Source of the DNA: Bacteroidales bacterium
GTDB taxonomy: Bacteria > Bacteroidota > Bacteroidia > Bacteroidales > UBA932
Length of the DNA: 64,000 nucleotides
Direction of reading: 5' to 3'
Assembly: GCA_017427885.1 (NCBI GenBank)
Contig: JAFRRW010000017.1
Span: forward strand, 62,001 to 126,000
In this document: in pieces, positions 1 to 64,000 of the stretch
Layout: every line of letters starts with the position of its first letter
How positions within the stretch are numbered: position 1 is the stretch's first letter
Translations under genes and position numbers: made by a program
Notes under the pieces: model-generated
Database searches by the model: none
The model's input: the letters and a program-made list of their open reading frames with translations, nothing else
What the model was told of the DNA's origin: nothing

Positions 1-1
1 C

Positions 2-847
2 TTCGTGGTGGAACTCCTGGACAAACTGCTCGCCTGCGATACCACCCTGGATAAGGCCGAAATCAAGGCCAAGAGGGATTATATGTTCAAGTGGGTGATG
101 GAGAATCCCGTGGCGAACGGACTTTGGTCCGGGTATTTCGAGGATGTGGGGAAAGACCTCTCCAACATGAACCAGTTCGCCCCTATGGAGACGGCGAGGT
201 ACCTGCTCAACAACCCTGACGCATATCCCGGTTGGAAACAGACCGTACTTGACCTCCTGGCCTATGTGAAGGGACGTTTCGGAGGTGTTACGCGTTATGG
301 CGGCACCAGCGTCTGCGAGCAGGACGTCTGCTTCGGAGAAATGGGCAGCCATACCTCGAGGTACGGTTCCGTACTTGCGAGATGGGCGGCCGAGGTGAAC
401 TGCGAAGCGGCCAAAAAAGAGGCCCTTTCCACCCTCGCCCTCGCTGAATATATGGCATACAACACGCGTTCCAGGAAAGGCTGGTCCGTAAACTGCGTCG
501 GCATCGACTGGTTCGGCTCCTGGTATTCCGACAGTTATTTCGACTATATGCCCCATTTCCTCGAGGGAATGGCGGCCTGGCCGGAAATGATTCCGGAGGG
601 GAAGGACCATATCTTCAGCACCACCTGTATGCTCAAGGACGTGGCGTACGCACCCGGAAGCGTGAAATACACTGCCTTCGAGCCTGACGGCACCGAGAGG
701 GTAAAACTCTCCTTCGAACCCAAGGTGCTTTCCGATGGGAAGCCGTTGCCCAAATCGCAGTGGAAGTTCGGTTCCTGGCACGGCTGTGACAATATCCTCA
801 CCATCAACAGGAAAGGTACGACCGACATAGAGATAGTCAAGAAATAG
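2..847 (+). CDS. Putative (alpha/alpha)6-type lipoprotein, 5'-truncated copy
   Basis: The gene is open at the window edge; the frame runs in from base 2 and 281 residues are visible. It aligns without gaps of note to the second half of the next gene, from the VVEL..DKLL block to the shared ending LTINRKG, so the missing part should include a signal peptide and about 250 residues. Shared blocks are NQFAPMETARY, VKGRFGG, CEQDVCF and YSDSYFDY/FSDSYFDY. The regularly spaced helices suggest an (alpha/alpha)6 toroid as in many sugar-active enzymes, but I recognise no catalytic motif. Only six bases separate it from its paralogue, so the pair is a tandem duplication read as one transcript. Function unknown; a glycan-related role is inference. 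Confidence 0.7.
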   Translation, partial: FVVELLDKLLACDTTLDKAEIKAKRDYMFKWVMENPVANGLWSGYFEDVGKDLSNMNQFAPMETARYLLNNPDAYPGWKQTVLDLLAYVKGRFGGVTRYGGTSVCEQDVCFGEMGSHTSRYGSVLARWAAEVNCEAAKKEALSTLALAEYMAYNTRSRKGWSVNCVGIDWFGSWYSDSYFDYMPHFLEGMAAWPEMIPEGKDHIFSTTCMLKDVAYAPGSVKYTAFEPDGTERVKLSFEPKVLSDGKPLPKSQWKFGSWHGCDNILTINRKGTTDIEIVKK

Positions 848-853
848 TGCATA

Positions 854-2455
854 ATGAGGTTTTTGAGGATTCTCGCGGCGGTGTCCGCCATAGTCCTTGC
901 TGGCTGCGGCGGCGGGCATAAACCTTCCGGCATCAGCCCGAGGATTACCATCCTGAACTCCCAGGGGCTCCCCGGACCGGACAACGCGGGCTGGGAACAG
1001 ACCATCCTGGACCGCCCGGTAGTGGTAAAGGACGGGATGATCCAGCCCTGGCTGAACTACGATTCGATGCTGGTCCGGTCGATGAACTTCCTGAAAAGGT
1101 GTGAATGGATAGCCACCCCCGACGGGCCGAAACCGGCCTATCTGGTGACTTCAAAGTTCAATGAGGACGGTACCTATCCGGAAGGCCGCAACCGCAACAA
1201 CCAGGGCGGAAACGCCTATTTCGGGATGAAACTCTTCAGGTACTATTATCCCTATTTCGGTGATATCGAAGCGCTTAGGCCGGTGAAAGACCTGCTCGAC
1301 AGGATGATGGACTTCCCGACTCCTGAAGACTGGGCCTGGCCCGGTATGGTACGTACCCAGGACAACGACAATCCCGACGGCATCTACCTTGACGAAAGGA
1401 TCGAGACCGACAAGGCCGCGATGACGGCGACAGCGTGCCTCGACTATGCCAGGTTCACCGGAGAAGAGAAGTACAGGGCCCTTGGGGAGCATATTGCCGA
1501 TCTCCTTTTGAAGAATACCGGAGAAGGGGATGCCGAGAAGTCCCCCCTGCCATTCAGGATCAATATGAGGACCGGGGAAATCGAGGACGCATATACCTCT
1601 GACATGGTTTTCGTCGTTGAACTCTACGACAAGCTGCTCGGTATGCACACCTCCCTGGACAAGGCGGACATCAAGGCAAAAAGGGACCTCGTGCTCGGAT
1701 GGATAATGGAATATCCGATGCACAACTGCCTGTGGTCGGGATATTTCGAGGATGTGGAGAAGGCACTGGAAAACATCAACCAGTTCGCCCCGATGGAGAC
1801 GGCAAGGTACTTCCTGGACAACCAGGAAGCGGATCCGGAATGGAAACAGGACGTACTTGACCTGCTGGCCTTCGTGAAGGGACGCTTCGGCGGGACCGTG
1901 CGTTTCGGCGGCACCAGCATCTGCGAACAGGACGTCTGCTTCATCGAGATGTCCAGCCACACCGCCCGTTACGCCTCAGTCCTCGCCAGGTGGGCAGCTG
2001 AAACCGGGGACGAGACGGCCAGGAAAGAGGCCCTCGCAACCTTCGCCCTTGCCGAGTATTCTGCTTATAACAAATATTCCAAGGGAGACGTAGCCATCAA
2101 CTCCACCGGCCTCGGTTACCCCAAGTGCTGGTTCTCTGACAGTTATTTCGACTATCTCCCCCACTATTTCGAAGGTCTGGCCGCCTTGCCGGAGATGATT
2201 CCCGATGGGACCGACCATATCTTCAGCACCACCTCGATGCTGAAGGACGTCTCCTACGCCCCCGGCGGCATCAAATACACCGCCTTTGACCCCGACGGCA
2301 CGGAAAGGGTGAAACTGTCGTTCAAGCCAAAGGTTATCGCCGACGGGAAGGAACTGCCCAAGTCGCAGTGGACATTCGGGAAATGGCACGGCTGTGACAA
2401 CATCCTCACCATCAACCGCAAGGGGGTGAAAGAAATTGAAATATGCGAGAAATGA
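854..2455 (+). CDS. Putative (alpha/alpha)6-type lipoprotein, tandem paralogue
   Basis: This 533-residue protein begins with a lipoprotein signal, ending LAGC at about residue 18, so it should be anchored in the envelope. The body is helix-rich with repeated aromatic and acidic blocks (RIETDKAAMTATACLDYARF, then NQFAPMETARY and SYFDYLPHYFEG), consistent with an (alpha/alpha)6 barrel of the glycosidase, lyase or epimerase type; this is fold inference. Residues from about 253 to the end duplicate the preceding gene. The last 13 bases overlap the SIS-domain gene, implying translational coupling. I cannot name a substrate or reaction. Confidence 0.7.
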   Translation: MRFLRILAAVSAIVLAGCGGGHKPSGISPRITILNSQGLPGPDNAGWEQTILDRPVVVKDGMIQPWLNYDSMLVRSMNFLKRCEWIATPDGPKPAYLVTSKFNEDGTYPEGRNRNNQGGNAYFGMKLFRYYYPYFGDIEALRPVKDLLDRMMDFPTPEDWAWPGMVRTQDNDNPDGIYLDERIETDKAAMTATACLDYARFTGEEKYRALGEHIADLLLKNTGEGDAEKSPLPFRINMRTGEIEDAYTSDMVFVVELYDKLLGMHTSLDKADIKAKRDLVLGWIMEYPMHNCLWSGYFEDVEKALENINQFAPMETARYFLDNQEADPEWKQDVLDLLAFVKGRFGGTVRFGGTSICEQDVCFIEMSSHTARYASVLARWAAETGDETARKEALATFALAEYSAYNKYSKGDVAINSTGLGYPKCWFSDSYFDYLPHYFEGLAALPEMIPDGTDHIFSTTSMLKDVSYAPGGIKYTAFDPDGTERVKLSFKPKVIADGKELPKSQWTFGKWHGCDNILTINRKGVKEIEICEK

Positions 2456-3093
2456 AAGAAAGGACTCTGAAAGAACTTGAAACCGTCCTGGAGAACCATC
2501 CGGGGCTGGAAGTCTGCCGGAAGGACATCGAGGCGGCGTTCGGACTGCTGCTCTCCACCGTACGGAACGGCGGGCTGATAATGACCTGCGGCAACGGGGG
2601 GAGCGCCTCCGATTCGGGCCACATCGTAGGGGAACTGATGAAGGGATTCAAAGACCGCAGACCCCTCACGGCCGGCCAGAGGGATGCCCTCTGCAAGGCG
2701 TTTCCCGATGAAGGTCCGGCCTTGGCCGACCATCTTCAGCAGGCCATTCCGGCCATAGCCCTGACCGACCAGGCGGCGATTGCCACGGCCTTCGCCAACG
2801 ACGTCGATCCCGACCTGGTCTTCGCCCAGCAGGTCTTCGGATACGGCAGGCCGGGCGACACCCTCATCGGGCTTTCCACGTCAGGGAATTCCAAGAACGT
2901 GGTGAACGCCTGCAAGGTGGCGAAGGCCTTCGGGGTGAAGACGATAGCACTGACCGGAGAAGGCGGCGGGGCGCTCGCCGGCCTCTGCGACGTGACCGTC
3001 CGTGTCCCCGCCTGCGAGACCTACCGTGTTCAGGAGTACCACCTCCCCGTATATCACGCCCTCTGCGCCATGCTGGAGGCGGAAATGTTTTGA
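2443..3093 (+). CDS. SIS-domain phosphosugar isomerase, GmhA-like
   Basis: The 216-residue protein has the SIS fold of phosphosugar isomerases. The first phosphate-binding block is TCGNGGSASDSGHIVGEL near residues 47-64 and the second is GLSTSGNSKNVVNACKVAKAF near 145-165, the pattern of sedoheptulose-7-phosphate isomerase GmhA and the related DiaA. An insert of about 30 residues between the blocks makes it longer than typical GmhA (about 190). The start lies inside the end of the preceding lipoprotein gene (13-base overlap), so an isomerase is coupled to envelope lipoproteins of possible sugar function. No other heptose genes are visible, so the true substrate may be another sugar phosphate. 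Confidence 0.8.
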   Translation: MREMKERTLKELETVLENHPGLEVCRKDIEAAFGLLLSTVRNGGLIMTCGNGGSASDSGHIVGELMKGFKDRRPLTAGQRDALCKAFPDEGPALADHLQQAIPAIALTDQAAIATAFANDVDPDLVFAQQVFGYGRPGDTLIGLSTSGNSKNVVNACKVAKAFGVKTIALTGEGGGALAGLCDVTVRVPACETYRVQEYHLPVYHALCAMLEAEMF

Positions 3094-3104
3094 ATCCAAT
3101 GCTT

Positions 3105-3223
3105 TTAAATATCCTGATACCCTTTCAGATGACGCCGCTTCGCGGCCCCTCCCACTTCGTGGGCCCCTCCCTCTCATCTTGCCGAGGGTGGCAGAGTCAC
3201 TGAAAGGGTATCAGGATATTTAA
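3105..3223 (+). repeat. Variable-arm palindromic element, copy A
   Basis: Two perfect 24-base inverted arms (3105-3128 and 3200-3223) enclose a 71-base core. The core contains the mini-hairpins GCCGC-TTC-GCGGC and CCCAC-TTC-GTGGG and a third with stem CCCTC/GAGGG. The core matches copy B, in opposite orientation on the plus strand, at 69 of 71 positions, while the arms share only the inner CTTTCAG with B. The element starts 11 bases after the SIS gene stop and ends 26 bases before the next start. No T-run follows the stem, so it is not a standard intrinsic terminator. Confidence 0.9.
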
Positions 3224-3249
3224 TAATCAGAATCAAATTATTAATCAAT

Positions 3250-4362
3250 ATGGACAGAAGAGATTTCATAAAGAATTCGGCAATGGCCCTCGCCGCAGGC
3301 TCGGCGATGGGTTTACCGGGCATCAATGCAGCCGCGAAGGCCTCCGGGAACGGCGCCCCTGACGACTTCCAGTACCCTTCCCCCCACAAGGGTTCGGGTG
3401 TGGCCAGGGATTTCAAGTACAACGCCGACGGCAAGTTCAAGGTGCTCCAGATCACCGACACCCACGTCATCTACGGAGACCCCAGGAGCGAAAGGGCCTA
3501 TGAGAACGTGGCAAAGATGCTCGACATAGAGAAACCCGACCTGGTGATACACACGGGAGACGTCATCTTCGGCCGTCCGGCCGAGGAAGGGCTCCGCAAG
3601 ATCCTTGGGATCATCGCCGACCGCAAGATTCCCTTCGCCGTAGCCCTGGGCAACCACGACAGCGAGTCCGGTCTCACGCGCATCGAGGTCCTTGACGTAA
3701 TCCGCACCATTCCGTACAATATCAACACCCCCGCCGACAAGGGGATTTCAAAGGCGACAAACGACGTCATCACCCTTTCAGGCGACAACGGGGTGGACAG
3801 GGTGTTCTACCTCTTCGACTCGGGACGCTCCATGGATATTGAAGATGCAGGCTACGACAACGTCCACATCGACCAGATCGAGTGGTACGAGTCCTGGAGC
3901 AAGGAATTCAAGGCAAAGAACGGCGGGGAGCCCGTGCATTCACTGGCCTTCTTCCATATCCCTCCCGCAGAGTTCGACTACTGCCTCAGGCTTACGGACG
4001 ACAAGGGATGGAACTTCCTCGGACATATGGGAGAGCATATCGGCTGCTCGAAACTGAATTCCGGCCTCTTCCAGGCGATGAAGATGAACGGTGACATCCA
4101 GGCCATTGTCTGCGGCCACGAGCATAACAACGACTTCGTGATGCAGTACAAGGGCGTGATGCTGATCTACGGCCGTTTCAGCGGCTGCGACACCGTTTAC
4201 AACGACCTCAAGCCCAATGGGGCCAGGGTGTTTGAATTCACCAAGGGACAGCGTGGCTTCACCACCTGGGTACGTCTCAACACAGGGGAAACGGAGCATC
4301 GAATCTTCCTCGATCCCCCGATGCTGGACAACTTCAAGGCCCACCGCGAGCCGAAGAAATAG
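3250..4362 (+). CDS. Tat-exported calcineurin-like metallophosphoesterase
   Basis: The 370-residue protein starts with a twin-arginine signal (RRDFIK at residues 3-8, then an alanine-rich hydrophobic stretch), so it should be exported folded by the Tat system whose genes lie further along the window. It has the full two-metal phosphoesterase motif set: DTH at about 70-72, GDVIFG, GNHDSE and GHEHNND. The family includes purple-acid-phosphatase-like and cyclic-nucleotide phosphodiesterase-like enzymes; the substrate cannot be told from sequence. It follows repeat copy A and is convergent with folD, 29 bases apart. Confidence 0.88.
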   Translation: MDRRDFIKNSAMALAAGSAMGLPGINAAAKASGNGAPDDFQYPSPHKGSGVARDFKYNADGKFKVLQITDTHVIYGDPRSERAYENVAKMLDIEKPDLVIHTGDVIFGRPAEEGLRKILGIIADRKIPFAVALGNHDSESGLTRIEVLDVIRTIPYNINTPADKGISKATNDVITLSGDNGVDRVFYLFDSGRSMDIEDAGYDNVHIDQIEWYESWSKEFKAKNGGEPVHSLAFFHIPPAEFDYCLRLTDDKGWNFLGHMGEHIGCSKLNSGLFQAMKMNGDIQAIVCGHEHNNDFVMQYKGVMLIYGRFSGCDTVYNDLKPNGARVFEFTKGQRGFTTWVRLNTGETEHRIFLDPPMLDNFKAHREPKK

Positions 4363-4391
4363 CCGTTCCCTGGATTAAATCTTATACACTG

Positions 4392-5252
4392 CTATCCCTG
4401 CATCTTCCTGAGGAAGCAGTCGATGGTGTTGCGCATCAGGCAGGCGATGGTCATCGGACCGACGCCTCCTGGGACGGGCGTGATGACGGAGGCCTTCGGG
4501 GCGACGCTGTCGAAATCCACGTCGCCGCAGAGTTTTCCGGTCTCGGGGTCCCTGTTGACGCCCACGTCGATCACCGCTACGCCTTCGCTGACCATATCTC
4601 CCGTGACGAACTTCGGACGGCCGATGGCGACTATCAGGATTTCGGCCTGACGGGTGATGTCAGCCAGATCCCTGGTCCTGGAGTGGCAGATGGTGACGGT
4701 GGCGTTGCGGTCCAGAAGGAGTTTGGACACCGGAAGGCCCACGATCTGGCTCCGGCCTATGACGACCGCCCTTTTCCCGGCCATCTCTATGTTCCCCTCT
4801 TCAAGGAGGCGGATTATGCCGGCAGGGGTGCAGGGCACGATGCAGGAGGCATTGGGACGCTTTTGCCACAAAGTCGCCGTATTCAGGGGATGAAAGCCGT
4901 CAACGTCCTTCTCGTGTGAAATCGCCTCGACGACCTTCGGTTCGCTTATGTGACGGGGCAGGGGCAGCTGGACGAGGATACCGTCCACGCCGTCGTCGGC
5001 ATTGAGGGCGGCAATCCTGTCGAGCAGTTCCTCTTCGGGAGTATCCGCCGGAAGGAGCACGAGGGTGCTCTTGATCCCGACGGTCTCGCAGGCTCTCGAC
5101 TTGTTCCTGACATATACCTGGCTGGCGGGGTCCTCCCCCACCAGAATCACCACCAGATGCGGTACTCGGCCATATTTCGCGGGAAATCCGGTCACTTCGG
5201 CGGCCATCTCCGCCTTCATCCTGTCAGACAGTTCTTTTCCTGAAACTACCAT
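4392..5252 (-). CDS. folD: Bifunctional methylene-THF dehydrogenase/cyclohydrolase
   Basis: FolD interconverts 5,10-methylene-, methenyl- and 10-formyl-tetrahydrofolate in the cytoplasm, supplying the formyl donor for purine synthesis and initiator-tRNA formylation. The 286-residue length is normal. Signatures seen are VQLPLPRH, DGFHPLN, GRSQIVGLPVSKLL (the Rossmann loop region) and the C-terminal PVPGGVGPMT. It lies downstream of purD on the same strand, separated by repeat copy B, which fits supply of one-carbon units to PurH here and to the Fmt domain at 54621-55649. Confidence 0.96.
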   Translation of the reverse strand: MVVSGKELSDRMKAEMAAEVTGFPAKYGRVPHLVVILVGEDPASQVYVRNKSRACETVGIKSTLVLLPADTPEEELLDRIAALNADDGVDGILVQLPLPRHISEPKVVEAISHEKDVDGFHPLNTATLWQKRPNASCIVPCTPAGIIRLLEEGNIEMAGKRAVVIGRSQIVGLPVSKLLLDRNATVTICHSRTRDLADITRQAEILIVAIGRPKFVTGDMVSEGVAVIDVGVNRDPETGKLCGDVDFDSVAPKASVITPVPGGVGPMTIACLMRNTIDCFLRKMQG

Positions 5253-5274
5253 AACTACTTCATTTTACGTTCTC

Positions 5275-5391
5275 GGAATCACCATCTTTGCTTTCAGTGA
5301 CTCTGCCACCCTCGGCAAGATAAGAGGGAGGGACCCACGAAGTGGGAGGGGCCGCGAAGCGGCGTCATCTGAAAGTAAAGATGGTGATTCC
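5275..5391 (-). repeat. Variable-arm palindromic element, copy B
   Basis: Arms of 23 bases (5275-5297 and 5369-5391) pair at 22 positions; the single exception would be a G.U pair in plus-strand RNA. They enclose a 71-base core almost identical to copy A read in the transcription direction, differing at two positions. It begins 8 bases after the purD stop and ends 22 bases before the folD start. Apart from the innermost CTTTCAG the arms are unrelated to those of copy A. Confidence 0.9.
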
Positions 5392-5399
5392 AAACATGT

Positions 5400-6728
5400 C
5401 TATAGCGAATAATGTCCTATGTCGGTGCGGTGGAAGAGGTTGTCGCAGCGGATCTTGCCGACTGCGGCGAGGGCCCTGTCACGGGCCTGGGAAAGGGTTT
5501 CTCCCGAGGCGGTGACCATCATCACGCGGCCGCCGGCGGTAATGACCTTTCCTCCCTTCACCGATGTTCCCATATGATAAATCCTTACGGCCGGGTCGGC
5601 CAGGACATCTTCCAGGCCGTCGATTTCATATCCCTTCGAATACTTCCCCGGATATCCCTTCGAAGCCAGGACGAATCCTATGACGCAGTCTTCCGACCAG
5701 CGGATCTCTGGCATCGGGGTTCCGTCCACGACAGCGGAGAACATCGTGTAGATGTCAGACTCCAGACGGGGAAGGACGACCTCGGTTTCCGGGTCGCCGA
5801 ACCGGCAGTTGAACTCGATGACCTTGATTCCCTGAGGGGTTTTCATAAGGCCTCCGTACAGGAGTCCCTCGAAGGGGCAGCCTTCCTCGAACAGGCCTTC
5901 CGCCACCGGCTTCAATATCTTTTCAATGGAATAATCCACATCCTCCGGGGTGATGAACGGAAGCGGGGAATAGGCTCCCATTCCGCCGGTATTCGGGCCC
6001 CGGTCGCCGTCAAAGGCCCTTTTGTGGTCCTGCGCAAGGGCCAGGGGCCAGACTTCTTTCCCCCTTACAAGTGCCATGAAACTGAACTCCGGACCGGTCA
6101 GGAATTCCTCCACCACCACCTTCCCCTTGCCGAACCTGTCGTCCAGGAGCATATCCTTCAAGGCTGCCTCCGCTTCCTCGGGACTCATCGCCACGACTAC
6201 TCCCTTTCCGGCCGCAAGGCCGTCATATTTCAGCACGACGGGAATGCTCCCGGCCTTAACGTATTCCAAAGCCTCGTCATAGTCGGTAAATGTCCTGTAC
6301 GATGCGGTGGGAACACCTTTGCGCTCCATTATCTCCTTCGCGAAACTCTTGCTCGACTCAATCCTGGCCGCTGCGGCCGAAGGGCCGAAAATCCTCATCC
6401 CGGCGGCCCTGAACTGGTCGGCTATGCCGGCGGAAAGAGGGACCTCAGGGCCTACTACGGTGAGGTCGATATGCTCGTGGACGGCGAACTCGAGGAGTTC
6501 GTCAGTCTGGATATCGTCGAGGGGGATGCACTTCGCCTGGGTGGCGATTCCGGCGTTACCGGGGGCACAGAAAATCTTCTTCACATAGATGGAACGGCTC
6601 AGGGCATCGACTATTGCGTGCTCGCGGCCGCCTCCGCCGACGACGAGGACCTTTGCGTCTTTCACCTTTTCAAGGGTGATGGTGGGGCCGTCCGGCTTAT
6701 ACTCGGGTACGGTGACAAATATTCCCAT
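5400..6728 (-). CDS. purD: Phosphoribosylamine-glycine ligase (GAR synthetase)
   Basis: PurD joins glycine to phosphoribosylamine with ATP, the second step of purine synthesis. The 442-residue protein carries KVLVVGGGGREHA, the ATP-grasp region with DGLAAGKGVVVA, PNTGGMGAYSP and NCRFGDPETE. The annotated ATG gives about 26 residues ahead of the usual KVLVVGGGG start; a GTG near residue 22 (6663-6665) would give the usual N-terminus. I keep the ATG because it lies 10 bases after the purH stop, the usual spacing in this operon. Repeat copy B follows the stop. Confidence 0.95.
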   Translation of the reverse strand: MGIFVTVPEYKPDGPTITLEKVKDAKVLVVGGGGREHAIVDALSRSIYVKKIFCAPGNAGIATQAKCIPLDDIQTDELLEFAVHEHIDLTVVGPEVPLSAGIADQFRAAGMRIFGPSAAAARIESSKSFAKEIMERKGVPTASYRTFTDYDEALEYVKAGSIPVVLKYDGLAAGKGVVVAMSPEEAEAALKDMLLDDRFGKGKVVVEEFLTGPEFSFMALVRGKEVWPLALAQDHKRAFDGDRGPNTGGMGAYSPLPFITPEDVDYSIEKILKPVAEGLFEEGCPFEGLLYGGLMKTPQGIKVIEFNCRFGDPETEVVLPRLESDIYTMFSAVVDGTPMPEIRWSEDCVIGFVLASKGYPGKYSKGYEIDGLEDVLADPAVRIYHMGTSVKGGKVITAGGRVMMVTASGETLSQARDRALAAVGKIRCDNLFHRTDIGHYSL

Positions 6729-6738
6729 AGTTGAAATG

Positions 6739-8295
6739 TCAATGTTTGAAATGTCTCTCTCCGGTGAAAAGCATAGATATTCCGCATTCGTCGGCTTTCT
6801 TCACTGAATCCTCGTCGCGGACGGAACCTCCGGGCTGGACGATAGCGGTGATGCCGTAGGAAGCGGCCGCGGATACGCAGTCGTCGAAGGGGAAGAAGCC
6901 GTCGGAGGCAAGGACGCAGCCGGCCGCCTTGATGTCGGTACCCTCCGTGGTCAGCGTCGCCGCCGCCTGCTTCAGTGCAATCTCAGCCGAACCTATGCGG
7001 TTCATCTGTCCCGCCCCGACGCCATAGAGCATACCGTTCGCCGCCACCACTATCGCATTGGATTTCACGTGCTTGACCATATGCCAGGCAAAGTCGAGGT
7101 CAGCGAGTTGGGACTGGGACGGAACCGCCTTGGTGACGCACATCCCGGCTTCCACCTTCTTTGTAGCAAGGTCCTGGTCCTGGACCAGCAGGCCTCCGTT
7201 CACGGAAACGAGCTGCCTCTGGGAACCTGAGACCGGACCCATCTCCACCTGGAGGAGGCGGAGATTCTTCTTGGTACGGAGGAGTTCGAGGGCGTCGGGG
7301 GCGAAGGAAGGGGCCATCACTATCTCGAGGAAGATGGGTTTAAGAAGTTCGGCCACTTCGAGGGTTACCTCGCGGTTGAAACCGACGATGCCTCCGAAAA
7401 TGCTGGTCTTGTCGCCTTCGTAGGTCTTTTTCCAAGCCTCCAGGATGTCTTTTCCGACGGCCGCCCCGCAGGGGTTCATATGCTTGAGGCCGACGGCGAA
7501 GGGTTCGGAGAACTCCCGGACTATGTTAAGGGCTGCGTTGGCATCCTGTATGTTATTGTAGGACAGTTCCTTACCATTAAGCTGTATGGCGGTCGCAAGG
7601 GAGTAGGGAACGGTGTCCCCGCCCTTGTAGAACGTGGCCGCCTGGTGCGGGTTCTCGCCGTAGCGGAGGGACTGTTTCTCGTCGAATTCGAGGAAGAGTT
7701 TTCCAGGAAGGGAGGCCTGCTCACGCATATAAGCAGATATGGCCATATCGTACTCCGCGGTATGGGTATAAGCCTTCGCGGAGAGTCTGAGGCGGGTTTC
7801 GGGTGTGGTATTGCCTCCTGTCCTTATCTCGTCAAGCACCGGGGCATAGTCCTCCGGGTTCACCACCACGGTCACCGAAGCCCAGTTCTTTGCGGCGGAA
7901 CGCAACATCGAAGGACCGCCGATGTCGATGTTCTCTACGGCGTCCTCCATCGAGACTCCCGGTTTGGCGATGGTTTCGCGGAAAGGATAAAGGTTGACGC
8001 ACACCAGGTCTATCAGGCCTATGCCGTTGATTTCCAATTCCTTCATATGCTCAGGGATATCCCTTCTTCCCAGCAGGGCCCCGTGGATTTTCGGATGAAG
8101 GGTCTTCACCCTGCCGTCACATATCTCAGGGAATCCGGTTATCTCGCTTACTCCAGTTACAGGGATACCTGCTTCCTTTATCATCCTCATCGTCCCGCTG
8201 GTGGAGATGATCTCCCAACCCAAGTTGCTGAGTTCCCTCGCGAAATCAACCACTCCCCTCTTGTCGCTGACGCTTATAAGTGCTCTCATTATCAT
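6739..8295 (-). CDS. purH: AICAR transformylase / IMP cyclohydrolase
   Basis: PurH performs the last two steps of IMP synthesis: formylation of AICAR from 10-formyl-THF and ring closure. The 518-residue protein has an N-terminal MGS-like cyclohydrolase domain (RALISVSDKRGVVDFA, STSGTMR, CDGRVKTLHPKIHG) and the C-terminal transformylase domain (LRYGENPHQAATFY, MNPCGAAVG, SDGFFPFDD). Two starts are possible, at 8295 and two codons later at 8289; the second gives the usual MRALIS. It sits between the phosphodiesterase gene and purD, with 24 and 10 bases on either side. Confidence 0.96.
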   Translation of the reverse strand: MIMRALISVSDKRGVVDFARELSNLGWEIISTSGTMRMIKEAGIPVTGVSEITGFPEICDGRVKTLHPKIHGALLGRRDIPEHMKELEINGIGLIDLVCVNLYPFRETIAKPGVSMEDAVENIDIGGPSMLRSAAKNWASVTVVVNPEDYAPVLDEIRTGGNTTPETRLRLSAKAYTHTAEYDMAISAYMREQASLPGKLFLEFDEKQSLRYGENPHQAATFYKGGDTVPYSLATAIQLNGKELSYNNIQDANAALNIVREFSEPFAVGLKHMNPCGAAVGKDILEAWKKTYEGDKTSIFGGIVGFNREVTLEVAELLKPIFLEIVMAPSFAPDALELLRTKKNLRLLQVEMGPVSGSQRQLVSVNGGLLVQDQDLATKKVEAGMCVTKAVPSQSQLADLDFAWHMVKHVKSNAIVVAANGMLYGVGAGQMNRIGSAEIALKQAAATLTTEGTDIKAAGCVLASDGFFPFDDCVSAAASYGITAIVQPGGSVRDEDSVKKADECGISMLFTGERHFKH

Positions 8296-8319
8296 TTATT
8301 TTTAGAGTTCGTTTCACTC

Positions 8320-9885
8320 TTATTCATAGAACAGCATCGAAGCCGGAATCGAATCATAATCCAGCCCCTGTCCCTTAAGGCCGACCTCAAGTATCTCTCC
8401 CCCGACATTCTCGAAATAGAGGAGTTTCAGGCGGTGGAGACCGGCATCCATGGCAGCGGAAACTTCCACTACGTTCACGCTGTGGCTGCCGTCGTTTTCG
8501 ATTATGAGTTTGTCATCAAGGAACAGCTTCGTGCCGTCGTCGGAAGAAACCGAAATGGTATAACGGCCGGGTGCGGGAATCTCCAGCAGGGCGTTGTATT
8601 CGAAACCGAAATGGTCGTCAGACTTAGCCCTGTCGATGGAGATGTCCTCCATCACCCCATTGTCTTGTACACGTGCCCGGGCAAGATCGTCCACACTCTT
8701 GAAAGCGCCCTCGAAATACTTGTAACTCACCCCCCTTCCTCTCGGGCGGGTGTAAATCTCGTGGAAATAGCCGGCGTCGGCCACGTCGGCGGATTCCTGA
8801 ACCGGCACACCTATGTAAGCGGGATCTACGGGAGGCTGCTTCTCCCCGTTGCCGGGGGTGAAATCCACGCCGAGGATATCAGCGATGGTGGCGGCGAACT
8901 GACGCGTGTAGAAGGGACCGTTGGATGAGGTCTCCCCGAGATGTTCGATTCCCTTCCCGAAGGCGATCATCCAGGTATTCTCGGAACCCCTGGTGCCGGA
9001 ACTGTGCCCCGTGAAAGCGGACTTCCTCCCCCGGCCGTGGTCGGTCGTCATCAAATAGGTGGTCTTACCCCTGTAGAAAGGATCGCTCTCGCAGTATTCG
9101 ACAATCCTGCGGATCATCTCGTCGGTGGCGTGTGCGGCATCCAGATACAGGTCGTATCTTGCAGCGTGTCCCCATTCGTCCGTGTCCCCGAAAGCCACCC
9201 ACATCACCTTGGGATGGTCCTTCTTCATCGTCTCGAGGGCATAGGCGTATGTGAAGGCATCGAAACGCTCCTCCCCCCAATAACGGGGCATGACCTCCTG
9301 AATATCATTGATGAGCTCGAGCCGGGGACTTTTCTTTGAAGAGATGTCGCCTTCGTAGGCCACGCTGCCGGGAAAGCCCCCTCGCTCGTTGTTGACGGCG
9401 TAACGGATGGAATTCCAGGACCCGTAGACCATCACGCTCCCCTTGTAGCGGGGATCTTTGTTTACCGCTTCCAGCACGCTGGGATTAGGATTGGGAATCG
9501 GATCGTTGCTGTCGATCCTCTCGTCATCCGCCCAGCCGCAGAACATCTCGCTGTATCCGGGATAGGAGAAACTCATCTTGTTGGAGACCTGGAACTGGCT
9601 CCCCTTGAGGCGGTTGCCAAGCATATACCCGTTGGATTCGATGTAACTCCAGGTAAATGGCATAAGGGTGGAACGGCGTTCTTCCGGGGTGTCTCTCCAG
9701 TATTTTGCCTTAAGGAAATCAGGATTCATCGAATACTTCGGATTGAAAAGGAGGACGGAATCGGCACCCGTGTACAGTTCCTGCCAGCGCAGGCCGTCGA
9801 AGGTCATGATTACCAGCCTCGTGTCCTTATTGCCACAAGAGGAAAGGACAGCCGCAAGGAAAATGATTAGAAACGCCTTTTTCAT
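8320..9885 (-). CDS. NPP-like phosphodiesterase lipoprotein with C-terminal PA14 domain
   Basis: The 521-residue protein starts at an MKKAFL signal ending in LSSC, so it is a lipoprotein; a start five codons upstream would spoil the signal. The main domain belongs to the alkaline-phosphatase superfamily: MTFDGLRW gives the first metal Asp, FSYPGYSEMFCG is in the nucleophile region, GDTDEWGH and TTDHGRG supply the other metal ligands and GHSSGTRG a further His. This resembles nucleotide pyrophosphatase/phosphodiesterases. From about residue 435, GRYTISVSSDDGTKLFLDDKLI is a PA14-like beta domain that probably binds carbohydrate. Its place between purM and purH suggests extracytoplasmic nucleotide scavenging, which is inference. 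Confidence 0.75.
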   Translation of the reverse strand: MKKAFLIIFLAAVLSSCGNKDTRLVIMTFDGLRWQELYTGADSVLLFNPKYSMNPDFLKAKYWRDTPEERRSTLMPFTWSYIESNGYMLGNRLKGSQFQVSNKMSFSYPGYSEMFCGWADDERIDSNDPIPNPNPSVLEAVNKDPRYKGSVMVYGSWNSIRYAVNNERGGFPGSVAYEGDISSKKSPRLELINDIQEVMPRYWGEERFDAFTYAYALETMKKDHPKVMWVAFGDTDEWGHAARYDLYLDAAHATDEMIRRIVEYCESDPFYRGKTTYLMTTDHGRGRKSAFTGHSSGTRGSENTWMIAFGKGIEHLGETSSNGPFYTRQFAATIADILGVDFTPGNGEKQPPVDPAYIGVPVQESADVADAGYFHEIYTRPRGRGVSYKYFEGAFKSVDDLARARVQDNGVMEDISIDRAKSDDHFGFEYNALLEIPAPGRYTISVSSDDGTKLFLDDKLIIENDGSHSVNVVEVSAAMDAGLHRLKLLYFENVGGEILEVGLKGQGLDYDSIPASMLFYE

Positions 9886-9899
9886 AGTATCCGTAAACA

Positions 9900-10928
9900 C
9901 TAAACAATCTCTACTCCGGGACGGTCGGTTACGCGGCCGATGACGGTCGCACGGTCTCCGTGGGAGGCTAGGATGTCAATCGCCCTGCCGGCATCGGAGG
10001 GATCGAGGGCGAGCACCATTCCGACACCCATATTGAATATGTTGAACATCTCCCTGTGGGGAATATTGCCGTATTTCTCGAGGAAACGGAAGATGGGGAG
10101 GATCTCCCACGAGCCCTCGCGGACCTCGATTCCCTGGCCCTCGCGAAGGATGCGGGGAATGTTCTCGTCGAAACCTCCGCCGGTAATATGGGCCACCCCG
10201 TGGACATCGACCTGGCGGATGACGTCCAGGACCTGGCGGACATATATCCTCGTGGGTGTAAGGGCTACAAGGCCCAGGGGCAGGTCGGATTCGAGTTCGG
10301 GATAGGGCTTGTGCAGGTCTAGGGAATTGTCGGAGAATATCTTGCGGACGAGGCTGAAGCCATTGCTGTGGATTCCGCTGGAGGCTATCCCGACAAGCAC
10401 GTCGCCCACCGAGACCTTGCTGCCGTCGATCAGTTTCGACTTCTCCACCACTCCCGTGGTGTATCCGGCGATGTCGTATTCCCCGTCGGGGTACATCCCA
10501 GGCATCTCCGCCGTCTCTCCTCCCACAAGGGCGCAGCCTGCCTGGCGGCAGCCTTCCGCCACTCCCGCCACTATGGCCTCGACGACCTCGGGACGCGTCT
10601 TTCCCTGTGCCACATAGTCCAGGAAGAAAAGGGGCTCGGCACCCTGGGCCAGCACGTCGTTGACGCACATCGCCACGGCGTCTATCCCGATGGTGTCGTG
10701 TCTGTCCATCGCAAAGGCGATCTTCAGCTTGGTCCCCACTCCGTCCGTTCCGCTCACCAGGACAGGCTCCCTGTAGTTCAAGGAAGAAAGGTCGAACATT
10801 CCGCCGAAGGCGCCTATGTTCCCCATAACCCCCGGCCTGGCCGTGGAAGCAACGTGTTTCTTGATTCTCCTTACGACGTCATATCCAGCCTCAAGGCTCA
10901 CCCCCGCTTTCTCGTAATCGACTGCCAT
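9900..10928 (-). CDS. purM: Phosphoribosylformylglycinamidine cyclo-ligase (AIR synthetase)
   Basis: PurM closes the imidazole ring of FGAM using ATP, the fifth step of purine synthesis. The 342-residue length is typical. Recognisable blocks are [59 protein letters not shown] and [14 protein letters not shown]. It lies 18 bases downstream of purL and 14 bases upstream of the phosphodiesterase gene, in one transcript from the promoter ahead of purE. Confidence 0.96.
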
Positions 10929-10946
10929 ATATTTGATAATTAATCG

Positions 10947-13900
10947 TTAATCTCCTTTGAAATATCTTACGGCATTCCTGTATATCGGAAGGTCCATGTC
11001 TTCCTGGATATTCTTGAACAGGTTCCTCTCATACCTCTCCGAGTGCCCCATCTTGCCGAGGATCCGGCCGTCGCGGGATATGATTCCCTCGATGGCGTAC
11101 CAGGAGCCGTTGGGGTTGTCCGGGGAGGTCATCGTAACCCTTTCCTCGATGGGATCGACGTATTGGAACGCAACCTGGCCGTTTGCGAAGAGTTCGCGGG
11201 CGAGGTCCTCCTTCACCACGAACTTGCCCTCCCCGTGGCTTACCGGTATGGTGAACAGGTCGCCGACGCTCATTCCGGCCAGCCAGGGGGAATTTACCGT
11301 GGCAAGGCGGGTGGTCACCATCGTCGAGACGTGACGGTTGACGTCGTTGCGGAAGAGGGTCGGGGAATCCGGGGTAACGCAGCCAGGCCTGCCATAGGGC
11401 AGGAGACCGGACTTCACGAGGGCCTGGAAGCCGTTGCAGATACCAAGGATGAGCCCGCCGCGTCGTAGAAGGTCCTGGATTGCAGAGGCTATCTTTTCGT
11501 TGGCGAGCACGTTGGCTATGAATTTGCCGCTCCCGTCCGGCTCATCTCCGGAGGAGAATCCTCCGCAGAGGGAGAGTATCTGGCAACGGGATATGTTCTC
11601 CGCCATCTCGTCGATGGAGCGAAGGATGTCGTCGCCGGTGAGGTTGCGGAACACGCCGAAGAAGGCGTCGCCTCCGGCCTCCCTGTAGGCCTTGGCCGTG
11701 TCGTAGTCGCAGTTGGTCCCGGGGAAGACCGGGATGAAGGCCAGCGGCTTCGCTATGGAGGGGCCACCGTAAATGAGGCTGTCCTTCTTAGCTTTCAGGG
11801 GTTTCACCCCCTCCATCCCCTTGGGAAGGGTCTTCTTGAAATCAGGAAGGCTCACAACGGGATAAACGTCGGCCCAGCGGGACTCGTTGGCCTGCATCAG
11901 CTGGAAGATGCTGAAATTCTGGCCGTTGATCCTGAGATTTCCGTCTTCTCCGGAGGTCACCATTCCGAGATATTCAGCGCCGGAGCAGTCCAGCTCCCCT
12001 TCCGTCTCGACAAGGATGGAACCGGGAGCGACGCAGAACAGGGCGTCTTCATCCACCTTCACGTCTATGCCGAAGGCGTTGCCGAAAGCCATCTTGCAAA
12101 GACCCTCCGCCACACCGCCGGAACCGACGGCGAAAGCGGATACGATCTTCCCGGATATGATTCTTTCGTGTATGTGTTTCCAATTGGATTTGAGCGCCGG
12201 CACGTCTGGCATAGAGTCTTCCAGGGGATTGTGCCTGAACAGATATATCCTGTTCCCCTCCCATTTGAATTCGGGGGATATGACCTCGGAAGCATTCACC
12301 GTAGTGATGCCGAAGGCGACGAGGGTGGGAGGGACGTGGAGGTTGTCCTCGAAGGAGCCGCTCATCGAGTCCTTGCCTCCTATGGATGGAAGGCCGAAGG
12401 CCTCCTGCATCTTCAAAGCACCCAGAAGTGCGGCGAGGGGCTTGCCCCAGGTATGGGGATCGGAGGTCATCCTCTCGAAATACTCCTGATAGGAGAACCT
12501 CATCTTCTCATAGGGTCCTCCGGCGGCCACCACCTTGGCGCAGGCCTCGACGACAGAATAGGCCGCTCCGTGGAAGGGACTCCAGGAACAGAGGAAGGGA
12601 TCGAAGCCGTATGCCATCATGCTCGCCGTGTCTGTGTAACCGTCAGTGGGGAGTTTCTGGACTGATACCTGTGTTTCCGTACCCTGGAGAAGGCCCCCGT
12701 AGGGCATCAGAACGGTGGAACGGCCGATGGTGGAGTCGAACATCTCCACAAGGCCCTTCTGCGAACAGACCGAAGGCCTCTGCATCAGGTCGAAGAGCTT
12801 TTCCCTCAGGCTCTTGCCGTCATATTCCACCGGAGGGGCGAAGGGATCCTTATCCTCGACGGCCCCTATGACGGCCCTGGCGAAATGCCTGGCCCCGGCA
12901 CTGTCGATGAAATCCCTCCTGAGGTCCGCCACCTTCTTCCCTCCGTTGTACATCCTCATCCTCTCGGTGTCCGTGACCTCGGCCACGTGGGTGACTTCCA
13001 CGTTTTCCTCGGCGCAGTATTTCCTGAACTCTTCCTCGTCGGAAGGCGACACCACGACAGCCATCCTCTCCTGGGATTCGCTGATTGCAAGTTCGGTGCT
13101 ATTGAGGCCGCTGTATTTCACGGGCACCCTGTCCAGCCAGATGTCCAGACCGGGGGCGAGTTCGCCGATGGCGACGCTCACTCCCCCGGCACCGAAGTCG
13201 TTGGATTTCTTTATCAGGCGGGTAACTTCCGGACGGCGGAAAAGCCGCTGGAGTTTCCTCTCCTCGGGGGGATTACCCTTCTGTACCTCGCTTCCGCAGG
13301 ATTCAAGCGAACTTTCGTCGTGTTCCTTGGACGAGCCTGTGGCCCCTCCGATCCCGTCCCTTCCGGTACGTCCTCCCAGAAGCAGGATGACATCTCCGGG
13401 AACGGGATTCTCGCGGCGCACGTTCGAGGCCTTGACGGCTCCCACCACAGCCCCTATCTCCATTCTCTTGGCGGTATATCCCGGGTGGACCACCTCCCTC
13501 ACGTGGGTGGTGGCAAGGCCTATCTGGTTGCCGTAGGACGAATATCCTGCAGCAGCCTTGCGGGAAATGACTTTCTGCGGGAGTTTTCCGGGAAGGGTTT
13601 CGGCCACCGGTTTCCATATGTCACCGGCACCGGTCACCCTCATCGCCTGATAGACATAGGCCCTTCCGGAAAGGGGATCCCTGATGGCCCCTCCGAGGCA
13701 GGTGGCGGCCCCTCCGAAGGGTTCGATTTCCGTCGGATGGTTGTGGGTCTCGTTCTTGAACATAAGGAGCCAGCGCTCGATCTTCCCGTCGTTGTCCACA
13801 TCCACGTATATGCTGCAGGCGTTGTTCTCCCCGCTGACCTCCATATCTTCGAGCAGGCCCTTTTTTTTCAGGTATCTGGCCCCTATGGTGGCTATGTCCA

Positions 13901-14717
13901 TAAGGGTTTCGGGCTTTTCTTCCCGGCCAAGTTCGGACCTCATCTTCCTGTAAAGGGCCAGGGCTTCTTCCATCCCCTCCTTCGCGAAAGAGTCCTCTAC
14001 CTTGATCTCCTGAAGTTCGGAAGTGAAAGTCGTATGGCGGCAATGGTCGCTCCAGTAGGTGTCAAGGATGCGGAGTTCGGTCTCGTTGGGATCGCGGCCC
14101 TCTGCGGTGAAGTACCTTATGACCTCGACCAGATCGTCCCCGTTCATCGCGAGGCCCATCTTCTTGCAAAAAGCCTCCCTGTCGGTGATTTCCCTGAAGC
14201 CGTCCAGCACTGGAACCGGCTTCACCGGAGCCTGCCCGGCGTCGGACAGGATCGAAAGGTCCTTTTCACGGGATTCAACCGGGTTTATGGAATAGTGCCT
14301 TATCTTCTCCAGCGTCTCTTCCGGCGTGTCGTCGTCAAGGACCAGGAGTTTAGCGCTCTTGATCTTGACCTGGGCCCCCGGGTCGATAAGCATCACGCAG
14401 GCCTCTGCCGAAGCAGCCCTCTGGTCGAACTGACCGGGAAGGTATTCCACCGCTATGCACCTTGCATTCTCCCCGAGGCCTATTATCTCCAGGGAGGTGC
14501 CGTCAGATACGCTGACCTCGTCGGTGACCGTCTCTCCGAAAACGCCATACTTAGACTTCTCCAGTAGTTCGGGGGAGAAGCCGAAAAGGTCATAGACATT
14601 TATCAGGCGCAGGTTCCGAAGGTGCAGCTGCAGGTTTTCGTTCAGTTCGTCACGGAGGCTTTCAGCCTCTACCCTGAATTGGTTTTTTTTCTCGACATAA
14701 ACTCTGTAGCCGCTCAT
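10947..14717 (-). CDS. purL: Phosphoribosylformylglycinamidine synthase, large single-chain form
   Basis: PurL converts FGAR to FGAM with glutamine and ATP. The 1256-residue single chain contains the synthetase part (DHCRHTTFTSEL, NETHNHPTEIEPFGGAATCLGGAIRDP, GGKDSMSGSFE) and the C-terminal class I glutaminase (FIPVFPGTNCDYDTAKA, GICNGFQALVKSG with the catalytic Cys, and SHGEGKF). It is therefore the proteobacterial/Bacteroidetes type, not the split PurLQS type. Two bases separate it from purE upstream. Confidence 0.97.
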   Translation of the reverse strand: MSGYRVYVEKKNQFRVEAESLRDELNENLQLHLRNLRLINVYDLFGFSPELLEKSKYGVFGETVTDEVSVSDGTSLEIIGLGENARCIAVEYLPGQFDQRAASAEACVMLIDPGAQVKIKSAKLLVLDDDTPEETLEKIRHYSINPVESREKDLSILSDAGQAPVKPVPVLDGFREITDREAFCKKMGLAMNGDDLVEVIRYFTAEGRDPNETELRILDTYWSDHCRHTTFTSELQEIKVEDSFAKEGMEEALALYRKMRSELGREEKPETLMDIATIGARYLKKKGLLEDMEVSGENNACSIYVDVDNDGKIERWLLMFKNETHNHPTEIEPFGGAATCLGGAIRDPLSGRAYVYQAMRVTGAGDIWKPVAETLPGKLPQKVISRKAAAGYSSYGNQIGLATTHVREVVHPGYTAKRMEIGAVVGAVKASNVRRENPVPGDVILLLGGRTGRDGIGGATGSSKEHDESSLESCGSEVQKGNPPEERKLQRLFRRPEVTRLIKKSNDFGAGGVSVAIGELAPGLDIWLDRVPVKYSGLNSTELAISESQERMAVVVSPSDEEEFRKYCAEENVEVTHVAEVTDTERMRMYNGGKKVADLRRDFIDSAGARHFARAVIGAVEDKDPFAPPVEYDGKSLREKLFDLMQRPSVCSQKGLVEMFDSTIGRSTVLMPYGGLLQGTETQVSVQKLPTDGYTDTASMMAYGFDPFLCSWSPFHGAAYSVVEACAKVVAAGGPYEKMRFSYQEYFERMTSDPHTWGKPLAALLGALKMQEAFGLPSIGGKDSMSGSFEDNLHVPPTLVAFGITTVNASEVISPEFKWEGNRIYLFRHNPLEDSMPDVPALKSNWKHIHERIISGKIVSAFAVGSGGVAEGLCKMAFGNAFGIDVKVDEDALFCVAPGSILVETEGELDCSGAEYLGMVTSGEDGNLRINGQNFSIFQLMQANESRWADVYPVVSLPDFKKTLPKGMEGVKPLKAKKDSLIYGGPSIAKPLAFIPVFPGTNCDYDTAKAYREAGGDAFFGVFRNLTGDDILRSIDEMAENISRCQILSLCGGFSSGDEPDGSGKFIANVLANEKIASAIQDLLRRGGLILGICNGFQALVKSGLLPYGRPGCVTPDSPTLFRNDVNRHVSTMVTTRLATVNSPWLAGMSVGDLFTIPVSHGEGKFVVKEDLARELFANGQVAFQYVDPIEERVTMTSPDNPNGSWYAIEGIISRDGRILGKMGHSERYERNLFKNIQEDMDLPIYRNAVRYFKGD

Positions 14718-14719
14718 TT

Positions 14720-15187
14720 TCAGATTGTAGTGTTATGGATTTTATCAGCCTGTTCTTTTCTGTACGCATCGAGCCCGTCCTTCAGCGAAGGGTCCGACAG
14801 TGCGAGGATTTCAACTGCAAGGATGGCGGCGTTGGCGGCCCCTCCTATTGCCACGGTGGCGACGGGGATGCCCGTGGGCATCTGCACCATCGAAAGAAGG
14901 GAGTCGAGACCTCCCAGGGACTTGGTCTGCATCGGAACCGCGATCACCGGAAGGGTGGTAAGGCCGGCGGCGACTCCGGCCAGATGGGCCGCTCCCCCGG
15001 CTCCGGCGATTATCACCCCCACTCCGCGGTCCCTCGCACCCTTGATATAATCATACATCAGGTCGGGGGTCCTGTGGGCGCTGACGACCTTTTTCTCATA
15101 GTCCACTCCAAACGCGGACAGTATCCGTTCAGCGGCCGACATTACCTCGTAATCGCTGACGGATCCCATTATGATGGAAACTTTCAT
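14720..15187 (-). CDS. purE: N5-carboxyaminoimidazole ribonucleotide mutase
   Basis: PurE moves the carboxyl group of N5-CAIR to give CAIR. The 155-residue protein starts with MKVSIIMGSVSDYEVM, the family signature, and has VSAHRTPDLMYDY and GAGGAAHLAGV. It is the first gene of the purine operon, with a good promoter about 45 bases ahead of its start. No purK is visible in the window, so the partner enzyme must lie elsewhere unless this is a class II PurE using CO2 directly; I cannot tell which. Confidence 0.94.
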   Translation of the reverse strand: MKVSIIMGSVSDYEVMSAAERILSAFGVDYEKKVVSAHRTPDLMYDYIKGARDRGVGVIIAGAGGAAHLAGVAAGLTTLPVIAVPMQTKSLGGLDSLLSMVQMPTGIPVATVAIGGAANAAILAVEILALSDPSLKDGLDAYRKEQADKIHNTTI

Positions 15188-15230
15188 AGGGCTTTTTGTC
15201 TAGTTCGTTCAACCTCTCGGGAAGGCGTCA

Positions 15231-15261
15231 CAAAGATAATGATTACCTCCGAACAAAACAA
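15231..15261 (-). promoter_or_regulatory. Bacteroidota-type promoter for the purine operon
   Basis: On the minus strand a TTG (15259-15261) is followed by exactly 20 bases and then TATCTTTG (15231-15238), matching the TTG-N19-21-TAnnTTTG consensus of the primary sigma factor in this phylum. Transcription would start near 15224 and leave a leader of about 35 bases before purE, too short for a folded purine or ZTP riboswitch. Confidence 0.8.
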
Positions 15262-15269
15262 CGGGAAAA

Positions 15270-16025
15270 TCAAATATCAAGGATGAGTTCGACGGGGCAG
15301 TGGTCGGACCCGAAAACCTCGTTGTGGATGTCGGCTCCGGCAATCCTGTCCTTCAGAGAGTCGGACACGAGGAAGTAGTCTATCCGCCACCCTGCGTTGT
15401 TCTCGCGGGCGCGGAAACGGTAGGACCACCAGGAGTATTTCACCTCGTCGGGATTGAGGAGGCGCCAGGTGTCGGTGAAGCCTGAGGCGAGGAGGTCGGA
15501 GAACTTTCCCCTCTCCTCGTCGGTGAAGCCGGCGTTGCGGCGGTTGGCTGCCGCGTTCTTGATGTCTATCTCCTTGTGGGCTACGTTAAGGTCGCCGCAC
15601 ACCACGACGCCCTTGCGGGAGGCGAGGCCGAGGAGGTAGGCGCGGAAATCGTCCTCCCATTTCATCCTGTAGTCCAGGCGGCGGAGGCCGTCCTGGGAGT
15701 TGGGGACATAGACGTTTACGAGGTAGTAAGAGGGCATCTCGAGGGTGATCACACGGCCCTCGTGGTCGTGTTCATCGACCCCGATGCCATAGGAGACCGA
15801 AAGGGGTTCCTTCTTTGTGAAAACAGCAGTGCCCGAATATCCCTTCTTGTCGGCCGAATTCCAGTACGACCTGTAACCCCAGAACTCCATATCCAGCTGT
15901 CCCTGCTGCATCTTCGTCTCCTGGAGGCAGAAAAAGTCGGCGTCAAGGGTTTCGAAAACATCGGCGAATCCCTTTCCGGCACAGGCCCTCAGGCCGTTCA
16001 CATTCCACGAAATGAATTTAGTCAT
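15270..16025 (-). CDS. xth: Exodeoxyribonuclease III / AP endonuclease
   Basis: This 251-residue enzyme cuts DNA at abasic sites and degrades 3' ends in base-excision repair. It opens with KFISWNVNGLRAC and FCLQETKMQ (metal Glu), and carries DLNVAHKEID, RIDYFLVS and the C-terminal GSDHCPVEL (catalytic Asp-His). The length matches Bacteroidetes Xth/ExoA proteins. It lies downstream of cysS with repeat copy C between them; its stop is about 10 bases from the purE -33 element. Confidence 0.95.
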   Translation of the reverse strand: MTKFISWNVNGLRACAGKGFADVFETLDADFFCLQETKMQQGQLDMEFWGYRSYWNSADKKGYSGTAVFTKKEPLSVSYGIGVDEHDHEGRVITLEMPSYYLVNVYVPNSQDGLRRLDYRMKWEDDFRAYLLGLASRKGVVVCGDLNVAHKEIDIKNAAANRRNAGFTDEERGKFSDLLASGFTDTWRLLNPDEVKYSWWSYRFRARENNAGWRIDYFLVSDSLKDRIAGADIHNEVFGSDHCPVELILDI

Positions 16026-16038
16026 AGTCTTTTTCCCG

Positions 16039-16166
16039 TTTTTCCCGGCGGGTACCCTTTGGAAACCGTCTCGCTTCGCTCGATCCCACCGTTCGCTACG
16101 CTCACGGTCCCCCCTCTTATGATGCCGAGGGTAGCACAGGTTCCAAAGGATACCCGCCGGGAAAAA
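16039..16166 (-). repeat. Variable-arm palindromic element, copy C (divergent)
   Basis: Arms of 26 bases (16039-16064 and 16141-16166) pair at 25 positions. The 76-base core differs from A, B and D in its first two mini-hairpins (one with stem CCGT/ACGG) but keeps the CCCTC/GAGGG hairpin and the following GGGTAGCA. Relative to the flanking genes the core is reversed compared with A, B and D. It starts 8 bases after the cysS stop and ends 13 bases before the xth start. The arms are GC-rich and unlike those of the other copies. Confidence 0.85.
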
Positions 16167-16174
16167 ATGATATC

Positions 16175-17749
16175 TTATTCAATGGTCCACTCAGGACCGT
16201 TCTTGGTGTCTTTAACTACAATGCCGAGGGCCTTGAGATGATCGCGGATGGCATCGCTGCGGGGCCAGTCCTTGGCAGCCTTGGCGGTGGCCCTGTCCTC
16301 CAGGACCATTTCCATAAGGCCTGCTATGGTCTTCTCCGACTTGTCGGAAGGTCCGGCGGCGGTGGTGTCCCTGAGGCCGAGAACTCCGAACAGAACGTCC
16401 TCGAAGAGCCTTTCCAGCACCTCCAGGTCGAGTTTCGAAAGAGAGGACGAACCATCCTTCGCCAGATTCACGAGGCGTACGCCCTCGAAGAGTTTCGCGA
16501 GGGCAACGGGGGTGTTGATGTCGTCGCAAAGGGCTTCGTAAACCCCGTCGAACACGGCCTTCACTTCGGAGGAAGTCCCTTCGGGAACCGCATCGGGCGC
16601 GATGTCCGTTATCATCTCCCCGTATTCGAGGGAGCCGGCGGGATTCCCGTCGGAACCCTTTACCGGAGAGACGCATCCTGCCGCAACGGCCAGGGCGGCG
16701 AGGTCGCGGTAGCCCTGCATCACCTTCCTGTAGCCCTTCTCCGATGCGTCCAGGGCCTCGTTGTAGAAGTCGAGGGTACCGCGGTAATGGGCCTGAAGGA
16801 TGAAGAACCTGATGGTCATAGGGTCGTATGCGTGGGCGAGAAGGGGATGCCTTCCGGAGAAGAGTTCGGGAAGGGTGATGAAATTGCCCAGAGACTTGCC
16901 CATCTTCTGTCCGCCGATGGTGATCATATTGTTGTGGACCCAGTAATGCACTCCCCTGGTGCCCCTGGAAGCCTCGTTCTGGGCTATCTCGCACTCGTGG
17001 TGGGGGAAGATGAGGTCCATTCCTCCCCCGTGGATGTCGAATTCCCTGCCGAGATATTTCTCACTCATCGCGGAGCACTCCAGATGCCATCCCGGGAAAC
17101 CTTCTCCCCAGGGCGAAGGCCAGCGCATTATATGCTCCGGCTCGGCCTTTTTCCAAAGGGCGAAATCGAAAGGAGCCCTCTTGTCGCCCTGTCCGTCCAA
17201 GGACCTGGTCCCTTCGAGGGTATCGTCGAGGTTTCGGCCGGAAAGAACCCCGTAGTGGAAGTCCCTGTCATATTTCTCTACGTCGAAATACACGCTCCCG
17301 TTGCTCTCATAGGCATATCCGGCTTGGAGGATCTTCTTCACCGTCTCGATCTGCTCTATGATATGGCCTGAGGCGCGGGGCTCGATGGACGGAGGGGTGC
17401 AGTTCAGCTTGCGCATCGCTTCGTGGTAGCGTTCGGTGTAGTTCTGGGCGACCTCCATCGGCTCTATCTGCTCCAGGCGGGCCTTCTTCGCTATCTTGTC
17501 CTCCCCCTCGTCGGCATCGTGCTCGAGGTGTCCTACATCGGTTACGTTACGGACATAACGGACCTTGTAACCCAGATGCCTGAGGAGCCTGAAAAGGACG
17601 TCGTAGGTCACTCCGGGACGGGCGTGTCCCAGATGGGCGTCCCCATAGACGGTGGGGCCGCAGACATACATTCCCACGTGGCCCGGCTGTATCGGGATGA
17701 ACTTCTCCTTCTTTCTCGTCAGCGTATTTGTCAGGAACAGGTCTCTCAT
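16175..17749 (-). CDS. cysS: Cysteinyl-tRNA synthetase
   Basis: CysS charges tRNA-Cys. The 524-residue class I synthetase has the zinc-site MYVCGPTVY (Cys30), the HIGH-like HLGH at 39-42, WHLECSAM and [10 protein letters not shown] (other zinc ligands near 225 and 250-252) and the KMSKS loop as KMGKS at 282-286. It is somewhat longer than the E. coli enzyme (461), the extra being in the C-terminal anticodon-side region. It is 14 bases downstream of the flippase-like gene. Confidence 0.97.
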
Positions 17750-17763
17750 ATTCTATTTCTCTT

Positions 17764-18816
17764 TCATCGGCGGCGGAAAACCTCGCTGAGGTAGGAAAGG
17801 CCTCCGCAGACTGCCTGGGTTATTATCTGGGACTCGTGGGAAAGGGTGGCGAAAAGGATGCCCATCTCCCAGGGTACTCCGAACATGGTGAGGAGGGAAG
17901 TGGCGACTACCCAGTGGAAGGCCCCGAAACCTCCTGGAACGGGAATCAGGGAACTGAGGCTGCCCGCCATCATCAGGAAGAGGGCGTCGAGCATGTCGAG
18001 GCCGGAGACGTTGGCCACGGCGCCCTGGAGCACCGGACTGACTTTCCCGACGTCTATGCCCTGTACCGCCCACACTATTCCCGCACTCATCATCCAGTAG
18101 CACATCCATATCATCAGGGTCAGCACCACGAACTTCCATCCGCTCCTCATACGGAGGCAGGTCCCGAGCCCCTCCTTGATTCCTTCAAAGAATGAGGCCA
18201 CCCTGGACAGGTATCCGCTCCTGTGACGATACTTCACAGCCAGGAAAACCAAAATGGCGAGAACCAAAATGATAAGGACGGTCAGGAGCACCCCTCCGGA
18301 ACTGATTTTGGCAGAAATGGGGTCCAGGATTCCGCTTACGAAGAATTCCCCGTACCGCCCCATTCCCACGGTAAGGAAGCCCAGGACCAGCAGGATCACC
18401 ATCATTACGTCCCAGGCCCTCTCCATCACGACGGTTCCCAGCACCTTGTCGTAGGATGCGAGGGGTTTGTCCTGTGAATCCCTGGCCGAATGCCTGGTGA
18501 TGAACCCGCAACGGACGAATTCCCCCACCCTCGGCATTACCATATTCACTATATAACTGATATTCACCGCATTAAAAACGGTAAGCCTCTTCGTCGAAGA
18601 ATCTATAGGAATAAGAAGTTCCCTCCAACGCAAACCCCTGATCCAGAAAGACATGGCTCCGAATCCCATAGATATTGCGATGAATTCCCAGCGGCACGAC
18701 TTCAACCCCTCCCAGAAAGCTTTCCAATCAACCCCCTTGAAACAGAAATACAGCAGCACGACGGCCACGGCAAGCCATAGCAGGTAGTTCAGGGCGTTGG
18801 ATACACGTTTCTCCAT
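17764..18816 (-). CDS. Flippase-like integral membrane protein (LPG synthase TM family, UPF0104)
   Basis: The 350-residue protein has about eight hydrophobic segments and matches the TIGR00374/UPF0104 pattern, with WRGL-type loops (FWIRGLRWRELL near 60), NISYIVNMVMPRVGEFVRC near 95-113, and LIPVPGGFGAFHWVVA near 310. Relatives include the membrane half of lysylphosphatidylglycerol synthase and glycolipid flippases. No synthetase domain is attached, so a lipid-translocation role is the family expectation only. It heads a run with cysS and faces the adenosine kinase gene across a 73-base divergent gap. Confidence 0.8.
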   Translation of the reverse strand: MEKRVSNALNYLLWLAVAVVLLYFCFKGVDWKAFWEGLKSCRWEFIAISMGFGAMSFWIRGLRWRELLIPIDSSTKRLTVFNAVNISYIVNMVMPRVGEFVRCGFITRHSARDSQDKPLASYDKVLGTVVMERAWDVMMVILLVLGFLTVGMGRYGEFFVSGILDPISAKISSGGVLLTVLIILVLAILVFLAVKYRHRSGYLSRVASFFEGIKEGLGTCLRMRSGWKFVVLTLMIWMCYWMMSAGIVWAVQGIDVGKVSPVLQGAVANVSGLDMLDALFLMMAGSLSSLIPVPGGFGAFHWVVATSLLTMFGVPWEMGILFATLSHESQIITQAVCGGLSYLSEVFRRR

Positions 18817-18854
18817 ACAATCACAATATCATGCGAATTTAACATAAATTTTAA

Positions 18855-18862
18855 TAACTTTG
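18855..18862 (+). promoter_or_regulatory. -7 box TAACTTTG for the adenosine kinase operon
   Basis: TAACTTTG fits TAnnTTTG and would start transcription about 20 bases before the ATG at 18890. I see no clear TTG at the right distance upstream, so the -33 element is weak or absent. Confidence 0.5.
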
Positions 18863-18889
18863 CAATCCGAGCAACCACCAAGACCCGAA

Positions 18890-19900
18890 ATGAAATCAAT
18901 CCTCGGCATAGGCAACGCCCTCACTGACATACTCGCCGTCCTTCCGGACGACTCCCTCCTCGAGAAATACCACCTCCCCAAGGGGAGCATGCAGCACGTG
19001 GACATGGAGACCGGCGACAAGATCTGGTCCGCCCTCAGGGAAATCGGGGTCAAATACGTCCCCGGAGGGTCGGCCGCCAACACCATCACCTGCACGTCGA
19101 TTTTCGGAATGCCCTCGGGCTACATCGGAAAGATCGGCGACGACGAAATAGGGCATCTCTTCAAGAGCACGCTGGAGCAGTCCGGAGTGAAAATGACGAT
19201 GCTCCAGGGTACGAAATCCTCCGGAAGGTGCATGGTGTTCATCACCGGGGCCAACGCCGAGAGGACCTTCGCAGACTATATGGGAGCAGCCCTCGAACTG
19301 AGCCCCAAGGACCTTAAGCCGGAATATTTCCAAGGCTACGACTATTTCCATATCGAGGGATACCTGGTGCAGGACCAGGACCTCATCTCGACCGCCGTCC
19401 AGATGGCTAATGCCGCCGGGTGCATAATCTCCCTGGATATGGCCTCCTACAACGTGGTGGAGTCGAACGACGCCTTCCTGCACAACCTGGTGGACAATTA
19501 CGTGGACATAGTTTTCGCCAACGAATCCGAATCCAGGGCCTTCACGAAACTTCCTCCGCGCGAGGCGCTTGCGGAGATTTCGAGCCACTGCGACATAGCA
19601 GTGGTGAAGGTCGGGAAGGAGGGCTCGATGGTACAGAGCGGGGACGAATACCATTTCATCGGGTCCTGGCCGGCCAAGACCATCGACGCCACCGGAGCCG
19701 GGGACACCTACGCCGCCGGCTTCCTCTACGCCCACTCCCTCGGAATGCCCCTCAAGGTGTGCGGGGAGGTCGGTTCGATCCTGGCCGCGAAGGTTGTGGA
19801 AGTGGTGGGAACCAAGATAGACGTTCCGAGGTGGAAGGCCGCCAAGGAGGAAATCCGCGCCCTCATAAGAGAAAACGGGGTAAACGTTGAATTCGTATGA
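18890..19900 (+). CDS. PfkB-family adenosine kinase
   Basis: The 336-residue sugar kinase contains the PfkB signatures: an N-terminal GGSAANT block near 66-72 and the C-terminal DATGAGDTYAAGF with the catalytic Asp near 270. Within the family it most resembles bacterial and eukaryotic-type adenosine kinases (start ILGIGNALTDILAVL), which make AMP from adenosine. I start at 18890 because an upstream in-frame ATG at 18860 falls inside the -7 box. Its stop overlaps the next gene by four bases (ATGA). Confidence 0.82.
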   Translation: MKSILGIGNALTDILAVLPDDSLLEKYHLPKGSMQHVDMETGDKIWSALREIGVKYVPGGSAANTITCTSIFGMPSGYIGKIGDDEIGHLFKSTLEQSGVKMTMLQGTKSSGRCMVFITGANAERTFADYMGAALELSPKDLKPEYFQGYDYFHIEGYLVQDQDLISTAVQMANAAGCIISLDMASYNVVESNDAFLHNLVDNYVDIVFANESESRAFTKLPPREALAEISSHCDIAVVKVGKEGSMVQSGDEYHFIGSWPAKTIDATGAGDTYAAGFLYAHSLGMPLKVCGEVGSILAAKVVEVVGTKIDVPRWKAAKEEIRALIRENGVNVEFV

Positions 19901-20436
19901 AACTGATATCGGCAATAAAGTCTTTTTTGAGAAAAAGGAGCCTTCGGAAGCACCGCAGCCAGGAACCCACGGCGATGATGCCACTTTCAAGCATCCATAG
20001 CGTCACCGCCCTGCTGGATTCCGAGGACACCAGCTTCGACGAGTGCAAACTCCTCCTGCAGGGTTTTTTCCGTGAAAATAACCTCAAGGGGGAAATCTTC
20101 TTCCTTGACATGAAGAAACTCGGTTCGGGCGAAAGGCTCATCACCAGCATCACCGGCACCATCATCCGCAAGGACCTCAACTGGTTCGGCCGCCTCTCAG
20201 AGGAGAAGATCCGTCAGGTGACCGCCGCCAGGTCCGATCTTTTCATCTCCCTGGTGAACAGCGACGAATTCTCCGTAGAATTCATCTGCGCCATTTCTCC
20301 GGCCAGATTCAAAATAGGCCGCAAGCCTCTTCCGGGCAAAGTCTTCGACATGGTGATTTCAGATCCCACCGGACGCACCCTCTCCGAGGCAGAAGCCTTC
20401 CTGGCAATCAAGACCTATCTCGACAAGATAAAATGA
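19897..20436 (+). CDS. DUF6913-like protein
   Basis: The 179-residue protein has a basic N-terminus (FLRKRSLRKHR) and then an alpha/beta domain with no membrane segment or signal peptide, best matching the Bacteroidetes family DUF6913 as far as I recognise it. Its starts and stops overlap both neighbours by four bases, so it is translated together with the adenosine kinase and the DUF368 protein. Function unknown. Confidence 0.7.
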   Translation: MKLISAIKSFLRKRSLRKHRSQEPTAMMPLSSIHSVTALLDSEDTSFDECKLLLQGFFRENNLKGEIFFLDMKKLGSGERLITSITGTIIRKDLNWFGRLSEEKIRQVTAARSDLFISLVNSDEFSVEFICAISPARFKIGRKPLPGKVFDMVISDPTGRTLSEAEAFLAIKTYLDKIK

Positions 20437-21317
20437 GACAAGACATCGTGAACGCCGCGAAAGGCTTCGGAATGGGCTCCGGAGTCGTTCCGGGAGTGTC
20501 TGCGGGCACCATAGCCCTGATGACGGGCATCCTCGAGCCGATGCTGGAGTCCATCGACGCCATCCTCACCGCAAAGAACTGGAAACTCCTCTTCTCGGGA
20601 AAGGCGGCGGAGTTCTGGAAGGCCATCAAAGGAAGGTTCCTCCTTGGCGTCCTCATCGGATTCGCCGTCGGCTTCGTCCTTCTCGGTCATCTGGTAAAAT
20701 ATACACTAGCCCATTATCCCGTCCAGACCTACGCCTTCTTCTTCGCCCTGATCCTGGTCTCCTCCATCTATATGCTCGTCGAATACAGGAACTGGAAGTT
20801 CTCCGACATCCTCCTCCTTGTTCTCGGCGCCCTCGCCGGAGTTCTTCTCGCCCTCATTCCCAACGCCAGCGTCGCATCCTCGGCTCCGGCGTGGTATCTT
20901 ATCGTAAGCGGAGCCCTGGCGGTCTGTTCGATGATACTTCCAGGCATATCCGGCAGCTTCATCCTCCTGATTCTTGGCATCTACAATTATATGCTTGACG
21001 CCTTCCTCGAGATGGAGGCCGTTCCCGTACTCTGGTTCATCCTGGGCTGCATGATAGGAATGGTCCTGTTCTCGAAAGGACTCCACTGGCTGCTCGCAAA
21101 CCATCAGAGGCCCACGATGATGGTCCTCCTGGGCTTCGTGCTGGGCTTCCTGGTCAAGGTATGGCCCTGGAACGACATGGCTGCAGTGGAAGCCGCAAAC
21201 AACGCTTCTCAGACCCCCGGGAACCTTCACGTTCCGGGAGCCGTCATCTGGTTCGCTGCAGGGGCTATCCTTGTGGTGATTCTGGAGAGTCTTGGGAAGA
21301 AGGGGAAGAATTCATAG
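20433..21317 (+). CDS. DUF368 polytopic membrane protein (PopT-type undecaprenyl-phosphate translocase)
   Basis: The 294-residue protein has about eight membrane segments and the two DUF368 signatures: GMGSGVVPGVSAGTIALMTG near 11-30 and its internal echo MILPGISGSFILLILG near 168-183. DUF368 members (PopT) are reported to return undecaprenyl phosphate across the membrane for reuse in wall synthesis; assignment here is by family. The last 53 bases overlap the end of tatC on the other strand, an unusually long tail-to-tail overlap. Confidence 0.85.
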   Translation: MRQDIVNAAKGFGMGSGVVPGVSAGTIALMTGILEPMLESIDAILTAKNWKLLFSGKAAEFWKAIKGRFLLGVLIGFAVGFVLLGHLVKYTLAHYPVQTYAFFFALILVSSIYMLVEYRNWKFSDILLLVLGALAGVLLALIPNASVASSAPAWYLIVSGALAVCSMILPGISGSFILLILGIYNYMLDAFLEMEAVPVLWFILGCMIGMVLFSKGLHWLLANHQRPTMMVLLGFVLGFLVKVWPWNDMAAVEAANNASQTPGNLHVPGAVIWFAAGAILVVILESLGKKGKNS

Positions 21318-22203
21318 CCTCCTGCATTTCCTCACTCTGGTCATCGATGCTCTCCCAGTTATTGCGGGGATTGTCATCGTCTTCATCGTCATCCTCTGGA
21401 GGAGCAGGCCTCACCAGCAGGATGGAAAGTTCGTAGAGCAGGAAAAGAGGGATGAACACCACCGCAAGGGTGAACGGGTCGCCGGTGGGGGTGATGATTG
21501 CGGCCAGGACAAGAAGGGCCACGGCCGCATGTTTGCGGTACTGCCTCATGAATCCCCTGTGCAGAAGTTTCATCTTCGACAAAATCATCGCCACGAGGGG
21601 AAGTTCGAAGAGGAGTCCCATCATAAAGATGATAATGAGGAAGTTGTTCAGGTAGGAATCCATGCTGATCTGGTTCTCGATCAGCTCGCTCAGCTGGTAC
21701 TGGGTGAGGAACCTGAAGGCAAAGGGGAAAATCACGCAATAGCCCAGGGCGCAGCCGAGATAGAACATCCCGCCTCCGAAAATGAAGGCTGAGCTGAGAC
21801 TTTTCTCCTCGCTGGGGAAAAGGGCGGGTTTTATGAATTTCCAGATCTCGTACAGGACGAACGGGAAACCCAGCACCAGGCCCATCCAGAAGGACAGGAC
21901 GAAGTGTTTCATGAACTGGGTGGCCACGTTGATGTTGATGATATCGACGTGGAATTGCCCGTCACCGAAATCCGGAGCGAACGGTACGCCACGCAGGGCT
22001 GACAGCCAGCGGTACAGGAAGAAACTGCCGTCGGTAGGGCCCAGGATGAACCGGTCGAAAATGTGGGGGAGAACGATAAAAGAAAGTATCATGGTGACCA
22101 GGAGGACACCAAGGATACGATAAAGAGACATTCTGAGGACGTCGAGATGTCCCCAGAATGTCATTTCATCAGAATTGTCCTTTACAGCCGGCTTATTCGC
22201 CAT
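21265..22203 (-). CDS. tatC: Sec-independent translocase TatC
   Basis: TatC is the receptor subunit of the twin-arginine translocase. The 312-residue protein starts MTFWGHLDVLRMSLYR (the conserved cytoplasmic F..HL..LR) and has six hydrophobic segments, with YEIWKFIKPALFPSEEK in the middle. The C-terminal tail of about 45 residues is highly acidic (EDDDEDDD) and Ser/Pro-rich, longer than usual. It overlaps the upstream TIM-barrel gene by 11 bases and DUF368 tail-to-tail by 53. It is the last gene of a run starting with tatA. Confidence 0.94.
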   Translation of the reverse strand: MANKPAVKDNSDEMTFWGHLDVLRMSLYRILGVLLVTMILSFIVLPHIFDRFILGPTDGSFFLYRWLSALRGVPFAPDFGDGQFHVDIININVATQFMKHFVLSFWMGLVLGFPFVLYEIWKFIKPALFPSEEKSLSSAFIFGGGMFYLGCALGYCVIFPFAFRFLTQYQLSELIENQISMDSYLNNFLIIIFMMGLLFELPLVAMILSKMKLLHRGFMRQYRKHAAVALLVLAAIITPTGDPFTLAVVFIPLFLLYELSILLVRPAPPEDDDEDDDNPRNNWESIDDQSEEMQEAMNSSPSSQDSPESPQG

Positions 22204-23089
22204 AATGAACAGGAACGAAAGGAGCGGCGAGGAGATAGTCCACGCTGTTCTTCATCATATCCATGATGGTCTTGTCCTCGGGATGGCCTTCCACCTCGAC
22301 GACAATGGCTTCCACGCCGGCGACCTTCGCATTGTTGAAGATGGCGTCGAAACCGACCATACCGCTGGCTCCCAGGTCATAATGGTCCTTGATATGGAGC
22401 AGTTTGAAGCGGCCGGGATATTTCTGGAAATACTCGACGGGATAAGCCCTGCCCATCACGGCCCAGTAGACGTCCATCTCAAAGAAGACATACTGGGGAT
22501 CAGTGTTCTCCAGCATGAAGTCATAGACCTTCTTGTCGAGGTCGGTGACCTTGTCGAACTCCTGGGAATGGTTGTGATAGCCGAACTTGATGCCGGCCTC
22601 GGCGCATTTCTTACCGACAGCGTTGAAGTAGTCGCACCAGGTCTTGAGGTCCTTGGCGTTGAGGTTGCGGGCCATCGAAGGCATCACGATGTACTTCACT
22701 CCGGCTTCCTTGTGGGCTGCGATGCACTGGTCCCACCACTTGAGGGACTCGGTGAAATCGCCGCTCTTGAGCTCGTCCGGCGAAATGTACTTGTTCACGT
22801 GGGTGGAAAGGGACTCGAGTCCCACCTCGTCAAGGGCGGCCTTGTAGGCGGCGGGCTCGAGGCCGTAGATCGTGCCTTTGTCGGAATAACCGGCGGGCTC
22901 GACTGCGGTGTAGCCCATATCCGCAAGCTGCTTGAGGACGGGCTTGATGGCCTCGCCGCTGCCAAGGATCTCACGTACGGAATAAAGCTGTACGCCTATG
23001 TCCTTCTTGACAGGCTCCTTGACTGCCGCCTTGTTGCAGCAGGCAGTCAAAGTTGCCATTGCCAATACTACATACAGAATTCTCTTCAT
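22193..23089 (-). CDS. Xylose-isomerase-like TIM-barrel lipoprotein
   Basis: The 298-residue protein has a lipoprotein signal (LTAC, directly followed by a second Cys) and then a sugar-phosphate isomerase/epimerase (AP endonuclease 2-like) TIM barrel: IGVQLYSVRE, GYTAVEPAGY, FGYHNHSQEF, FFEMDVYWAVM and LLHIKDHY, which hold the usual metal-binding Glu, His and Asp. In the alternative glycan-breakdown route through 3-keto-glycosides, proteins of this family work with MocA oxidoreductases and DUF1080 hydrolases, exactly the neighbours here. Envelope location follows from the lipobox. Confidence 0.82.
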   Translation of the reverse strand: MKRILYVVLAMATLTACCNKAAVKEPVKKDIGVQLYSVREILGSGEAIKPVLKQLADMGYTAVEPAGYSDKGTIYGLEPAAYKAALDEVGLESLSTHVNKYISPDELKSGDFTESLKWWDQCIAAHKEAGVKYIVMPSMARNLNAKDLKTWCDYFNAVGKKCAEAGIKFGYHNHSQEFDKVTDLDKKVYDFMLENTDPQYVFFEMDVYWAVMGRAYPVEYFQKYPGRFKLLHIKDHYDLGASGMVGFDAIFNNAKVAGVEAIVVEVEGHPEDKTIMDMMKNSVDYLLAAPFVPVHYGE

Positions 23090-23101
23090 GGGAAAAATGC
23101 C

Positions 23102-23977
23102 TTAGTCGAGAATCTTTATGCGGATGTTGCGATACCAGACGTCGTCGCCGTGATCCTGGATGCCGAAGTATCCCTGATGCTCGGGGCCGCCGCAGTTGTT
23201 GAGGAGCTCGAAGGCAAGGGGCCATTTCTCCTGGCTGAACTTGCTGGCCTGGAGCATCTCGGTCCACTGGGGAGTCCACAGATGATACTCGACCACGTTT
23301 TCTCCGTTCTGGCCATGGACCACGGTGCCCTTGTAAACCATGATGTGGGCGTGGTTCCACTCTCCGTAAGGCTTCTGGTTCTGAGGCACGGCAGGAATCA
23401 TGTCATACAGGGATGCGCTCATGCGGTTGCCGTCCTTGCCCATCTTGGCGTCAGGATGGTTGGCGTTGTCAAGCACCTGATACTCGGGAGAGGAGATGTA
23501 GATAGGCTCGTAGCGGGTCTTTCCATCCTTCTCCGTGGTGACCTCCTGGGCGAGGTAGAAGATACCGGAGTTTCCTCCCTTGGAGATCTTCCACTCGAGG
23601 TCGAGCTCGAAGTTCTTGAACTGGTGGGCGAAAATCAGGTCTCCGCCTTCCTTGGTCTGGCCCTCGCCGGTGCCGGAGCCGGAAAGCTTGATGCAGCCGT
23701 TGTCGATAGTCCACCTTTCAGGAACATAGTCCTTTCCATAGCCCCTCCAGCCGGTGAAGGTCTTGCCGTCGAAAAGGATATAGTATCCGTCCTTGTCCTG
23801 CTTGAGGGTGGCGAGATCCACCTGGGGAGCCTGGATGATCTCATGGGCGGGAACTGCGGCCTCGGTCTCGGTCGCAGCGGCCTCGGCGGCAGCCTTGGCC
23901 TCTTTCTTCTTATTGCCGCAGGCAACCACCAAAGCGACGGCCGCGATGCAGGCGAAAACAGTTAATATGCGTTTCAT
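23102..23977 (-). CDS. DUF1080 lipoprotein (3-keto-glycoside hydrolase-like)
   Basis: The 291-residue protein has a lipoprotein signal ending VVAC, an Ala/Glu/Lys-rich linker to about residue 45, then a DUF1080 jelly-roll domain: YILFDGKTFTGWRG, DLEWKISKGGNSGIFYLAQE, YEPIYISSPEYQVLDN and HAHIMVYKG, ending with FGIQDHGDDVWYRNIRIK. DUF1080 proteins are known as 3-keto-disaccharide hydrolases or glycoside lyases. It sits between the MocA oxidoreductase that could make the keto sugar and the TIM-barrel protein that could process it. A second DUF1080 gene lies across the divergent gap at 25894. Confidence 0.86.
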   Translation of the reverse strand: MKRILTVFACIAAVALVVACGNKKKEAKAAAEAAATETEAAVPAHEIIQAPQVDLATLKQDKDGYYILFDGKTFTGWRGYGKDYVPERWTIDNGCIKLSGSGTGEGQTKEGGDLIFAHQFKNFELDLEWKISKGGNSGIFYLAQEVTTEKDGKTRYEPIYISSPEYQVLDNANHPDAKMGKDGNRMSASLYDMIPAVPQNQKPYGEWNHAHIMVYKGTVVHGQNGENVVEYHLWTPQWTEMLQASKFSQEKWPLAFELLNNCGGPEHQGYFGIQDHGDDVWYRNIRIKILD

Positions 23978-23998
23978 TGTGCTAAGATATTACTTGGA

Positions 23999-25483
23999 TT
24001 AAACATCGGTGGGCATTGCAGGAAGCTTCCAGCCTTCACGATAGGTGTGGTTGACGAGTTCCCTGGCATACTCGTTGGCGTCGATGGGCTCGGAGTAGTC
24101 GCGGGCGAAGGTCGGGTGACCGTCGGTGATGTTGAACTTGTCCTTGATGACGCTGCGGATCTGCGCAGTGGCGGGGATGTTGGTGAAGCGGAGGTTCTCT
24201 CCGTCCCACTTCAGCCACTGGCCGAGGGTCTGCAGACGAACGGCTGCGCAACCCATCACGATCATCTCGTTGAGAGGGCCGGCGAACTGGAAGTCGGACT
24301 CTGAAGGAACCCTGTATTCGGGAGCTTCCTTGCAGGCGCGCACCCAGTCCTGCTGATGTGCGTTGTCCTCGACTACGCGGCAGACCTGAGGAACGACAGG
24401 CTCGCGTCCGGAGCAGAGGAAAGGCTCGTTTCCATAGCAGCCGACGACCATCGTGTCCTTGGTACCGTACCACACGGTGACACCGTCGGAACTGAACTTC
24501 TTGCCTTCAGGCATGTTGAAGGGGAACTCGGGAACGATGCCTCCGTCGGACCAGGTGAGGGTGACGGGCGGAAGGGCGACCTTGGGAAGGTTGTCACGGG
24601 CAGGGAACTTATAGACGATCCTCTCAGCCGCAGGGCAGGAGTCGGTCATAAGCATCGTGGAGCTGCCGACGATATCGGTAGGAGAACCGAGGTTCAGGGC
24701 CTTGAAAGCGACCTGGAGGATGTGGTTCGCCATGTCGCCGAGGGCTCCGGAACCGAAGTCCCACCAGCCGCGGAAGTTCCAGGGAGTGTACACGGGATGG
24801 TACTCGCGGAACTTGGCAGGGCCGATGAAGGAATCCCAGTTCATAGTCTTGGGCACGGGAGCCGGCTCGGTGGGAGCGTTGATGCCCTGAGGCCAGATGG
24901 GCCTGTTGGTGAAGGCGTCGATCCTGGTGACCTCGCCGATCTCACCGTTGAGGAACCAGTTGATGGCCTTGCGCGTACCCTCTCCGGAAGCGCCCTGGTT
25001 ACCCTGCTGGGTGGCCACCTTATACTTCTTGGCGAGCTTGGTAAGGAGCCTGGACTCATAAGGATAGAGGGTCATCGGCTTCTCCACGTACACGTGCTTG
25101 CCGGCGGTGATGGCGTCGGCCGCGATGATGGCGTGGGTGTGGTCGGCTGTCGCAACGATGACGGCGTCGGCGCTCTTCAGCATCTTGTCGTACATCTTGC
25201 GGTAGTCGTTGAACTTCTTGGCGTTCGGATACTGCTTGAACACGTGGTCGGCGTATGCCCAGTCCACGTCGGCGAGGCCGATGATGTTCTCTGTCTTGGC
25301 AACGGCACGGAGGTCGGAAGCTCCGCGGCCGCCGATTCCGACGCCGAGGACGTTCAGCTTGTCGCTGGGAGCGGCTGTGTGGCCATAGGTCTTGCCGAGG
25401 ATCGTGCTGGGAGCCACGGTGAGCCCGATGGCGGCGGCAGTCCCGGTCTTAAGGAAAGATCTTCTGGTGATTTCTTTGCTCAT
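23999..25483 (-). CDS. Tat-exported Gfo/Idh/MocA oxidoreductase
   Basis: The 494-residue protein starts with a twin-arginine signal (RRSFLK at 6-11), then a Rossmann domain (LNVLGVGIGGRGASDL) and the conserved EKPMTLYPYE with the Lys-Pro of the family, followed by the alpha/beta substrate domain (WNFRGWWDFGSGALGDMANHILQ). Exported members bind their NAD cofactor before folding, hence Tat. The likely reaction is oxidation or reduction at sugar C3, feeding the DUF1080 protein next door; this is family-based. It lies 21 bases downstream of tatA. Confidence 0.9.
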   Translation of the reverse strand: MSKEITRRSFLKTGTAAAIGLTVAPSTILGKTYGHTAAPSDKLNVLGVGIGGRGASDLRAVAKTENIIGLADVDWAYADHVFKQYPNAKKFNDYRKMYDKMLKSADAVIVATADHTHAIIAADAITAGKHVYVEKPMTLYPYESRLLTKLAKKYKVATQQGNQGASGEGTRKAINWFLNGEIGEVTRIDAFTNRPIWPQGINAPTEPAPVPKTMNWDSFIGPAKFREYHPVYTPWNFRGWWDFGSGALGDMANHILQVAFKALNLGSPTDIVGSSTMLMTDSCPAAERIVYKFPARDNLPKVALPPVTLTWSDGGIVPEFPFNMPEGKKFSSDGVTVWYGTKDTMVVGCYGNEPFLCSGREPVVPQVCRVVEDNAHQQDWVRACKEAPEYRVPSESDFQFAGPLNEMIVMGCAAVRLQTLGQWLKWDGENLRFTNIPATAQIRSVIKDKFNITDGHPTFARDYSEPIDANEYARELVNHTYREGWKLPAMPTDV

Positions 25484-25504
25484 AATGTAGGTGAATATTG
25501 AATG

Positions 25505-25720
25505 TTAATTGGTTTTAGTCTTCGGGCCTTCGTCCTTGGTGATCTCGTCGACATTGAGGTCCTTCTCGATCTCGTTCATTCCCTGCTTGAAACTCTTGAC
25601 GCCCTTTCCGAGCCCCTTCATAAGTTCAGGAATCTTCTTGCCGCCGAAAAGCAGCAGGACGACGAGGCAGATGACGACTATTTCGCCGGCACCAAGATTG
25701 AAAATTAAAAGATGGTTCAT
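25505..25720 (-). CDS. tatA: Twin-arginine translocase subunit TatA
   Basis: The 71-residue protein has one membrane segment ([15 protein letters not shown]) followed by the TatA amphipathic helix [20 protein letters not shown] and a short charged tail. It is the first gene of the run tatA-MocA-DUF1080-TIM barrel-tatC. No tatB is seen, as expected for this phylum. Confidence 0.93.
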
Positions 25721-25826
25721 GATATATTTTTATTGAAAAACGTTTTCGCGCATTATCCTGACGAATTTAAGTAATAATATCCGAAATAGCAAAAAAAATA
25801 ATTAATCAGGTGTTTATCCCGGATTG

Positions 25827-25858
25827 TTTGCATTTCCGTCATTGCTTTCATATATTTA
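25827..25858 (+). promoter_or_regulatory. Promoter of the second DUF1080 gene
   Basis: TTTG (25827-25830), exactly 20 bases, then TATATTTA (25851-25858), one mismatch from TTTG-N20-TAnnTTTG. It would start transcription near 25865, leaving a leader of about 30 bases before the ATG at 25894 and ruling out in-frame ATGs further upstream as starts. Confidence 0.65.
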
Positions 25859-25893
25859 TGGCGAGAATGGATCAAATCAAGTTTTTACATATC

Positions 25894-26670
25894 ATGAAAA
25901 CGAACTTCATCATTGCGGCAGCGCTTTTCTGCCTCTGCCTCTCATCCTTCGCCCAGGAAAAAACCTATCCCGCACCGGAACCGATGCGTCCCGGGATGTC
26001 CGAATACTGGACTCCCCAGCCCAAGGTCGTCACCCCCGGCGACATACTGATCAACACAGCCCCTTCCGACGCCATCGTGCTTTTCGACGGAAAGGACCTT
26101 TCCAAATGGGAGTCGTCGAAAGGCGGGGATCCGGCCTGGAAGGTGGCCGACGGAGTAATGACCGTCAGCAAGGAAAAAGGCTCCGGCGACATCAGGACCA
26201 AGGAGACTTTCGGAAGTTTCCAGCTGCATCTTGAATGGAGGGTTCCCGAAGACATCGAAGGTTCCAACCAGGCGAGGGGCAACAGCGGCGTTTTCCTGCA
26301 GGGTATGTACGAAATCCAGATACTGGACAATTACATAAATGAGACATACGTGAACGGAATGGTCGGTTCCGTTTACAAACAGTCTCCGCCGCTGGTGAAC
26401 GCAATGCGCAGGCCGGGAGAATGGAACGTCTATGACATCATCTACACCGCTCCCGTCTTCAATCCCGACGGAACCTACCTCTACCGTCCCCGAGTAACCC
26501 TGCTCCACAACGGGGTGGTGGTCCAGAACAACGTGGAAATCCTGGGAACCACCGAGTATATCGGATTCCCCAAGGTCCGTCCGCACGGGGACGGCCCCAT
26601 CGGCCTCCAGATGCACGGAGACCCCAGCAAACCCATCAGTTTCAGGAACATCTGGATCCGCAGGCTGTAG
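25894..26670 (+). CDS. Secreted DUF1080 protein (3-keto-glycoside hydrolase-like)
   Basis: The 258-residue protein has a cleavable signal peptide (MKTNFIIAAALFCLCLSSFAQ) rather than a lipobox, then a DUF1080 domain: AIVLFDGKDLSKWES, HLEWRVPEDI, GNSGVFLQGMYEIQILDNY and the ending GPIGLQMHGDPSKPISFRNIWIR. It is transcribed divergently from tatA and is only distantly similar to the DUF1080 lipoprotein at 23102. The start is chosen from the promoter position and the signal peptide. It probably works with the neighbouring 3-keto-sugar genes. Confidence 0.85.
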   Translation: MKTNFIIAAALFCLCLSSFAQEKTYPAPEPMRPGMSEYWTPQPKVVTPGDILINTAPSDAIVLFDGKDLSKWESSKGGDPAWKVADGVMTVSKEKGSGDIRTKETFGSFQLHLEWRVPEDIEGSNQARGNSGVFLQGMYEIQILDNYINETYVNGMVGSVYKQSPPLVNAMRRPGEWNVYDIIYTAPVFNPDGTYLYRPRVTLLHNGVVVQNNVEILGTTEYIGFPKVRPHGDGPIGLQMHGDPSKPISFRNIWIRRL

Positions 26671-26685
26671 AGACAGTAACCTGTT

Positions 26686-28008
26686 TTATTCGTTGGCCTT
26701 CGCCCAGTACTTCAGGAGGGCGATGGCCTTGCAGAGCACTCCGGCCGACCCCTTGAATTCAGCGGAACCACTGGGCACGCAGCCGGGTCCGTACCACTCG
26801 TAGAAATCACCGTTGACGATCACACGGTCCAGCATGGGGCGTACCTCCTGGTATGCCTCGGCGACGAAACCGTTGAGTATCAACTGCTGTATCATCCTTC
26901 CGCCGAACCAGGTCCAGTCCCCTCCGTTCTGGTAGTTGAAGGGGGTCTTCATCCCGACGGGGAAGAACCCGGCGGGATAGGTCGGATAGACGGTCAAGCC
27001 GATGGAAGGCATTCCGGAGGCCTTCACGTTGGCCAGCATGTCATCGTTGACCTTGCGGATCTCGTCCTTTGACAGCAGCCCTGCCTCGATGGCGATGGCG
27101 GTCCCTCCGTGATAATAAATCAGGCTCTCGTCGAAATCCACGGCCTCAGGCTTGCCCTCCGGATAGAGGTGAGGGATGTAACGGCCTCCCTTGGAATCCC
27201 AGAGCCATCTGCGGATATTCTTTTCGAAAGATGCCCGGAGGGTATCCCACCTGGTCCGTCCGGCCTCGTCGAGATATGCGAGGTCGCGCAGCGCGATGAC
27301 CATCATCGCGTTGTCATAGATGTCAATCGTAACGGTAGAGCCGGGACCGATGTCAACGCAGTTCACCGGGTCGTTCTCGACATCCCCCCAGTCGGCCGTA
27401 AGGGCCCCGGTAAGCAACTGGTATCCGGCATCGAATTTCTCCCGCATAAGATAATCCATAGCCTCCTCCAGGCGCTTCAGGACGGTCTTTCCTGCCATAT
27501 CCGCGGAAAGGAAATCCCTGTCGCCGCTCTTTTCGACATACTTGCGGACCGCCTGGACCAGGGAGGTTTCCTGGTCGGTCTCGACGGTGTTCTTGAATCC
27601 GACATACCCTGGTGCCGCGGGGGAAGTGAACAACTGGTCGTCCTTCCACGTGAAATCTTTCTCAAGGACGTATCCGTCGATGATTTCCCCATTCTCCTGC
27701 TGCATCAGGAAGAAAGTCGAGAGGGCATTCCTGACATCTCCGGGTTCCACCACCTCCAGTATGGTCTCGATGAAGGTGTTGAAATCCCTTATCCAGGTCT
27801 GGTTGTACCCGCTGCCGGCGTTATACCCTTTCTGTAGCAGTGCTCTGCCCATATTGTCCACAACGTCCAGCGTATTGTCGTGGAGGATGGCATTTGCAAG
27901 TTCCTTGTCCGAGTCGTTCCACGCCTTATTCCCGCGCGGACCGGAACAGGAAAGGCAAACCGCTGCAAAAGCAGCGATGATCAAGGTGCTTTTAATACTC
28001 ATTGTCAT
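26686..28008 (-). CDS. Six-hairpin glycosidase-like lipoprotein
   Basis: The 440-residue protein has a signal peptide ending around LSCS, an imperfect lipobox, and an (alpha/alpha)6 glycosidase-like body. The WIRDF near residue 69 and the C-terminal FYEWYGPG resemble the W-x-R-D and Glu regions of GH63-like and amylo-alpha-1,6-glucosidase-like enzymes; NGGDWTWFGGR is another conserved-looking block. Substrate unknown. Two starts are possible (28008 or 28002). The start lies only 12 bases behind the 3' end of tRNA-Arg, with no promoter between, so it is probably transcribed through the tRNA. Confidence 0.72.
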   Translation of the reverse strand: MTMSIKSTLIIAAFAAVCLSCSGPRGNKAWNDSDKELANAILHDNTLDVVDNMGRALLQKGYNAGSGYNQTWIRDFNTFIETILEVVEPGDVRNALSTFFLMQQENGEIIDGYVLEKDFTWKDDQLFTSPAAPGYVGFKNTVETDQETSLVQAVRKYVEKSGDRDFLSADMAGKTVLKRLEEAMDYLMREKFDAGYQLLTGALTADWGDVENDPVNCVDIGPGSTVTIDIYDNAMMVIALRDLAYLDEAGRTRWDTLRASFEKNIRRWLWDSKGGRYIPHLYPEGKPEAVDFDESLIYYHGGTAIAIEAGLLSKDEIRKVNDDMLANVKASGMPSIGLTVYPTYPAGFFPVGMKTPFNYQNGGDWTWFGGRMIQQLILNGFVAEAYQEVRPMLDRVIVNGDFYEWYGPGCVPSGSAEFKGSAGVLCKAIALLKYWAKANE

Positions 28009-28020
28009 TGTGATTATTCG

Positions 28021-28094
28021 TGATTCCGTTGGGATTCGAACCCAAGACCCACAGCTTAGAAGGCTGTTGCTCTATCCAGCTGAGCTACGGAACC
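28021..28094 (-). tRNA. tRNA-Arg (anticodon UCU)
   Basis: The minus strand folds as a full cloverleaf of 74 bases: acceptor GGTTCCG/CGGAATC with one G.U pair, D arm GCTC..GAGC, anticodon stem ACAGC/GCTGT with loop CTTCTAA (anticodon TCT, reading AGA and AGG), and T arm TTGGG-TTCGAAT-CCCAA. The discriminator is A and CCA is not encoded. AGG is a heavily used Arg codon in this window. Confidence 0.95.
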
Positions 28095-28107
28095 GTTCAC
28101 CGGGCTG

Positions 28108-28138
28108 CAAAGATAAACAGATTATTGTTATTAACCAA
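28108..28138 (-). promoter_or_regulatory. Promoter of tRNA-Arg
   Basis: TTG (28136-28138), 20 bases, then TATCTTTG (28108-28115) on the minus strand, a full match to the phylum consensus. The -7 box is 13 bases ahead of the tRNA 5' end, so the precursor leader is only a few bases. Confidence 0.8.
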
Positions 28139-28155
28139 CCCGGATCTATCCAGGA

Positions 28156-29571
28156 TCAGGCGCCGTGGAACAGGTACTCCGCCTGGACATCCCGTGTCAG
28201 GCGGGTGAAGAGTTCCTCGATAAGCCCGTCCGTTACGGCAAGGGCCCGTTTAAGGACCTTGTCGGAGAAGTCCTGGAGCATTTCCCGCGCTGCGATGGGC
28301 CGCGATCCGCAGATTGCCAGGTACTCTTCCTCCATCTCCTTCTGCCTAAGGTCGTTCTCGGCCTCGAGGTCGGCATAGGTCTTCTTGATGAGAGGAGCGT
28401 ACGCGTTGTAATCTACCATTCCCAGGGCGGACACCTTCCTGAAACGCCAGTACGCCGACACGGGGTCGGAATGCTTCGTCCCGACGGTGTATGGATGGGG
28501 ATAGGAAGTCACCCCCTGGTACAGCGGCAGGAAGACGCTCAGGTCGGCCATCCCCTCAGCCATATAGTCCAGGCAGCCGATCTCCTTGGGGAGCCAGGGC
28601 CTCACCTGAAGGATATGGGTGTTGATGGTCCTGAAAATGGACACCGGACGGTAGGGTTCCTTCGGGTTGGAATGGAGGTAGGGGTCGTGGGAGGTCCCGT
28701 CGTAATGGAAACGGAAAGCCTCGCGGATATCACTGATGGTAAGGGGCCTGTCGGCCTTCTGATACACCGGGAAGGCGTTTTTCCTCACATCCGTCTTCAC
28801 CGAAGGGGTGAACATCTTCTGGAGGCCCCAAACGCGGGGATAGTTATAGGTCCTGTCATTCTCGCTTTCCAGGGAATAAGCCTCGTGGAAATCGAAGTCC
28901 CCCTTCGAAGGGTCGTAAAGCCCTCCGGCAACGGCAAATTCCACCAGGTCCTTGGAAGCCAGGAAGTTCTGGCTGTCCTTAGGATTGTATTCGCGATACC
29001 TGCTCTGGTTGCCGGACACGAAATACATATCCTTCGTCATCCGGCGGGCCAGCCATCTGTGGCCTCCGGCGTTCTCCAGGTACCAGGTCTCCTTCGAATC
29101 CATGAAAGCCACCCCGAAGCCCTCGGCGCTTCCCTTCTCCTCGATGAGCGCACCGAGCCTCTTCACCCCTTCACGGGCCGAGGAAATGTACGGCAGCACG
29201 ATCTGGATCACGCTGTTCTCCCCTATTCCGTCCTCCACGTAAGGATCGAGGGCGAGGACCTTTTCACTGGAGAAGATGGTCTCCGTACCGCTCATTCCCA
29301 CTCCGAGGGTGTTGAATCCGGCCTCCCCCCAGTGGTAGGGCAGGTCCGCCCTCTCCAGGGCGCTGAAACCAAGCCTCCGGCGTGGAAGTTTCATCCGGAA
29401 CGGGCCGTCCAGGGCCACGAATTCCTCAGGGCCCTCGTCGGTGTCCCCGTAAACGGCCAACTTTGTAGCCTTCACGGCGTTGGAATCGTCCGAACGGCCA
29501 TAGACCATCGAACCGTCCGCCATCATCCCGCTGCCGACCATTATGGTCGTGCAGGCCTCATTCACATTCAT
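28156..29571 (-). CDS. C69-family dipeptidase
   Basis: The 471-residue protein belongs to the C69 N-terminal-nucleophile hydrolases (PepD type) that cleave dipeptides. It starts MNVNEACTTIMVGSGMMADGSMVYGRSDD, where the Cys at position 7 is the expected nucleophile, so only six residues need removal and no signal peptide is present, unlike many exported Bacteroidetes members. Other blocks are GEAGFNTLGVGMSGTETI and DSKETWYLENAGGHRW. It lies 17 bases downstream of gpmA. A cytoplasmic place is inferred from the missing signal. Confidence 0.88.
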   Translation of the reverse strand: MNVNEACTTIMVGSGMMADGSMVYGRSDDSNAVKATKLAVYGDTDEGPEEFVALDGPFRMKLPRRRLGFSALERADLPYHWGEAGFNTLGVGMSGTETIFSSEKVLALDPYVEDGIGENSVIQIVLPYISSAREGVKRLGALIEEKGSAEGFGVAFMDSKETWYLENAGGHRWLARRMTKDMYFVSGNQSRYREYNPKDSQNFLASKDLVEFAVAGGLYDPSKGDFDFHEAYSLESENDRTYNYPRVWGLQKMFTPSVKTDVRKNAFPVYQKADRPLTISDIREAFRFHYDGTSHDPYLHSNPKEPYRPVSIFRTINTHILQVRPWLPKEIGCLDYMAEGMADLSVFLPLYQGVTSYPHPYTVGTKHSDPVSAYWRFRKVSALGMVDYNAYAPLIKKTYADLEAENDLRQKEMEEEYLAICGSRPIAAREMLQDFSDKVLKRALAVTDGLIEELFTRLTRDVQAEYLFHGA

Positions 29572-29588
29572 ATCCTGTCTTTATGGAT

Positions 29589-30341
29589 TTATTTCTTGGC
29601 CTTTCCCTGGTTGGCCACGGCCGTCATCTTGGCCTTGATGGCCTCCTGGTCGCCGAGGTAGTAATCCTTCACGAAATTTCCCTCATCGTCGAATTCGAAC
29701 ACGTAGGGAACTGCGGTGGGGATGTTCAGGGCGGCGATGTCGGCGTCGGAGATGCCCTTGAGGTACTTCACGATGGAGCGCAGGCTGTTGCCGTGTGCGA
29801 CTACCGCGATGGGCTTCTCGCTCTTCATCATATCGGGATAGATGACGTCAAGCCAGTAGGGAATGGTCCTTTTAACCGTATCGCAAAGCGCTTCAGTGCG
29901 GGGAAGGTCCTTGTCGTCGACCTCGGCGTAACGGGGGTCGAACCTGGGGTTGCGGGGATCGTCCTCGGGTATGGGAAGGGGAGCCACGTCATAGCTCCTT
30001 CTCCAGACGTGAACCTGCTCGTCGCCGTACTTGGCGGCGGTTTCAGCCTTGTTCAGGCCCTGGAGGTTGCCATAATGCTTTTCGTTCAGCTTCCAGCTCT
30101 TCACCACCGGGATCCAGTCCAGGTCCATCGCGTCCAGGACGTTGTTGAGAGTCTTAACGGCCCTCTTGAGGTAGGAGGTGTAGGCCTTTTCGAAAGTATA
30201 ACCTTCCTGCTTCAGCAGAACGCCCGCATCGTGGGCTTCCTGCACGCCTTTCTCGCTGAGGTCGACGTCCGTCCACCCCGTGAACCTGTTTTCCTTGTTC
30301 CACTGGCTCTCGCCGTGTCTGATCAATACTACCTTTTTCAT
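29589..30341 (-). CDS. gpmA: 2,3-bisphosphoglycerate-dependent phosphoglycerate mutase
   Basis: GpmA interconverts 3- and 2-phosphoglycerate in glycolysis. From the [20 protein letters not shown] start the protein has 250 residues, the normal length. The phospho-acceptor His is in LIRHGE, and [18 protein letters not shown]-like [16 protein letters not shown] and VAHGNSLR are all present. An in-frame ATG 15 codons upstream (30386) falls upstream of the -7 box at 30374-30381 and is rejected as start. Confidence 0.96.
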
Positions 30342-30373
30342 ATCAATGTGTTTTACGTTTGTTTTCCATCTTA

Positions 30374-30381
30374 CAAATATA
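30374..30381 (-). promoter_or_regulatory. -7 box TATATTTG for gpmA
   Basis: TATATTTG on the minus strand fits TAnnTTTG and lies 32 bases ahead of the chosen gpmA start. The best TTTG upstream is only 15 bases away, so the -33 element is poor. Confidence 0.55.
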
Positions 30382-30430
30382 ACCAAAATTCTTCAACAAA
30401 CCGACTACGTGAAGGATGATGAAAAATGAT

Positions 30431-30438
30431 TATATTTA
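30431..30438 (+). promoter_or_regulatory. Probable -7 box TATATTTA for the prolyl oligopeptidase
   Basis: TATATTTA is one base from TAnnTTTG and lies 18 bases ahead of the ATG at 30457. It argues against the ATG at 30445, which would sit at or before the transcription start. No -33 element is clear. Confidence 0.4.
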
Positions 30439-30456
30439 CGGAAAATGACGAATGAT

Positions 30457-32556
30457 ATGAAAAAATTGATTCTGGTTATATCTATGGCGACAATGACGAT
30501 GGTTGCCGGGGCGCAGGTCAACTATCCCGCTCCGGTGAAGGACGGAACGAAGGACGTGTATTTCGGCACGGAGGTGGCAGACCCTTACAGGTGGCTGGAA
30601 GATGAGAACGGCGCGGCCACGAAGGCCTGGGTGGAGGCGGAGAACGCAGTTACCGCTAAGTATTTCAGCAAGATCAAGTTCAGGGACAAACTGCTGAAAA
30701 GGCTGAACGAAGTGTCCGATTACGAGAAACTGTCCGCCCCGTTCAAAAGGGCCGGGAAGACCTTCTTCTACAAGAACTCAGGCCTCCAGAACCAAAGCGT
30801 CCTGTACGTGAAGGACTCCGAGGATGCGGAACCCCGAGTTTTCCTCGATCCAAACGCCCTTTCCGACGACGGTACCGTGGCCCTCAACGGCATCTACTTC
30901 TCCAATGACGAGAAACATATGGCCTATTCCATCTCCCGCAGCGGCAGCGACTGGAGGGAGTTCTATGTAATGGAAACGGCCACCGGGAAACTTCTTCCCG
31001 ACCATATCGAATGGGCCAAGTTCAGCGGCGCCGCCTGGAAGGGGGACGGCTTCTACTACAGTGCCTACGACGCCCCGACAGGCGGCAGGGAATTCACCAA
31101 CGTCAACGAGGGCCACAAGGTCTATTACCACAAGATCGGCACTCCCCAGAGCGAGGACAGGCTGTTCTACTGCAATCCGATGTATCCACAGCGGTTCTAC
31201 CTCGTGGACGTGAGCGAAGACGAGAAGGTGATGTACCTCTACGAGGACGGTATGGGCACAGGCAACCTTCTGTACGTGAAAGACCTGACGAATCCGGACT
31301 CCCAGTTCATGCAGATGGTTTCCGATTATGATTTCAACTACTCCCCCATCGCGGAGGACGGTAACACCATCTATATCCTTACCAACTACGGAGCCCCGAA
31401 ATACAGGATAATGGCGGCCGATCTCGCCCGTCCAGGAATCAAGGACTGGAAAGAGATCCTGCCGGAACAGGAGAATGTGATCGACGGCATCTACCCCGTG
31501 GCGGACAAACTCATAATTTCCTTTATGAAGGACGCCTGCACCCACAGCTATGTATATGACTACCAGGGGAACAGGCTCTCGGAAATCGCCCTCCCCTCCG
31601 TGGGAGCCGCCGGTTTCTCCTGCCGGAAGGACCATCCTGAGTGCTTCTATACCTTCTCCTCCTTCACCGTTCCCTCCACGATCTACAGTTATGATTTGGC
31701 GACTGGGAAGAGCACCCTCTACGACTCTCCGAAGGTGAACTTCGACCCCTCCGCCTACGAGAGCGTACAGGTCTTCTTCCCCAGCAGGGACGGCACCAGC
31801 ATCCCTATGTTCCTTACCTATCGCAAAGGCCTGAAACTCAATGGCAAGAATCCTGTCTACCTATATGGATACGGCGGATTCAACATCGCCCTCAACCCCG
31901 GCTTCTCAGCCACCAGGATCCCCTTCCTCGAGAAAGGCGGTATCTACGCCCAAGTGAATCTCCGGGGCGGAAGCGAATACGGCGAGGAATGGCACCTGGC
32001 CGGGACCAAGATGAACAAGCAGAACGTGTTCGACGACTTCATAGGGGCTGCTGAATGGCTGATAGCCAACAAGTATACCGACCCTTCCCATCTTGCGATA
32101 GTCGGCGGCAGCAACGGCGGCCTGCTGGTGGGCGCCTGCATGACGCAGAGGCCCGAACTGTTCGGAGTCGCCATCCCCCAGGTGGGAGTGATGGACATGC
32201 TCCGCTACCATAAGTTCACAATCGGATGGAACTGGGCCGGAGACTACGGCACCAGCGAAGACAGTCCGGAGATGTTCAAATATCTGCTGGGATATTCTCC
32301 CCTGCACAACCTCAGGCCCGGCACCCGCTATCCCGCGACATTGGTAACCACGGCCGACCACGACGACCGCGTTGTGCCCGCACACTCCTTCAAGTTCGCG
32401 GCCACCCTTCAGGAATGCCAGACCGGCGAAGCCCCCTGCCTGATCCGCATCGACACCAAAGCCGGCCACGGCGGCGGCAAGCCGATGTCAAAGCGGCTGG
32501 AGGAGCAGGCGGACATCTACTCCTTCATATTGTATAATATGGGTTTGAAATACTAA
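30457..32556 (+). CDS. Prolyl oligopeptidase, S9A family, secreted
   Basis: The 699-residue serine peptidase cuts short peptides after proline. A signal peptide (MKKLILVISMATMTMVAGAQ) suggests periplasmic location. The N-terminal beta-propeller domain covers roughly residues 75-400; the alpha/beta-hydrolase domain has VGGSNGGLL with Ser552, ADHDDRVVPAHS with the catalytic Asp near 636-637, and KAGHGGGKP with His671. The full catalytic set and normal length indicate an active enzyme. The start is set by the signal peptide and the -7 box. Confidence 0.95.
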   Translation: MKKLILVISMATMTMVAGAQVNYPAPVKDGTKDVYFGTEVADPYRWLEDENGAATKAWVEAENAVTAKYFSKIKFRDKLLKRLNEVSDYEKLSAPFKRAGKTFFYKNSGLQNQSVLYVKDSEDAEPRVFLDPNALSDDGTVALNGIYFSNDEKHMAYSISRSGSDWREFYVMETATGKLLPDHIEWAKFSGAAWKGDGFYYSAYDAPTGGREFTNVNEGHKVYYHKIGTPQSEDRLFYCNPMYPQRFYLVDVSEDEKVMYLYEDGMGTGNLLYVKDLTNPDSQFMQMVSDYDFNYSPIAEDGNTIYILTNYGAPKYRIMAADLARPGIKDWKEILPEQENVIDGIYPVADKLIISFMKDACTHSYVYDYQGNRLSEIALPSVGAAGFSCRKDHPECFYTFSSFTVPSTIYSYDLATGKSTLYDSPKVNFDPSAYESVQVFFPSRDGTSIPMFLTYRKGLKLNGKNPVYLYGYGGFNIALNPGFSATRIPFLEKGGIYAQVNLRGGSEYGEEWHLAGTKMNKQNVFDDFIGAAEWLIANKYTDPSHLAIVGGSNGGLLVGACMTQRPELFGVAIPQVGVMDMLRYHKFTIGWNWAGDYGTSEDSPEMFKYLLGYSPLHNLRPGTRYPATLVTTADHDDRVVPAHSFKFAATLQECQTGEAPCLIRIDTKAGHGGGKPMSKRLEEQADIYSFILYNMGLKY

Positions 32557-32572
32557 CTGTCCGTTTCTGGCT

Positions 32573-33958
32573 CTAAGCCCCGAACGAGGCGAAGAATCCG
32601 GGGAACAGGACCATCGTAATCAGGTATCCCACGACGGTCGAGACGATCACGCTGATCAGTCCCGGCATCATGAAACTGTGGTTCAGCAGATATTTGCCTA
32701 TCACCGTCGTGCCTGACCGGTCGAAGTTCACGGTGGCGATGTCGGAAGGATAGTTGGGGATGAAGAAATAGCCGTACACGCTGGGAAGGACTCCAAGGAG
32801 GACCGGACCTGCGATTCCGAGGGAATAGGCCAGCGGCAGCATCGCGACCACCACGGCCCCCTGGGAATTGATCAGGACGGACACCAGGAAGAACACGAAG
32901 GCTATGGCCCAGGGCCATTTCTCCACAACACCCATCAGCATCGATTTCATCTCGTCCAGATAATTCGCGAAATAAGTATCTGCCAGCCAGGCGATTCCGA
33001 AAATGGCCACGACAGCCACCATACCTGACTGCCATACGGCTCCGGCGACTGCCTTCTTGGGCTCCGCCTTGCAGAAAATGATGTTGATGGCGGCGGCCGT
33101 CAGCATTATGATCTGGATGATGAGGTTCATCTTGGGAATGCCCATCGCGTTCGCGAGGGTTACGCTCTCCCCTCCTTTGTCGACGTGGATCATCTGGCAG
33201 AAAGCGAAGCCGACTATGATGATGAGGGAAGTGAGGAACACATAGACGGAAGCCTTGGCAGGACGGGTGATGACCTTGTCGAGGGTGGTCGCGGAACCGC
33301 CGTAGATGAAGGCCCTCTGCTCAGGGTCGGCGATCCTGGCCTGGAAGGCGGGGTCCTTGTCAAGGTCCTTGCCCCTGCGGTATGAGGCCGCGGAAGCCAG
33401 CAGGATTCCTATGATGCAGGCCGGAAGGGTGACCATCAGCACCTGGGGGATGGACACCATATAGCCGTTAGCGTTGGAGATGGTGACGAATCCGACGACG
33501 GCGGCCGCGATCGGGGAGCAGGTTATACCCACCTGGGAGGCTATGGAAGCCACTCCGCAAGGCCTTTCAGGGCGTATTCCCTTCTTGAGGGCGATGTCGC
33601 AGATGATGGGCATTATGGTATAGACAACGTGGCCGGTACCTACCAGGACGGTGAGGAAGAAGGTGGTCAGGGGGGCCATGAAGGTGATGTGGTCCGGATG
33701 TTTACGGAGCATCTTCTCCGCGATCTGGATCATCCAGTCCATACCTCCGGATGCCTGCAGGGTGCCGGCGCAGGTCACCGCGGCTATAATGATGTAGATG
33801 ACGTCTGTCGGCGGCGTGCCCGGCTTGAGGCCGAAGCCGAAAACGAGAATGGCCAGGCCGATGCCTGAAATGGCGCCGAGGGCGAGGCTCCCGTACCTTG
33901 AGCCGACATAGAGGGCGGCAAGGACGATGAGGAGCTGTATGATCATCGAGAAAGTCAT
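32573..33958 (-). CDS. Anaerobic C4-dicarboxylate transporter (Dcu family)
   Basis: The 461-residue protein has about ten to twelve hydrophobic segments and matches DcuA/DcuB-type carriers that exchange fumarate, malate, aspartate and succinate under anaerobic conditions. Blocks such as YIIIAAVTCAGTLQASGGMDWMI, VGTGHVVYTIMPIICDIA and SIASQVGITCSPIAAAVV are characteristic of the family. This fits a fermentative, succinate-forming anaerobe with Rnf. It is convergent with the peptidase gene and divergent from the secreted protein at 34074. Confidence 0.9.
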   Translation of the reverse strand: MTFSMIIQLLIVLAALYVGSRYGSLALGAISGIGLAILVFGFGLKPGTPPTDVIYIIIAAVTCAGTLQASGGMDWMIQIAEKMLRKHPDHITFMAPLTTFFLTVLVGTGHVVYTIMPIICDIALKKGIRPERPCGVASIASQVGITCSPIAAAVVGFVTISNANGYMVSIPQVLMVTLPACIIGILLASAASYRRGKDLDKDPAFQARIADPEQRAFIYGGSATTLDKVITRPAKASVYVFLTSLIIIVGFAFCQMIHVDKGGESVTLANAMGIPKMNLIIQIIMLTAAAINIIFCKAEPKKAVAGAVWQSGMVAVVAIFGIAWLADTYFANYLDEMKSMLMGVVEKWPWAIAFVFFLVSVLINSQGAVVVAMLPLAYSLGIAGPVLLGVLPSVYGYFFIPNYPSDIATVNFDRSGTTVIGKYLLNHSFMMPGLISVIVSTVVGYLITMVLFPGFFASFGA

Positions 33959-33997
33959 GGGAAATGACGGTTTTAGTTTTAATTATGCAGATTTAGA

Positions 33998-34005
33998 CAA
34001 AGATA
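33998..34005 (-). promoter_or_regulatory. -7 box TATCTTTG for the dicarboxylate transporter
   Basis: TATCTTTG on the minus strand is a perfect TAnnTTTG and lies 39 bases ahead of the gene start. The upstream element is unclear. Confidence 0.55.
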
Positions 34006-34041
34006 ACGAAAAAACTTTCATCCTCGGCACGTATTTTTCAG

Positions 34042-34049
34042 TATATTTG
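34042..34049 (+). promoter_or_regulatory. -7 box TATATTTG for the secreted protein
   Basis: TATATTTG is a perfect TAnnTTTG, 24 bases ahead of the ATG at 34074; a weak TTTC lies 22 bases upstream. It places transcription start near 34056 and excludes an in-frame ATG at 33927. Confidence 0.55.
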
Positions 34050-34073
34050 CACGTTCAAACTAAAATCTTACAT

Positions 34074-35072
34074 ATGGACATCTTCAGAAAAACCCTCCTG
34101 GCAGTGGCCGCCGCCGCTTTCTGCGTTCCCGCCATTTCCCAGGACCTCATCCGCAGCAATTACAAATATAACGGATACAACCATATCCGCACCGAAAGGA
34201 TAAAGGTCGATGCGGGGGACAAGCATCCCTTCATGACGAGCCTGGAGTATATCGGTTTCCCCGACGGCTCCACCGCCTATATGCTGGAACTGGACTACAT
34301 CTCCAATGTTTCCAAGAACGCCCCCAAGGGAGTCCCCTTCTCCGCCACCGCCACCGACGGAAAGATCATCAACGCCAAGCAGATCTATGTGGAGACCACC
34401 GACAAGAGGGCTTTCCCCGGCCCCGACGGCAAGCCGATTTACTGGAACAAGGTCCAGTACCTCCTGGAAGAGGGTGCGGTCCAGAAAATTGCCTCCGGCG
34501 TGAAGAACACCGACCTCGCCTTCAGTTTCGAACCTGACGACTACATCAGCACCAACTACTCCAACGACGAATTCGGCAAGGCCGTCAAGGAACTCTACTA
34601 CGCCATCAAGTCCGAAAAACCCGAGACCGAGGAACTCGGGGACTGGATCGGGACCTACTCGAACCAGAAGAACAGCCTCACCGTCATCACCAAGAACGTC
34701 AACGTAAAGGGAGACGCAGTTCCCTTCGTGATGTCGATGACCTATATGTACTTCAAGGAAACCCACGAGGAAGGCTATGACCTCAACCTTGCCATCAAGA
34801 GCGACAAGGTCGGTCTTATCGCCATCGACACGCCCGTCATCCTCACGCTGGAGGACGGAGGCACCGTCGAACTCAAGCAGGAAAGGGACGCCGAGGGCAT
34901 CCTCTTCCTGTATCCTGACATTGATCAGATCAAGAAAATCATCCGCGGAAACGTGACCGCCATCAAGGTCGCCACCCCGGGCAAGGGTTTCACCGACACC
35001 TTCTCCAACGGAGTTTTCTCAGGGACTCTGTTCGTGCTCTACAACACGCTGCAGACCGTTTCGGTCCTCTGA
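34074..35072 (+). CDS. Secreted protein of unknown function with a probable internal duplication
   Basis: The 332-residue protein has a signal peptide (MDIFRKTLLAVAAAAFCVPAIS, then QD). I recognise no named family. Two halves of about 150 residues look related: each has a Y/F-rich strand region with a 'TDGKIINAKQIYVE' or 'EDGGTVELKQ' type element and ends with DDYISTNYSNDEFGKAVKELYY or GKGFTDTFSNGVFSGTLFVLY. The alternating hydrophobic pattern suggests beta-rich domains. It has its own promoter and is convergent with ptsI. Confidence 0.65.
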   Translation: MDIFRKTLLAVAAAAFCVPAISQDLIRSNYKYNGYNHIRTERIKVDAGDKHPFMTSLEYIGFPDGSTAYMLELDYISNVSKNAPKGVPFSATATDGKIINAKQIYVETTDKRAFPGPDGKPIYWNKVQYLLEEGAVQKIASGVKNTDLAFSFEPDDYISTNYSNDEFGKAVKELYYAIKSEKPETEELGDWIGTYSNQKNSLTVITKNVNVKGDAVPFVMSMTYMYFKETHEEGYDLNLAIKSDKVGLIAIDTPVILTLEDGGTVELKQERDAEGILFLYPDIDQIKKIIRGNVTAIKVATPGKGFTDTFSNGVFSGTLFVLYNTLQTVSVL

Positions 35073-35081
35073 CATTAAGAT

Positions 35082-36644
35082 TTATCGAGTCTCTCCTCTC
35101 ACGCTGCCGATCAGGCTCGGGGAGGAGAGACTTATGTTATCCACCCCGCAGGACGCAAGCCATTTCCTGGATTCCGTGTCAGAGGCCATCTCACCGCATA
35201 CTCCCACGGGAATACCCGCCTCTCCGGCCGCTGCTACGGTGATTTCTATAGCCTTCCTTACGGCCTGAGCCATCGGGTCGTACAGCCGTGCCACTCCGGG
35301 ATTTCCCCTGTCGGCGGCCATAACATACTGGATCAGGTCGTTGGTGCCGATGCTGAAAAACGCAGATTCCCTGGCAAGTTCCCCGGCCGTGAGGACAGCC
35401 GCCGGAGTTTCTATCATTATTCCCACGGGAAGGCCCGAGGCATGCGGAACGGACTCCGCAGCAAGTTCCGACTCCGCCTCCCGGACGATTTCCTTCACTC
35501 TACGCAGTTCGGCGCAGGTCGTTATCATAGGAAGCATCATCCAGACGATCCCGAAGGCTCCGGCCCGCAATATGGCACGGACCTGGGTTTTCAGCGTACC
35601 GGGATAATCCAGGGAAAGACGGACACCCCTGATTCCCAGGAACGGATTCTCTTCCCGGGGAAGTTCCCAATACGTGAGGGTCTTGTCCCCTCCGATGTCC
35701 AGGGTCCTTATGGTCAGCGGCCTGTTTCCGCATTCGAGGGCGGCCTGCCGATAAACGGCAAACTGCTCTTCCTCCGTGGGATGGTGGTCGGAATTCATGA
35801 ACAGGAACTCCGTACGGAACAGTCCGATACCTTCTGCTCCGGCATTCAGGGTCGCGCGTATGTCGTCGAGGGATCCGGCGTTGCCATATATCCTCACCGG
35901 CGTCCCGTCCTGTTTCAGGAGGGGCTCCTCCGCCGCAGGGGTCTGATGCGCGGCCCTTTCACTGAAGGCCTCCTCTTCCGCCTCGTCCGGCCGGACCGTC
36001 AGAATCCCCTCATATCCGTCCACCAACAGCCGGTCCCCGTCGCCTATGGAATTGATATCCACCCCGAAGAGGACAGGAATCCCTTTGCTGCGGGCGATGA
36101 TCGCCACGTGGCTCGTCAGGCTCCCCTTCCTGAGGATGAAGGCACGCACCCGGTTCAGGTCCATCGCGGCCACGTCGGAAGGAAAAAGTTCTTCTGAAAC
36201 TATTACGGCATCGCCGGGAAGACCGGCGAAAGGATTTTCTACATATCCCGACAGGCAATCCCTGAGAGCGCGGCACACATCCTTGACGTCATCGGCCCTG
36301 GCCCTCAGATATTCATCGTCTATGCCAGAAAAGAGGGCTGCAAGCCGTTCAGACGCAACTTCGACGGCCTCGACGGGAGTCTTACCCTCCGCGACGGCAG
36401 CGTCCAAGGTCTCCCTGAGCATTGGATCTTCGAGGATCTCCAGATGGGCAGCGAAGATGTCCCCCGCTCCTGCAGGCCCGCCTGCCCGGCACAGGTCCTC
36501 AAGTCTCCTGCGTTCGGCCTCGAACGCCTCATCAAGGGAAAGGACCGCCGACGTCCCGTTTTGGGATGGCACACGGCCCGGGACCAGGAAAGCCGTTCCG
36601 GAAGCGAACCCTTCGATCGACGTTATGCTCTTTAAGGTAAACAC
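35082..36644 (-). CDS. ptsI: PTS enzyme I (PEP-protein phosphotransferase)
   Basis: Enzyme I takes phosphate from PEP and passes it to HPr. At 520 residues it is shorter than the usual 570. The phospho-His lies in KGSLTSHVAIIARS (about residue 179), GAEGIGLFRTEFLFM and SIGTNDLIQYVMAADR are in the PEP-binding domain, and the catalytic Cys is in VGVCGEMASD (about 483). All catalytic parts are present, so the shortness comes from the N-terminal HPr-binding region and C-terminus. It is the last gene of mtlA-ptsH-ptsI, 7 bases after ptsH. Confidence 0.94.
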   Translation of the reverse strand: MFTLKSITSIEGFASGTAFLVPGRVPSQNGTSAVLSLDEAFEAERRRLEDLCRAGGPAGAGDIFAAHLEILEDPMLRETLDAAVAEGKTPVEAVEVASERLAALFSGIDDEYLRARADDVKDVCRALRDCLSGYVENPFAGLPGDAVIVSEELFPSDVAAMDLNRVRAFILRKGSLTSHVAIIARSKGIPVLFGVDINSIGDGDRLLVDGYEGILTVRPDEAEEEAFSERAAHQTPAAEEPLLKQDGTPVRIYGNAGSLDDIRATLNAGAEGIGLFRTEFLFMNSDHHPTEEEQFAVYRQAALECGNRPLTIRTLDIGGDKTLTYWELPREENPFLGIRGVRLSLDYPGTLKTQVRAILRAGAFGIVWMMLPMITTCAELRRVKEIVREAESELAAESVPHASGLPVGIMIETPAAVLTAGELARESAFFSIGTNDLIQYVMAADRGNPGVARLYDPMAQAVRKAIEITVAAAGEAGIPVGVCGEMASDTESRKWLASCGVDNISLSSPSLIGSVRGETR

Positions 36645-36651
36645 TTCAGAA

Positions 36652-36912
36652 TCAGTTGGACTTTTCGATTATCCCCACCACCGCATCCAGGGCTTCAGCC
36701 TCCTGAGGGCCGTCTGCGGCGACCTCCACCACCGTTCCTGCCTTGAGGCCGAGGGATAGGACGGAGAGCATGCCGGCCGCATTGACCTTCTTCATTGACG
36801 TGGCCAGGGTAACCGTCGTCCCGGCGAAGGACTTGACGGTATGGACCAGTTCTCCTGCGGGCCTTGCGTGGAGCCCGTCCGGGGAGGTGATGGTGACAGT
36901 CTTGGTTCTCAT
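36652..36912 (-). CDS. ptsH: PTS phosphocarrier HPr
   Basis: The 86-residue protein carries phosphate on His15 (SPDGLHARPA) from enzyme I to EIIA. The second half, VNAAGMLSVLSLGLKAGTVVEV, matches HPr, but the position equal to regulatory Ser46 (in the usual AKSL/KSIM) is Gly47, so control by an HPr kinase on that residue is not possible. It lies 14 bases after mtlA. Confidence 0.94.
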   Translation of the reverse strand: MRTKTVTITSPDGLHARPAGELVHTVKSFAGTTVTLATSMKKVNAAGMLSVLSLGLKAGTVVEVAADGPQEAEALDAVVGIIEKSN

Positions 36913-36926
36913 TTCAAAATAGACGC

Positions 36927-38708
36927 TTATTTCAACGCTTGATATATTTCTTCCGCGTCAGCGGTATGGGAAAGGCGGTCGAGCAGGGCCTCGTCCTCCA
37001 AAGCGGAAGAGATCCTGGCCAGGATGTCCAGGTGCTCGTCCCCCACCCCGGCTATGCCTATGACCAGGAAGGCCTTTTCCTCGCCGAAATCAACCCCTTC
37101 CGGGTACTGAAGGACCGAGATTCCGGACCTCAGGACCTTTCCCTTGGCCTCCGAAGTCCCGTGCGGAATGGCGATTCCCATACCCATATAGGTGGTGGTC
37201 AGGCGCTCCCTCTCCAGCATAGCCTCGGCATATCCGGGAGAGACGCATCCGGCGGATTCCAGCAGACGGCCCGCACGGAGTATGGCTTCATCCCTACCCT
37301 CGGATGGAAGGCCTGCTAGAATGCGCGGACGGGTCAGGAGTCCTTCCCCGGCCGGGTTTTCCGGTTGCGGAGCCTTCAGGCGTTCGACCAGGGCGTCCAG
37401 GGCGGGATCGGAAATGAAATTCGTAATACGGATGACTTCGTGGCCCTTAACCCTCTCCGCCAGAGTCCCCTGACAGACGACGAGGTCGGCATCGGCGGGT
37501 ATGGCATCCACCGCACTGTTGGTACAGAAGATGCCGTCTATGTGGTTCTTCAGGAGTTTGGCCTTGAAACGGGTGGCCCCGAGGGCGCTGGAACCCATCC
37601 CTGCGTCACAGGCGAAAACAATCTTCCTCACGGTCCCTTCAAGGTGCGGTAGTTCGGCCGGCTTTCCGTTGATATCATTGTCTTCTTCCTCATCCTGGAA
37701 GTCAGGCCTGGACTTGATCATGGGGATGGCTATGAGGAACGACACCGCCGTTCCGATCAATACACCAAGGATACCTACCAGCGTCCTGCCGCGCGGGGAC
37801 ATCAGGATGATCGAGATGAGGCTGCCCGGCGAGGCCGGGGCGACGAGTCCGAATCCAGTGATCGTAAAGAAATATAAGGCACAGATATTGCCGATCATAA
37901 CCGGCAGGAGCAGAATCGGCCTTGCCAGGACATAGGGAAAATATATCTCGTGGATGCCTCCAAAAAGCTGGATGACGGCTGCTCCCGGTGCTGACTGCTT
38001 TGTCATTCCCCTTCCGAACACCCAGCAGGCAAGGAGGATTCCGAGCCCCGGGCCCGGATTGGGATCGACCAGGAAGAGCATCGACTGACCGGCCTCTGCG
38101 GCCTGCTGAATGCCCAGCGGAGTCATTATCCCGTGATTCACCGCATTGTTCAGGAAAAGAACCTTGGCGGGATCCACCAGGACTGCCAGGAGAGGATTCA
38201 TCTTATGGGCAAGCATCCAGTTGACCCCGGCGCTCAGGAAGTTCGTCAGTCCCTCGACTATGTGGCCGATCAGAAGATACCCGGCTATTGCGAGCAGCAT
38301 CGCGATGATGCCGAGGGAGAAATTGTCCACCAGCATCTCGAACCCGGCCCCCACCTTACCTTCGACGAGGCGGTCGAACTTCTTTACGCACCATCCGGCC
38401 AGCGGCCCCATCAGCATCGCGCCCAGGAACATAGGCGTGTCCGTCCCGATGATAACGCCCATCGCCGCCACGGCGCCGGCCACTCCTCCCCGGTAACCTC
38501 CGACATTCTTTCCGGCAGTGAAGGCTATCAGCGTAGGCAACAGGTACTTCAGCATCGGCGAGACCATCTTTGCGATGTTCTCGTTGGGCCACCACCCTCC
38601 CTTGATGAAGATGGCGGTGATGAGACCCCACGCGATGAAGGCGCCGATATTTGGCATCACCATCGCGCTGAGGCTGCGGCCGAACCGTTGGATCCTGTCC
38701 TGAATCAT
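36927..38708 (-). CDS. mtlA: PTS mannitol-type transporter EIICBA
   Basis: The 593-residue protein imports and phosphorylates a hexitol, by family mannitol. Order: EIIC membrane domain to about residue 335 (MPNIGAFIAWGLITA, the GIHEIYFPY motif near 251), EIIB with phospho-Cys367 in IVFACDAGMGSSALG, and EIIA with phospho-His516 in GMGIAIPHGTSEAK. All three sites are intact. No mannitol-1-phosphate dehydrogenase lies nearby, so the name rests on similarity. Sugar PTS operons are uncommon in Bacteroidales, which suggests acquisition. Repeat copy D lies just upstream. Confidence 0.93.
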   Translation of the reverse strand: MIQDRIQRFGRSLSAMVMPNIGAFIAWGLITAIFIKGGWWPNENIAKMVSPMLKYLLPTLIAFTAGKNVGGYRGGVAGAVAAMGVIIGTDTPMFLGAMLMGPLAGWCVKKFDRLVEGKVGAGFEMLVDNFSLGIIAMLLAIAGYLLIGHIVEGLTNFLSAGVNWMLAHKMNPLLAVLVDPAKVLFLNNAVNHGIMTPLGIQQAAEAGQSMLFLVDPNPGPGLGILLACWVFGRGMTKQSAPGAAVIQLFGGIHEIYFPYVLARPILLLPVMIGNICALYFFTITGFGLVAPASPGSLISIILMSPRGRTLVGILGVLIGTAVSFLIAIPMIKSRPDFQDEEEDNDINGKPAELPHLEGTVRKIVFACDAGMGSSALGATRFKAKLLKNHIDGIFCTNSAVDAIPADADLVVCQGTLAERVKGHEVIRITNFISDPALDALVERLKAPQPENPAGEGLLTRPRILAGLPSEGRDEAILRAGRLLESAGCVSPGYAEAMLERERLTTTYMGMGIAIPHGTSEAKGKVLRSGISVLQYPEGVDFGEEKAFLVIGIAGVGDEHLDILARISSALEDEALLDRLSHTADAEEIYQALK

Positions 38709-38714
38709 CTTCTG

Positions 38715-38722
38715 CGAAGATA
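38715..38722 (-). promoter_or_regulatory. Possible -7 box TATCTTCG for the PTS operon
   Basis: TATCTTCG is one base from TAnnTTTG and lies 6 bases ahead of the mtlA ATG, between repeat D and the gene. A transcript from here would have almost no leader; no -33 element is seen. Weak call. Confidence 0.25.
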
Positions 38723-38744
38723 ATAAATTAATACCTGACCCGCC

Positions 38745-38843
38745 ACATTAAACATTGTCTCTTCAAGTGACTCTGCCACCCTCGGCAAGATGAGAGGGAG
38801 GGGCCGCGAAGCGGCGGCATCTTGAAGAGACAACGTTTAATGT
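38745..38843 (-). repeat. Variable-arm palindromic element, copy D (short core)
   Basis: Arms of 23 bases (38745-38767 and 38821-38843) pair at 22 positions around a 53-base core. The core matches copies A and B except that the 18-base unit holding the CCCAC/GTGGG mini-hairpin is missing, leaving GCCGC/GCGGC and CCCTC/GAGGG. It lies 10 bases after the stop of the outer-membrane protein gene and 36 before mtlA. The arms differ in sequence from those of the other copies. Confidence 0.9.
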
Positions 38844-38853
38844 CCGTATAGTC

Positions 38854-39336
38854 TTAGAATCTGTATCTCGCTCCCAGGGTTGGCATCAGCCCGTAGAGCC
38901 CTCCGGAATAGACCTCCCTGTCACCGAAGTGATAGCCTAACATAGGCCTGACGTCAAGGGAGACGGCCAGGGGGAAGGGGAAGGTGTATTCGATTCCCAG
39001 CTGCCCGCAGATTCCGAACATGAAGCCGGAAGGGTTGTTCCTGCTGTTGCATACGACGCCCAGTGCGGCGCCGGGACCGACATAGACCATCCATTCGCCC
39101 TGGGGAGTCCAGTCGGGATGGCCGATTTCCAAGTCATATATGGCCGTAGCCTTGAAACCGCCCTTGCCGAGGAAGTCCAGACCGAAGTCGGCCTCGATGA
39201 AGACGTCGGGCTTGACATAGTGCTGGTAACTCAGTTCCAAGCCATATCCGAACCTGGCGCCTACAGCCCTCTGCTGGGCGGATGCTACAGCAACCACGCA
39301 GAAAGCCAGAGCCAGGAGAACCAGTAGTCTTTTCAT
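38854..39336 (-). CDS. Small outer-membrane beta-barrel protein
   Basis: The 160-residue protein has a signal peptide (MKRLLVLLALAFCVVAVASAQQ) and alternating strands with a terminal aromatic (GARYRF), as in small outer-membrane barrels of about eight strands. It matches no named protein I know. Its start is 12 bases after rnfA, so it is probably read with the Rnf operon, whose last gene it would be; repeat D follows. Confidence 0.72.
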   Translation of the reverse strand: MKRLLVLLALAFCVVAVASAQQRAVGARFGYGLELSYQHYVKPDVFIEADFGLDFLGKGGFKATAIYDLEIGHPDWTPQGEWMVYVGPGAALGVVCNSRNNPSGFMFGICGQLGIEYTFPFPLAVSLDVRPMLGYHFGDREVYSGGLYGLMPTLGARYRF

Positions 39337-39348
39337 TTCAAAAAACTG

Positions 39349-39951
39349 TTAAACGATTCCTGAGAAACCCATGAACGCAAGGGCGAGGATGCCTATCGTG
39401 ATGAAGGCGATGGGGACACCCTTGAAATCCTTGGGGACGTCATTGAGGGCTAGATGCTCGCGGAGTCCGGCGAAAAGCACCATGGCAAGGCCGTATCCGA
39501 GAGCGGTCGCGAAAGAATAGACCACGGCTTCGCCGAGGTTCAGCATATGGGAAGGCCCTCCTCCGAAGGTAAACTGCTTGGTCACCACGTTGATGGCTAC
39601 GCCGAGGACGGCGCAGTTGGTGGTGATCAGGGGCAGGTATATTCCCAGGGCCTGGTAGAGGGAAGGACTCACCTTCTTGAGCACTATCTCCACCATCTGC
39701 ACAAGGGCGGCGATCACCAGGATGAACGCTATCGTCTGGAGGAAGCCGAGGCCAAGGGGAAGAAGGAGATACTTGTTGAGGAGGTAGGTTACCAGGGTTG
39801 CCAGCGTCATCACGAAGCACACGGCCATTGACATTCCGGTTGCCGTGGAGAGCTTGTTGGAAACCCCTATGAAAGGACAGGTGCCCAGGAACTGGGCCAG
39901 CATTATGTTGTTGACGAAGATCGCCGAAACTATTATGAACAGGTACTCCAT
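39349..39951 (-). CDS. rnfA: Rnf complex subunit RnfA
   Basis: RnfA is a six-helix membrane subunit of the ferredoxin:NAD+ oxidoreductase that pumps Na+ or H+. The 200-residue protein begins YLFIIVSAIFVNNIMLAQFLGTCPFIG, where the Cys near 25 is one of the conserved membrane Fe-S ligands, and has the second Cys block LPLITTNCAVLGVA. It is homologous to RnfE, next door, in inverted topology. Four bases separate it from rnfE. Confidence 0.96.
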   Translation of the reverse strand: MEYLFIIVSAIFVNNIMLAQFLGTCPFIGVSNKLSTATGMSMAVCFVMTLATLVTYLLNKYLLLPLGLGFLQTIAFILVIAALVQMVEIVLKKVSPSLYQALGIYLPLITTNCAVLGVAINVVTKQFTFGGGPSHMLNLGEAVVYSFATALGYGLAMVLFAGLREHLALNDVPKDFKGVPIAFITIGILALAFMGFSGIV

Positions 39952-39955
39952 AGCC

Positions 39956-40546
39956 TTACTTCTTCAGATATTTGTTGAAAAGGACCATCAGGTAGCCCAT
40001 GCACAGGAAGGCTCCGGGAGCCATCACGAAGGCGAGGATCCCGTCGCCGGAGATGAATTTCCAGCCGAAGACGGAACCGGTGCCGAGGATTTCCCGAACC
40101 ATTCCGAGTACTGTGAGGGAGATGATGAAGCCCGCTCCTACCCCGAGACCGTCGAGGGCGGAATCGAGGATGCCGTTCTTGCCCGCAAAAGCCTCGGCGC
40201 GGCCGAGGACGATGCAGTTCACCACGATGAGGGGTATGAACACTCCCAGGGCGCTGTAGATGGCCGGAGTGTAGGCCTGCATCAGAAGCTGGAGCACGGT
40301 CACGAAGGTGGCTATGACCACAATATAAACGGGAATGTGAACCTTGTCGGGCACGAACCTGGCGATGGCCGAGATGGCCATGTTCGAAAGGACGAGCACG
40401 AAAAGGGTGGCCAGTCCCATGCTGAGGCCGTTGATGGCCGACGTGGTGGTGGCCAGGGTGGGGCACAGGCCCAGGAGGAGGACGTAGGTGGGGTTCTCCT
40501 TCACGAGGCCTCTGGTGAATGTCTGCAGTCTGTTATTCATTTCCAT
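39956..40546 (-). CDS. rnfE: Rnf complex subunit RnfE
   Basis: The 196-residue membrane subunit starts with FTRGLVKENPTYVLLLGLCPTLATTTSA, the conserved RnfE/NqrD opening with its Cys, and has the second Cys block FIPLIVVNCIVLGRAEAFA. With RnfA it holds the intramembrane Fe-S centre. It overlaps rnfG by 14 bases. Confidence 0.96.
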   Translation of the reverse strand: MEMNNRLQTFTRGLVKENPTYVLLLGLCPTLATTTSAINGLSMGLATLFVLVLSNMAISAIARFVPDKVHIPVYIVVIATFVTVLQLLMQAYTPAIYSALGVFIPLIVVNCIVLGRAEAFAGKNGILDSALDGLGVGAGFIISLTVLGMVREILGTGSVFGWKFISGDGILAFVMAPGAFLCMGYLMVLFNKYLKK

Positions 40547-41093
40547 CCTCCTTTGCCAATGATTTAACTAAATCCACGGCCTGTTTCACCGCTTCGGTGT
40601 AGGCCCTGGAGGTGATGGTGGAAGCTGTAATGGCGTCCACGTCCCCGTGGTCTTTCTTGACGGCCAGTATCTTTTCTGGACCGAAGTTCTTCCACTGCTC
40701 CGTGAAAACGGGATCGGTGGTGCATTTGGCCCCGAGTCCGGGAGTCTCGGTGTGGGAAAGGACGGAAGTGTTGTACACCGTCCCGTCGGGAAGGACGCCT
40801 ACCATAAGTGTCAGGGGGCCTCCGAAACCGGACGTGGTGGATTTCACGGCATATGCCGTCACAGCCCCTCCGGCGTTATATTCATAGTATTCAAGATCTC
40901 CCTCCGTCTTCGCTCCGGAAAGCTCCCCTCCCTCGGGAAGGACAGCCTTGATGGAGTCAGACAGTATCTTCGCGTTGGTCTGGTCTATGGGCTCCTTGGT
41001 CATGGCGTAAATCCCTCCAAGGACGGCGGAGCAGGCCAGGCAGGTCAGGGTCAGGCAGAGGACCATGTTCAAAAGGTTCGATTTCGCAGCCAT
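40533..41093 (-). CDS. rnfG: Rnf complex subunit RnfG, FMN-binding
   Basis: The 186-residue protein has one N-terminal membrane anchor and an FMN-binding domain outside it, normally carrying FMN bound covalently to Thr by ApbE. The attachment block reads DAITASTITSRAYTEAV, where the usual form is S-G-A/S-T-x-T-S, so the Gly before the A/S-T is Ala here; the acceptor Thr itself is kept. The block LSHTETPGLGAKC is also conserved. No apbE lies in the window. It lies two bases after rnfD. Confidence 0.93.
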   Translation of the reverse strand: MAAKSNLLNMVLCLTLTCLACSAVLGGIYAMTKEPIDQTNAKILSDSIKAVLPEGGELSGAKTEGDLEYYEYNAGGAVTAYAVKSTTSGFGGPLTLMVGVLPDGTVYNTSVLSHTETPGLGAKCTTDPVFTEQWKNFGPEKILAVKKDHGDVDAITASTITSRAYTEAVKQAVDLVKSLAKEDGNE

Positions 41094-41095
41094 AC

Positions 41096-42079
41096 CTATG
41101 CCCTCCCGTATTTCTTATGGTGGAACCAATTGTTGATAAGGGGAACGAAGGCGTTCATCACAAGGATGGCGAAGGACATTCCTTCCGGATATGAACCGAA
41201 ATACCTTATCATCATCGTGATGAATCCTATGCCCACTCCGAAGAGGATTCCTCCCTTTTCGGTCATCGGGGAGGTCACGTAGTCAGTGGCCATGAAGCAG
41301 GAACCGAGGATCATACCTCCGGTGAGGAGGTTGAACAGGGGGTCGGTGAAACGCAAGGGGTCGCAGAGCCAGAATATCAGGGACACGAGGGCCACGGTAC
41401 CCCAGATGGAAAGGGTGATGTGAGGCTTGATGACTTTCCTGACAATGAGATAGACGAAACCGAGCAGGAGTGCCAGGGCTGAAATCTCTCCGGCGGACCC
41501 GCCCAGGTTGGCGAAAAGCATGCTTCCGTAGGAATAACCTCCGGCCGACATTATGTCGGGAACCGAGGCACCCTGGAGGAGACCCTCCTTGATGGCCCCA
41601 AGAGGGGTGGCTCCTGTCACGGCGTCAACTCCGAAAAGCCCCTTGGGCATCTCCCAATGCGTCATATACGTAGGGAAGGACACCAGGAGGAACACGCGGC
41701 CGGCTATCGCGGGATTGAACACGTTCTGCCCGAGGCCGCCGAAGGTCATCTTGGTGACACCGATGGCGAAGAGGGCTCCCAGGAAAACCACCCACCAGGG
41801 AGTGGTGGAAGGGAGGTTCATCGCCATGAGGAGGCCGGTGACCACGGCGGAAAGGTCCGCGACGGTACTCGGCCTGTGAAGCATATACTTCGTGATGAGA
41901 TATTCGATGGACACGCACGACAGCACGCTGACCGCGAGGACCAGGAGCTCCTTCCAGCCGTAGAAGACCACGGAGACCAGGACGGCGGGCAGCAGGGCTA
42001 TCACGACGTCCCGCATCAGCCTCTTCGTGGAGAGGTCCGAATGCAGATGGGGCGACGGGGATACCAGTAATTTATTCAT
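41096..42079 (-). CDS. rnfD: Rnf complex subunit RnfD
   Basis: The 327-residue polytopic subunit also carries covalent FMN; the acceptor Thr lies in VTGATPLGAIKEG, a perfect form of the motif. The N-terminus (SPSPHLHSDLSTKRLMRDV) and GGLGQNVFNPAIAGRVFLL are typical of RnfD/NqrB. It sits between rnfC and rnfG in the standard BCDGEA order. Confidence 0.95.
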   Translation of the reverse strand: MNKLLVSPSPHLHSDLSTKRLMRDVVIALLPAVLVSVVFYGWKELLVLAVSVLSCVSIEYLITKYMLHRPSTVADLSAVVTGLLMAMNLPSTTPWWVVFLGALFAIGVTKMTFGGLGQNVFNPAIAGRVFLLVSFPTYMTHWEMPKGLFGVDAVTGATPLGAIKEGLLQGASVPDIMSAGGYSYGSMLFANLGGSAGEISALALLLGFVYLIVRKVIKPHITLSIWGTVALVSLIFWLCDPLRFTDPLFNLLTGGMILGSCFMATDYVTSPMTEKGGILFGVGIGFITMMIRYFGSYPEGMSFAILVMNAFVPLINNWFHHKKYGRA

Positions 42080-42100
42080 CGTTCTTTCAATGTTTTAGCG

Positions 42101-43498
42101 TTATTTGGCAGGCTGTCCTGCGACAGCGGCGGCAGCTTTGGCGGCCGCGGCCCTGGCTTTGATAATGCCCATTACCTGCTGCTTGCCCGTGCGTATGATG
42201 TCGAGCAGGGGCAAGCCGGCAGGGCAGGAGTACAGGCAGCAGCCGCACTCTATGCAGTCCTGGGCGGCATTGGCTTCGAGCTCATCGCTCATACCGGCCT
42301 TGGTGAACCGGAAGAGCAGGAAGGGCTCCAGGCCCATAGGACAGGCGTCGGAGCATTTACCGCAACGGATGCAATGGGTTTCGGGCATCCTCCTGGTCTG
42401 CTCCTCGGTAAGGACGAGAAGGCCGGAAGTACCCTTCACCGTAGCCGCATCCAGGTTGGAAACGGCCTTTCCCATCATCGGGCCTCCGCTGATCACCTTG
42501 GCCGCAGAATCCGGAAGGCCTCCGCAGCGCTCGAGGACGAAGGAAATGGGCGTCCCTATCCTGACCTCGCAGTTGTGCTGGACGGGAAGGCAGTTCCCCG
42601 TAACCGTCATCGTGTTGCTCACCAGTGGCTTGTTCTTCTGAACGGCCTCATAGACCGCGAACGCGGTGGCGACGTTCTGGACGACGGCTCCCACGTCGAT
42701 GGGCAGGCCCCCGGAGGGAACCTGGCGGTGCATCACGGCGTCGATGAGCTGTTTCTCGCCGCCTTCGGGATATTTGGTCTGCATCGCGAGGACGGTAATG
42801 CCGGCATATTTCGGCGAATGGGCGGCAAGGGTCCTTACCACCTCCTCCATATGGGCTATGTCCTCAGGCTTGTTGTCTTCGATGGCTATCGTGGCCTTGT
42901 CCACCCCGAGCACCTGCTTGATTATGGCAGTTCCGATGACGACCTGCTCAGCCCTCTCGAGCATATAGCGGTAGTTGCAGGTGAGATAGGGCTCGCATTC
43001 GCAGCCGTTGATTATCAGCATCTCGCACTTCTTGCCGGGAGGAGGGGAAAGTTTCACCTGGGTGGGGAAGGTGGCTCCGCCGAGACCGACGATCCCGCCG
43101 AGGCGGATCTTGTCCATAATGGCGGCGTTGTCATCGGGGAAATCCCTTACGATGTCTCCCGAAAGGTCCACTCCCTCAACCCATTCGTCTCCCTCGACCG
43201 CTATCTCAACGGTATTCTGGCCGTTGCCGGCGAGATCCTTGACGGGTCCTATGGACTTGACCGTACCGGAAACCGGGGAATGTATGAAAGCGGAGACGAA
43301 GCCTCCGGGTTCGGCGATCACCTGTCCGGCCTTCACCTTGTCACCGACAGCGACCACCGGCTTGGCCGGGGCCCCTATATGCTGTGACATAGACACGTAT
43401 ACGACTGGGGGCAGGGGCAGGATCTCGATGGGGCATTCCCTGGAAATCTTATTGTCGTGCGGATGGATTCCGCCTATTGAAAATGTTCTCTTGCTCAT
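42101..43498 (-). CDS. rnfC: Rnf complex subunit RnfC
   Basis: RnfC is the peripheral subunit that exchanges electrons with NAD+. The 465-residue protein has a barrel-like N-terminus (TFSIGGIHPHDNK), a Gly-rich NADH/FMN region (GGIVGLGGATFPTQVKL) and two [4Fe-4S] motifs, CIRCGKCSDACP and CIECGCCLYSCP, near residues 375 and 413. An Ala-rich tail ends the protein. It overlaps rnfB by four bases. Confidence 0.96.
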   Translation of the reverse strand: MSKRTFSIGGIHPHDNKISRECPIEILPLPPVVYVSMSQHIGAPAKPVVAVGDKVKAGQVIAEPGGFVSAFIHSPVSGTVKSIGPVKDLAGNGQNTVEIAVEGDEWVEGVDLSGDIVRDFPDDNAAIMDKIRLGGIVGLGGATFPTQVKLSPPPGKKCEMLIINGCECEPYLTCNYRYMLERAEQVVIGTAIIKQVLGVDKATIAIEDNKPEDIAHMEEVVRTLAAHSPKYAGITVLAMQTKYPEGGEKQLIDAVMHRQVPSGGLPIDVGAVVQNVATAFAVYEAVQKNKPLVSNTMTVTGNCLPVQHNCEVRIGTPISFVLERCGGLPDSAAKVISGGPMMGKAVSNLDAATVKGTSGLLVLTEEQTRRMPETHCIRCGKCSDACPMGLEPFLLFRFTKAGMSDELEANAAQDCIECGCCLYSCPAGLPLLDIIRTGKQQVMGIIKARAAAAKAAAAVAGQPAK

Positions 43499-44424
43499 AC
43501 TGTTTCCCCCTTGTTTTCTTTGGTCACCGCGGCTGCGGCTGCCTCGCGGGCCTTTTTGTTCCTTTCAGCTATGCGCGCCTTTACGGCCTCCTTGTCGAGA
43601 GGCTTGGGGAAATTCACCCCGTGGATGGCTCCGGTGGGACACATCGCCTCGCACTCGCGGCAGAGCATGCACTTGGCAGGGTCTATCCAGGCGACGTTGT
43701 TCTCCAGGACGATGGCATCGTGGGTGCAGGTCTTGGCGCAGATGCCGCATCCGATGCAGGCGGCGGCGCAGGCCTTCCTGGCGGAAGGGCCCTTGTCCTT
43801 GTTCACGCAGGAAACGAACATCCTCATCCCCCTCGGTCCTTTGTTCCTGATTTCGATGATCTGTTTCGGGCAGGCCTTGACGCAGGCTCCGCAGGCCGTG
43901 CACTTTTCCTCATCCACGACTGGAAGACCGGTGGCGGGATCCATTGAGAGGGCCCCGAACTTGCAGGCGGCTACGCAGTCCCCACAGCCCAGGCATCCGA
44001 ATGAGCAGCCCGTGTCCCCGCTGTAGAGGGAGGCCTTCACCTTGCAGGTTTTCACCCCGTCATATACATTCACGGTCTGCCTGTTGGAGCAGCTGCCGTT
44101 GCAGCGCACCACGGCCACCGTCGGGGCCTTGGCCTTGACCTCATAACCCAGGATGGAAGCCACCCGGGCCATTACGTCGTTGCCACCCACCGGACAGTAA
44201 TTGCCTTCGAGGTCCGTCGCCTTGACGGCCGCTTCGGCGAAAGCCCTGCAACCGGCGAATCCGCATCCTCCGCAGTTCGCCCCGGGCATTACCTTCTCGA
44301 CCTCATCGATCCTTGGATCCTCGATGACCTTGAATTTCTCGGCTATGAGCCAGAGAACGAAGGCCAGGATCATTCCTAGAATGCTGATGATCGCGATGGT
44401 CCATATTACGGTTGTTGACATCAA
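43495..44424 (-). CDS. rnfB: Rnf complex subunit RnfB, multi-cluster ferredoxin
   Basis: RnfB brings electrons from ferredoxin into the complex. The 309-residue protein has an N-terminal membrane helix, the CGGCGFAGCRAF..NYCPVGG cluster site near 52-82, and four more CxxCxxC(x)nC motifs (CLGCGDCVAAC, CTACGACVKAC, CIGCGICAKTC, CMLCRECEAMC), so at least five Fe-S clusters. It is the first Rnf gene, 14 bases after rseC. Confidence 0.96.
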   Translation of the reverse strand: MMSTTVIWTIAIISILGMILAFVLWLIAEKFKVIEDPRIDEVEKVMPGANCGGCGFAGCRAFAEAAVKATDLEGNYCPVGGNDVMARVASILGYEVKAKAPTVAVVRCNGSCSNRQTVNVYDGVKTCKVKASLYSGDTGCSFGCLGCGDCVAACKFGALSMDPATGLPVVDEEKCTACGACVKACPKQIIEIRNKGPRGMRMFVSCVNKDKGPSARKACAAACIGCGICAKTCTHDAIVLENNVAWIDPAKCMLCRECEAMCPTGAIHGVNFPKPLDKEAVKARIAERNKKAREAAAAAVTKENKGETV

Positions 44425-44438
44425 TTATGTGGTTTTAG

Positions 44439-44858
44439 TTATCTTCTTTTGATATAAAATGCGTAATCTTTCGACAGCGAGTCCCTGAAAAGCCACACCA
44501 CGAAATAGTACAGGGCCGCTCCCGCGATCGCGCACACTCCCGTGGCGACTTCCCCGAGCCCGGCCAGGGGCAGGGTGAGCACCAGGGCCAGCAGGACGGC
44601 TAGAGGCAGCACGTAGGATATCACCACGGCCTTCATCCCCATCGAGGCGGCAAGCATCACGTCCACCTCGTCCCCGCTCCTGAAGTTCTCCGAAGGCACC
44701 GTCGGCACCTCTATCATCTTCTCCTTCATCCCCGAGATCGAACACAGGGAGGAGGCGTGGCAGGCGGCGCAAGCGGACTCGGACACAATGGAAACCGTGG
44801 TGACCGAAGGTCCCACTTCCACGACCCTGCCTTTATGCGATATCTCGTCCCTTGCCAT
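44439..44858 (-). CDS. rseC: RseC/MucC-family positive regulator / Rnf-associated membrane protein
   Basis: The 139-residue protein has a short N-terminal beta domain with a Cys cluster (ACAACHASSLC near 30-40) and two membrane helices, the RseC/MucC pattern. In enterobacteria the family acts with RsxABCDGE to reduce SoxR; in this phylum it regularly precedes rnfB, pointing to assembly or Fe-S delivery for Rnf rather than SoxR control. Six bases separate it from the DUF3108 gene upstream. Confidence 0.88.
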   Translation of the reverse strand: MARDEISHKGRVVEVGPSVTTVSIVSESACAACHASSLCSISGMKEKMIEVPTVPSENFRSGDEVDVMLAASMGMKAVVISYVLPLAVLLALVLTLPLAGLGEVATGVCAIAGAALYYFVVWLFRDSLSKDYAFYIKRR

Positions 44859-44864
44859 TGGAGG

Positions 44865-45707
44865 TCACTGTATCAGTGAAGAAAACGGGTGATTCAGATT
44901 CTCATAGGAGCAGAGCCTGCCGTCGATCGCCCCCCATCTCACCTTGGTCTCGAAACAGACCAGGATGCGGTTCTCGTCGTCGGAGAACCACATATCTATC
45001 TTTTCATCATCGGAGGCGAAGACTTCCCCGGCCACGACTCCCACGGAAAACCTTATCGACCTCACCGTCCCTATCCCCTTTATCCTCTTGTTCTCCACCC
45101 CTACCCTGCGGAGCCTGATGGTATAGACGTCGTCGTCTATCGCGAAGGTCAGGGGAAGGGAGGATCCGTCCACTATCTTGTCGAAATCTACGTTCCTGAG
45201 AACGTAAAGAAGGGAGGGAACGTCATATACACAGTTTACCAGGGGAATCTGTATCGTCCTCGTTCCCCTCTTGGAACTGTAAAGTCCGGCGTTGATCATC
45301 CTGGAGGGCCAGTCGTACCAGAACTCGTTGGTGCAGTGGTAGCCTCCCTCCCTGGTGTCCCTCTTGAAAAGCACCGGGGTGAGGGACGACATCGTGAACC
45401 ACGACTGGAAATCCTCCCTGATACGGAAGAAGACGTCGTAGAACTTCGGAGTCTTGCCGAAAATCTTCGCGTGATAGCATGGAACTCCGTTGATAACGGT
45501 GGAATCCAGGGAAAGATATGCCTTTGCAACGTCGGAATTCACGGGACCCCAGTTGTAGTGGACCTGGAACGCAAGCCTCTCCCCCGCCTTGAAAGCCAGG
45601 CTTTTGCGGTCCAGCGAATGGAGTTTGTAGCACTCCTTCGGAGTCTGGGCGGAAGCCATCGTGCAGAAGAGGCAGAGGGCCGCCGCCAATGCGGGGAAAC
45701 TTCTCAT
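44865..45707 (-). CDS. Secreted DUF3108 protein
   Basis: The 280-residue protein has a signal peptide (MRSFPALAAALCLFCTMASA) and matches DUF3108: the opening FKAGERLAFQVHYNWGPVNSDVAKAYL and the late VFASDDEKIDMWFSDDENRILVCFETKVRWGAIDGRL are the family pattern. The fold is a lipocalin/LolA-like beta structure, so lipid or polymer binding in the periplasm is possible but unproven. Its ATG overlaps the dnaB stop by one base, so it is translated after dnaB and before rseC. Confidence 0.82.
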   Translation of the reverse strand: MRSFPALAAALCLFCTMASAQTPKECYKLHSLDRKSLAFKAGERLAFQVHYNWGPVNSDVAKAYLSLDSTVINGVPCYHAKIFGKTPKFYDVFFRIREDFQSWFTMSSLTPVLFKRDTREGGYHCTNEFWYDWPSRMINAGLYSSKRGTRTIQIPLVNCVYDVPSLLYVLRNVDFDKIVDGSSLPLTFAIDDDVYTIRLRRVGVENKRIKGIGTVRSIRFSVGVVAGEVFASDDEKIDMWFSDDENRILVCFETKVRWGAIDGRLCSYENLNHPFSSLIQ

Positions 45708-47176
45708 TACAGGAAAGGATTACGGCCGAATTCGTCGTCCACGTTCATTGCGGAACTGATGCCCATGGCGTGGGCCTCGAGGGTGTCCCCTTCTTCCACA
45801 AATCTCACCTGCTCGCTCTTGAACCTCATGTTGATCTCTCCGGTCTGTCCGTTGCGGTGCTTGGCTATTATGATCTGTGTCAGTTCCTTGTCCTCGGGGT
45901 TTTCGGACAGGCCGAGGGCGTCGGGACGGTGGATGAAGATGACCATGTCGGCGTCCTGCTCGATGGAACCGGACTCGCGGAGGTCGCTGAGCTGCGGCTT
46001 TCCTCCGCCTCCGCTTCTCTGGACGGCCTGGCGGGAAAGCTGTGAGAGGGCTATTATGGGGATGTTCAGTTCCTTGGCGGTCGCCTTAAGCGTCCTGGAA
46101 ATGGCCGCAACCTCCTGCTCCCTCATACCCCTGAGTTCGGCGGGGCCCTGCATCAGCTGAAGATAGTCCACCACGATGAGCCTCACCCCTTTCTGCTTGA
46201 CCAGGGTCTTGGCCTTGGTCCTAAACTCCATCACGGGTATGCTGGCCGTGTCGTCGATATACAGGGGGGCCTTGGAAAGGGCCTTGAGCTTGTATTCCAG
46301 CTGCTCCCACTCGAAAGGCTCCAGTTTGGAACCGCCCTTTATCTTGTCGGCGCTGAGTCCGCTCTCCGAAGTCATAAGACGCTTGGCGAGCTGTATGGCG
46401 GACATCTCGAGGGAGAAGAAACCGACCGGCATGTTGTGCTGGACCGCGGCGTTTCTGGCAAGGTTGAGGGCGAAGGCCGTCTTTCCGATGGAAGGACGGG
46501 CGGCGAGGATGATGAGGTCCGAACGCTGCCATCCCATCGTGACCCTGTCTATGCTCTCGAATCCGGAAGGTACACCGCTCAGGCCAGTAGTATTCTGCAT
46601 CTCCTGGATGTCGTTCAGAGCGGTGTTGATGATGGAGCCTATCTCCTGGACATCCTTCTTGACATTGTTCTGGATGGCGGCGTAAACCTTGGTCTGGGCG
46701 GAGTCGATGAGGTCGTCCACCTTGACCGAGTCATCGTAGGCCTCGGAGAGGATCTGGTATGAAGCGGTGATGAGATCCCTTTGGATCGTCTTCTGCTTCA
46801 GGTATTTGATATACTGTTCAAAATGGGCCGCGGCCCCTACCTTCTGCGACAGGCCGGAAAGGAAGACGGCCCCTCCCACATCTTCGAGGTTGCCCTTCTC
46901 GCGGAGTTTCGAGGACACGGTGACGAGGTCGACGGCGGAATGCTCGTTGACGAGTTCCGACATCGCCTCGAAAACCATCCTGTGCTTCGGAACGTAGAAA
47001 CACGAAGGGGACAGGTCCTCCATCGCCTCGTCGATGGTGGCGGGCTCGATGAGCATGGCTCCGAGCACGGCCTCCTCGACGTCGGGGGCCTGAGGGGGCT
47101 TGTTACCCGTCGCGGCCTCTACGGCGACCAGGTTGATATCCTGTTCCCTGCGTTTTTTCCTTGTGTTGTCGGGCAT
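45707..47176 (-). CDS. dnaB: Replicative DNA helicase
   Basis: DnaB unwinds DNA at the replication fork as a hexamer. The 489-residue protein has the N-terminal helical collar (PQAPDVEEAVLGAMLIEP) and a RecA-like domain with Walker A ARPSIGKTAFAL (GKT at 231-233), the Walker B VDYLQLM and the arginine-finger region KHRNGQTG. No intein or insertion is present. The start at 47176 is 12 bases after the zinc-ribbon gene. Confidence 0.97.
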   Translation of the reverse strand: MPDNTRKKRREQDINLVAVEAATGNKPPQAPDVEEAVLGAMLIEPATIDEAMEDLSPSCFYVPKHRMVFEAMSELVNEHSAVDLVTVSSKLREKGNLEDVGGAVFLSGLSQKVGAAAHFEQYIKYLKQKTIQRDLITASYQILSEAYDDSVKVDDLIDSAQTKVYAAIQNNVKKDVQEIGSIINTALNDIQEMQNTTGLSGVPSGFESIDRVTMGWQRSDLIILAARPSIGKTAFALNLARNAAVQHNMPVGFFSLEMSAIQLAKRLMTSESGLSADKIKGGSKLEPFEWEQLEYKLKALSKAPLYIDDTASIPVMEFRTKAKTLVKQKGVRLIVVDYLQLMQGPAELRGMREQEVAAISRTLKATAKELNIPIIALSQLSRQAVQRSGGGGKPQLSDLRESGSIEQDADMVIFIHRPDALGLSENPEDKELTQIIIAKHRNGQTGEINMRFKSEQVRFVEEGDTLEAHAMGISSAMNVDDEFGRNPFL

Positions 47177-47188
47177 CTTTACGGGAGA

Positions 47189-48022
47189 TTAGTCTTCCTT
47201 GGCCTCGGGCTTGGGTTCGGACCCGTAGTTCACGATGATCCTGCCGCAATGCTCGCAGATGATGAGCTTCCTTCCGGAAGCGATGTCGATGAGCCTCTGG
47301 GGAGTGATGGCGTTGAAGCAGCCTCCGCAGGCGTTCCCGTTGTAGACGGACACCACTGCAAGGTGGTTGTGGACGCTGGCGCGGATGCGCTCGTAGGCGC
47401 TCATCACCCTCTCGTCGATGCGGGAGGCACACTCGTCCCTGCGGTCCCTGAGGGCCTTCTCCTCTTCGGCCGTGGACTTCACGACGTCATCGAGTTCCTT
47501 CTTCTTGGCCTTGAGGTCGGCGTTCTTCACCGTGATCTCCGCCTTGACATCCTCCAGCTCGGCCTTCTTCTCCTCGATCCTCATCTTGAGCTCGTTGATG
47601 TCCTTCTCGGCAATCTGGCGCAGGTAACCCTGGTTCTCAATCTCCTTGTTGATGGTGTCGAACTCGCGGCTGTTGGATATGGTGTCGAGCTCAGCCCTGA
47701 GCTTGTCGGTCTGGGCGTCGCACTCCACGATGCTCTGCTTGTCGAGGGCTATCTTGTTGGTGAACTCGTCGATAAGGGCCGTAATCCTGGTCTGCCCGGC
47801 CTTCACAAGGGCGACTTCCTCCTCGAGGGCCTCCACCTCGGAGGGGAGCTCTCCCCTGCGGAGGATGAGGTCGTCGATGGCCCTGTCCGCCTGCTGGAGG
47901 TCGTAGAGGGTCTTGAGTTTTTCCTCGACGGGAACCTCGGAATCCGTGAAGTTCTTCTGGAGGGATACGAACGTCTCCCTGTGGTCAATGGGGGTTTCGA
48001 CTTTCTTTTTCTTAGTAGCCAT
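47189..48022 (-). CDS. Coiled-coil protein with C4 zinc ribbon
   Basis: The 277-residue protein is nearly all charged coiled coil from about residue 30 to 195, followed by a zinc ribbon with paired cysteines CGGCFNAITPQ and CEHCGRIIV. This matches the C4-type zinc-ribbon family (PF02591) found in most Bacteroidetes; a nucleic-acid role is presumed but not established. It is the first gene of the dnaB-Rnf run and has its own -7 box. Confidence 0.85.
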   Translation of the reverse strand: MATKKKKVETPIDHRETFVSLQKNFTDSEVPVEEKLKTLYDLQQADRAIDDLILRRGELPSEVEALEEEVALVKAGQTRITALIDEFTNKIALDKQSIVECDAQTDKLRAELDTISNSREFDTINKEIENQGYLRQIAEKDINELKMRIEEKKAELEDVKAEITVKNADLKAKKKELDDVVKSTAEEEKALRDRRDECASRIDERVMSAYERIRASVHNHLAVVSVYNGNACGGCFNAITPQRLIDIASGRKLIICEHCGRIIVNYGSEPKPEAKED

Positions 48023-48049
48023 ATTTAGTATATAAAATTATCAAGTCAG

Positions 48050-48057
48050 CAAAGGTA
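48050..48057 (-). promoter_or_regulatory. -7 box TACCTTTG for the zinc-ribbon/dnaB/Rnf run
   Basis: TACCTTTG on the minus strand is a full TAnnTTTG, 27 bases ahead of the start at 48022. A TTG lies 23 bases further upstream, slightly too far for the consensus spacing. Confidence 0.5.
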
Positions 48058-48096
48058 CTAATTATTACCGATTTTTCCGACAATCCGGAAGATAAA

Positions 48097-48414
48097 TCAC
48101 AATCCCTTCCTGACCTCCTGGAGACGGCTCTTTATTTCCTTGAGGCTTTCCAGCACCTTCACCCTGCCGTCGAGGGTCTTGCGCTCCTGGGCGAGTTTCT
48201 TGTCGGCCCCTTCCAGTGTCATTCCCTGTCCCTTGACGAGGAGGTGGATCTGCTTCAGGGTGTCGATGTCCGCCGCCGTATAGAGGCGGTTCCCCTTGGC
48301 GTTGCGCTTGGGCTTGAGGTAGCGGGAAAACTGGTTGGACCAGTACCTTATCAGGGAAGTGTTCTCCCCGAGGATTTCCGCGGTCTCGCCGATGGTGTAG
48401 TAGAGTTTTTCCAT
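48097..48414 (-). CDS. MerR-family transcriptional regulator
   Basis: The 105-residue protein has the MerR winged-helix start (YYTIGETAEILGENTSLIRYWSNQF) and the RLYTAADIDTLKQIHLLV second part, followed by a short coiled coil. There is no effector-binding domain, so no ligand can be predicted. It follows the two M23 peptidases with 13 bases between, a linkage seen often in this phylum. Confidence 0.85.
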   Translation of the reverse strand: MEKLYYTIGETAEILGENTSLIRYWSNQFSRYLKPKRNAKGNRLYTAADIDTLKQIHLLVKGQGMTLEGADKKLAQERKTLDGRVKVLESLKEIKSRLQEVRKGL

Positions 48415-48427
48415 ATATTATTGATTA

Positions 48428-49378
48428 TTAATCCATTGACTGGCCGATTGTGGCCGACATTATCATCATGTTGATGTATTCCTCCGGACCCACGGAGCCG
48501 AAGAAATGGTGGACCGGGTCGAGGAAGGCGCCGTCCTTCCTGACTTCATAGTGAAGATGGGGGGCGAAGGTGTTTCCCGTCATTCCCACGTCCCCTATCC
48601 TCTTTCCCCTGGCCACCTTCTGGCCCCTGGAAACGCTGACTTTCGCGAGGTGGGCGTACCTGGTCACATAGCCGTTGCCGTGGTTTATCTCCACGAAGTT
48701 TCCGGGACCCTTGTTCGACGTCTCGACCCTGCTCACCGTCCCGGCTGCGGCAGCCAGCACCGGAGTCCCCTGGGGGGCGACGAGGTCGATCCCCTCGTGG
48801 GTCGCCGCCACCTTGTAGAACGGGTTCAGCTTGCGTCCCACCGATGCCCCCGTCTTGGAGTAATCGATCCCCTCGAGGGGAAGGCTGAGGGGCGGCATAG
48901 TGGAAGGATTCCCGGAAAGGACTTCCATCACATGGGAGAGGTTCTTCTCGACGTTCCCGGCGGTCTCCACGAGCCTGCCCGCTTTCCTGGAAACATAGTC
49001 CACGATGTCCCTGTCGGGAATGGAATCGTTTCCGGACAGGAAGACCACATCCTCGATAGGATTCCCCGCCGGAGGTTCGGAGCCGAAGACATCCTTGTAT
49101 ATGACCTCGTCACGGATCTGGAGGGAGGACACGACATCGTCCAGAAGCCTTTCGTCCCTTGCCATCTCCTGATAATGCTCCGAATACAGCCTATTCTCCT
49201 GGCGAAGCCGTTTCTCGGTGTCCGTATCGACGAAAATGGCGAATATGATATAGTAGAAACACGCAAGGGAAATGGAGATGAGGAGGTACTTCCCAAGCTT
49301 GAGAAGAACGTCCCTGACCGACATTCCGGTCTTCCTGAACTCGATGTGATTCCTGTCGAAAATATACTTTCCAGCCAT
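48428..49378 (-). CDS. M23-family peptidase, membrane-anchored
   Basis: The 316-residue protein has one membrane helix near 31-50, a predicted coiled-coil stretch and a C-terminal LytM/M23 domain: HEGIDL, NGYVTRYAHL and HLHYEV hold the zinc and catalytic residues (HxxxD, HxH). It should act on peptidoglycan cross-links or, if regulatory, activate amidases. A second, similar M23 gene lies 12 bases upstream. Confidence 0.92.
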   Translation of the reverse strand: MAGKYIFDRNHIEFRKTGMSVRDVLLKLGKYLLISISLACFYYIIFAIFVDTDTEKRLRQENRLYSEHYQEMARDERLLDDVVSSLQIRDEVIYKDVFGSEPPAGNPIEDVVFLSGNDSIPDRDIVDYVSRKAGRLVETAGNVEKNLSHVMEVLSGNPSTMPPLSLPLEGIDYSKTGASVGRKLNPFYKVAATHEGIDLVAPQGTPVLAAAAGTVSRVETSNKGPGNFVEINHGNGYVTRYAHLAKVSVSRGQKVARGKRIGDVGMTGNTFAPHLHYEVRKDGAFLDPVHHFFGSVGPEEYINMMIMSATIGQSMD

Positions 49379-49390
49379 AGTCCGTCCTCC

Positions 49391-50407
49391 CTACTTTCTT
49401 TTCCTCAGGCTGAAAGGCTGGAGGTTGGATGCTGAAACGTCCTCGCCCCTGCGCCCCCGGACCATCGCGGCATAGTCCTTCGGGGACATCTCCAGGTCCA
49501 TATAGTTGATCGGATTGACCGGAGAATCCATATATATCACCTCGTAGTGGAGGTGCGGGCCAGTCACCTTGCCGGACTTGCCGGACTCCCCGAGATAGTC
49601 CCCCCTCTTCACCTTCAGGCCCTCGACGACGGAGATGTCCCTCATATGGGCATACCTCGTCTTATAGCCGAATCCGTGGTTGATTATCACGCAGTTGCCA
49701 TAGCCGTAGAACTCGAAGGCCACCATCTCCACCACCCCGTCGCCGGTGGCGTAGACGGGATTCCCGGGGGACATCGCGAAATCGAGTCCCGAATGGAAGG
49801 CCGTGCTGCCGTAAACCGGATCGGAACGGTAGCCGAAGGGGCTGGTAAGCGTGTATTTGGAGGGGTCGGGATTGATGGGAGGTATGGCGGGAATGCAGGA
49901 TACCATGTCCCCCGCCCTCCTGGCGATGGCTGCGACCTCGTCAAAAGAACGGCTCTGGACGTAGGTGCCTCCGGAGAGGCGGTCGAGCCTGGCGAGAGTG
50001 GTCTTAAGGGCGTTGCTGCCCGGGAGGGCCTCCAGGTCCGGATATTTCCCCGGGCCCCCGTACATTGCATCCCTCTCCCCGGCAGGGATGGGCTTCATTC
50101 CGAAAAGGGGACGGTAGATGCCGTCATCCCTGAACTCAAGGGTTTCCAGGGCATACTCGACCTTGTCCAGGCGGCGGCCCATCAGCTCCACCTTGGAGTT
50201 CCAGCGTGCATTCGCCTTCTTCAGCAGGGCGGTTTTGGGAAGGTCGTTTCCAAGAACTCCGACATATATCCACGCATACAGCAGGCTCATGGCCACGCTC
50301 GACAGCACCAGTACGAGACCCTTGAGGAGTCTCGACTTCCAGGAGACCTCCGTCATCTCGTAGAGGAGGGTCTCCGGGTTCAGGATATATCCGCCGAATT
50401 TGGACAT
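49391..50407 (-). CDS. M23-family peptidase, membrane-anchored
   Basis: The 338-residue protein starts MSKFGGYILNPETLLYE, a common Bacteroidetes N-terminus, has a membrane helix near 35-55, and ends with a complete M23 domain (FHSGLDF, YKTRYAHM, HLHYEV). In-frame codons upstream to 50488 run through the -7 box at 50437 and are not used. It is the first gene of the M23-M23-MerR run and is divergent from alaS. Confidence 0.92.
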   Translation of the reverse strand: MSKFGGYILNPETLLYEMTEVSWKSRLLKGLVLVLSSVAMSLLYAWIYVGVLGNDLPKTALLKKANARWNSKVELMGRRLDKVEYALETLEFRDDGIYRPLFGMKPIPAGERDAMYGGPGKYPDLEALPGSNALKTTLARLDRLSGGTYVQSRSFDEVAAIARRAGDMVSCIPAIPPINPDPSKYTLTSPFGYRSDPVYGSTAFHSGLDFAMSPGNPVYATGDGVVEMVAFEFYGYGNCVIINHGFGYKTRYAHMRDISVVEGLKVKRGDYLGESGKSGKVTGPHLHYEVIYMDSPVNPINYMDLEMSPKDYAAMVRGRRGEDVSASNLQPFSLRKRK

Positions 50408-50436
50408 CTGGGTCAGTCTAAAGTATCTATAGAGAA

Positions 50437-50444
50437 CAAATATA
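50437..50444 (-). promoter_or_regulatory. -7 box TATATTTG for the M23 peptidase run
   Basis: TATATTTG on the minus strand fits TAnnTTTG, 29 bases ahead of the start at 50407. It lies back to back with the alaS -7 box; no clear -33 element. Confidence 0.5.
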
Positions 50445-50466
50445 CTCTTTTTTGAGAAAAATATCA

Positions 50467-50474
50467 TAAATTTG
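50467..50474 (+). promoter_or_regulatory. -7 box TAAATTTG for alaS
   Basis: TAAATTTG fits TAnnTTTG and lies 37 bases ahead of the alaS start. It is 22 bases from the divergent box of the M23 gene, so the two promoters share their upstream region. Confidence 0.5.
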
Positions 50475-50511
50475 TCTCTTCCAAACATATCCCTTCAACC
50501 ATCAGGAAACA

Positions 50512-53130
50512 ATGATGACATCGAAAGAAATACGTAAGAAATTCCTGGATTACTTCGCTACCAAGGGACACTCCATCGTCCCCAGCGCCCCCATGGTCAT
50601 AAAGAACGATCCCACCCTTATGTTCACCAACGCTGGAATGAACCAGTTCAAGGACATCTTCCTGGGCAACTCCACTCCCAAGTCAAAAAGGGCGGCGGAT
50701 TCCCAGAAATGCCTGAGGGTCAGCGGAAAGCATAATGACCTCGAGGCCGTGGGCCACGACGGCAGGCATCACACGATGTTCGAGATGCTGGGAAACTGGA
50801 GTTTCGGCGACTACTTCAAGGACGAAGCCATAGACTGGGCCTGGGAGCTTCTGACCGAGGTGTACGGAATAGACAGGGAGAAGCTCTACGTGACGGTTTT
50901 CGAAGGTGCGGCGGAAGACGGGACCACCCTTGACGAAGAGGCCAGGGAGGCCTGGAGGAGGCACGTACCCGAGAACCATATCATCCTGGGCAACAAGCAC
51001 GACAATTTCTGGGAAATGGGAGACACCGGCCCCTGCGGCCCCTGCAGTGAAATCCACATCGACCTCCGCGGCGACGCAGAGAGGGCGGCCGTCCCCGGGG
51101 AGAAACTCGTCAACACGGACGATCCCCTCGTGATAGAGATCTGGAACCTCGTGTTCATGCAGTACAACCGCAAGGCCGACGGCAGCCTGGAGCCCCTGCC
51201 CAACAAGAACATAGACACCGGCATGGGCTTCGAGCGCCTCTGCATGGTCCTTCAGGGAAAGACTTCCAACTACGACACCGACGTCTTCTCCGGAATAATC
51301 CGGGAGATAGAAAACCTTTCCGGACACAAATACGGGGCCTCCGAAAAGACCGACGTTGCCTTCAGGGTGATTGCCGACCATCTCAGGGCCATAGCCTTCG
51401 CCATCGCCGACGGCCAGCTGCCTTCCAACGTGAAGGCCGGCTATGTGATCCGCCGCATCCTCCGGAGGGCAGTCCGCTACGGATACACCTTCCTCGGCTT
51501 CAACGAGCCGTTCATCTGCCGTCTCGTCCCCACTCTGGTGGAGGAGATGGGAGAGGCCTATCCCGAAATCGCAGCCCAGCAGAAGCTTATCGAAAACGTG
51601 ATCCGCGAAGAAGAGAACGCTTTCCTGCGCACCCTCGACCGCGGCATAAGGCTGATGGACGACTATATGGCCAAGAACGCTTCCACCAAGGTTATTCCCG
51701 GAGTGGACGCCTTCGTCCTCTATGACACCTACGGATTCCCCATCGACCTCACCGGCCTCATCGCCGAGGAAAACGGGTTCTCCGTGGATATGGACGGCTT
51801 CCAGGTCGAACTGGGCAAGCAGAAGGAAAGGGCGCGCAACGCCACGGCGAACACCTTCGGAGACTGGACCGTATACGGCGAGGGCGACGATGTCGTGTTC
51901 ACCGGATATGACGAGACCGTCCACGAGAGGGCGACCCTCCTCAGGAGCCGCACCGTGGTGGAGAAAAAGAAGGAGATGCTCCAGCTGGTGTTCGACGCCA
52001 CCCCGTTCTACGGGGAGATGGGAGGAGAGGTGGGTGACACCGGCACGGCCGTTTCCGCCTCGGGTGAGGAGATAAAGATACTGAACACCATCAAGGAGAA
52101 CGGCCTCACCGTCCACGTGGCGGACAGGCTTCCCTCCGACTGCTCCGGTCCCTTCACCCTCAGGGTGGACACCGCCCGCAGGCAGGCCGTCACCGCCAAC
52201 CACACGGCCACCCACCTTCTCGACAACGCCCTCAGGCAGGTACTCGGAACCCACGTGGAACAGAAGGGTTCTTTCGTCGGCCCCGACTACCTCCGTTTCG
52301 ACTTCTCGCATTTTTCGAAGATGACCGAGGAGGAGATTGAAAAGACGGAGGACCTTGTCAATGCGATGATCAGGGCCGACTATCCCCTCGAGGAAACCAG
52401 GGAGGCCACTATGGACGAAGCGAAGGAAATGGGTGCCATAGCCCTTTTCGGAGAGAAATACGGAGATAGGGTGAGGGTGGTGAAGTTCGGTCCCAGCGTC
52501 GAACTCTGCGGAGGCTGCCACGCCGCTACCACCGGCCGCATCGGCCTGTTCAAGATAGTATCCGAAAGCGCCATCGCCGCCGGAGTGAGGAGGATAGAAT
52601 CCGTGACCGGGGCCAAGGCCGAAGGAATGGTTCGCGTGATGCAGAACACCCTCAGAGGCATCAGGGAAATGTTCAACAACGTCCCGGATATACAAAGCGC
52701 CATAGCCAAGGCGTTGGAGCAGAACTCCGAAATGCGGAAACAGGTGGACGAATACGCCCGCAAGGCAGCCGCCCAGACCGCCGAGGCCCTCAAGGAGAAA
52801 GCCGAAAAGGTCGGAGATTACAGCGTAATCCGTTTCACGATGACCCAGGATCCCCAGGCCGTGCGGGAAATCGCGACCGTCATTTCCAGGATCACCACTG
52901 ACACCGTGTTCGCCGCGGCCTTCGAATTCGGCGGCAGGCCGAACCTCGTCCTCGCCTATTCCGAGAACCTTGCCGCCGGCGGCAAGAACGCCGGAAAGGA
53001 CATACGCGAAGCCGCAAGGTTCATCCAGGGAGGAGGCGGAGGCCAGCCCCACCTCGCCACGGCCGGCGGCCGCGACGTCTCCGGACTCCCCGCGGCCCTC
53101 GACGCCCTTATTGAAATTGCAACCAAATGA
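50512..53130 (+). CDS. alaS: Alanyl-tRNA synthetase
   Basis: AlaS charges tRNA-Ala. The 872-residue protein has the class II catalytic core (MFTNAGMNQFKDIFLG, MFEMLGNWSFGDYFK), the editing domain with zinc ligands in NHTATHLL and CGGCHA, and the C-terminal coiled coil and DHHA1 domain (QGGGGGQPHLATAGG). Two ATG codons lie in a row at the start, and either may be used. It is followed after 44 bases by the Lpt-Fmt fusion. Confidence 0.97.
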   Translation: MMTSKEIRKKFLDYFATKGHSIVPSAPMVIKNDPTLMFTNAGMNQFKDIFLGNSTPKSKRAADSQKCLRVSGKHNDLEAVGHDGRHHTMFEMLGNWSFGDYFKDEAIDWAWELLTEVYGIDREKLYVTVFEGAAEDGTTLDEEAREAWRRHVPENHIILGNKHDNFWEMGDTGPCGPCSEIHIDLRGDAERAAVPGEKLVNTDDPLVIEIWNLVFMQYNRKADGSLEPLPNKNIDTGMGFERLCMVLQGKTSNYDTDVFSGIIREIENLSGHKYGASEKTDVAFRVIADHLRAIAFAIADGQLPSNVKAGYVIRRILRRAVRYGYTFLGFNEPFICRLVPTLVEEMGEAYPEIAAQQKLIENVIREEENAFLRTLDRGIRLMDDYMAKNASTKVIPGVDAFVLYDTYGFPIDLTGLIAEENGFSVDMDGFQVELGKQKERARNATANTFGDWTVYGEGDDVVFTGYDETVHERATLLRSRTVVEKKKEMLQLVFDATPFYGEMGGEVGDTGTAVSASGEEIKILNTIKENGLTVHVADRLPSDCSGPFTLRVDTARRQAVTANHTATHLLDNALRQVLGTHVEQKGSFVGPDYLRFDFSHFSKMTEEEIEKTEDLVNAMIRADYPLEETREATMDEAKEMGAIALFGEKYGDRVRVVKFGPSVELCGGCHAATTGRIGLFKIVSESAIAAGVRRIESVTGAKAEGMVRVMQNTLRGIREMFNNVPDIQSAIAKALEQNSEMRKQVDEYARKAAAQTAEALKEKAEKVGDYSVIRFTMTQDPQAVREIATVISRITTDTVFAAAFEFGGRPNLVLAYSENLAAGGKNAGKDIREAARFIQGGGGGQPHLATAGGRDVSGLPAALDALIEIATK

Positions 53131-53144
53131 CAGTGCTTGCACTG
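53131..53144 (+). terminator. Short hairpin directly after alaS
   Basis: CAGTGC-TT-GCACTG begins at the base after the alaS stop. It lacks a T-run and the stem is short, so it may only slow polymerase or protect the alaS mRNA end. Confidence 0.2.
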
Positions 53145-53174
53145 TATTTGCACCAATCCGAATGATAACAAAGG

Positions 53175-55649
53175 ATGAAAAGACTTGACAAGTTCATACT
53201 TGAGTCGTTCGTAGGACCATTCTTCATGATCCTGCTGATAGTCATTTTCATCCTGATGATGCAGTTCCTCTGGGTCTATATCGACGAACTGGTAGGCAAG
53301 GGCCTCGGTTTCGGCGTCATCCTCGAATTCATGTTCTGGGGCGGCTGCACCGTCCTTCCGCTTGCGATGCCTCTCGCCACCCTACTCTCCTCGATGATGA
53401 CGATGGGCCAGCTCGGCGAGAACAACGAACTCATGGCGATGAAGGCGGCCGGCATCTCCACCTTCAGGGTGATGACCCCCATCCTCCTCTCCTCTGTCGT
53501 TATCAGCATCGCCGCCTTCTTCGTGGCCAATAACCTGGTTCCTTTTTCCTACAACAAGATATACACCCTCCGCGACGACATAGGCAAGACGAAGGAGGAG
53601 ATAAAGATCCCGTCAGGGGCCTTCTACGATGGTATCGAAGGCTATGTCCTGAGGGTTCAGGCCCGAAATGAGAAGACCGGGATGATGTACGGGGTGATGG
53701 TGTATGACCATACCACCAGCAAGGGAAACGTCCAGGTCACCCTGGCGGACTCCGCCGTGATGAAACTATCCTCCAACAAGGACTACCTCACCTTCAGGCT
53801 CTTCGACGGCATCAACTATCAGGAGACCAACACCAAGAAAGGGCGGGACACCACCAGGCAGCTGCAGAAGGTCTCTTTCGGGAAGCAGGTCCTCATCATC
53901 CCCCTGTCCAACTATTCCTTCGAGAAATCCGACGAGACGCGTTTCGGAGACCAGGTGACCACGATGGCTGTGGACAAACTGGCCGAGAAGAGGCTCGGCC
54001 TCAGGCAAAGCATCGATTCCCTGAAGAGAGACGTTTTCAAAACCGCCCTCACGGGCAGTTTCGAGCACAAGGACCAGCTCGACTCCACGAACCGGAGAGA
54101 TGTAGAGGGCAGGCCTTCGTTCAATTATCCGGAAAAACTCTCCTTCAAAGAACGATCCGACGAAGAAAGGGCCTATACCGATGCCGGAACGGCCTCCGGA
54201 CACTTCCAGTCCGTGATTGAGAATTACTCGAGGGACGCATACCAGTATACATACATCCTGAGAAGGGCCGACGTGGAGTACTTTTCTAAATATGCCAAGG
54301 CCCTGGCCTGTTTCATACTGTTTTTCATCGGGGCCCCTATCGGCGCCCTCATAATGAAAGGCGGACTCGGAGTGTCCGCCATAGTGTCCATACTATTTTT
54401 CGTCCTTTACTGGGTAGTTGACATCACGGGCGCCAAACTGGCTAGGGACGGGGCCATCAGCGGCCTCCTGGGCGCTTTCGTATCCACCCTGGTCCTCTTC
54501 CCGATAGGCCTCTTCCTCACCTGGAAGGCCACCCACGACTCCAAGATGTTCGCCACCGAAGGAGGAACGATGTGGAGAATGATAAAAAGCAAGGTCAAGA
54601 CCCTGTTCAGGCGTACCCGTATCGTCTTCATGGGCACTCCGGAATTCGCCGTCGCCCCTCTCGACGCCCTTCTCACGAACAAATACAAGGTCGTGGGAGT
54701 GGTCACGGTTCCCGACAAGGCCAGCGGCCGCGGGCTTAAGATCAACGAGAGCCCAGTAAAGAAATACGCCCTAGAGCACGGCCTTCCCGTCCTCCAGCCC
54801 GAGAGCCTGAAGGACAAGGACTTCCACGACGCCCTCGCAGCCCTCAAGGCAGACCTCTTCGTGGTGGTCGGATTCAGGATGCTCCCTCAGGACATCTGGT
54901 CGATGCCTCCTCTCGGCACTTTCAACCTCCATACTTCCCTGCTTCCCCAGTACCGCGGAGCCGCCCCGGTGAACTGGGCCGTCATCAACGGAGAGAAGAG
55001 GACGGGCGTCACGACCTTCATGATCGACAAATCCATTGACACAGGAGGCATCATCCTCCGCCAGGACTGCCTCATCTCCGACACAGACACCGCCGGAGAC
55101 GTCCACGACGCCCTTATGCCGCTCGGCGCCGAACTGGTGCTACAGACGGTAGAAGGCCTGATCCAGAAGAACGTGGAAACCCGCATCCAAAGGAGTTTCA
55201 TCCAGGGTTCCGAAGTCCTGCATCCCGCCCCGAAACTGACCCGCGAACTCTGCCACATAGACTGGAACGACACCACCCGTCACGTCTACAACCTTGTCCG
55301 CGGTCTCTCCCCCATCCCCACGGCCTTCACCGAACTGGTAAGGAAAGACTCCTCGGAAGCCCCCGTCCAGCTGAAGGTGTTCTTCGGCGAAAAGGTTGAA
55401 AAAGAAGCGTTCGGGAAGATGAAAGAGCGGTGTTCGGTGGCTGATGCCGCCCCCGGGGACATCCTGTCCGACGGAAAGACCTTCCTGGCGGTGGCCACTT
55501 CCGACGGAGCCCTGAGCCTCACCGACATACAGTTAGCCGGCAAGAAACGGATGGATGTCAGGTCGTTCCTAGCCGGCTTCCGCGACCCTATGTCCTATAG
55601 GGCCGCAAACGGTACTTCAAAAGTTGAAATCGCAAAGACTACATCTTAG
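53175..55649 (+). CDS. Fusion: LptF/LptG-type permease joined to methionyl-tRNA formyltransferase
   Basis: One uninterrupted 824-codon frame holds two proteins. Residues 1 to about 465 are a YjgP/YjgQ (LptF/LptG) lipopolysaccharide-export permease: N-terminal helices (LDKFILESFVGPFFMILL, LPLAMPLATLLSSMMTMG), a periplasmic beta domain, and C-terminal helices. From R482 onward is a full Fmt (RIVFMGTPEFAVAPL, LHTSLLPQYRGAAPVNWA with Asn584/His586, DTGG with Asp622, and the C-terminal tRNA-binding domain), which formylates Met-tRNAi in the cytoplasm. In-frame ATGs at 54570 and 54579, the first behind GGAGG, could start a separate Fmt. Real fusion, dual start, or sequencing error in a stop codon are all possible. 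Confidence 0.88.
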   Translation: MKRLDKFILESFVGPFFMILLIVIFILMMQFLWVYIDELVGKGLGFGVILEFMFWGGCTVLPLAMPLATLLSSMMTMGQLGENNELMAMKAAGISTFRVMTPILLSSVVISIAAFFVANNLVPFSYNKIYTLRDDIGKTKEEIKIPSGAFYDGIEGYVLRVQARNEKTGMMYGVMVYDHTTSKGNVQVTLADSAVMKLSSNKDYLTFRLFDGINYQETNTKKGRDTTRQLQKVSFGKQVLIIPLSNYSFEKSDETRFGDQVTTMAVDKLAEKRLGLRQSIDSLKRDVFKTALTGSFEHKDQLDSTNRRDVEGRPSFNYPEKLSFKERSDEERAYTDAGTASGHFQSVIENYSRDAYQYTYILRRADVEYFSKYAKALACFILFFIGAPIGALIMKGGLGVSAIVSILFFVLYWVVDITGAKLARDGAISGLLGAFVSTLVLFPIGLFLTWKATHDSKMFATEGGTMWRMIKSKVKTLFRRTRIVFMGTPEFAVAPLDALLTNKYKVVGVVTVPDKASGRGLKINESPVKKYALEHGLPVLQPESLKDKDFHDALAALKADLFVVVGFRMLPQDIWSMPPLGTFNLHTSLLPQYRGAAPVNWAVINGEKRTGVTTFMIDKSIDTGGIILRQDCLISDTDTAGDVHDALMPLGAELVLQTVEGLIQKNVETRIQRSFIQGSEVLHPAPKLTRELCHIDWNDTTRHVYNLVRGLSPIPTAFTELVRKDSSEAPVQLKVFFGEKVEKEAFGKMKERCSVADAAPGDILSDGKTFLAVATSDGALSLTDIQLAGKKRMDVRSFLAGFRDPMSYRAANGTSKVEIAKTTS

Positions 55650-56916
55650 CCAGGGCCTGTTCGAGGTCCGCTATGATATCCTCGACGTCCTCGATACCCA
55701 CTGAAAGCCTGATGAGGTCGGGAGCTATTCCGCCCTCCCTCAACTGCTCGTCGGTGAGCTGCCTGTGGGTGTGGCTGGCGGGATGGAGGACGCAGGTGCG
55801 GATGTCCGCGACGTGGGTGGCTATGGCAATGAAATCCAGGTTGTCCATGAAACGGATGGCATCGTCCCTGGTACCCTTGAGGCCGAGGGCTATGACTCCG
55901 CACGAACCTCCGGACAGATATTTCTGGGCAAGAGGATAATACTTGTCGGACGGGAGTGAAGGATAGTTCAGCCAGGCCACCTTGGGATTTCTCTCAAGCC
56001 ATTGGGCCACGGCCAAGGCGTTCGAGCAATGTCTCTCCATTCGCAGCTGGAGGGTGGCTAGGCCGAGATCCAGAAGGAAACAGTTCATCGGGGAGGGAAT
56101 GGACCCGAAGTCCCTCATAAGCTGTGACACAATCTTGGTGATATAGGCCTTGCGTCCGAAGGCCTTGGTGTAGGTCAGGCCGTGGTAACTCTCGTCCGGA
56201 GTACAGAGACCGGGGAATTTGTCGGCGTGGGCTTCCCAGTCGAAATTGCCGCTGTCAACGACGGCTCCCCCCACCTGGACGGCGTGCCCGTCCATATATT
56301 TCGTGGTGGAATGAATGACTATGTCGCAGCCCCACTCGATGGGACGGCAGTTGATCGGGGTGGCGAAGGTGTTGTCCACGATGAGGGGCACTCCGTGGCG
56401 GTGGGCGATGGCGGCGAACCTCTCGATGTCAAACACGGTGCAGCCCGGATTGGATATGGTCTCGCCGAAAACGCATTTGGTGTTCGGCCTGAACGCCTTC
56501 TCGATCTCCTCGTCGGAGGCCTCCTGGTCCACGAAAGTGCATTCGATGCCGAGTTTGCGCATCGTGGTGAAGAAGAGGTTGAAGGTGCCCCCGTAGATAT
56601 TGTTGGCAGAGATGAAATGGTCTCCGCTCTGGCAGATGTTGAAGACAGAATAGAAACTTGCGGCCTGGCCGGAAGAGGTCAGGACGCAGCCGACACCACC
56701 CTCGAGGCTGTTGATCTTGGCCGCGACGCTGTCGTTGGTGGGGTTCGCGAGGCGGGTGTAGAAATAACCGCTCTCCTCAAGGTCGAAAAGGCGACCCATC
56801 TGTTCGCTGGTGTCATACTTGAAAGTCGTGCTCTGGTAGATGGGCACTGCGCGGGGACCTCCGTTTTCAGGGGCCCAGCCTCCGTGTACGCAAAGGGTTC
56901 CGAGATTCTTTTTCAT
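55639..56916 (-). CDS. metY: O-acetylhomoserine sulfhydrylase family PLP enzyme
   Basis: The 425-residue enzyme makes homocysteine from O-acetylhomoserine and sulfide. The opening TLCVHGGWAPENGGPRAVPIYQSTTF, the YTRLANPT block, and HSTTKYMDGHA with the PLP Lys near 210 are typical of the MetY branch of the Cys/Met enzymes; cystathionine gamma-synthases are shorter. Its end overlaps the end of the Lpt-Fmt gene by 11 bases, tail to tail. It lies 36 bases downstream of trmB with no visible SAM riboswitch. Confidence 0.9.
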   Translation of the reverse strand: MKKNLGTLCVHGGWAPENGGPRAVPIYQSTTFKYDTSEQMGRLFDLEESGYFYTRLANPTNDSVAAKINSLEGGVGCVLTSSGQAASFYSVFNICQSGDHFISANNIYGGTFNLFFTTMRKLGIECTFVDQEASDEEIEKAFRPNTKCVFGETISNPGCTVFDIERFAAIAHRHGVPLIVDNTFATPINCRPIEWGCDIVIHSTTKYMDGHAVQVGGAVVDSGNFDWEAHADKFPGLCTPDESYHGLTYTKAFGRKAYITKIVSQLMRDFGSIPSPMNCFLLDLGLATLQLRMERHCSNALAVAQWLERNPKVAWLNYPSLPSDKYYPLAQKYLSGGSCGVIALGLKGTRDDAIRFMDNLDFIAIATHVADIRTCVLHPASHTHRQLTDEQLREGGIAPDLIRLSVGIEDVEDIIADLEQALAKM

Positions 56917-56952
56917 GTCTTCTGTCGTTTTATATAGTATCTGTCATTATCA

Positions 56953-57771
56953 TCAACCCTGGAAATCCAGTTTTCTCTTGGGATCCACAACGCGCCAGTA
57001 TGCCGCGTCGAAATCTTCCGGATAGGCGAAGGAGCCCTCGTGGTCCGGCCTGAAGGCTATGTATGTTATCTTATATCCCTGTCTCAGGAACATCTTCTCA
57101 TAAAAGGTCCGGACCTCGAAAAGGGCTTCGGCTTCTTCCATGTCCATTCCCATACTCCCCATCTCTTCCAGGACCCTCTCCTTCTCCCCGTACAAGTCGG
57201 GAGACGAGACGAGGACTTTGAGGGAGTTGGCCCTGCACACCGAGAGGGTGTACTGGTAGAGGAAGACGCTGTCCGTCTTGAGGTTTATCACTCCTCCTCT
57301 CTTGAGGAAACCGCGGTATCTCTCCAGGAACACCGGGCTGGTGAGCCTGCAATTCTCGCTCTTCATCTGGGGATCCGGGAAAGTCAGCCATATTCCCGAC
57401 ACCTCCGAGGGGGCGAAAAAAGCTGGAATGAACTCTATCCTCGTGCGGAGGAAAGCCACGTTCGGAAGGGCGTTTTCGGTGGCGAACTTCGCCCCCTTCC
57501 ATAGTCTGGCCCCCTTGATGTCCACCCCTATGTAATTCCTGTCCGGCATCCTGCGGGACAGGTCTATCGTGTATTCTCCCTTCCCGCATCCCAGTTCCAG
57601 CACCAGGGGACGGGCGGACTGGAACACCTCCCCGTTCCATCTTCCTTTCAGCGGATGGTCATTCAGGACCAGTCCCTCCTCGCCCTTGACGATCAGGGAG
57701 TCCGCCTCGGGCTGGATCAGACAGGAGAAACCGAGGTTCTCCCTGAACTTGCGGAGTTTGTCGTGCCCCAT
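56953..57771 (-). CDS. trmB: tRNA (guanine-N7)-methyltransferase
   Basis: TrmB methylates G46 of tRNAs using SAM. The start MGHDKLRKFREN at 57771 gives 272 residues; the frame is open further upstream but that part overlaps gldH. Signatures are LELGCGKGEYTIDL (SAM site), YIGVDIKGARLWKGAKFA and the family hallmark IWLTFPDPQMK. It lies two bases after gldH. Confidence 0.94.
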   Translation of the reverse strand: MGHDKLRKFRENLGFSCLIQPEADSLIVKGEEGLVLNDHPLKGRWNGEVFQSARPLVLELGCGKGEYTIDLSRRMPDRNYIGVDIKGARLWKGAKFATENALPNVAFLRTRIEFIPAFFAPSEVSGIWLTFPDPQMKSENCRLTSPVFLERYRGFLKRGGVINLKTDSVFLYQYTLSVCRANSLKVLVSSPDLYGEKERVLEEMGSMGMDMEEAEALFEVRTFYEKMFLRQGYKITYIAFRPDHEGSFAYPEDFDAAYWRVVDPKRKLDFQG

Positions 57772-57773
57772 CG

Positions 57774-58211
57774 CTACTTCCTCCTCTTGAGAATGCAGCC
57801 TACGCCTCCTAAGCAATCCATCCCCGAAGGGACGGTGACGGACAATTTCCATTCCCCGGCCTCGGCGGGTCTGACCTCCGAACGGTAGGGTATGATGAAA
57901 TCCCTGTCGAAATGTCCTACTGACTCGGGTGAAGATACGTCAGCCCAGACGTCTTCGCTGTACAGTTTCCCTGAAGGGGAAGTGGCGGACACCGTAAGAG
58001 GAATGCTCAGAAGAAGTGAGCCGTCGCCACGGGAAAGCCTCGTGTAGAAAGTTATGTCATATGAGACGAGGGTGTCGGCCATGTCCAGGACGAAATCGTA
58101 CCTGTCAGGGACCGGACAGTCCGAGGCCTTGATGAACTTCTCGACGCTGACGGGCCGCGAGCAGGCTGCCGCGGCCAATATGACTGTCAGTACCGGGAGA
58201 ATCCTTTTCAT
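57774..58211 (-). CDS. gldH: GldH-type gliding-motility/T9SS lipoprotein
   Basis: The 145-residue protein has a lipoprotein signal (MKRILPVLTVILAAAAC) and the GldH body: CPVPDRYDFVLDMADTLVSYDITFYTRL, GKLYSEDVWADV and the ending of basic residues. GldH is needed for gliding and type IX secretion stability in Flavobacterium; in non-gliding Bacteroidales it is kept next to ricT. Start and ricT stop share one base (TGATG), so the two are coupled. Confidence 0.85.
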   Translation of the reverse strand: MKRILPVLTVILAAAACSRPVSVEKFIKASDCPVPDRYDFVLDMADTLVSYDITFYTRLSRGDGSLLLSIPLTVSATSPSGKLYSEDVWADVSSPESVGHFDRDFIIPYRSEVRPAEAGEWKLSVTVPSGMDCLGGVGCILKRRK

Positions 58212-59398
58212 CAGTTTCCCTGTTTGCCAGAAGGCTTTCCGCGGCGGTTTCCGCGTCCGTTCCTTCCTCGGTCGTGATTCTTGTTCCTGTTCCTGTTCTT
58301 CGGCCTGTCGAAACGGGTGATGCTCTCGTCGCCCACCGCGGACACGAACTGCGGCCCGGAAGGCTCGGGAGTCATCTTCAGGGAATCGGGCCTGTCTCCC
58401 GCCCTGTTCATCTGCTGTATCTCGCGGACGCGTTCGGCCGAAAGGGGATAGAGGCTGGCCAGGGAAGACCTGTCGTAGGAGAAGAACATTATTCCCCTTA
58501 AAATGTCGGTCTTCATCAGCCATGCGGGTCCGTCCTCGAGCTCGAGAGGCTCGCCCACCTTGGGAAGGGCGGCCCTGGCGTCCTGATAGGAAGCCACCTC
58601 GTAATTGAGGCAGCACTTCAGCTTCCCGCACTGGCCTGCGAGTTTCTGGGGATTGAGGGAAAGGTCCTGGCACCTGGCGGCTGCGGTCGTGATGGACTGG
58701 AAATTAGTGATGAAATTGGCACAGCAGAGTTCCCTGCCGCAGACTCCCAGTCCTCCGATGAGGCCGGCTTCCTGGCGGGCTCCGATCTGCCTCATCTCTA
58801 TCCTGATGCGGAACTCCTCGGCGAACACCTTGATGAGCTGCCTGAAGTCCACCCTGCCGTCGGCGATATAGTAGAAGATAGCCTTAGTGCCGTCCCCCTG
58901 GAACTCCACGTCCCCGATCTTCATTTCCAGTCCCATCTCCGCGGCTATCCTGCGAGAGAGGATCATCGTCTCCTGCTCGCGGGATATGGCTTCCTGCCAT
59001 TTTTCGATGTCGAAGGACCTGGCCTTGCGGTAGATTCTCTTGGGAGGATTGGCCTCGAGGTCGAGGCCCTTGCACCTGATCTGCCTTCCGACGACCGGCC
59101 CCTCAAGGGTGACGATCCCCACGTCGTGGCCGTTGGCGGCCTCGACGATGACTATGTCGCCTATCCTGACGCTCTGGCCGGAGGCGTTTACGTATATTCC
59201 CTTGCGGGTGTTCTTGAAACGGACTTCGTAAAGGTCGTCGTACTGCTCCTGGGACACTCCCTGGAGCCAGTCGTAGTCCTTCAGTTTGCAGCAACCCTGG
59301 CGATAGGTACACACCGGTTCCCCGCTGGAGGGATCGGCGGTCACCGTACATCCGCGGTTGCAGTCGAATTTCGTCGTTTCGTTATCTATGTTGTCCAT
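58211..59398 (-). CDS. ricT: PSP1/RicT-family protein
   Basis: The 395-residue protein has the PSP1 core with its Cys-rich region ARQEAGLIGGLGVCGRELCCANF and GQCGKLKCCLNYE, which in Bacillus RicT helps bind [4Fe-4S] clusters in the Y-complex acting on RNase Y. Here two extra Cys pairs lie near the N-terminus (FDCNRGCTV, CTYRQGCCKL), and the last 40 residues are basic and Asn/Arg/Gly-rich, a likely RNA-binding tail. It is 6 bases after holB. Confidence 0.9.
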   Translation of the reverse strand: MDNIDNETTKFDCNRGCTVTADPSSGEPVCTYRQGCCKLKDYDWLQGVSQEQYDDLYEVRFKNTRKGIYVNASGQSVRIGDIVIVEAANGHDVGIVTLEGPVVGRQIRCKGLDLEANPPKRIYRKARSFDIEKWQEAISREQETMILSRRIAAEMGLEMKIGDVEFQGDGTKAIFYYIADGRVDFRQLIKVFAEEFRIRIEMRQIGARQEAGLIGGLGVCGRELCCANFITNFQSITTAAARCQDLSLNPQKLAGQCGKLKCCLNYEVASYQDARAALPKVGEPLELEDGPAWLMKTDILRGIMFFSYDRSSLASLYPLSAERVREIQQMNRAGDRPDSLKMTPEPSGPQFVSAVGDESITRFDRPKNRNRNKNHDRGRNGRGNRRGKPSGKQGN

Positions 59399-59404
59399 CT
59401 GTGT

Positions 59405-60496
59405 CTAAATCAAAAATAACCTGTCCACCAGGTCGCAGAACACCATTTTCTGGTTCACGTTGCGTCCGATCAGGTTGGCGGCCCTGTCAAATGCGGCCGC
59501 GGCGCGCCTGGGGAACGAGGCCTTGAGTTTTCCGGAAACCCTGGCATAAAACTCTTTCTCATCCTCTCCCACGACTGCCAGCCCTGGCATTCCCTGCCTT
59601 GTCATGAATATCTTCCTGAGACATTCCGAGGCAAATTTACAAAAAGCTTTCTGTTTTTCGCGCGAAGGGAGGGCGGCCATCCTTTCCCCGCAATCCAACG
59701 AACCGGACAGGTCCCTTGCAACCAGGGCCTCCGTGAGATCCGAGAAAATGTCCATCCAGGTTTCGTAGTCCGTCCTTTCTGAAAGGTAGTCCAAGGCGAC
59801 ACCTATGCTTCCACCGGCCATCGCGGCCGCTTCCGCCGCCTCCTCTTCCCCCTTGCCGAAATCCCTCACGAGCGCCGAAGCGACCTCCGAGGCCTCCAGC
59901 GGCAGCACCCTTATCCCCTGGCACCTCGAGGATATTGTGGGAATGACCTTGTCGGGAGCGTGTGTTATCATAAGGAAGACGGTCTTCTCGGGGGGCTCCT
60001 CCACCACCTTCAGCAGTTTGTTGGCCGCCTGCTCGTTCATCTTCTCGGGAAGGTATATCACGACCGCCTTATAGCCCCTTTCCACCGGTGTCAGTGACAG
60101 GGTGGAAATGATATGGTTGGCCGTACGGACATTGATGGCAGAGGATTTCCCTTCTATGCCAAGGGCCGTGGAAAGTTCGTTCTCGAGGAAATAAGGGTTC
60201 TCCGAGACGAGTTCCCTCCAGTATTCGAGAAACGCGTCGGGAACAAGATCCGAGACCTTTCCTTCGACCTTCGTGCTGGAGGCGGTCGGGAATATGAAAT
60301 GGATGTCCGGATGGACCAGCCTGGACACCTTGCGGTCGTGACCGTAAATGCCGTCCAGGAAGGCCATGGCGAGGGCCAGGGCCCCGCACCCGTCATTTTC
60401 ATAGAACATCAGGGCGCCGGGAATCCTCCCTGACTCCGCCATCCCCTCGAGGGCGCGGCGGGCGGCTTCATTGCCTATGACGTCCGTCAGCTGCAT
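59405..60496 (-). CDS. holB: DNA polymerase III delta-prime subunit
   Basis: The 363-residue protein is the clamp-loader delta' subunit. It lacks a good Walker A, as expected, but keeps the AAA+ layout (DVIGNEAARRALEGMAESGRIPGALMF, YLPEKMNEQAANKLLKVVEEPPEKTVFLMITH with sensor-1 S-R-C as ISSRCQGI). It is in the conserved holB-ricT-gldH order and lies two bases after the prenyl-synthase gene. Confidence 0.88.
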   Translation of the reverse strand: MQLTDVIGNEAARRALEGMAESGRIPGALMFYENDGCGALALAMAFLDGIYGHDRKVSRLVHPDIHFIFPTASSTKVEGKVSDLVPDAFLEYWRELVSENPYFLENELSTALGIEGKSSAINVRTANHIISTLSLTPVERGYKAVVIYLPEKMNEQAANKLLKVVEEPPEKTVFLMITHAPDKVIPTISSRCQGIRVLPLEASEVASALVRDFGKGEEEAAEAAAMAGGSIGVALDYLSERTDYETWMDIFSDLTEALVARDLSGSLDCGERMAALPSREKQKAFCKFASECLRKIFMTRQGMPGLAVVGEDEKEFYARVSGKLKASFPRRAAAAFDRAANLIGRNVNQKMVFCDLVDRLFLI

Positions 60497-60498
60497 TC

Positions 60499-61482
60499 TC
60501 AGGAATTCCTTTCAGCCACATAGAGGGCGATGGACTTCAGCAGGGAGCGATCCTCCCCGGGGCCGAACCGGTCAAGCGAAGACACTGCCTTTTCCACGTA
60601 ATCCGAAAGCCTCTTCCCGGCATATTCCATCCCCCTGTTCTCCCTGATGAACTCCCTTATCTCATCCGCATATTCCGGATGGAGATGAATGTCCGCGACC
60701 TTCCTGCGCATCGCGTTTTCCGCCTCGGGGCCGGCGTTCAGGAAAGCCCCGAGAAGGGGAAGGGTTATCTTCTGCTCCTGGAGGTCTATGCCCACAGGCT
60801 TGCCTATCCTCTCATCACCGGAATAATCGAGGATGTCGTCCTTGATCTGGAAAGCCATCCCGAGATTGTAGGCATAGGCCCTCACGGCCTCGGTACTTTC
60901 CGGAGACGCTCCCTCGGAAATGGCCGCGGAGACGGCCGTCGCCTCGAAAAGGGACGCGGTTTTGCTGAAAATTATCCTGAGATAATCTTCCTCGACGGTA
61001 TCGCAGGTGGCGGATTTCTCGAGTTGGAGGATTTCTCCCTCGGCAAGGTCAGAAAGGGTCTTGGCGAACACCCTGATGAGCCGGTCACCTTCGGTTCCCG
61101 CTTCCAGGATATTGTCGATGGCCTTCACGAGCCAGTAGTCACCGAGAAGGACGGAAGAGCGTCCTCCCAGGAGAGACATCACGGTGGGGACTCCCCTCCG
61201 GCTGTAACTGTCGTCTGCCACGTCGTCGTGAAGGAGGGTGGCGTTGTGAAGGAGTTCGCTAGCCGCGGCGCAGCGTATGCTGGAGCGCGACACCTTCCCG
61301 TTTCCGCACAGGCGGGCCACAAGAAGGCAGATGACGGGCCTGAGCTGCTTTCCGGGAGTGGAGAGTATTTTTCGGTTGGTGGCGTCCAGGAGGGATATGT
61401 CGCTTTTGAGAGAAGCCTCCAGCAACTCTGTCACAGCCTTCCAGCTGTCTCCCAGATAATCCTTAATTCCCTTTATGTCCAT
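60499..61482 (-). CDS. Long-chain polyprenyl diphosphate synthase
   Basis: The 327-residue enzyme lengthens farnesyl diphosphate, probably for menaquinone side chains (octaprenyl or similar). Both Asp-rich motifs are seen: LLHDDVADDS near 87-96 and FQIKDDILDYSGD near 211-223. Chain length cannot be fixed from sequence by eye. It lies 21 bases after the outer-membrane protein gene. Confidence 0.92.
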   Translation of the reverse strand: MDIKGIKDYLGDSWKAVTELLEASLKSDISLLDATNRKILSTPGKQLRPVICLLVARLCGNGKVSRSSIRCAAASELLHNATLLHDDVADDSYSRRGVPTVMSLLGGRSSVLLGDYWLVKAIDNILEAGTEGDRLIRVFAKTLSDLAEGEILQLEKSATCDTVEEDYLRIIFSKTASLFEATAVSAAISEGASPESTEAVRAYAYNLGMAFQIKDDILDYSGDERIGKPVGIDLQEQKITLPLLGAFLNAGPEAENAMRRKVADIHLHPEYADEIREFIRENRGMEYAGKRLSDYVEKAVSSLDRFGPGEDRSLLKSIALYVAERNS

Positions 61483-61503
61483 CCTCCCGAGATTATCCGT
61501 CCG

Positions 61504-62157
61504 CTAGAAAAGAAGGGCCAGGGATATGGTGAGGCCGTTAAAGTTCTTGCCGTCCTTGAAGGCATACCTCACGGTCTCCCCTATCGCCGAAGCGCTTATC
61601 TTGTTCTCGTCATTCACCAGCGAGCCGAAATTCCAGAAATACTTGGCGCTGAGCTGGATATGGCCAAGGAGTTCGACTCCGGCGCCCAGACCCAGGCCAT
61701 ATTCCCAACGGTTGATGTTGGCGTCTTCCCACTTGTTCTCCAGCGTCTGCTGGAGCGTCTCCGACGACTTGTTGGTAAGTCCGAAACCGATGAAAGGCTC
61801 TCCGAAGACATAGGGCCTGACAGGACCTATCTTCATTCCTGCCTGGATCTGGAGGGGCACCTCGACGTAACCGGTCTTGGTCTCGAACTTAGCATTCGAG
61901 GCATTCCCGAGGATGTCGTCGAGGGCGGCTCCCTTCATATGGTAGAGAAGGGAAGGCTGGAGGGCGAGGAAACCCCCGAGGGGTACCTTCAACGTCGCTC
62001 CGACGTGATAGAGGGACACCGAAGACGCCTTGAAATCCTTGACGTTGGACGTGGAGGACGTGATGCCCCCCACTACGCCGAACCTCACCTGGGCCGAAGC
62101 CCCGGTCGCGAGCGCCAGGAGAAGGGCTGTCAGAACCAGTGAGACTGCCTTTTTCAT
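61504..62157 (-). CDS. PorT-like outer-membrane beta-barrel protein
   Basis: The 217-residue protein has a signal peptide (MKKAVSLVLTALLLALATGASAQ) and an eight-strand-like barrel pattern (VGGITSSTSNV, FLALQPSLLYHMKG, GYVEVPLQIQAG, YEYGLGLGAGVE-like strand) with terminal Phe. This is the 'outer membrane protein beta-barrel' (PorT-like) group common in the phylum. The start at 62157 overlaps the trxA stop by four bases. Confidence 0.82.
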   Translation of the reverse strand: MKKAVSLVLTALLLALATGASAQVRFGVVGGITSSTSNVKDFKASSVSLYHVGATLKVPLGGFLALQPSLLYHMKGAALDDILGNASNAKFETKTGYVEVPLQIQAGMKIGPVRPYVFGEPFIGFGLTNKSSETLQQTLENKWEDANINRWEYGLGLGAGVELLGHIQLSAKYFWNFGSLVNDENKISASAIGETVRYAFKDGKNFNGLTISLALLF

Positions 62158-62471
62158 ACCCCGAGGATTGAATCGAGTATACCTTCGATCTCGCTCTTGG
62201 GCACCGCTCCGACGAGCCTGTCCACGGGCTGGCCGTCCTTGAAGAATATCAGGGTGGGGATGTTGCGGATACCGTATTCGACCGCAAGGTCCTCGCAATC
62301 GTCAACGTTGCATTTGATGACGGTCACCCGGCCTTCATATTCCTTGGCGATGTCGTCCACAGTGGGACCGAGGACACGGCAGGGGCCGCACCAGGTCGCC
62401 CAGAAATCCACCATTGCCACTCCTTCCCCGATAAGGGAGGGGAAATTCGCGTTTGTCGCTATCTGTTCCAT
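62154..62471 (-). CDS. trxA: Thioredoxin
   Basis: The 105-residue protein has the active site WATWCGPC (Cys28, Cys31) and the cis-Pro region RNIPTLIFFKDGQPVDRLVGA. No signal peptide, so it is cytoplasmic. It is the first gene after a good promoter and heads the run to metY. Confidence 0.96.
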   Translation of the reverse strand: MEQIATNANFPSLIGEGVAMVDFWATWCGPCRVLGPTVDDIAKEYEGRVTVIKCNVDDCEDLAVEYGIRNIPTLIFFKDGQPVDRLVGAVPKSEIEGILDSILGV

Positions 62472-62519
62472 AATAATTGCATTAACAGGTTACTTAACTT
62501 CCGCACCTGCGAAAGTTTA

Positions 62520-62550
62520 CAAATATAATCATTTTCCCGACAATTGTCAA
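62520..62550 (-). promoter_or_regulatory. Promoter for trxA and the downstream run
   Basis: On the minus strand TTG (62548-62550), 20 bases, then TATATTTG (62520-62527), a full consensus match. The TTG overlaps the stop codon of the P-II-like gene. The leader to trxA is about 40 bases. Confidence 0.78.
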
Positions 62551-62840
62551 TCAGGGTCGACGGACCAGGAAAAAACCCTGAGCCCCAGGTCCGGCAGTCT
62601 GGAATCGGTCTCCCTGAGGGCCGAGACGATCTTCCGCGCCACGTCGTCATCCTCCACGAAGGACAGCATCACATGGTTCATTTCCGGCCAGGCGTGGTCG
62701 CCCATATGGGGGATGCCGTCGACGCCTCCGCGGCCTCCGACATCGGTCCAGCGGGTGAATCCCCTCTGCCCGAAGGAGTCCAGCAGTTCGATGACATCCT
62801 GGTTGTATGCCTGTGAATATGCTATGAACAAGGCTTTCAT
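62547..62840 (-). CDS. P-II-like ferredoxin-fold protein linked to an RND pump
   Basis: The 97-residue protein (MKALFIAYSQAYNQDVIELLDSFG..) has the beta-alpha-beta pattern of P-II/CutA-like folds and resembles DUF3240-type proteins found next to RND metal or drug pumps; that link is by pattern and context only. Its ATG overlaps the pump stop by four bases, so it is made together with the pump and may sense its substrate or a nucleotide. Confidence 0.7.
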   Translation of the reverse strand: MKALFIAYSQAYNQDVIELLDSFGQRGFTRWTDVGGRGGVDGIPHMGDHAWPEMNHVMLSFVEDDDVARKIVSALRETDSRLPDLGLRVFSWSVDPD

Positions 62841-64000
62841 TTCACTATGAATTTATGTTTACCGGACTGTCTGGCCTCCTGCCTGCAGGCAAAGATGCAG
62901 TAGATGGTCGGAATGAGAACCAGGGTGACGATGGTGGAGAAGGTGAGACCCCAGGCCACCGCCATACCGAGTCCCCTCCACATCTCGGATCCCTCTCCCC
63001 TGCCGAGGGCGAGGGGGAGCATTCCTATGACGGTGGTGAGGGTTGTCATCAAGATGGGCCGCAGACGGCTCTTCGCCGCGGTGACCGTCGCGTCGAGCAC
63101 GGCCATTCCCCTCTCCCTCATAAGGTTTATGTAGTCTATGAGCACGATTCCGTTGTTGACCACTATACCTACAAGGATGAGCACTCCCACCAATGAGATG
63201 ACGTCCAGCTGGATGCCCGTACTCCACAGGCCCAGCAGCACTCCCATGAATCCGAAGGGGATGCTGAACATTATCACGAACGGACTGACGAAATTCTCGA
63301 ACTGGGCAGCCATGACCATATAGACGAGAAGGAATATCAGGAGAAGGAGTATGCCAAGGTCGGTGAACATCTCCTGCTGGTCCTCGAAATCTCCTGACAT
63401 CTCGGTCGTTATGTTATTGGGTATGTTCACGGTCTTGACTATGTCCCTCACCGTTTTGACACCCTCGCTCATCGCCACGCCCTTGGCTGTGATGCCCGTG
63501 ACGGTGATGTACCTCTCACGGTTCTTCCTCTCGATGGTGGGAGGCACCTTCGCTTCCACGACCGTGCCGAGTTCCTTTATCCTCACGGGCTTGCCGGCCG
63601 CGTTATAGATAATCGTGTTCTCGATGTCGGCCACGCTGGAGCGGTAGTCCTTCGCATAGCGGACGCGGATGTTGTACTCGTCTCCCTCCTCACGGAAGTA
63701 GGACATCACCGAACCGTTCATCGCGGCGCTGAAGGCGTTTGCCGCAGTGGTGGAACTGAGGCCGTTGAGGGCAAGTTTCTCCCTGTCGAAATCCACCTGG
63801 TACTCCGGAGTGTAGGAATCGCGGCTGAGCACCACCTGCACGAAATCCCCGCAGACGAGCATCTTGGACTGGACTTCCTTGGCCACGCGGTCGGTCTCGT
63901 CGAAGTCGTAGCCGTAAATCTCGAGGGTCACCATCGTGGCGCCTCCGACTCCTCCCATTCCCTCGGAGACCTGGGAGCGGATGATTTCAGGATACTCGGC
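62837..64000 (-). CDS. RND-family efflux pump inner-membrane protein, 5'-truncated
   Basis: The gene runs off the window edge; 387 C-terminal residues are visible, about the last third of an AcrB/HAE1-type transporter of about 1040. Seen are the porter subdomains (GMGGVGGATMVTLEIYGYD, PEYQVDFDREKLALNGLS) and membrane helices 7-12 (LGILLLLIFLLVYMVMAAQFENFVSPFVIMFSIPFGFMGVLL, VGIVVNNGIVLIDY with the usual NN motif, RLRPILMTTLTTVIGMLPLALG). The substrate class cannot be set from this part. Confidence 0.93.
   Translation of the reverse strand, partial: AEYPEIIRSQVSEGMGGVGGATMVTLEIYGYDFDETDRVAKEVQSKMLVCGDFVQVVLSRDSYTPEYQVDFDREKLALNGLSSTTAANAFSAAMNGSVMSYFREEGDEYNIRVRYAKDYRSSVADIENTIIYNAAGKPVRIKELGTVVEAKVPPTIERKNRERYITVTGITAKGVAMSEGVKTVRDIVKTVNIPNNITTEMSGDFEDQQEMFTDLGILLLLIFLLVYMVMAAQFENFVSPFVIMFSIPFGFMGVLLGLWSTGIQLDVISLVGVLILVGIVVNNGIVLIDYINLMRERGMAVLDATVTAAKSRLRPILMTTLTTVIGMLPLALGRGEGSEMWRGLGMAVAWGLTFSTIVTLVLIPTIYCIFACRQEARQSGKHKFIVK

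Follow-up and report, generated by a model that had tools for sequence, protein, structure and literature searches.

Known palindromic repeats

Rickettsia palindromic elements are described as gene-less palindromic repeats of about 150 bp, and many of them lie in frame in metabolic genes, as outlined in passages of PMC10969869 and PMC3733652. REP sequences of the GTAG and CGTC super-families are short, high-copy hairpins located mostly downstream of genes, and CGTC repeats are reported from Bacteroidetes; the same passages describe some REP families whose stems have alternative residues that are complementary, and take frequent G-T pairs in some REP stems as a sign of RNA use (PMC3733652). Template switching between inverted repeats reportedly homogenises arms and inverts spacers in yeast genes (PMC8604942), and reportedly makes several paired changes at once in rRNA stems (PMC8794818). 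Nematomorpha mitochondria have perfect inverted repeats inside protein genes, both arms of which are stated to encode conserved protein regions (abstract-level account of PMC6649704).

The elements described here are short, gene-less and palindromic, measure about 95-190 bp including their arms, and form a family that is mobile over evolutionary time in one genus of Bacteroidia. The original prediction held that no described family has their layout, in which a shared core is closed by arms private to each locus. No paper listed from the literature searched, which took in few subscription papers, has the complete layout; the in-frame palindromic elements of Rickettsia and the alternative complementary stems of REP show that parts of it are known.

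Elements of the window

The window is the whole stretch of 64,000 nucleotides analysed, which belongs to contig C17 in a genome (G000) of 1.87 Mb and 17 contigs. A search of the whole window for inverted repeats with arms of 18 nt or longer, at most 250 bp apart, returns nine pairs. These include all four elements that had been proposed to share a core and to have locus-private complementary arms, and the remaining five pairs are complementary at 72-80% of positions.

Element 1, on the plus strand, has a left arm of 24 nt at 3105-3128, a conserved core at 3129-3199 and a right arm at 3200-3223, which is complementary to the left arm at 24/24 positions (100%). Its core, which matches no Rfam family, consists of mini-hairpins joined by CCCCTCCC and of a TGCC-GAGGGT-GGCA hairpin. 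Element 2 (5275-5391, minus strand) has arms of 23 nt at 5275-5297 and 5369-5391, paired at 22/23 positions (96%), and lies between a folD-like gene (4392-5252, minus strand) and a purD-like gene (5400-6728, minus strand). Element 3 (38745-38843, minus strand), which has a short core, is located upstream of a PTS EIIABC-like gene, and its arms of 23 nt at 38745-38767 and 38821-38843 are also paired at 22/23 positions (96%). Element 4 (16039-16166, plus strand) represents a second subtype, with arms of 31 nt at 16039-16069 and 16136-16166 that are 90% complementary, or 25/26 in the stretch used originally; its neighbours are a cysteinyl-tRNA synthetase gene and a gene of the exo/endonuclease-phosphatase family.

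The cores of elements 1-3 are near-identical, and element 4 has the 3' core hairpin and a C-rich stretch in common with them. Overall, arms of 23-31 nt close a core of about 50-80 nt in which mini-hairpins such as GCCGC-TTC-GCGGC are followed by the TGCC-GAGGGT-GGCA hairpin. Two-sided variants of the latter (AGCC..GGCT, and flanking G..C and C..G) suggest that its pairing is preserved, and its loop could also pair with an upstream CCCTC. Rfam models identify only a tRNA at gathering score in the whole window, and give no match up to E = 1 in the region 3050-5450.

Family size and distribution

The last hairpin of the core, TTGCCGAGGGTGGCA, with at most one mismatch, was used as core pattern. 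The original prediction depended on further copies in the genome, and these are present: the pattern has 34 matches in G000, at least one of which, L028, in a coding context, is due to chance. It is found in 79 of the 150 genomes searched, G000 included, namely in 62 of 91 genomes of the genus and in 17 of 59 outside it; the element layout is absent at the 17 loci examined outside the genus (L031-L047). Matches in the genus sum to about 350 in 91 genomes, chance matches included, and 12 of the 91 have at least ten. Copies occur in many species of the genus, which may be Cryptobacteroides; titles of related contigs read uncultured Bacteroidales (L061) and Bacteroidia (L062, L063).

Some copies depart from the common form. 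L019 and L026 of G000 have cores of 137 and 139 nt that contain insertions of 80-90 nt, much alike in the two. At C10:12531-12656 of G000 (L004/L023), two elements 110 bp apart have nearly identical left arms, and their outer arms pair across both elements, as if by tandem duplication.

Possible carriers were also considered. Carriage by phages or plasmids was rejected, as viral contigs have no match to two exact patterns; blastn of the 119-bp element 1 against phage and plasmid collections, from which records near the genome of the window may be missing, also gives no match. For a Y1 transposase as candidate mover, gene counts do not track element copy number: in 56 genomes of the genus the core-motif count and the number of PF01797 matches have a Spearman coefficient of 0.16 (p 0.23). 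In G000, which has two Y1 genes, the nearby 4.5 kb stretches lack the core motif.

Other repeats are seen in the same genomes. One of these is a second family of hairpins, with the core ..CGCTTCGCGCCCTATCCGGGTAAATG.. and with paired arms private to each copy, which has five copies in the G090 and G459 DNA compared (L203:9937, L274:3992, L281:3972, L278:5233 and L268:466), two of which occupy the same site in two species; one of its sites is empty in G459, with neither arm visible by eye. A third core (..GTACTCAGCCGCAGCGGAGCGAGGATGG..), with 39 pattern matches, many of them probably due to chance, also has private arms, and some of its copies lie inside genes (L204:16868, L200:9011, L173:2479, L140, L210, L218). 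Short GTCATTCTGAGCGAAGCGAAGAATCT-like insertions differ by presence and absence between G090_C12 (L270-L276) and G459 (L277-L283), and the neighbourhoods of both Y1_Tnp genes in G000 lack the motif.

Private and paired arms

The arms of 148 core-motif hits from 11 genomes were parsed, and 129 hits pass the arm-pairing score at a cut-off of 10, the best rejected score being close to it (9.6). The remaining hits comprise five without paired arms, seven without core context, five too near an end and two duplicates. The five unpaired hits correspond to four elements, which by eye are the tandem double L004/L023, the deleted-looking L066 and L213 and the degenerate L125. Of the seven hits that lack core context, two (L019 and L026) are the long-core elements, whose arms are paired, four look like chance matches, and L142 may be a remnant of an element. 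Complementary flanks in other copies, on which the original prediction also depended, are therefore the case for 129 of the 148 hits and not for the four unpaired elements.

Pairing is specific to each copy. At arm positions 6-15 of 28 copies of G000, own arms pair in 240 of 280 cells, while right arms swapped between copies pair in 41.6% on average and in at most 52.1% among 500 shuffles; at positions 16-22, the values are 162 of 196 cells for own arms and a mean of 35.1% for swapped arms. In these outer positions, own-arm pairing in G000 thus amounts to 83-86% against 35-42% after swapping. Strong likeness between copies is restricted to the five arm bases adjoining the core, with a weak consensus CCTGNATNNCTTTCA farther out. 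Among the 129 parsed copies of the 11 genomes, no two copies from one genome have an 11-mer in common in the distal 15 nt of their arms, so no recent daughter copy is seen; the near-identical left arms of L004/L023 fall outside this comparison, one member having been dropped by the parser. The variable ends, noted from the beginning as a difference from MITEs, are confirmed by the poor pairing of swapped arms and by the private outer 11-mers.

Gene context and in-frame copies

Gene context and orientation were assigned with a crude ORF caller. Copies of G000 are intergenic, with arm ends often at most 20 nt from a called gene end: among 28 copies, 15 lie in co-directional gaps, eight in convergent and two in divergent gaps, one is unassignable, and two are called inside frames, a call that is probably wrong. 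In the relatives, many copies lie within reading frames and keep the frame; by the same caller, 65 of the 129 parsed copies are inside an open frame, including the two probably spurious ones of G000. Ten element-bearing ORFs were compared with Pfam and all ten match families, which include purH (AICARFT), a GH3 glycosidase, the 2-oxoacid dehydrogenase E2, RsmF, FtsK and a citrate lyase ligase/CitG protein. Proteins of the genus, such as purH, RsmF, FtsK and the 2-oxoacid dehydrogenase E2, can thus contain inserts encoded by palindromes, a point to be considered when its genomes are annotated and modelled.

Related species differ in the element subtype present at the GH3 and purH sites, so replacement of elements also occurs. 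The purH gene of G017 (L179) has a palindromic CGTCCGGCCGGAC at the insertion loop, which resembles a scar left by the collapse of an element like that in G042.

Empty sites

The nearest relatives found are G253, which appears to be RUG11209, and G150 (SRR873600_bin.137), and their DNA is about 75-83% identical to G000 over most long matched stretches and less so in some. Five sites of G000 have an empty allele in a relative: L005 and L030 in both G253 and G150, L006 in G253, and L007 and L010 in G150, L010 being filled in G253. The gaps at these empty sites are short, from a few bases up to several tens. Neither arm is present in these alleles, where the longest exact match to an arm is 4-6 nt, like that of shuffled arms. 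A comparison of G459 with G090 adds two further empty alleles, and one of the filled alleles is flanked by an 11-bp direct repeat. Over all nine empty alleles at seven sites, neither arm is found and the longest arm match is 4-7 nt; shuffled arms average 5.3-5.7 nt for the eight alleles at six sites other than L007, for which 6 nt was observed. Because the empty sites hold neither arm, the arms are part of the inserted unit, and at the sites tested both enter with the insertion.

These alleles bear on two of the origins first proposed, that the element enters existing palindromes or that its spread copies the target in inverted form, processes that would have left both arms or one arm, respectively, at an empty site. 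Privacy of the arms at each locus would agree with either process, and at one GH3 site the empty G459 allele resembles, by eye, one flank-plus-arm of G272. That allele had led to an initial preference for target copying, which was abandoned on the clean empty sites and a flank k-mer test: k-mers of the outer arms are no more frequent in the flanks of their own copy than in those of other copies. No perfect inverted repeat longer than 9 bp exists in the eight empty alleles at six sites checked (four sites of G000 and two of relatives, L007 excluded), which argues against existing palindromes. Neither origin fits the sites tested, and both are very improbable.

Target-site duplication is not general either. 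The longest direct repeat in the flanks has observed means of 4.79 and 4.67 against permuted values of 4.75 and 4.64, and the 11-bp direct repeat at the G459/G090 site is the sole clear case that resembles a duplicated target.

Copies at shared sites

Four elements of G253 were examined, and three are at sites also filled in G000 (L010, L026 and element 2 of the window, whose core is inverted in G253); the fourth (L062/L108) has no match in the G000 DNA compared. G150 has one element at the G000 site L029. All four shared-site elements of G253 and G150 are intergenic, and the core is inverted in three of them. Arms at shared sites differ yet look related, as in GAGAATCCCTTATATCTCTTTCAG of G000 and GGAGTCCCTTTCATTTCTTCCGG of G150, each with its own complement. 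The cores of L010 and L228 are alike at 69/71 positions (97%) in surrounding DNA of about 78% identity, and cores at further shared sites are less alike (75% and 89%).

Among the parsed copies, 25 sites are filled in at least two species, and 14 of these have at least one pair in opposite orientation. The sites give 48 comparisons, which overlap within sites and leave out L026/L229 (L026 was dropped by the parser and read by eye) and L252/L266, which have the same orientation and nearly identical arms. In 26 of the 48 the two cores run in opposite orientations. In these comparisons, 143 arm pairs are changed on both sides and still paired, though the choice of arm columns through self-alignment favours pairing and any non-homologous arms also raise this count; a further 831 arm pairs are alike, 145 columns are broken in one or both copies and 248 are indel columns. 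The clearest case is L029 of G000 against L105 of G150, with flanks 84% identical, five two-sided differences and one broken column. At shared sites, arm differences are thus frequent, each copy keeps its own arms paired, and inversion of the core is common. Much faster evolution of arms than of flanks was considered and dropped, as L256/L263 have also diverged in the 40 bp adjoining the element.

Arm change and inversion go together in closely related copies. For pairs whose two flanks each reach an identity of 0.83 or more, counted by hand and with a cut-off picked after the data were seen, at least three two-sided arm differences are present in nine of ten inverted pairs and any such difference in none of six same-orientation pairs (Fisher 0.0009, post hoc); at a looser cut-off of 0.80, also a hand count, arms have changed in 11 of 14 inverted pairs against one of nine in the same orientation.

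Independent insertion or allele exchange may account for some of the same-site pairs. A general form of this explanation is that the sites are hot spots where elements are lost and reinserted with new arms each time, so that same-site copies are often independent insertions. It would account for the different subtypes at the GH3 and purH sites, for the apparent palindromic scar in the G017 purH gene, for the changed arms of inverted close pairs and for the lack of parsed paralogues with common outer arms. Hot spots, however, predict changed arms about equally in both orientations, against the 0 and 9 observed in close pairs (1 and 11 at the looser cut-off), and at several sites (L029/L105, L026/L229, L236/L260) the arms look homologous by eye. 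This explanation is unlikely.

Pairing in RNA or in DNA

The arms had also been proposed to co-evolve as an RNA stem, and the two parts of this proposal fare differently: co-evolution is borne out by the two-sided paired differences at the 25 shared sites, and RNA as its level is not supported. Complementarity would here be held by selection on a stem in the transcript, with a role in mRNA stability, as an RNase III site or in attenuation. The two-sided differences agree with such selection, as does the position of G000 copies between genes, often near start or stop codons and mostly in co-directional or convergent gaps. Selection on an RNA stem should also leave more G·U than A·C mismatches when the sense strand is read. 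No clear excess exists, with small numbers of 11 against 9 in co-directional intergenic copies and 15 against 28 in genes (untrimmed counts, 17 against 15 and 36 against 52, respectively). Furthermore, pairing persists in copies that lie within reading frames, in which a stable stem in the mRNA would be expected to interfere, and the core inverts in more than half of the comparisons. Maintenance by RNA selection is thus unlikely, and a DNA-level process is favoured by the pairing inside frames, the frequent core inversion and the arms of two further core families, which are likewise private and paired.

Proposed mechanism

Template switching is the preferred and most likely mechanism at the DNA level. 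Each copy would be one unit, with a conserved core and two arms, that is inserted whole. The sequence of the arms would be free to drift, and template switching during replication within the hairpin would copy one arm onto the other, keep them complementary and on occasion invert the core, which would stay alike in all copies through constraint or exchange among copies. Drift with arm-to-arm copying, in combination with a constrained or exchanged core, would therefore make arms private per locus and leave cores alike. That a mobile unit of core and arms is kept paired, made private and at times inverted by drift and template switching is, in our judgement, moderately probable. Paired two-sided differences together with spacer inversion at shared sites are what template switching leads one to expect, and both are observed (143 arm pairs; 26 of 48 overlapping comparisons).

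Template switching within a single hairpin homogenises arms and adds no new sequence, and drift by itself gives no reason for arm change to coincide with core inversion; this coupling is not fully explained. Alternatively, each flip, or each move, could renew the whole stem, in an inversion-coupled process that writes new complementary arms from a source that is neither the target nor a sister copy. Such renewal is suggested by arms that have changed with an inverted core (9/10) and not otherwise (0/6), and by the lack of outer arms common to two parsed copies of a genome, and it seems quite unlikely.

The genus is a natural experiment on the upkeep of complementarity in long, diverging DNA stems, with 129 parsed copies from 11 genomes, known empty sites and pairs of species in which flank identity ranges from about 75% to 97%. 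The family lets selection and template switching be tested against each other outside rRNA.

Comparison with known systems

MITEs are similar to the present elements in being non-autonomous and gene-less with inverted-repeat ends; unlike MITEs, the family has ends that are not conserved between copies and no general target-site duplication. REP sequences share the short hairpins and the high copy number. The differences from REP/RAYT systems are the units of 95-190 bp, the mini-hairpins inside a long private stem, the absence of a clear G-U excess and the fact that no link to Y1_Tnp was found in the genomes compared. GACG or CGTC is seen by eye beside the first hairpin in some subtypes only.

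Correction of quasipalindromes resembles the process proposed here in arm homogenisation and spacer inversion, also in coding DNA, as far as portions of PMC8604942 and PMC8794818 describe it. It differs in that the present case is a dispersed repeat family with arms of at least 20 nt and spacers of 50-80 nt, against spacers or loops of a few bases in the published spacer inversions considered. Coding palindromes of Nematomorpha differ by the dispersed common core of the present family, since none is mentioned in the abstract-level account of PMC6649704.

Rickettsia palindromic elements are similar in their palindromic unit of about 100-150 bp and in the in-frame insertion into protein genes, which is seen here in the relatives. 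Going by their description, the present family differs from them in its locus-private arms, frequent core inversion, host outside Rickettsia and intergenic copies in G000. The family therefore behaves like a Rickettsia palindromic element and lacks the conserved ends of MITEs, its likeness to Rickettsia palindromic elements and REP being drawn from their published descriptions.
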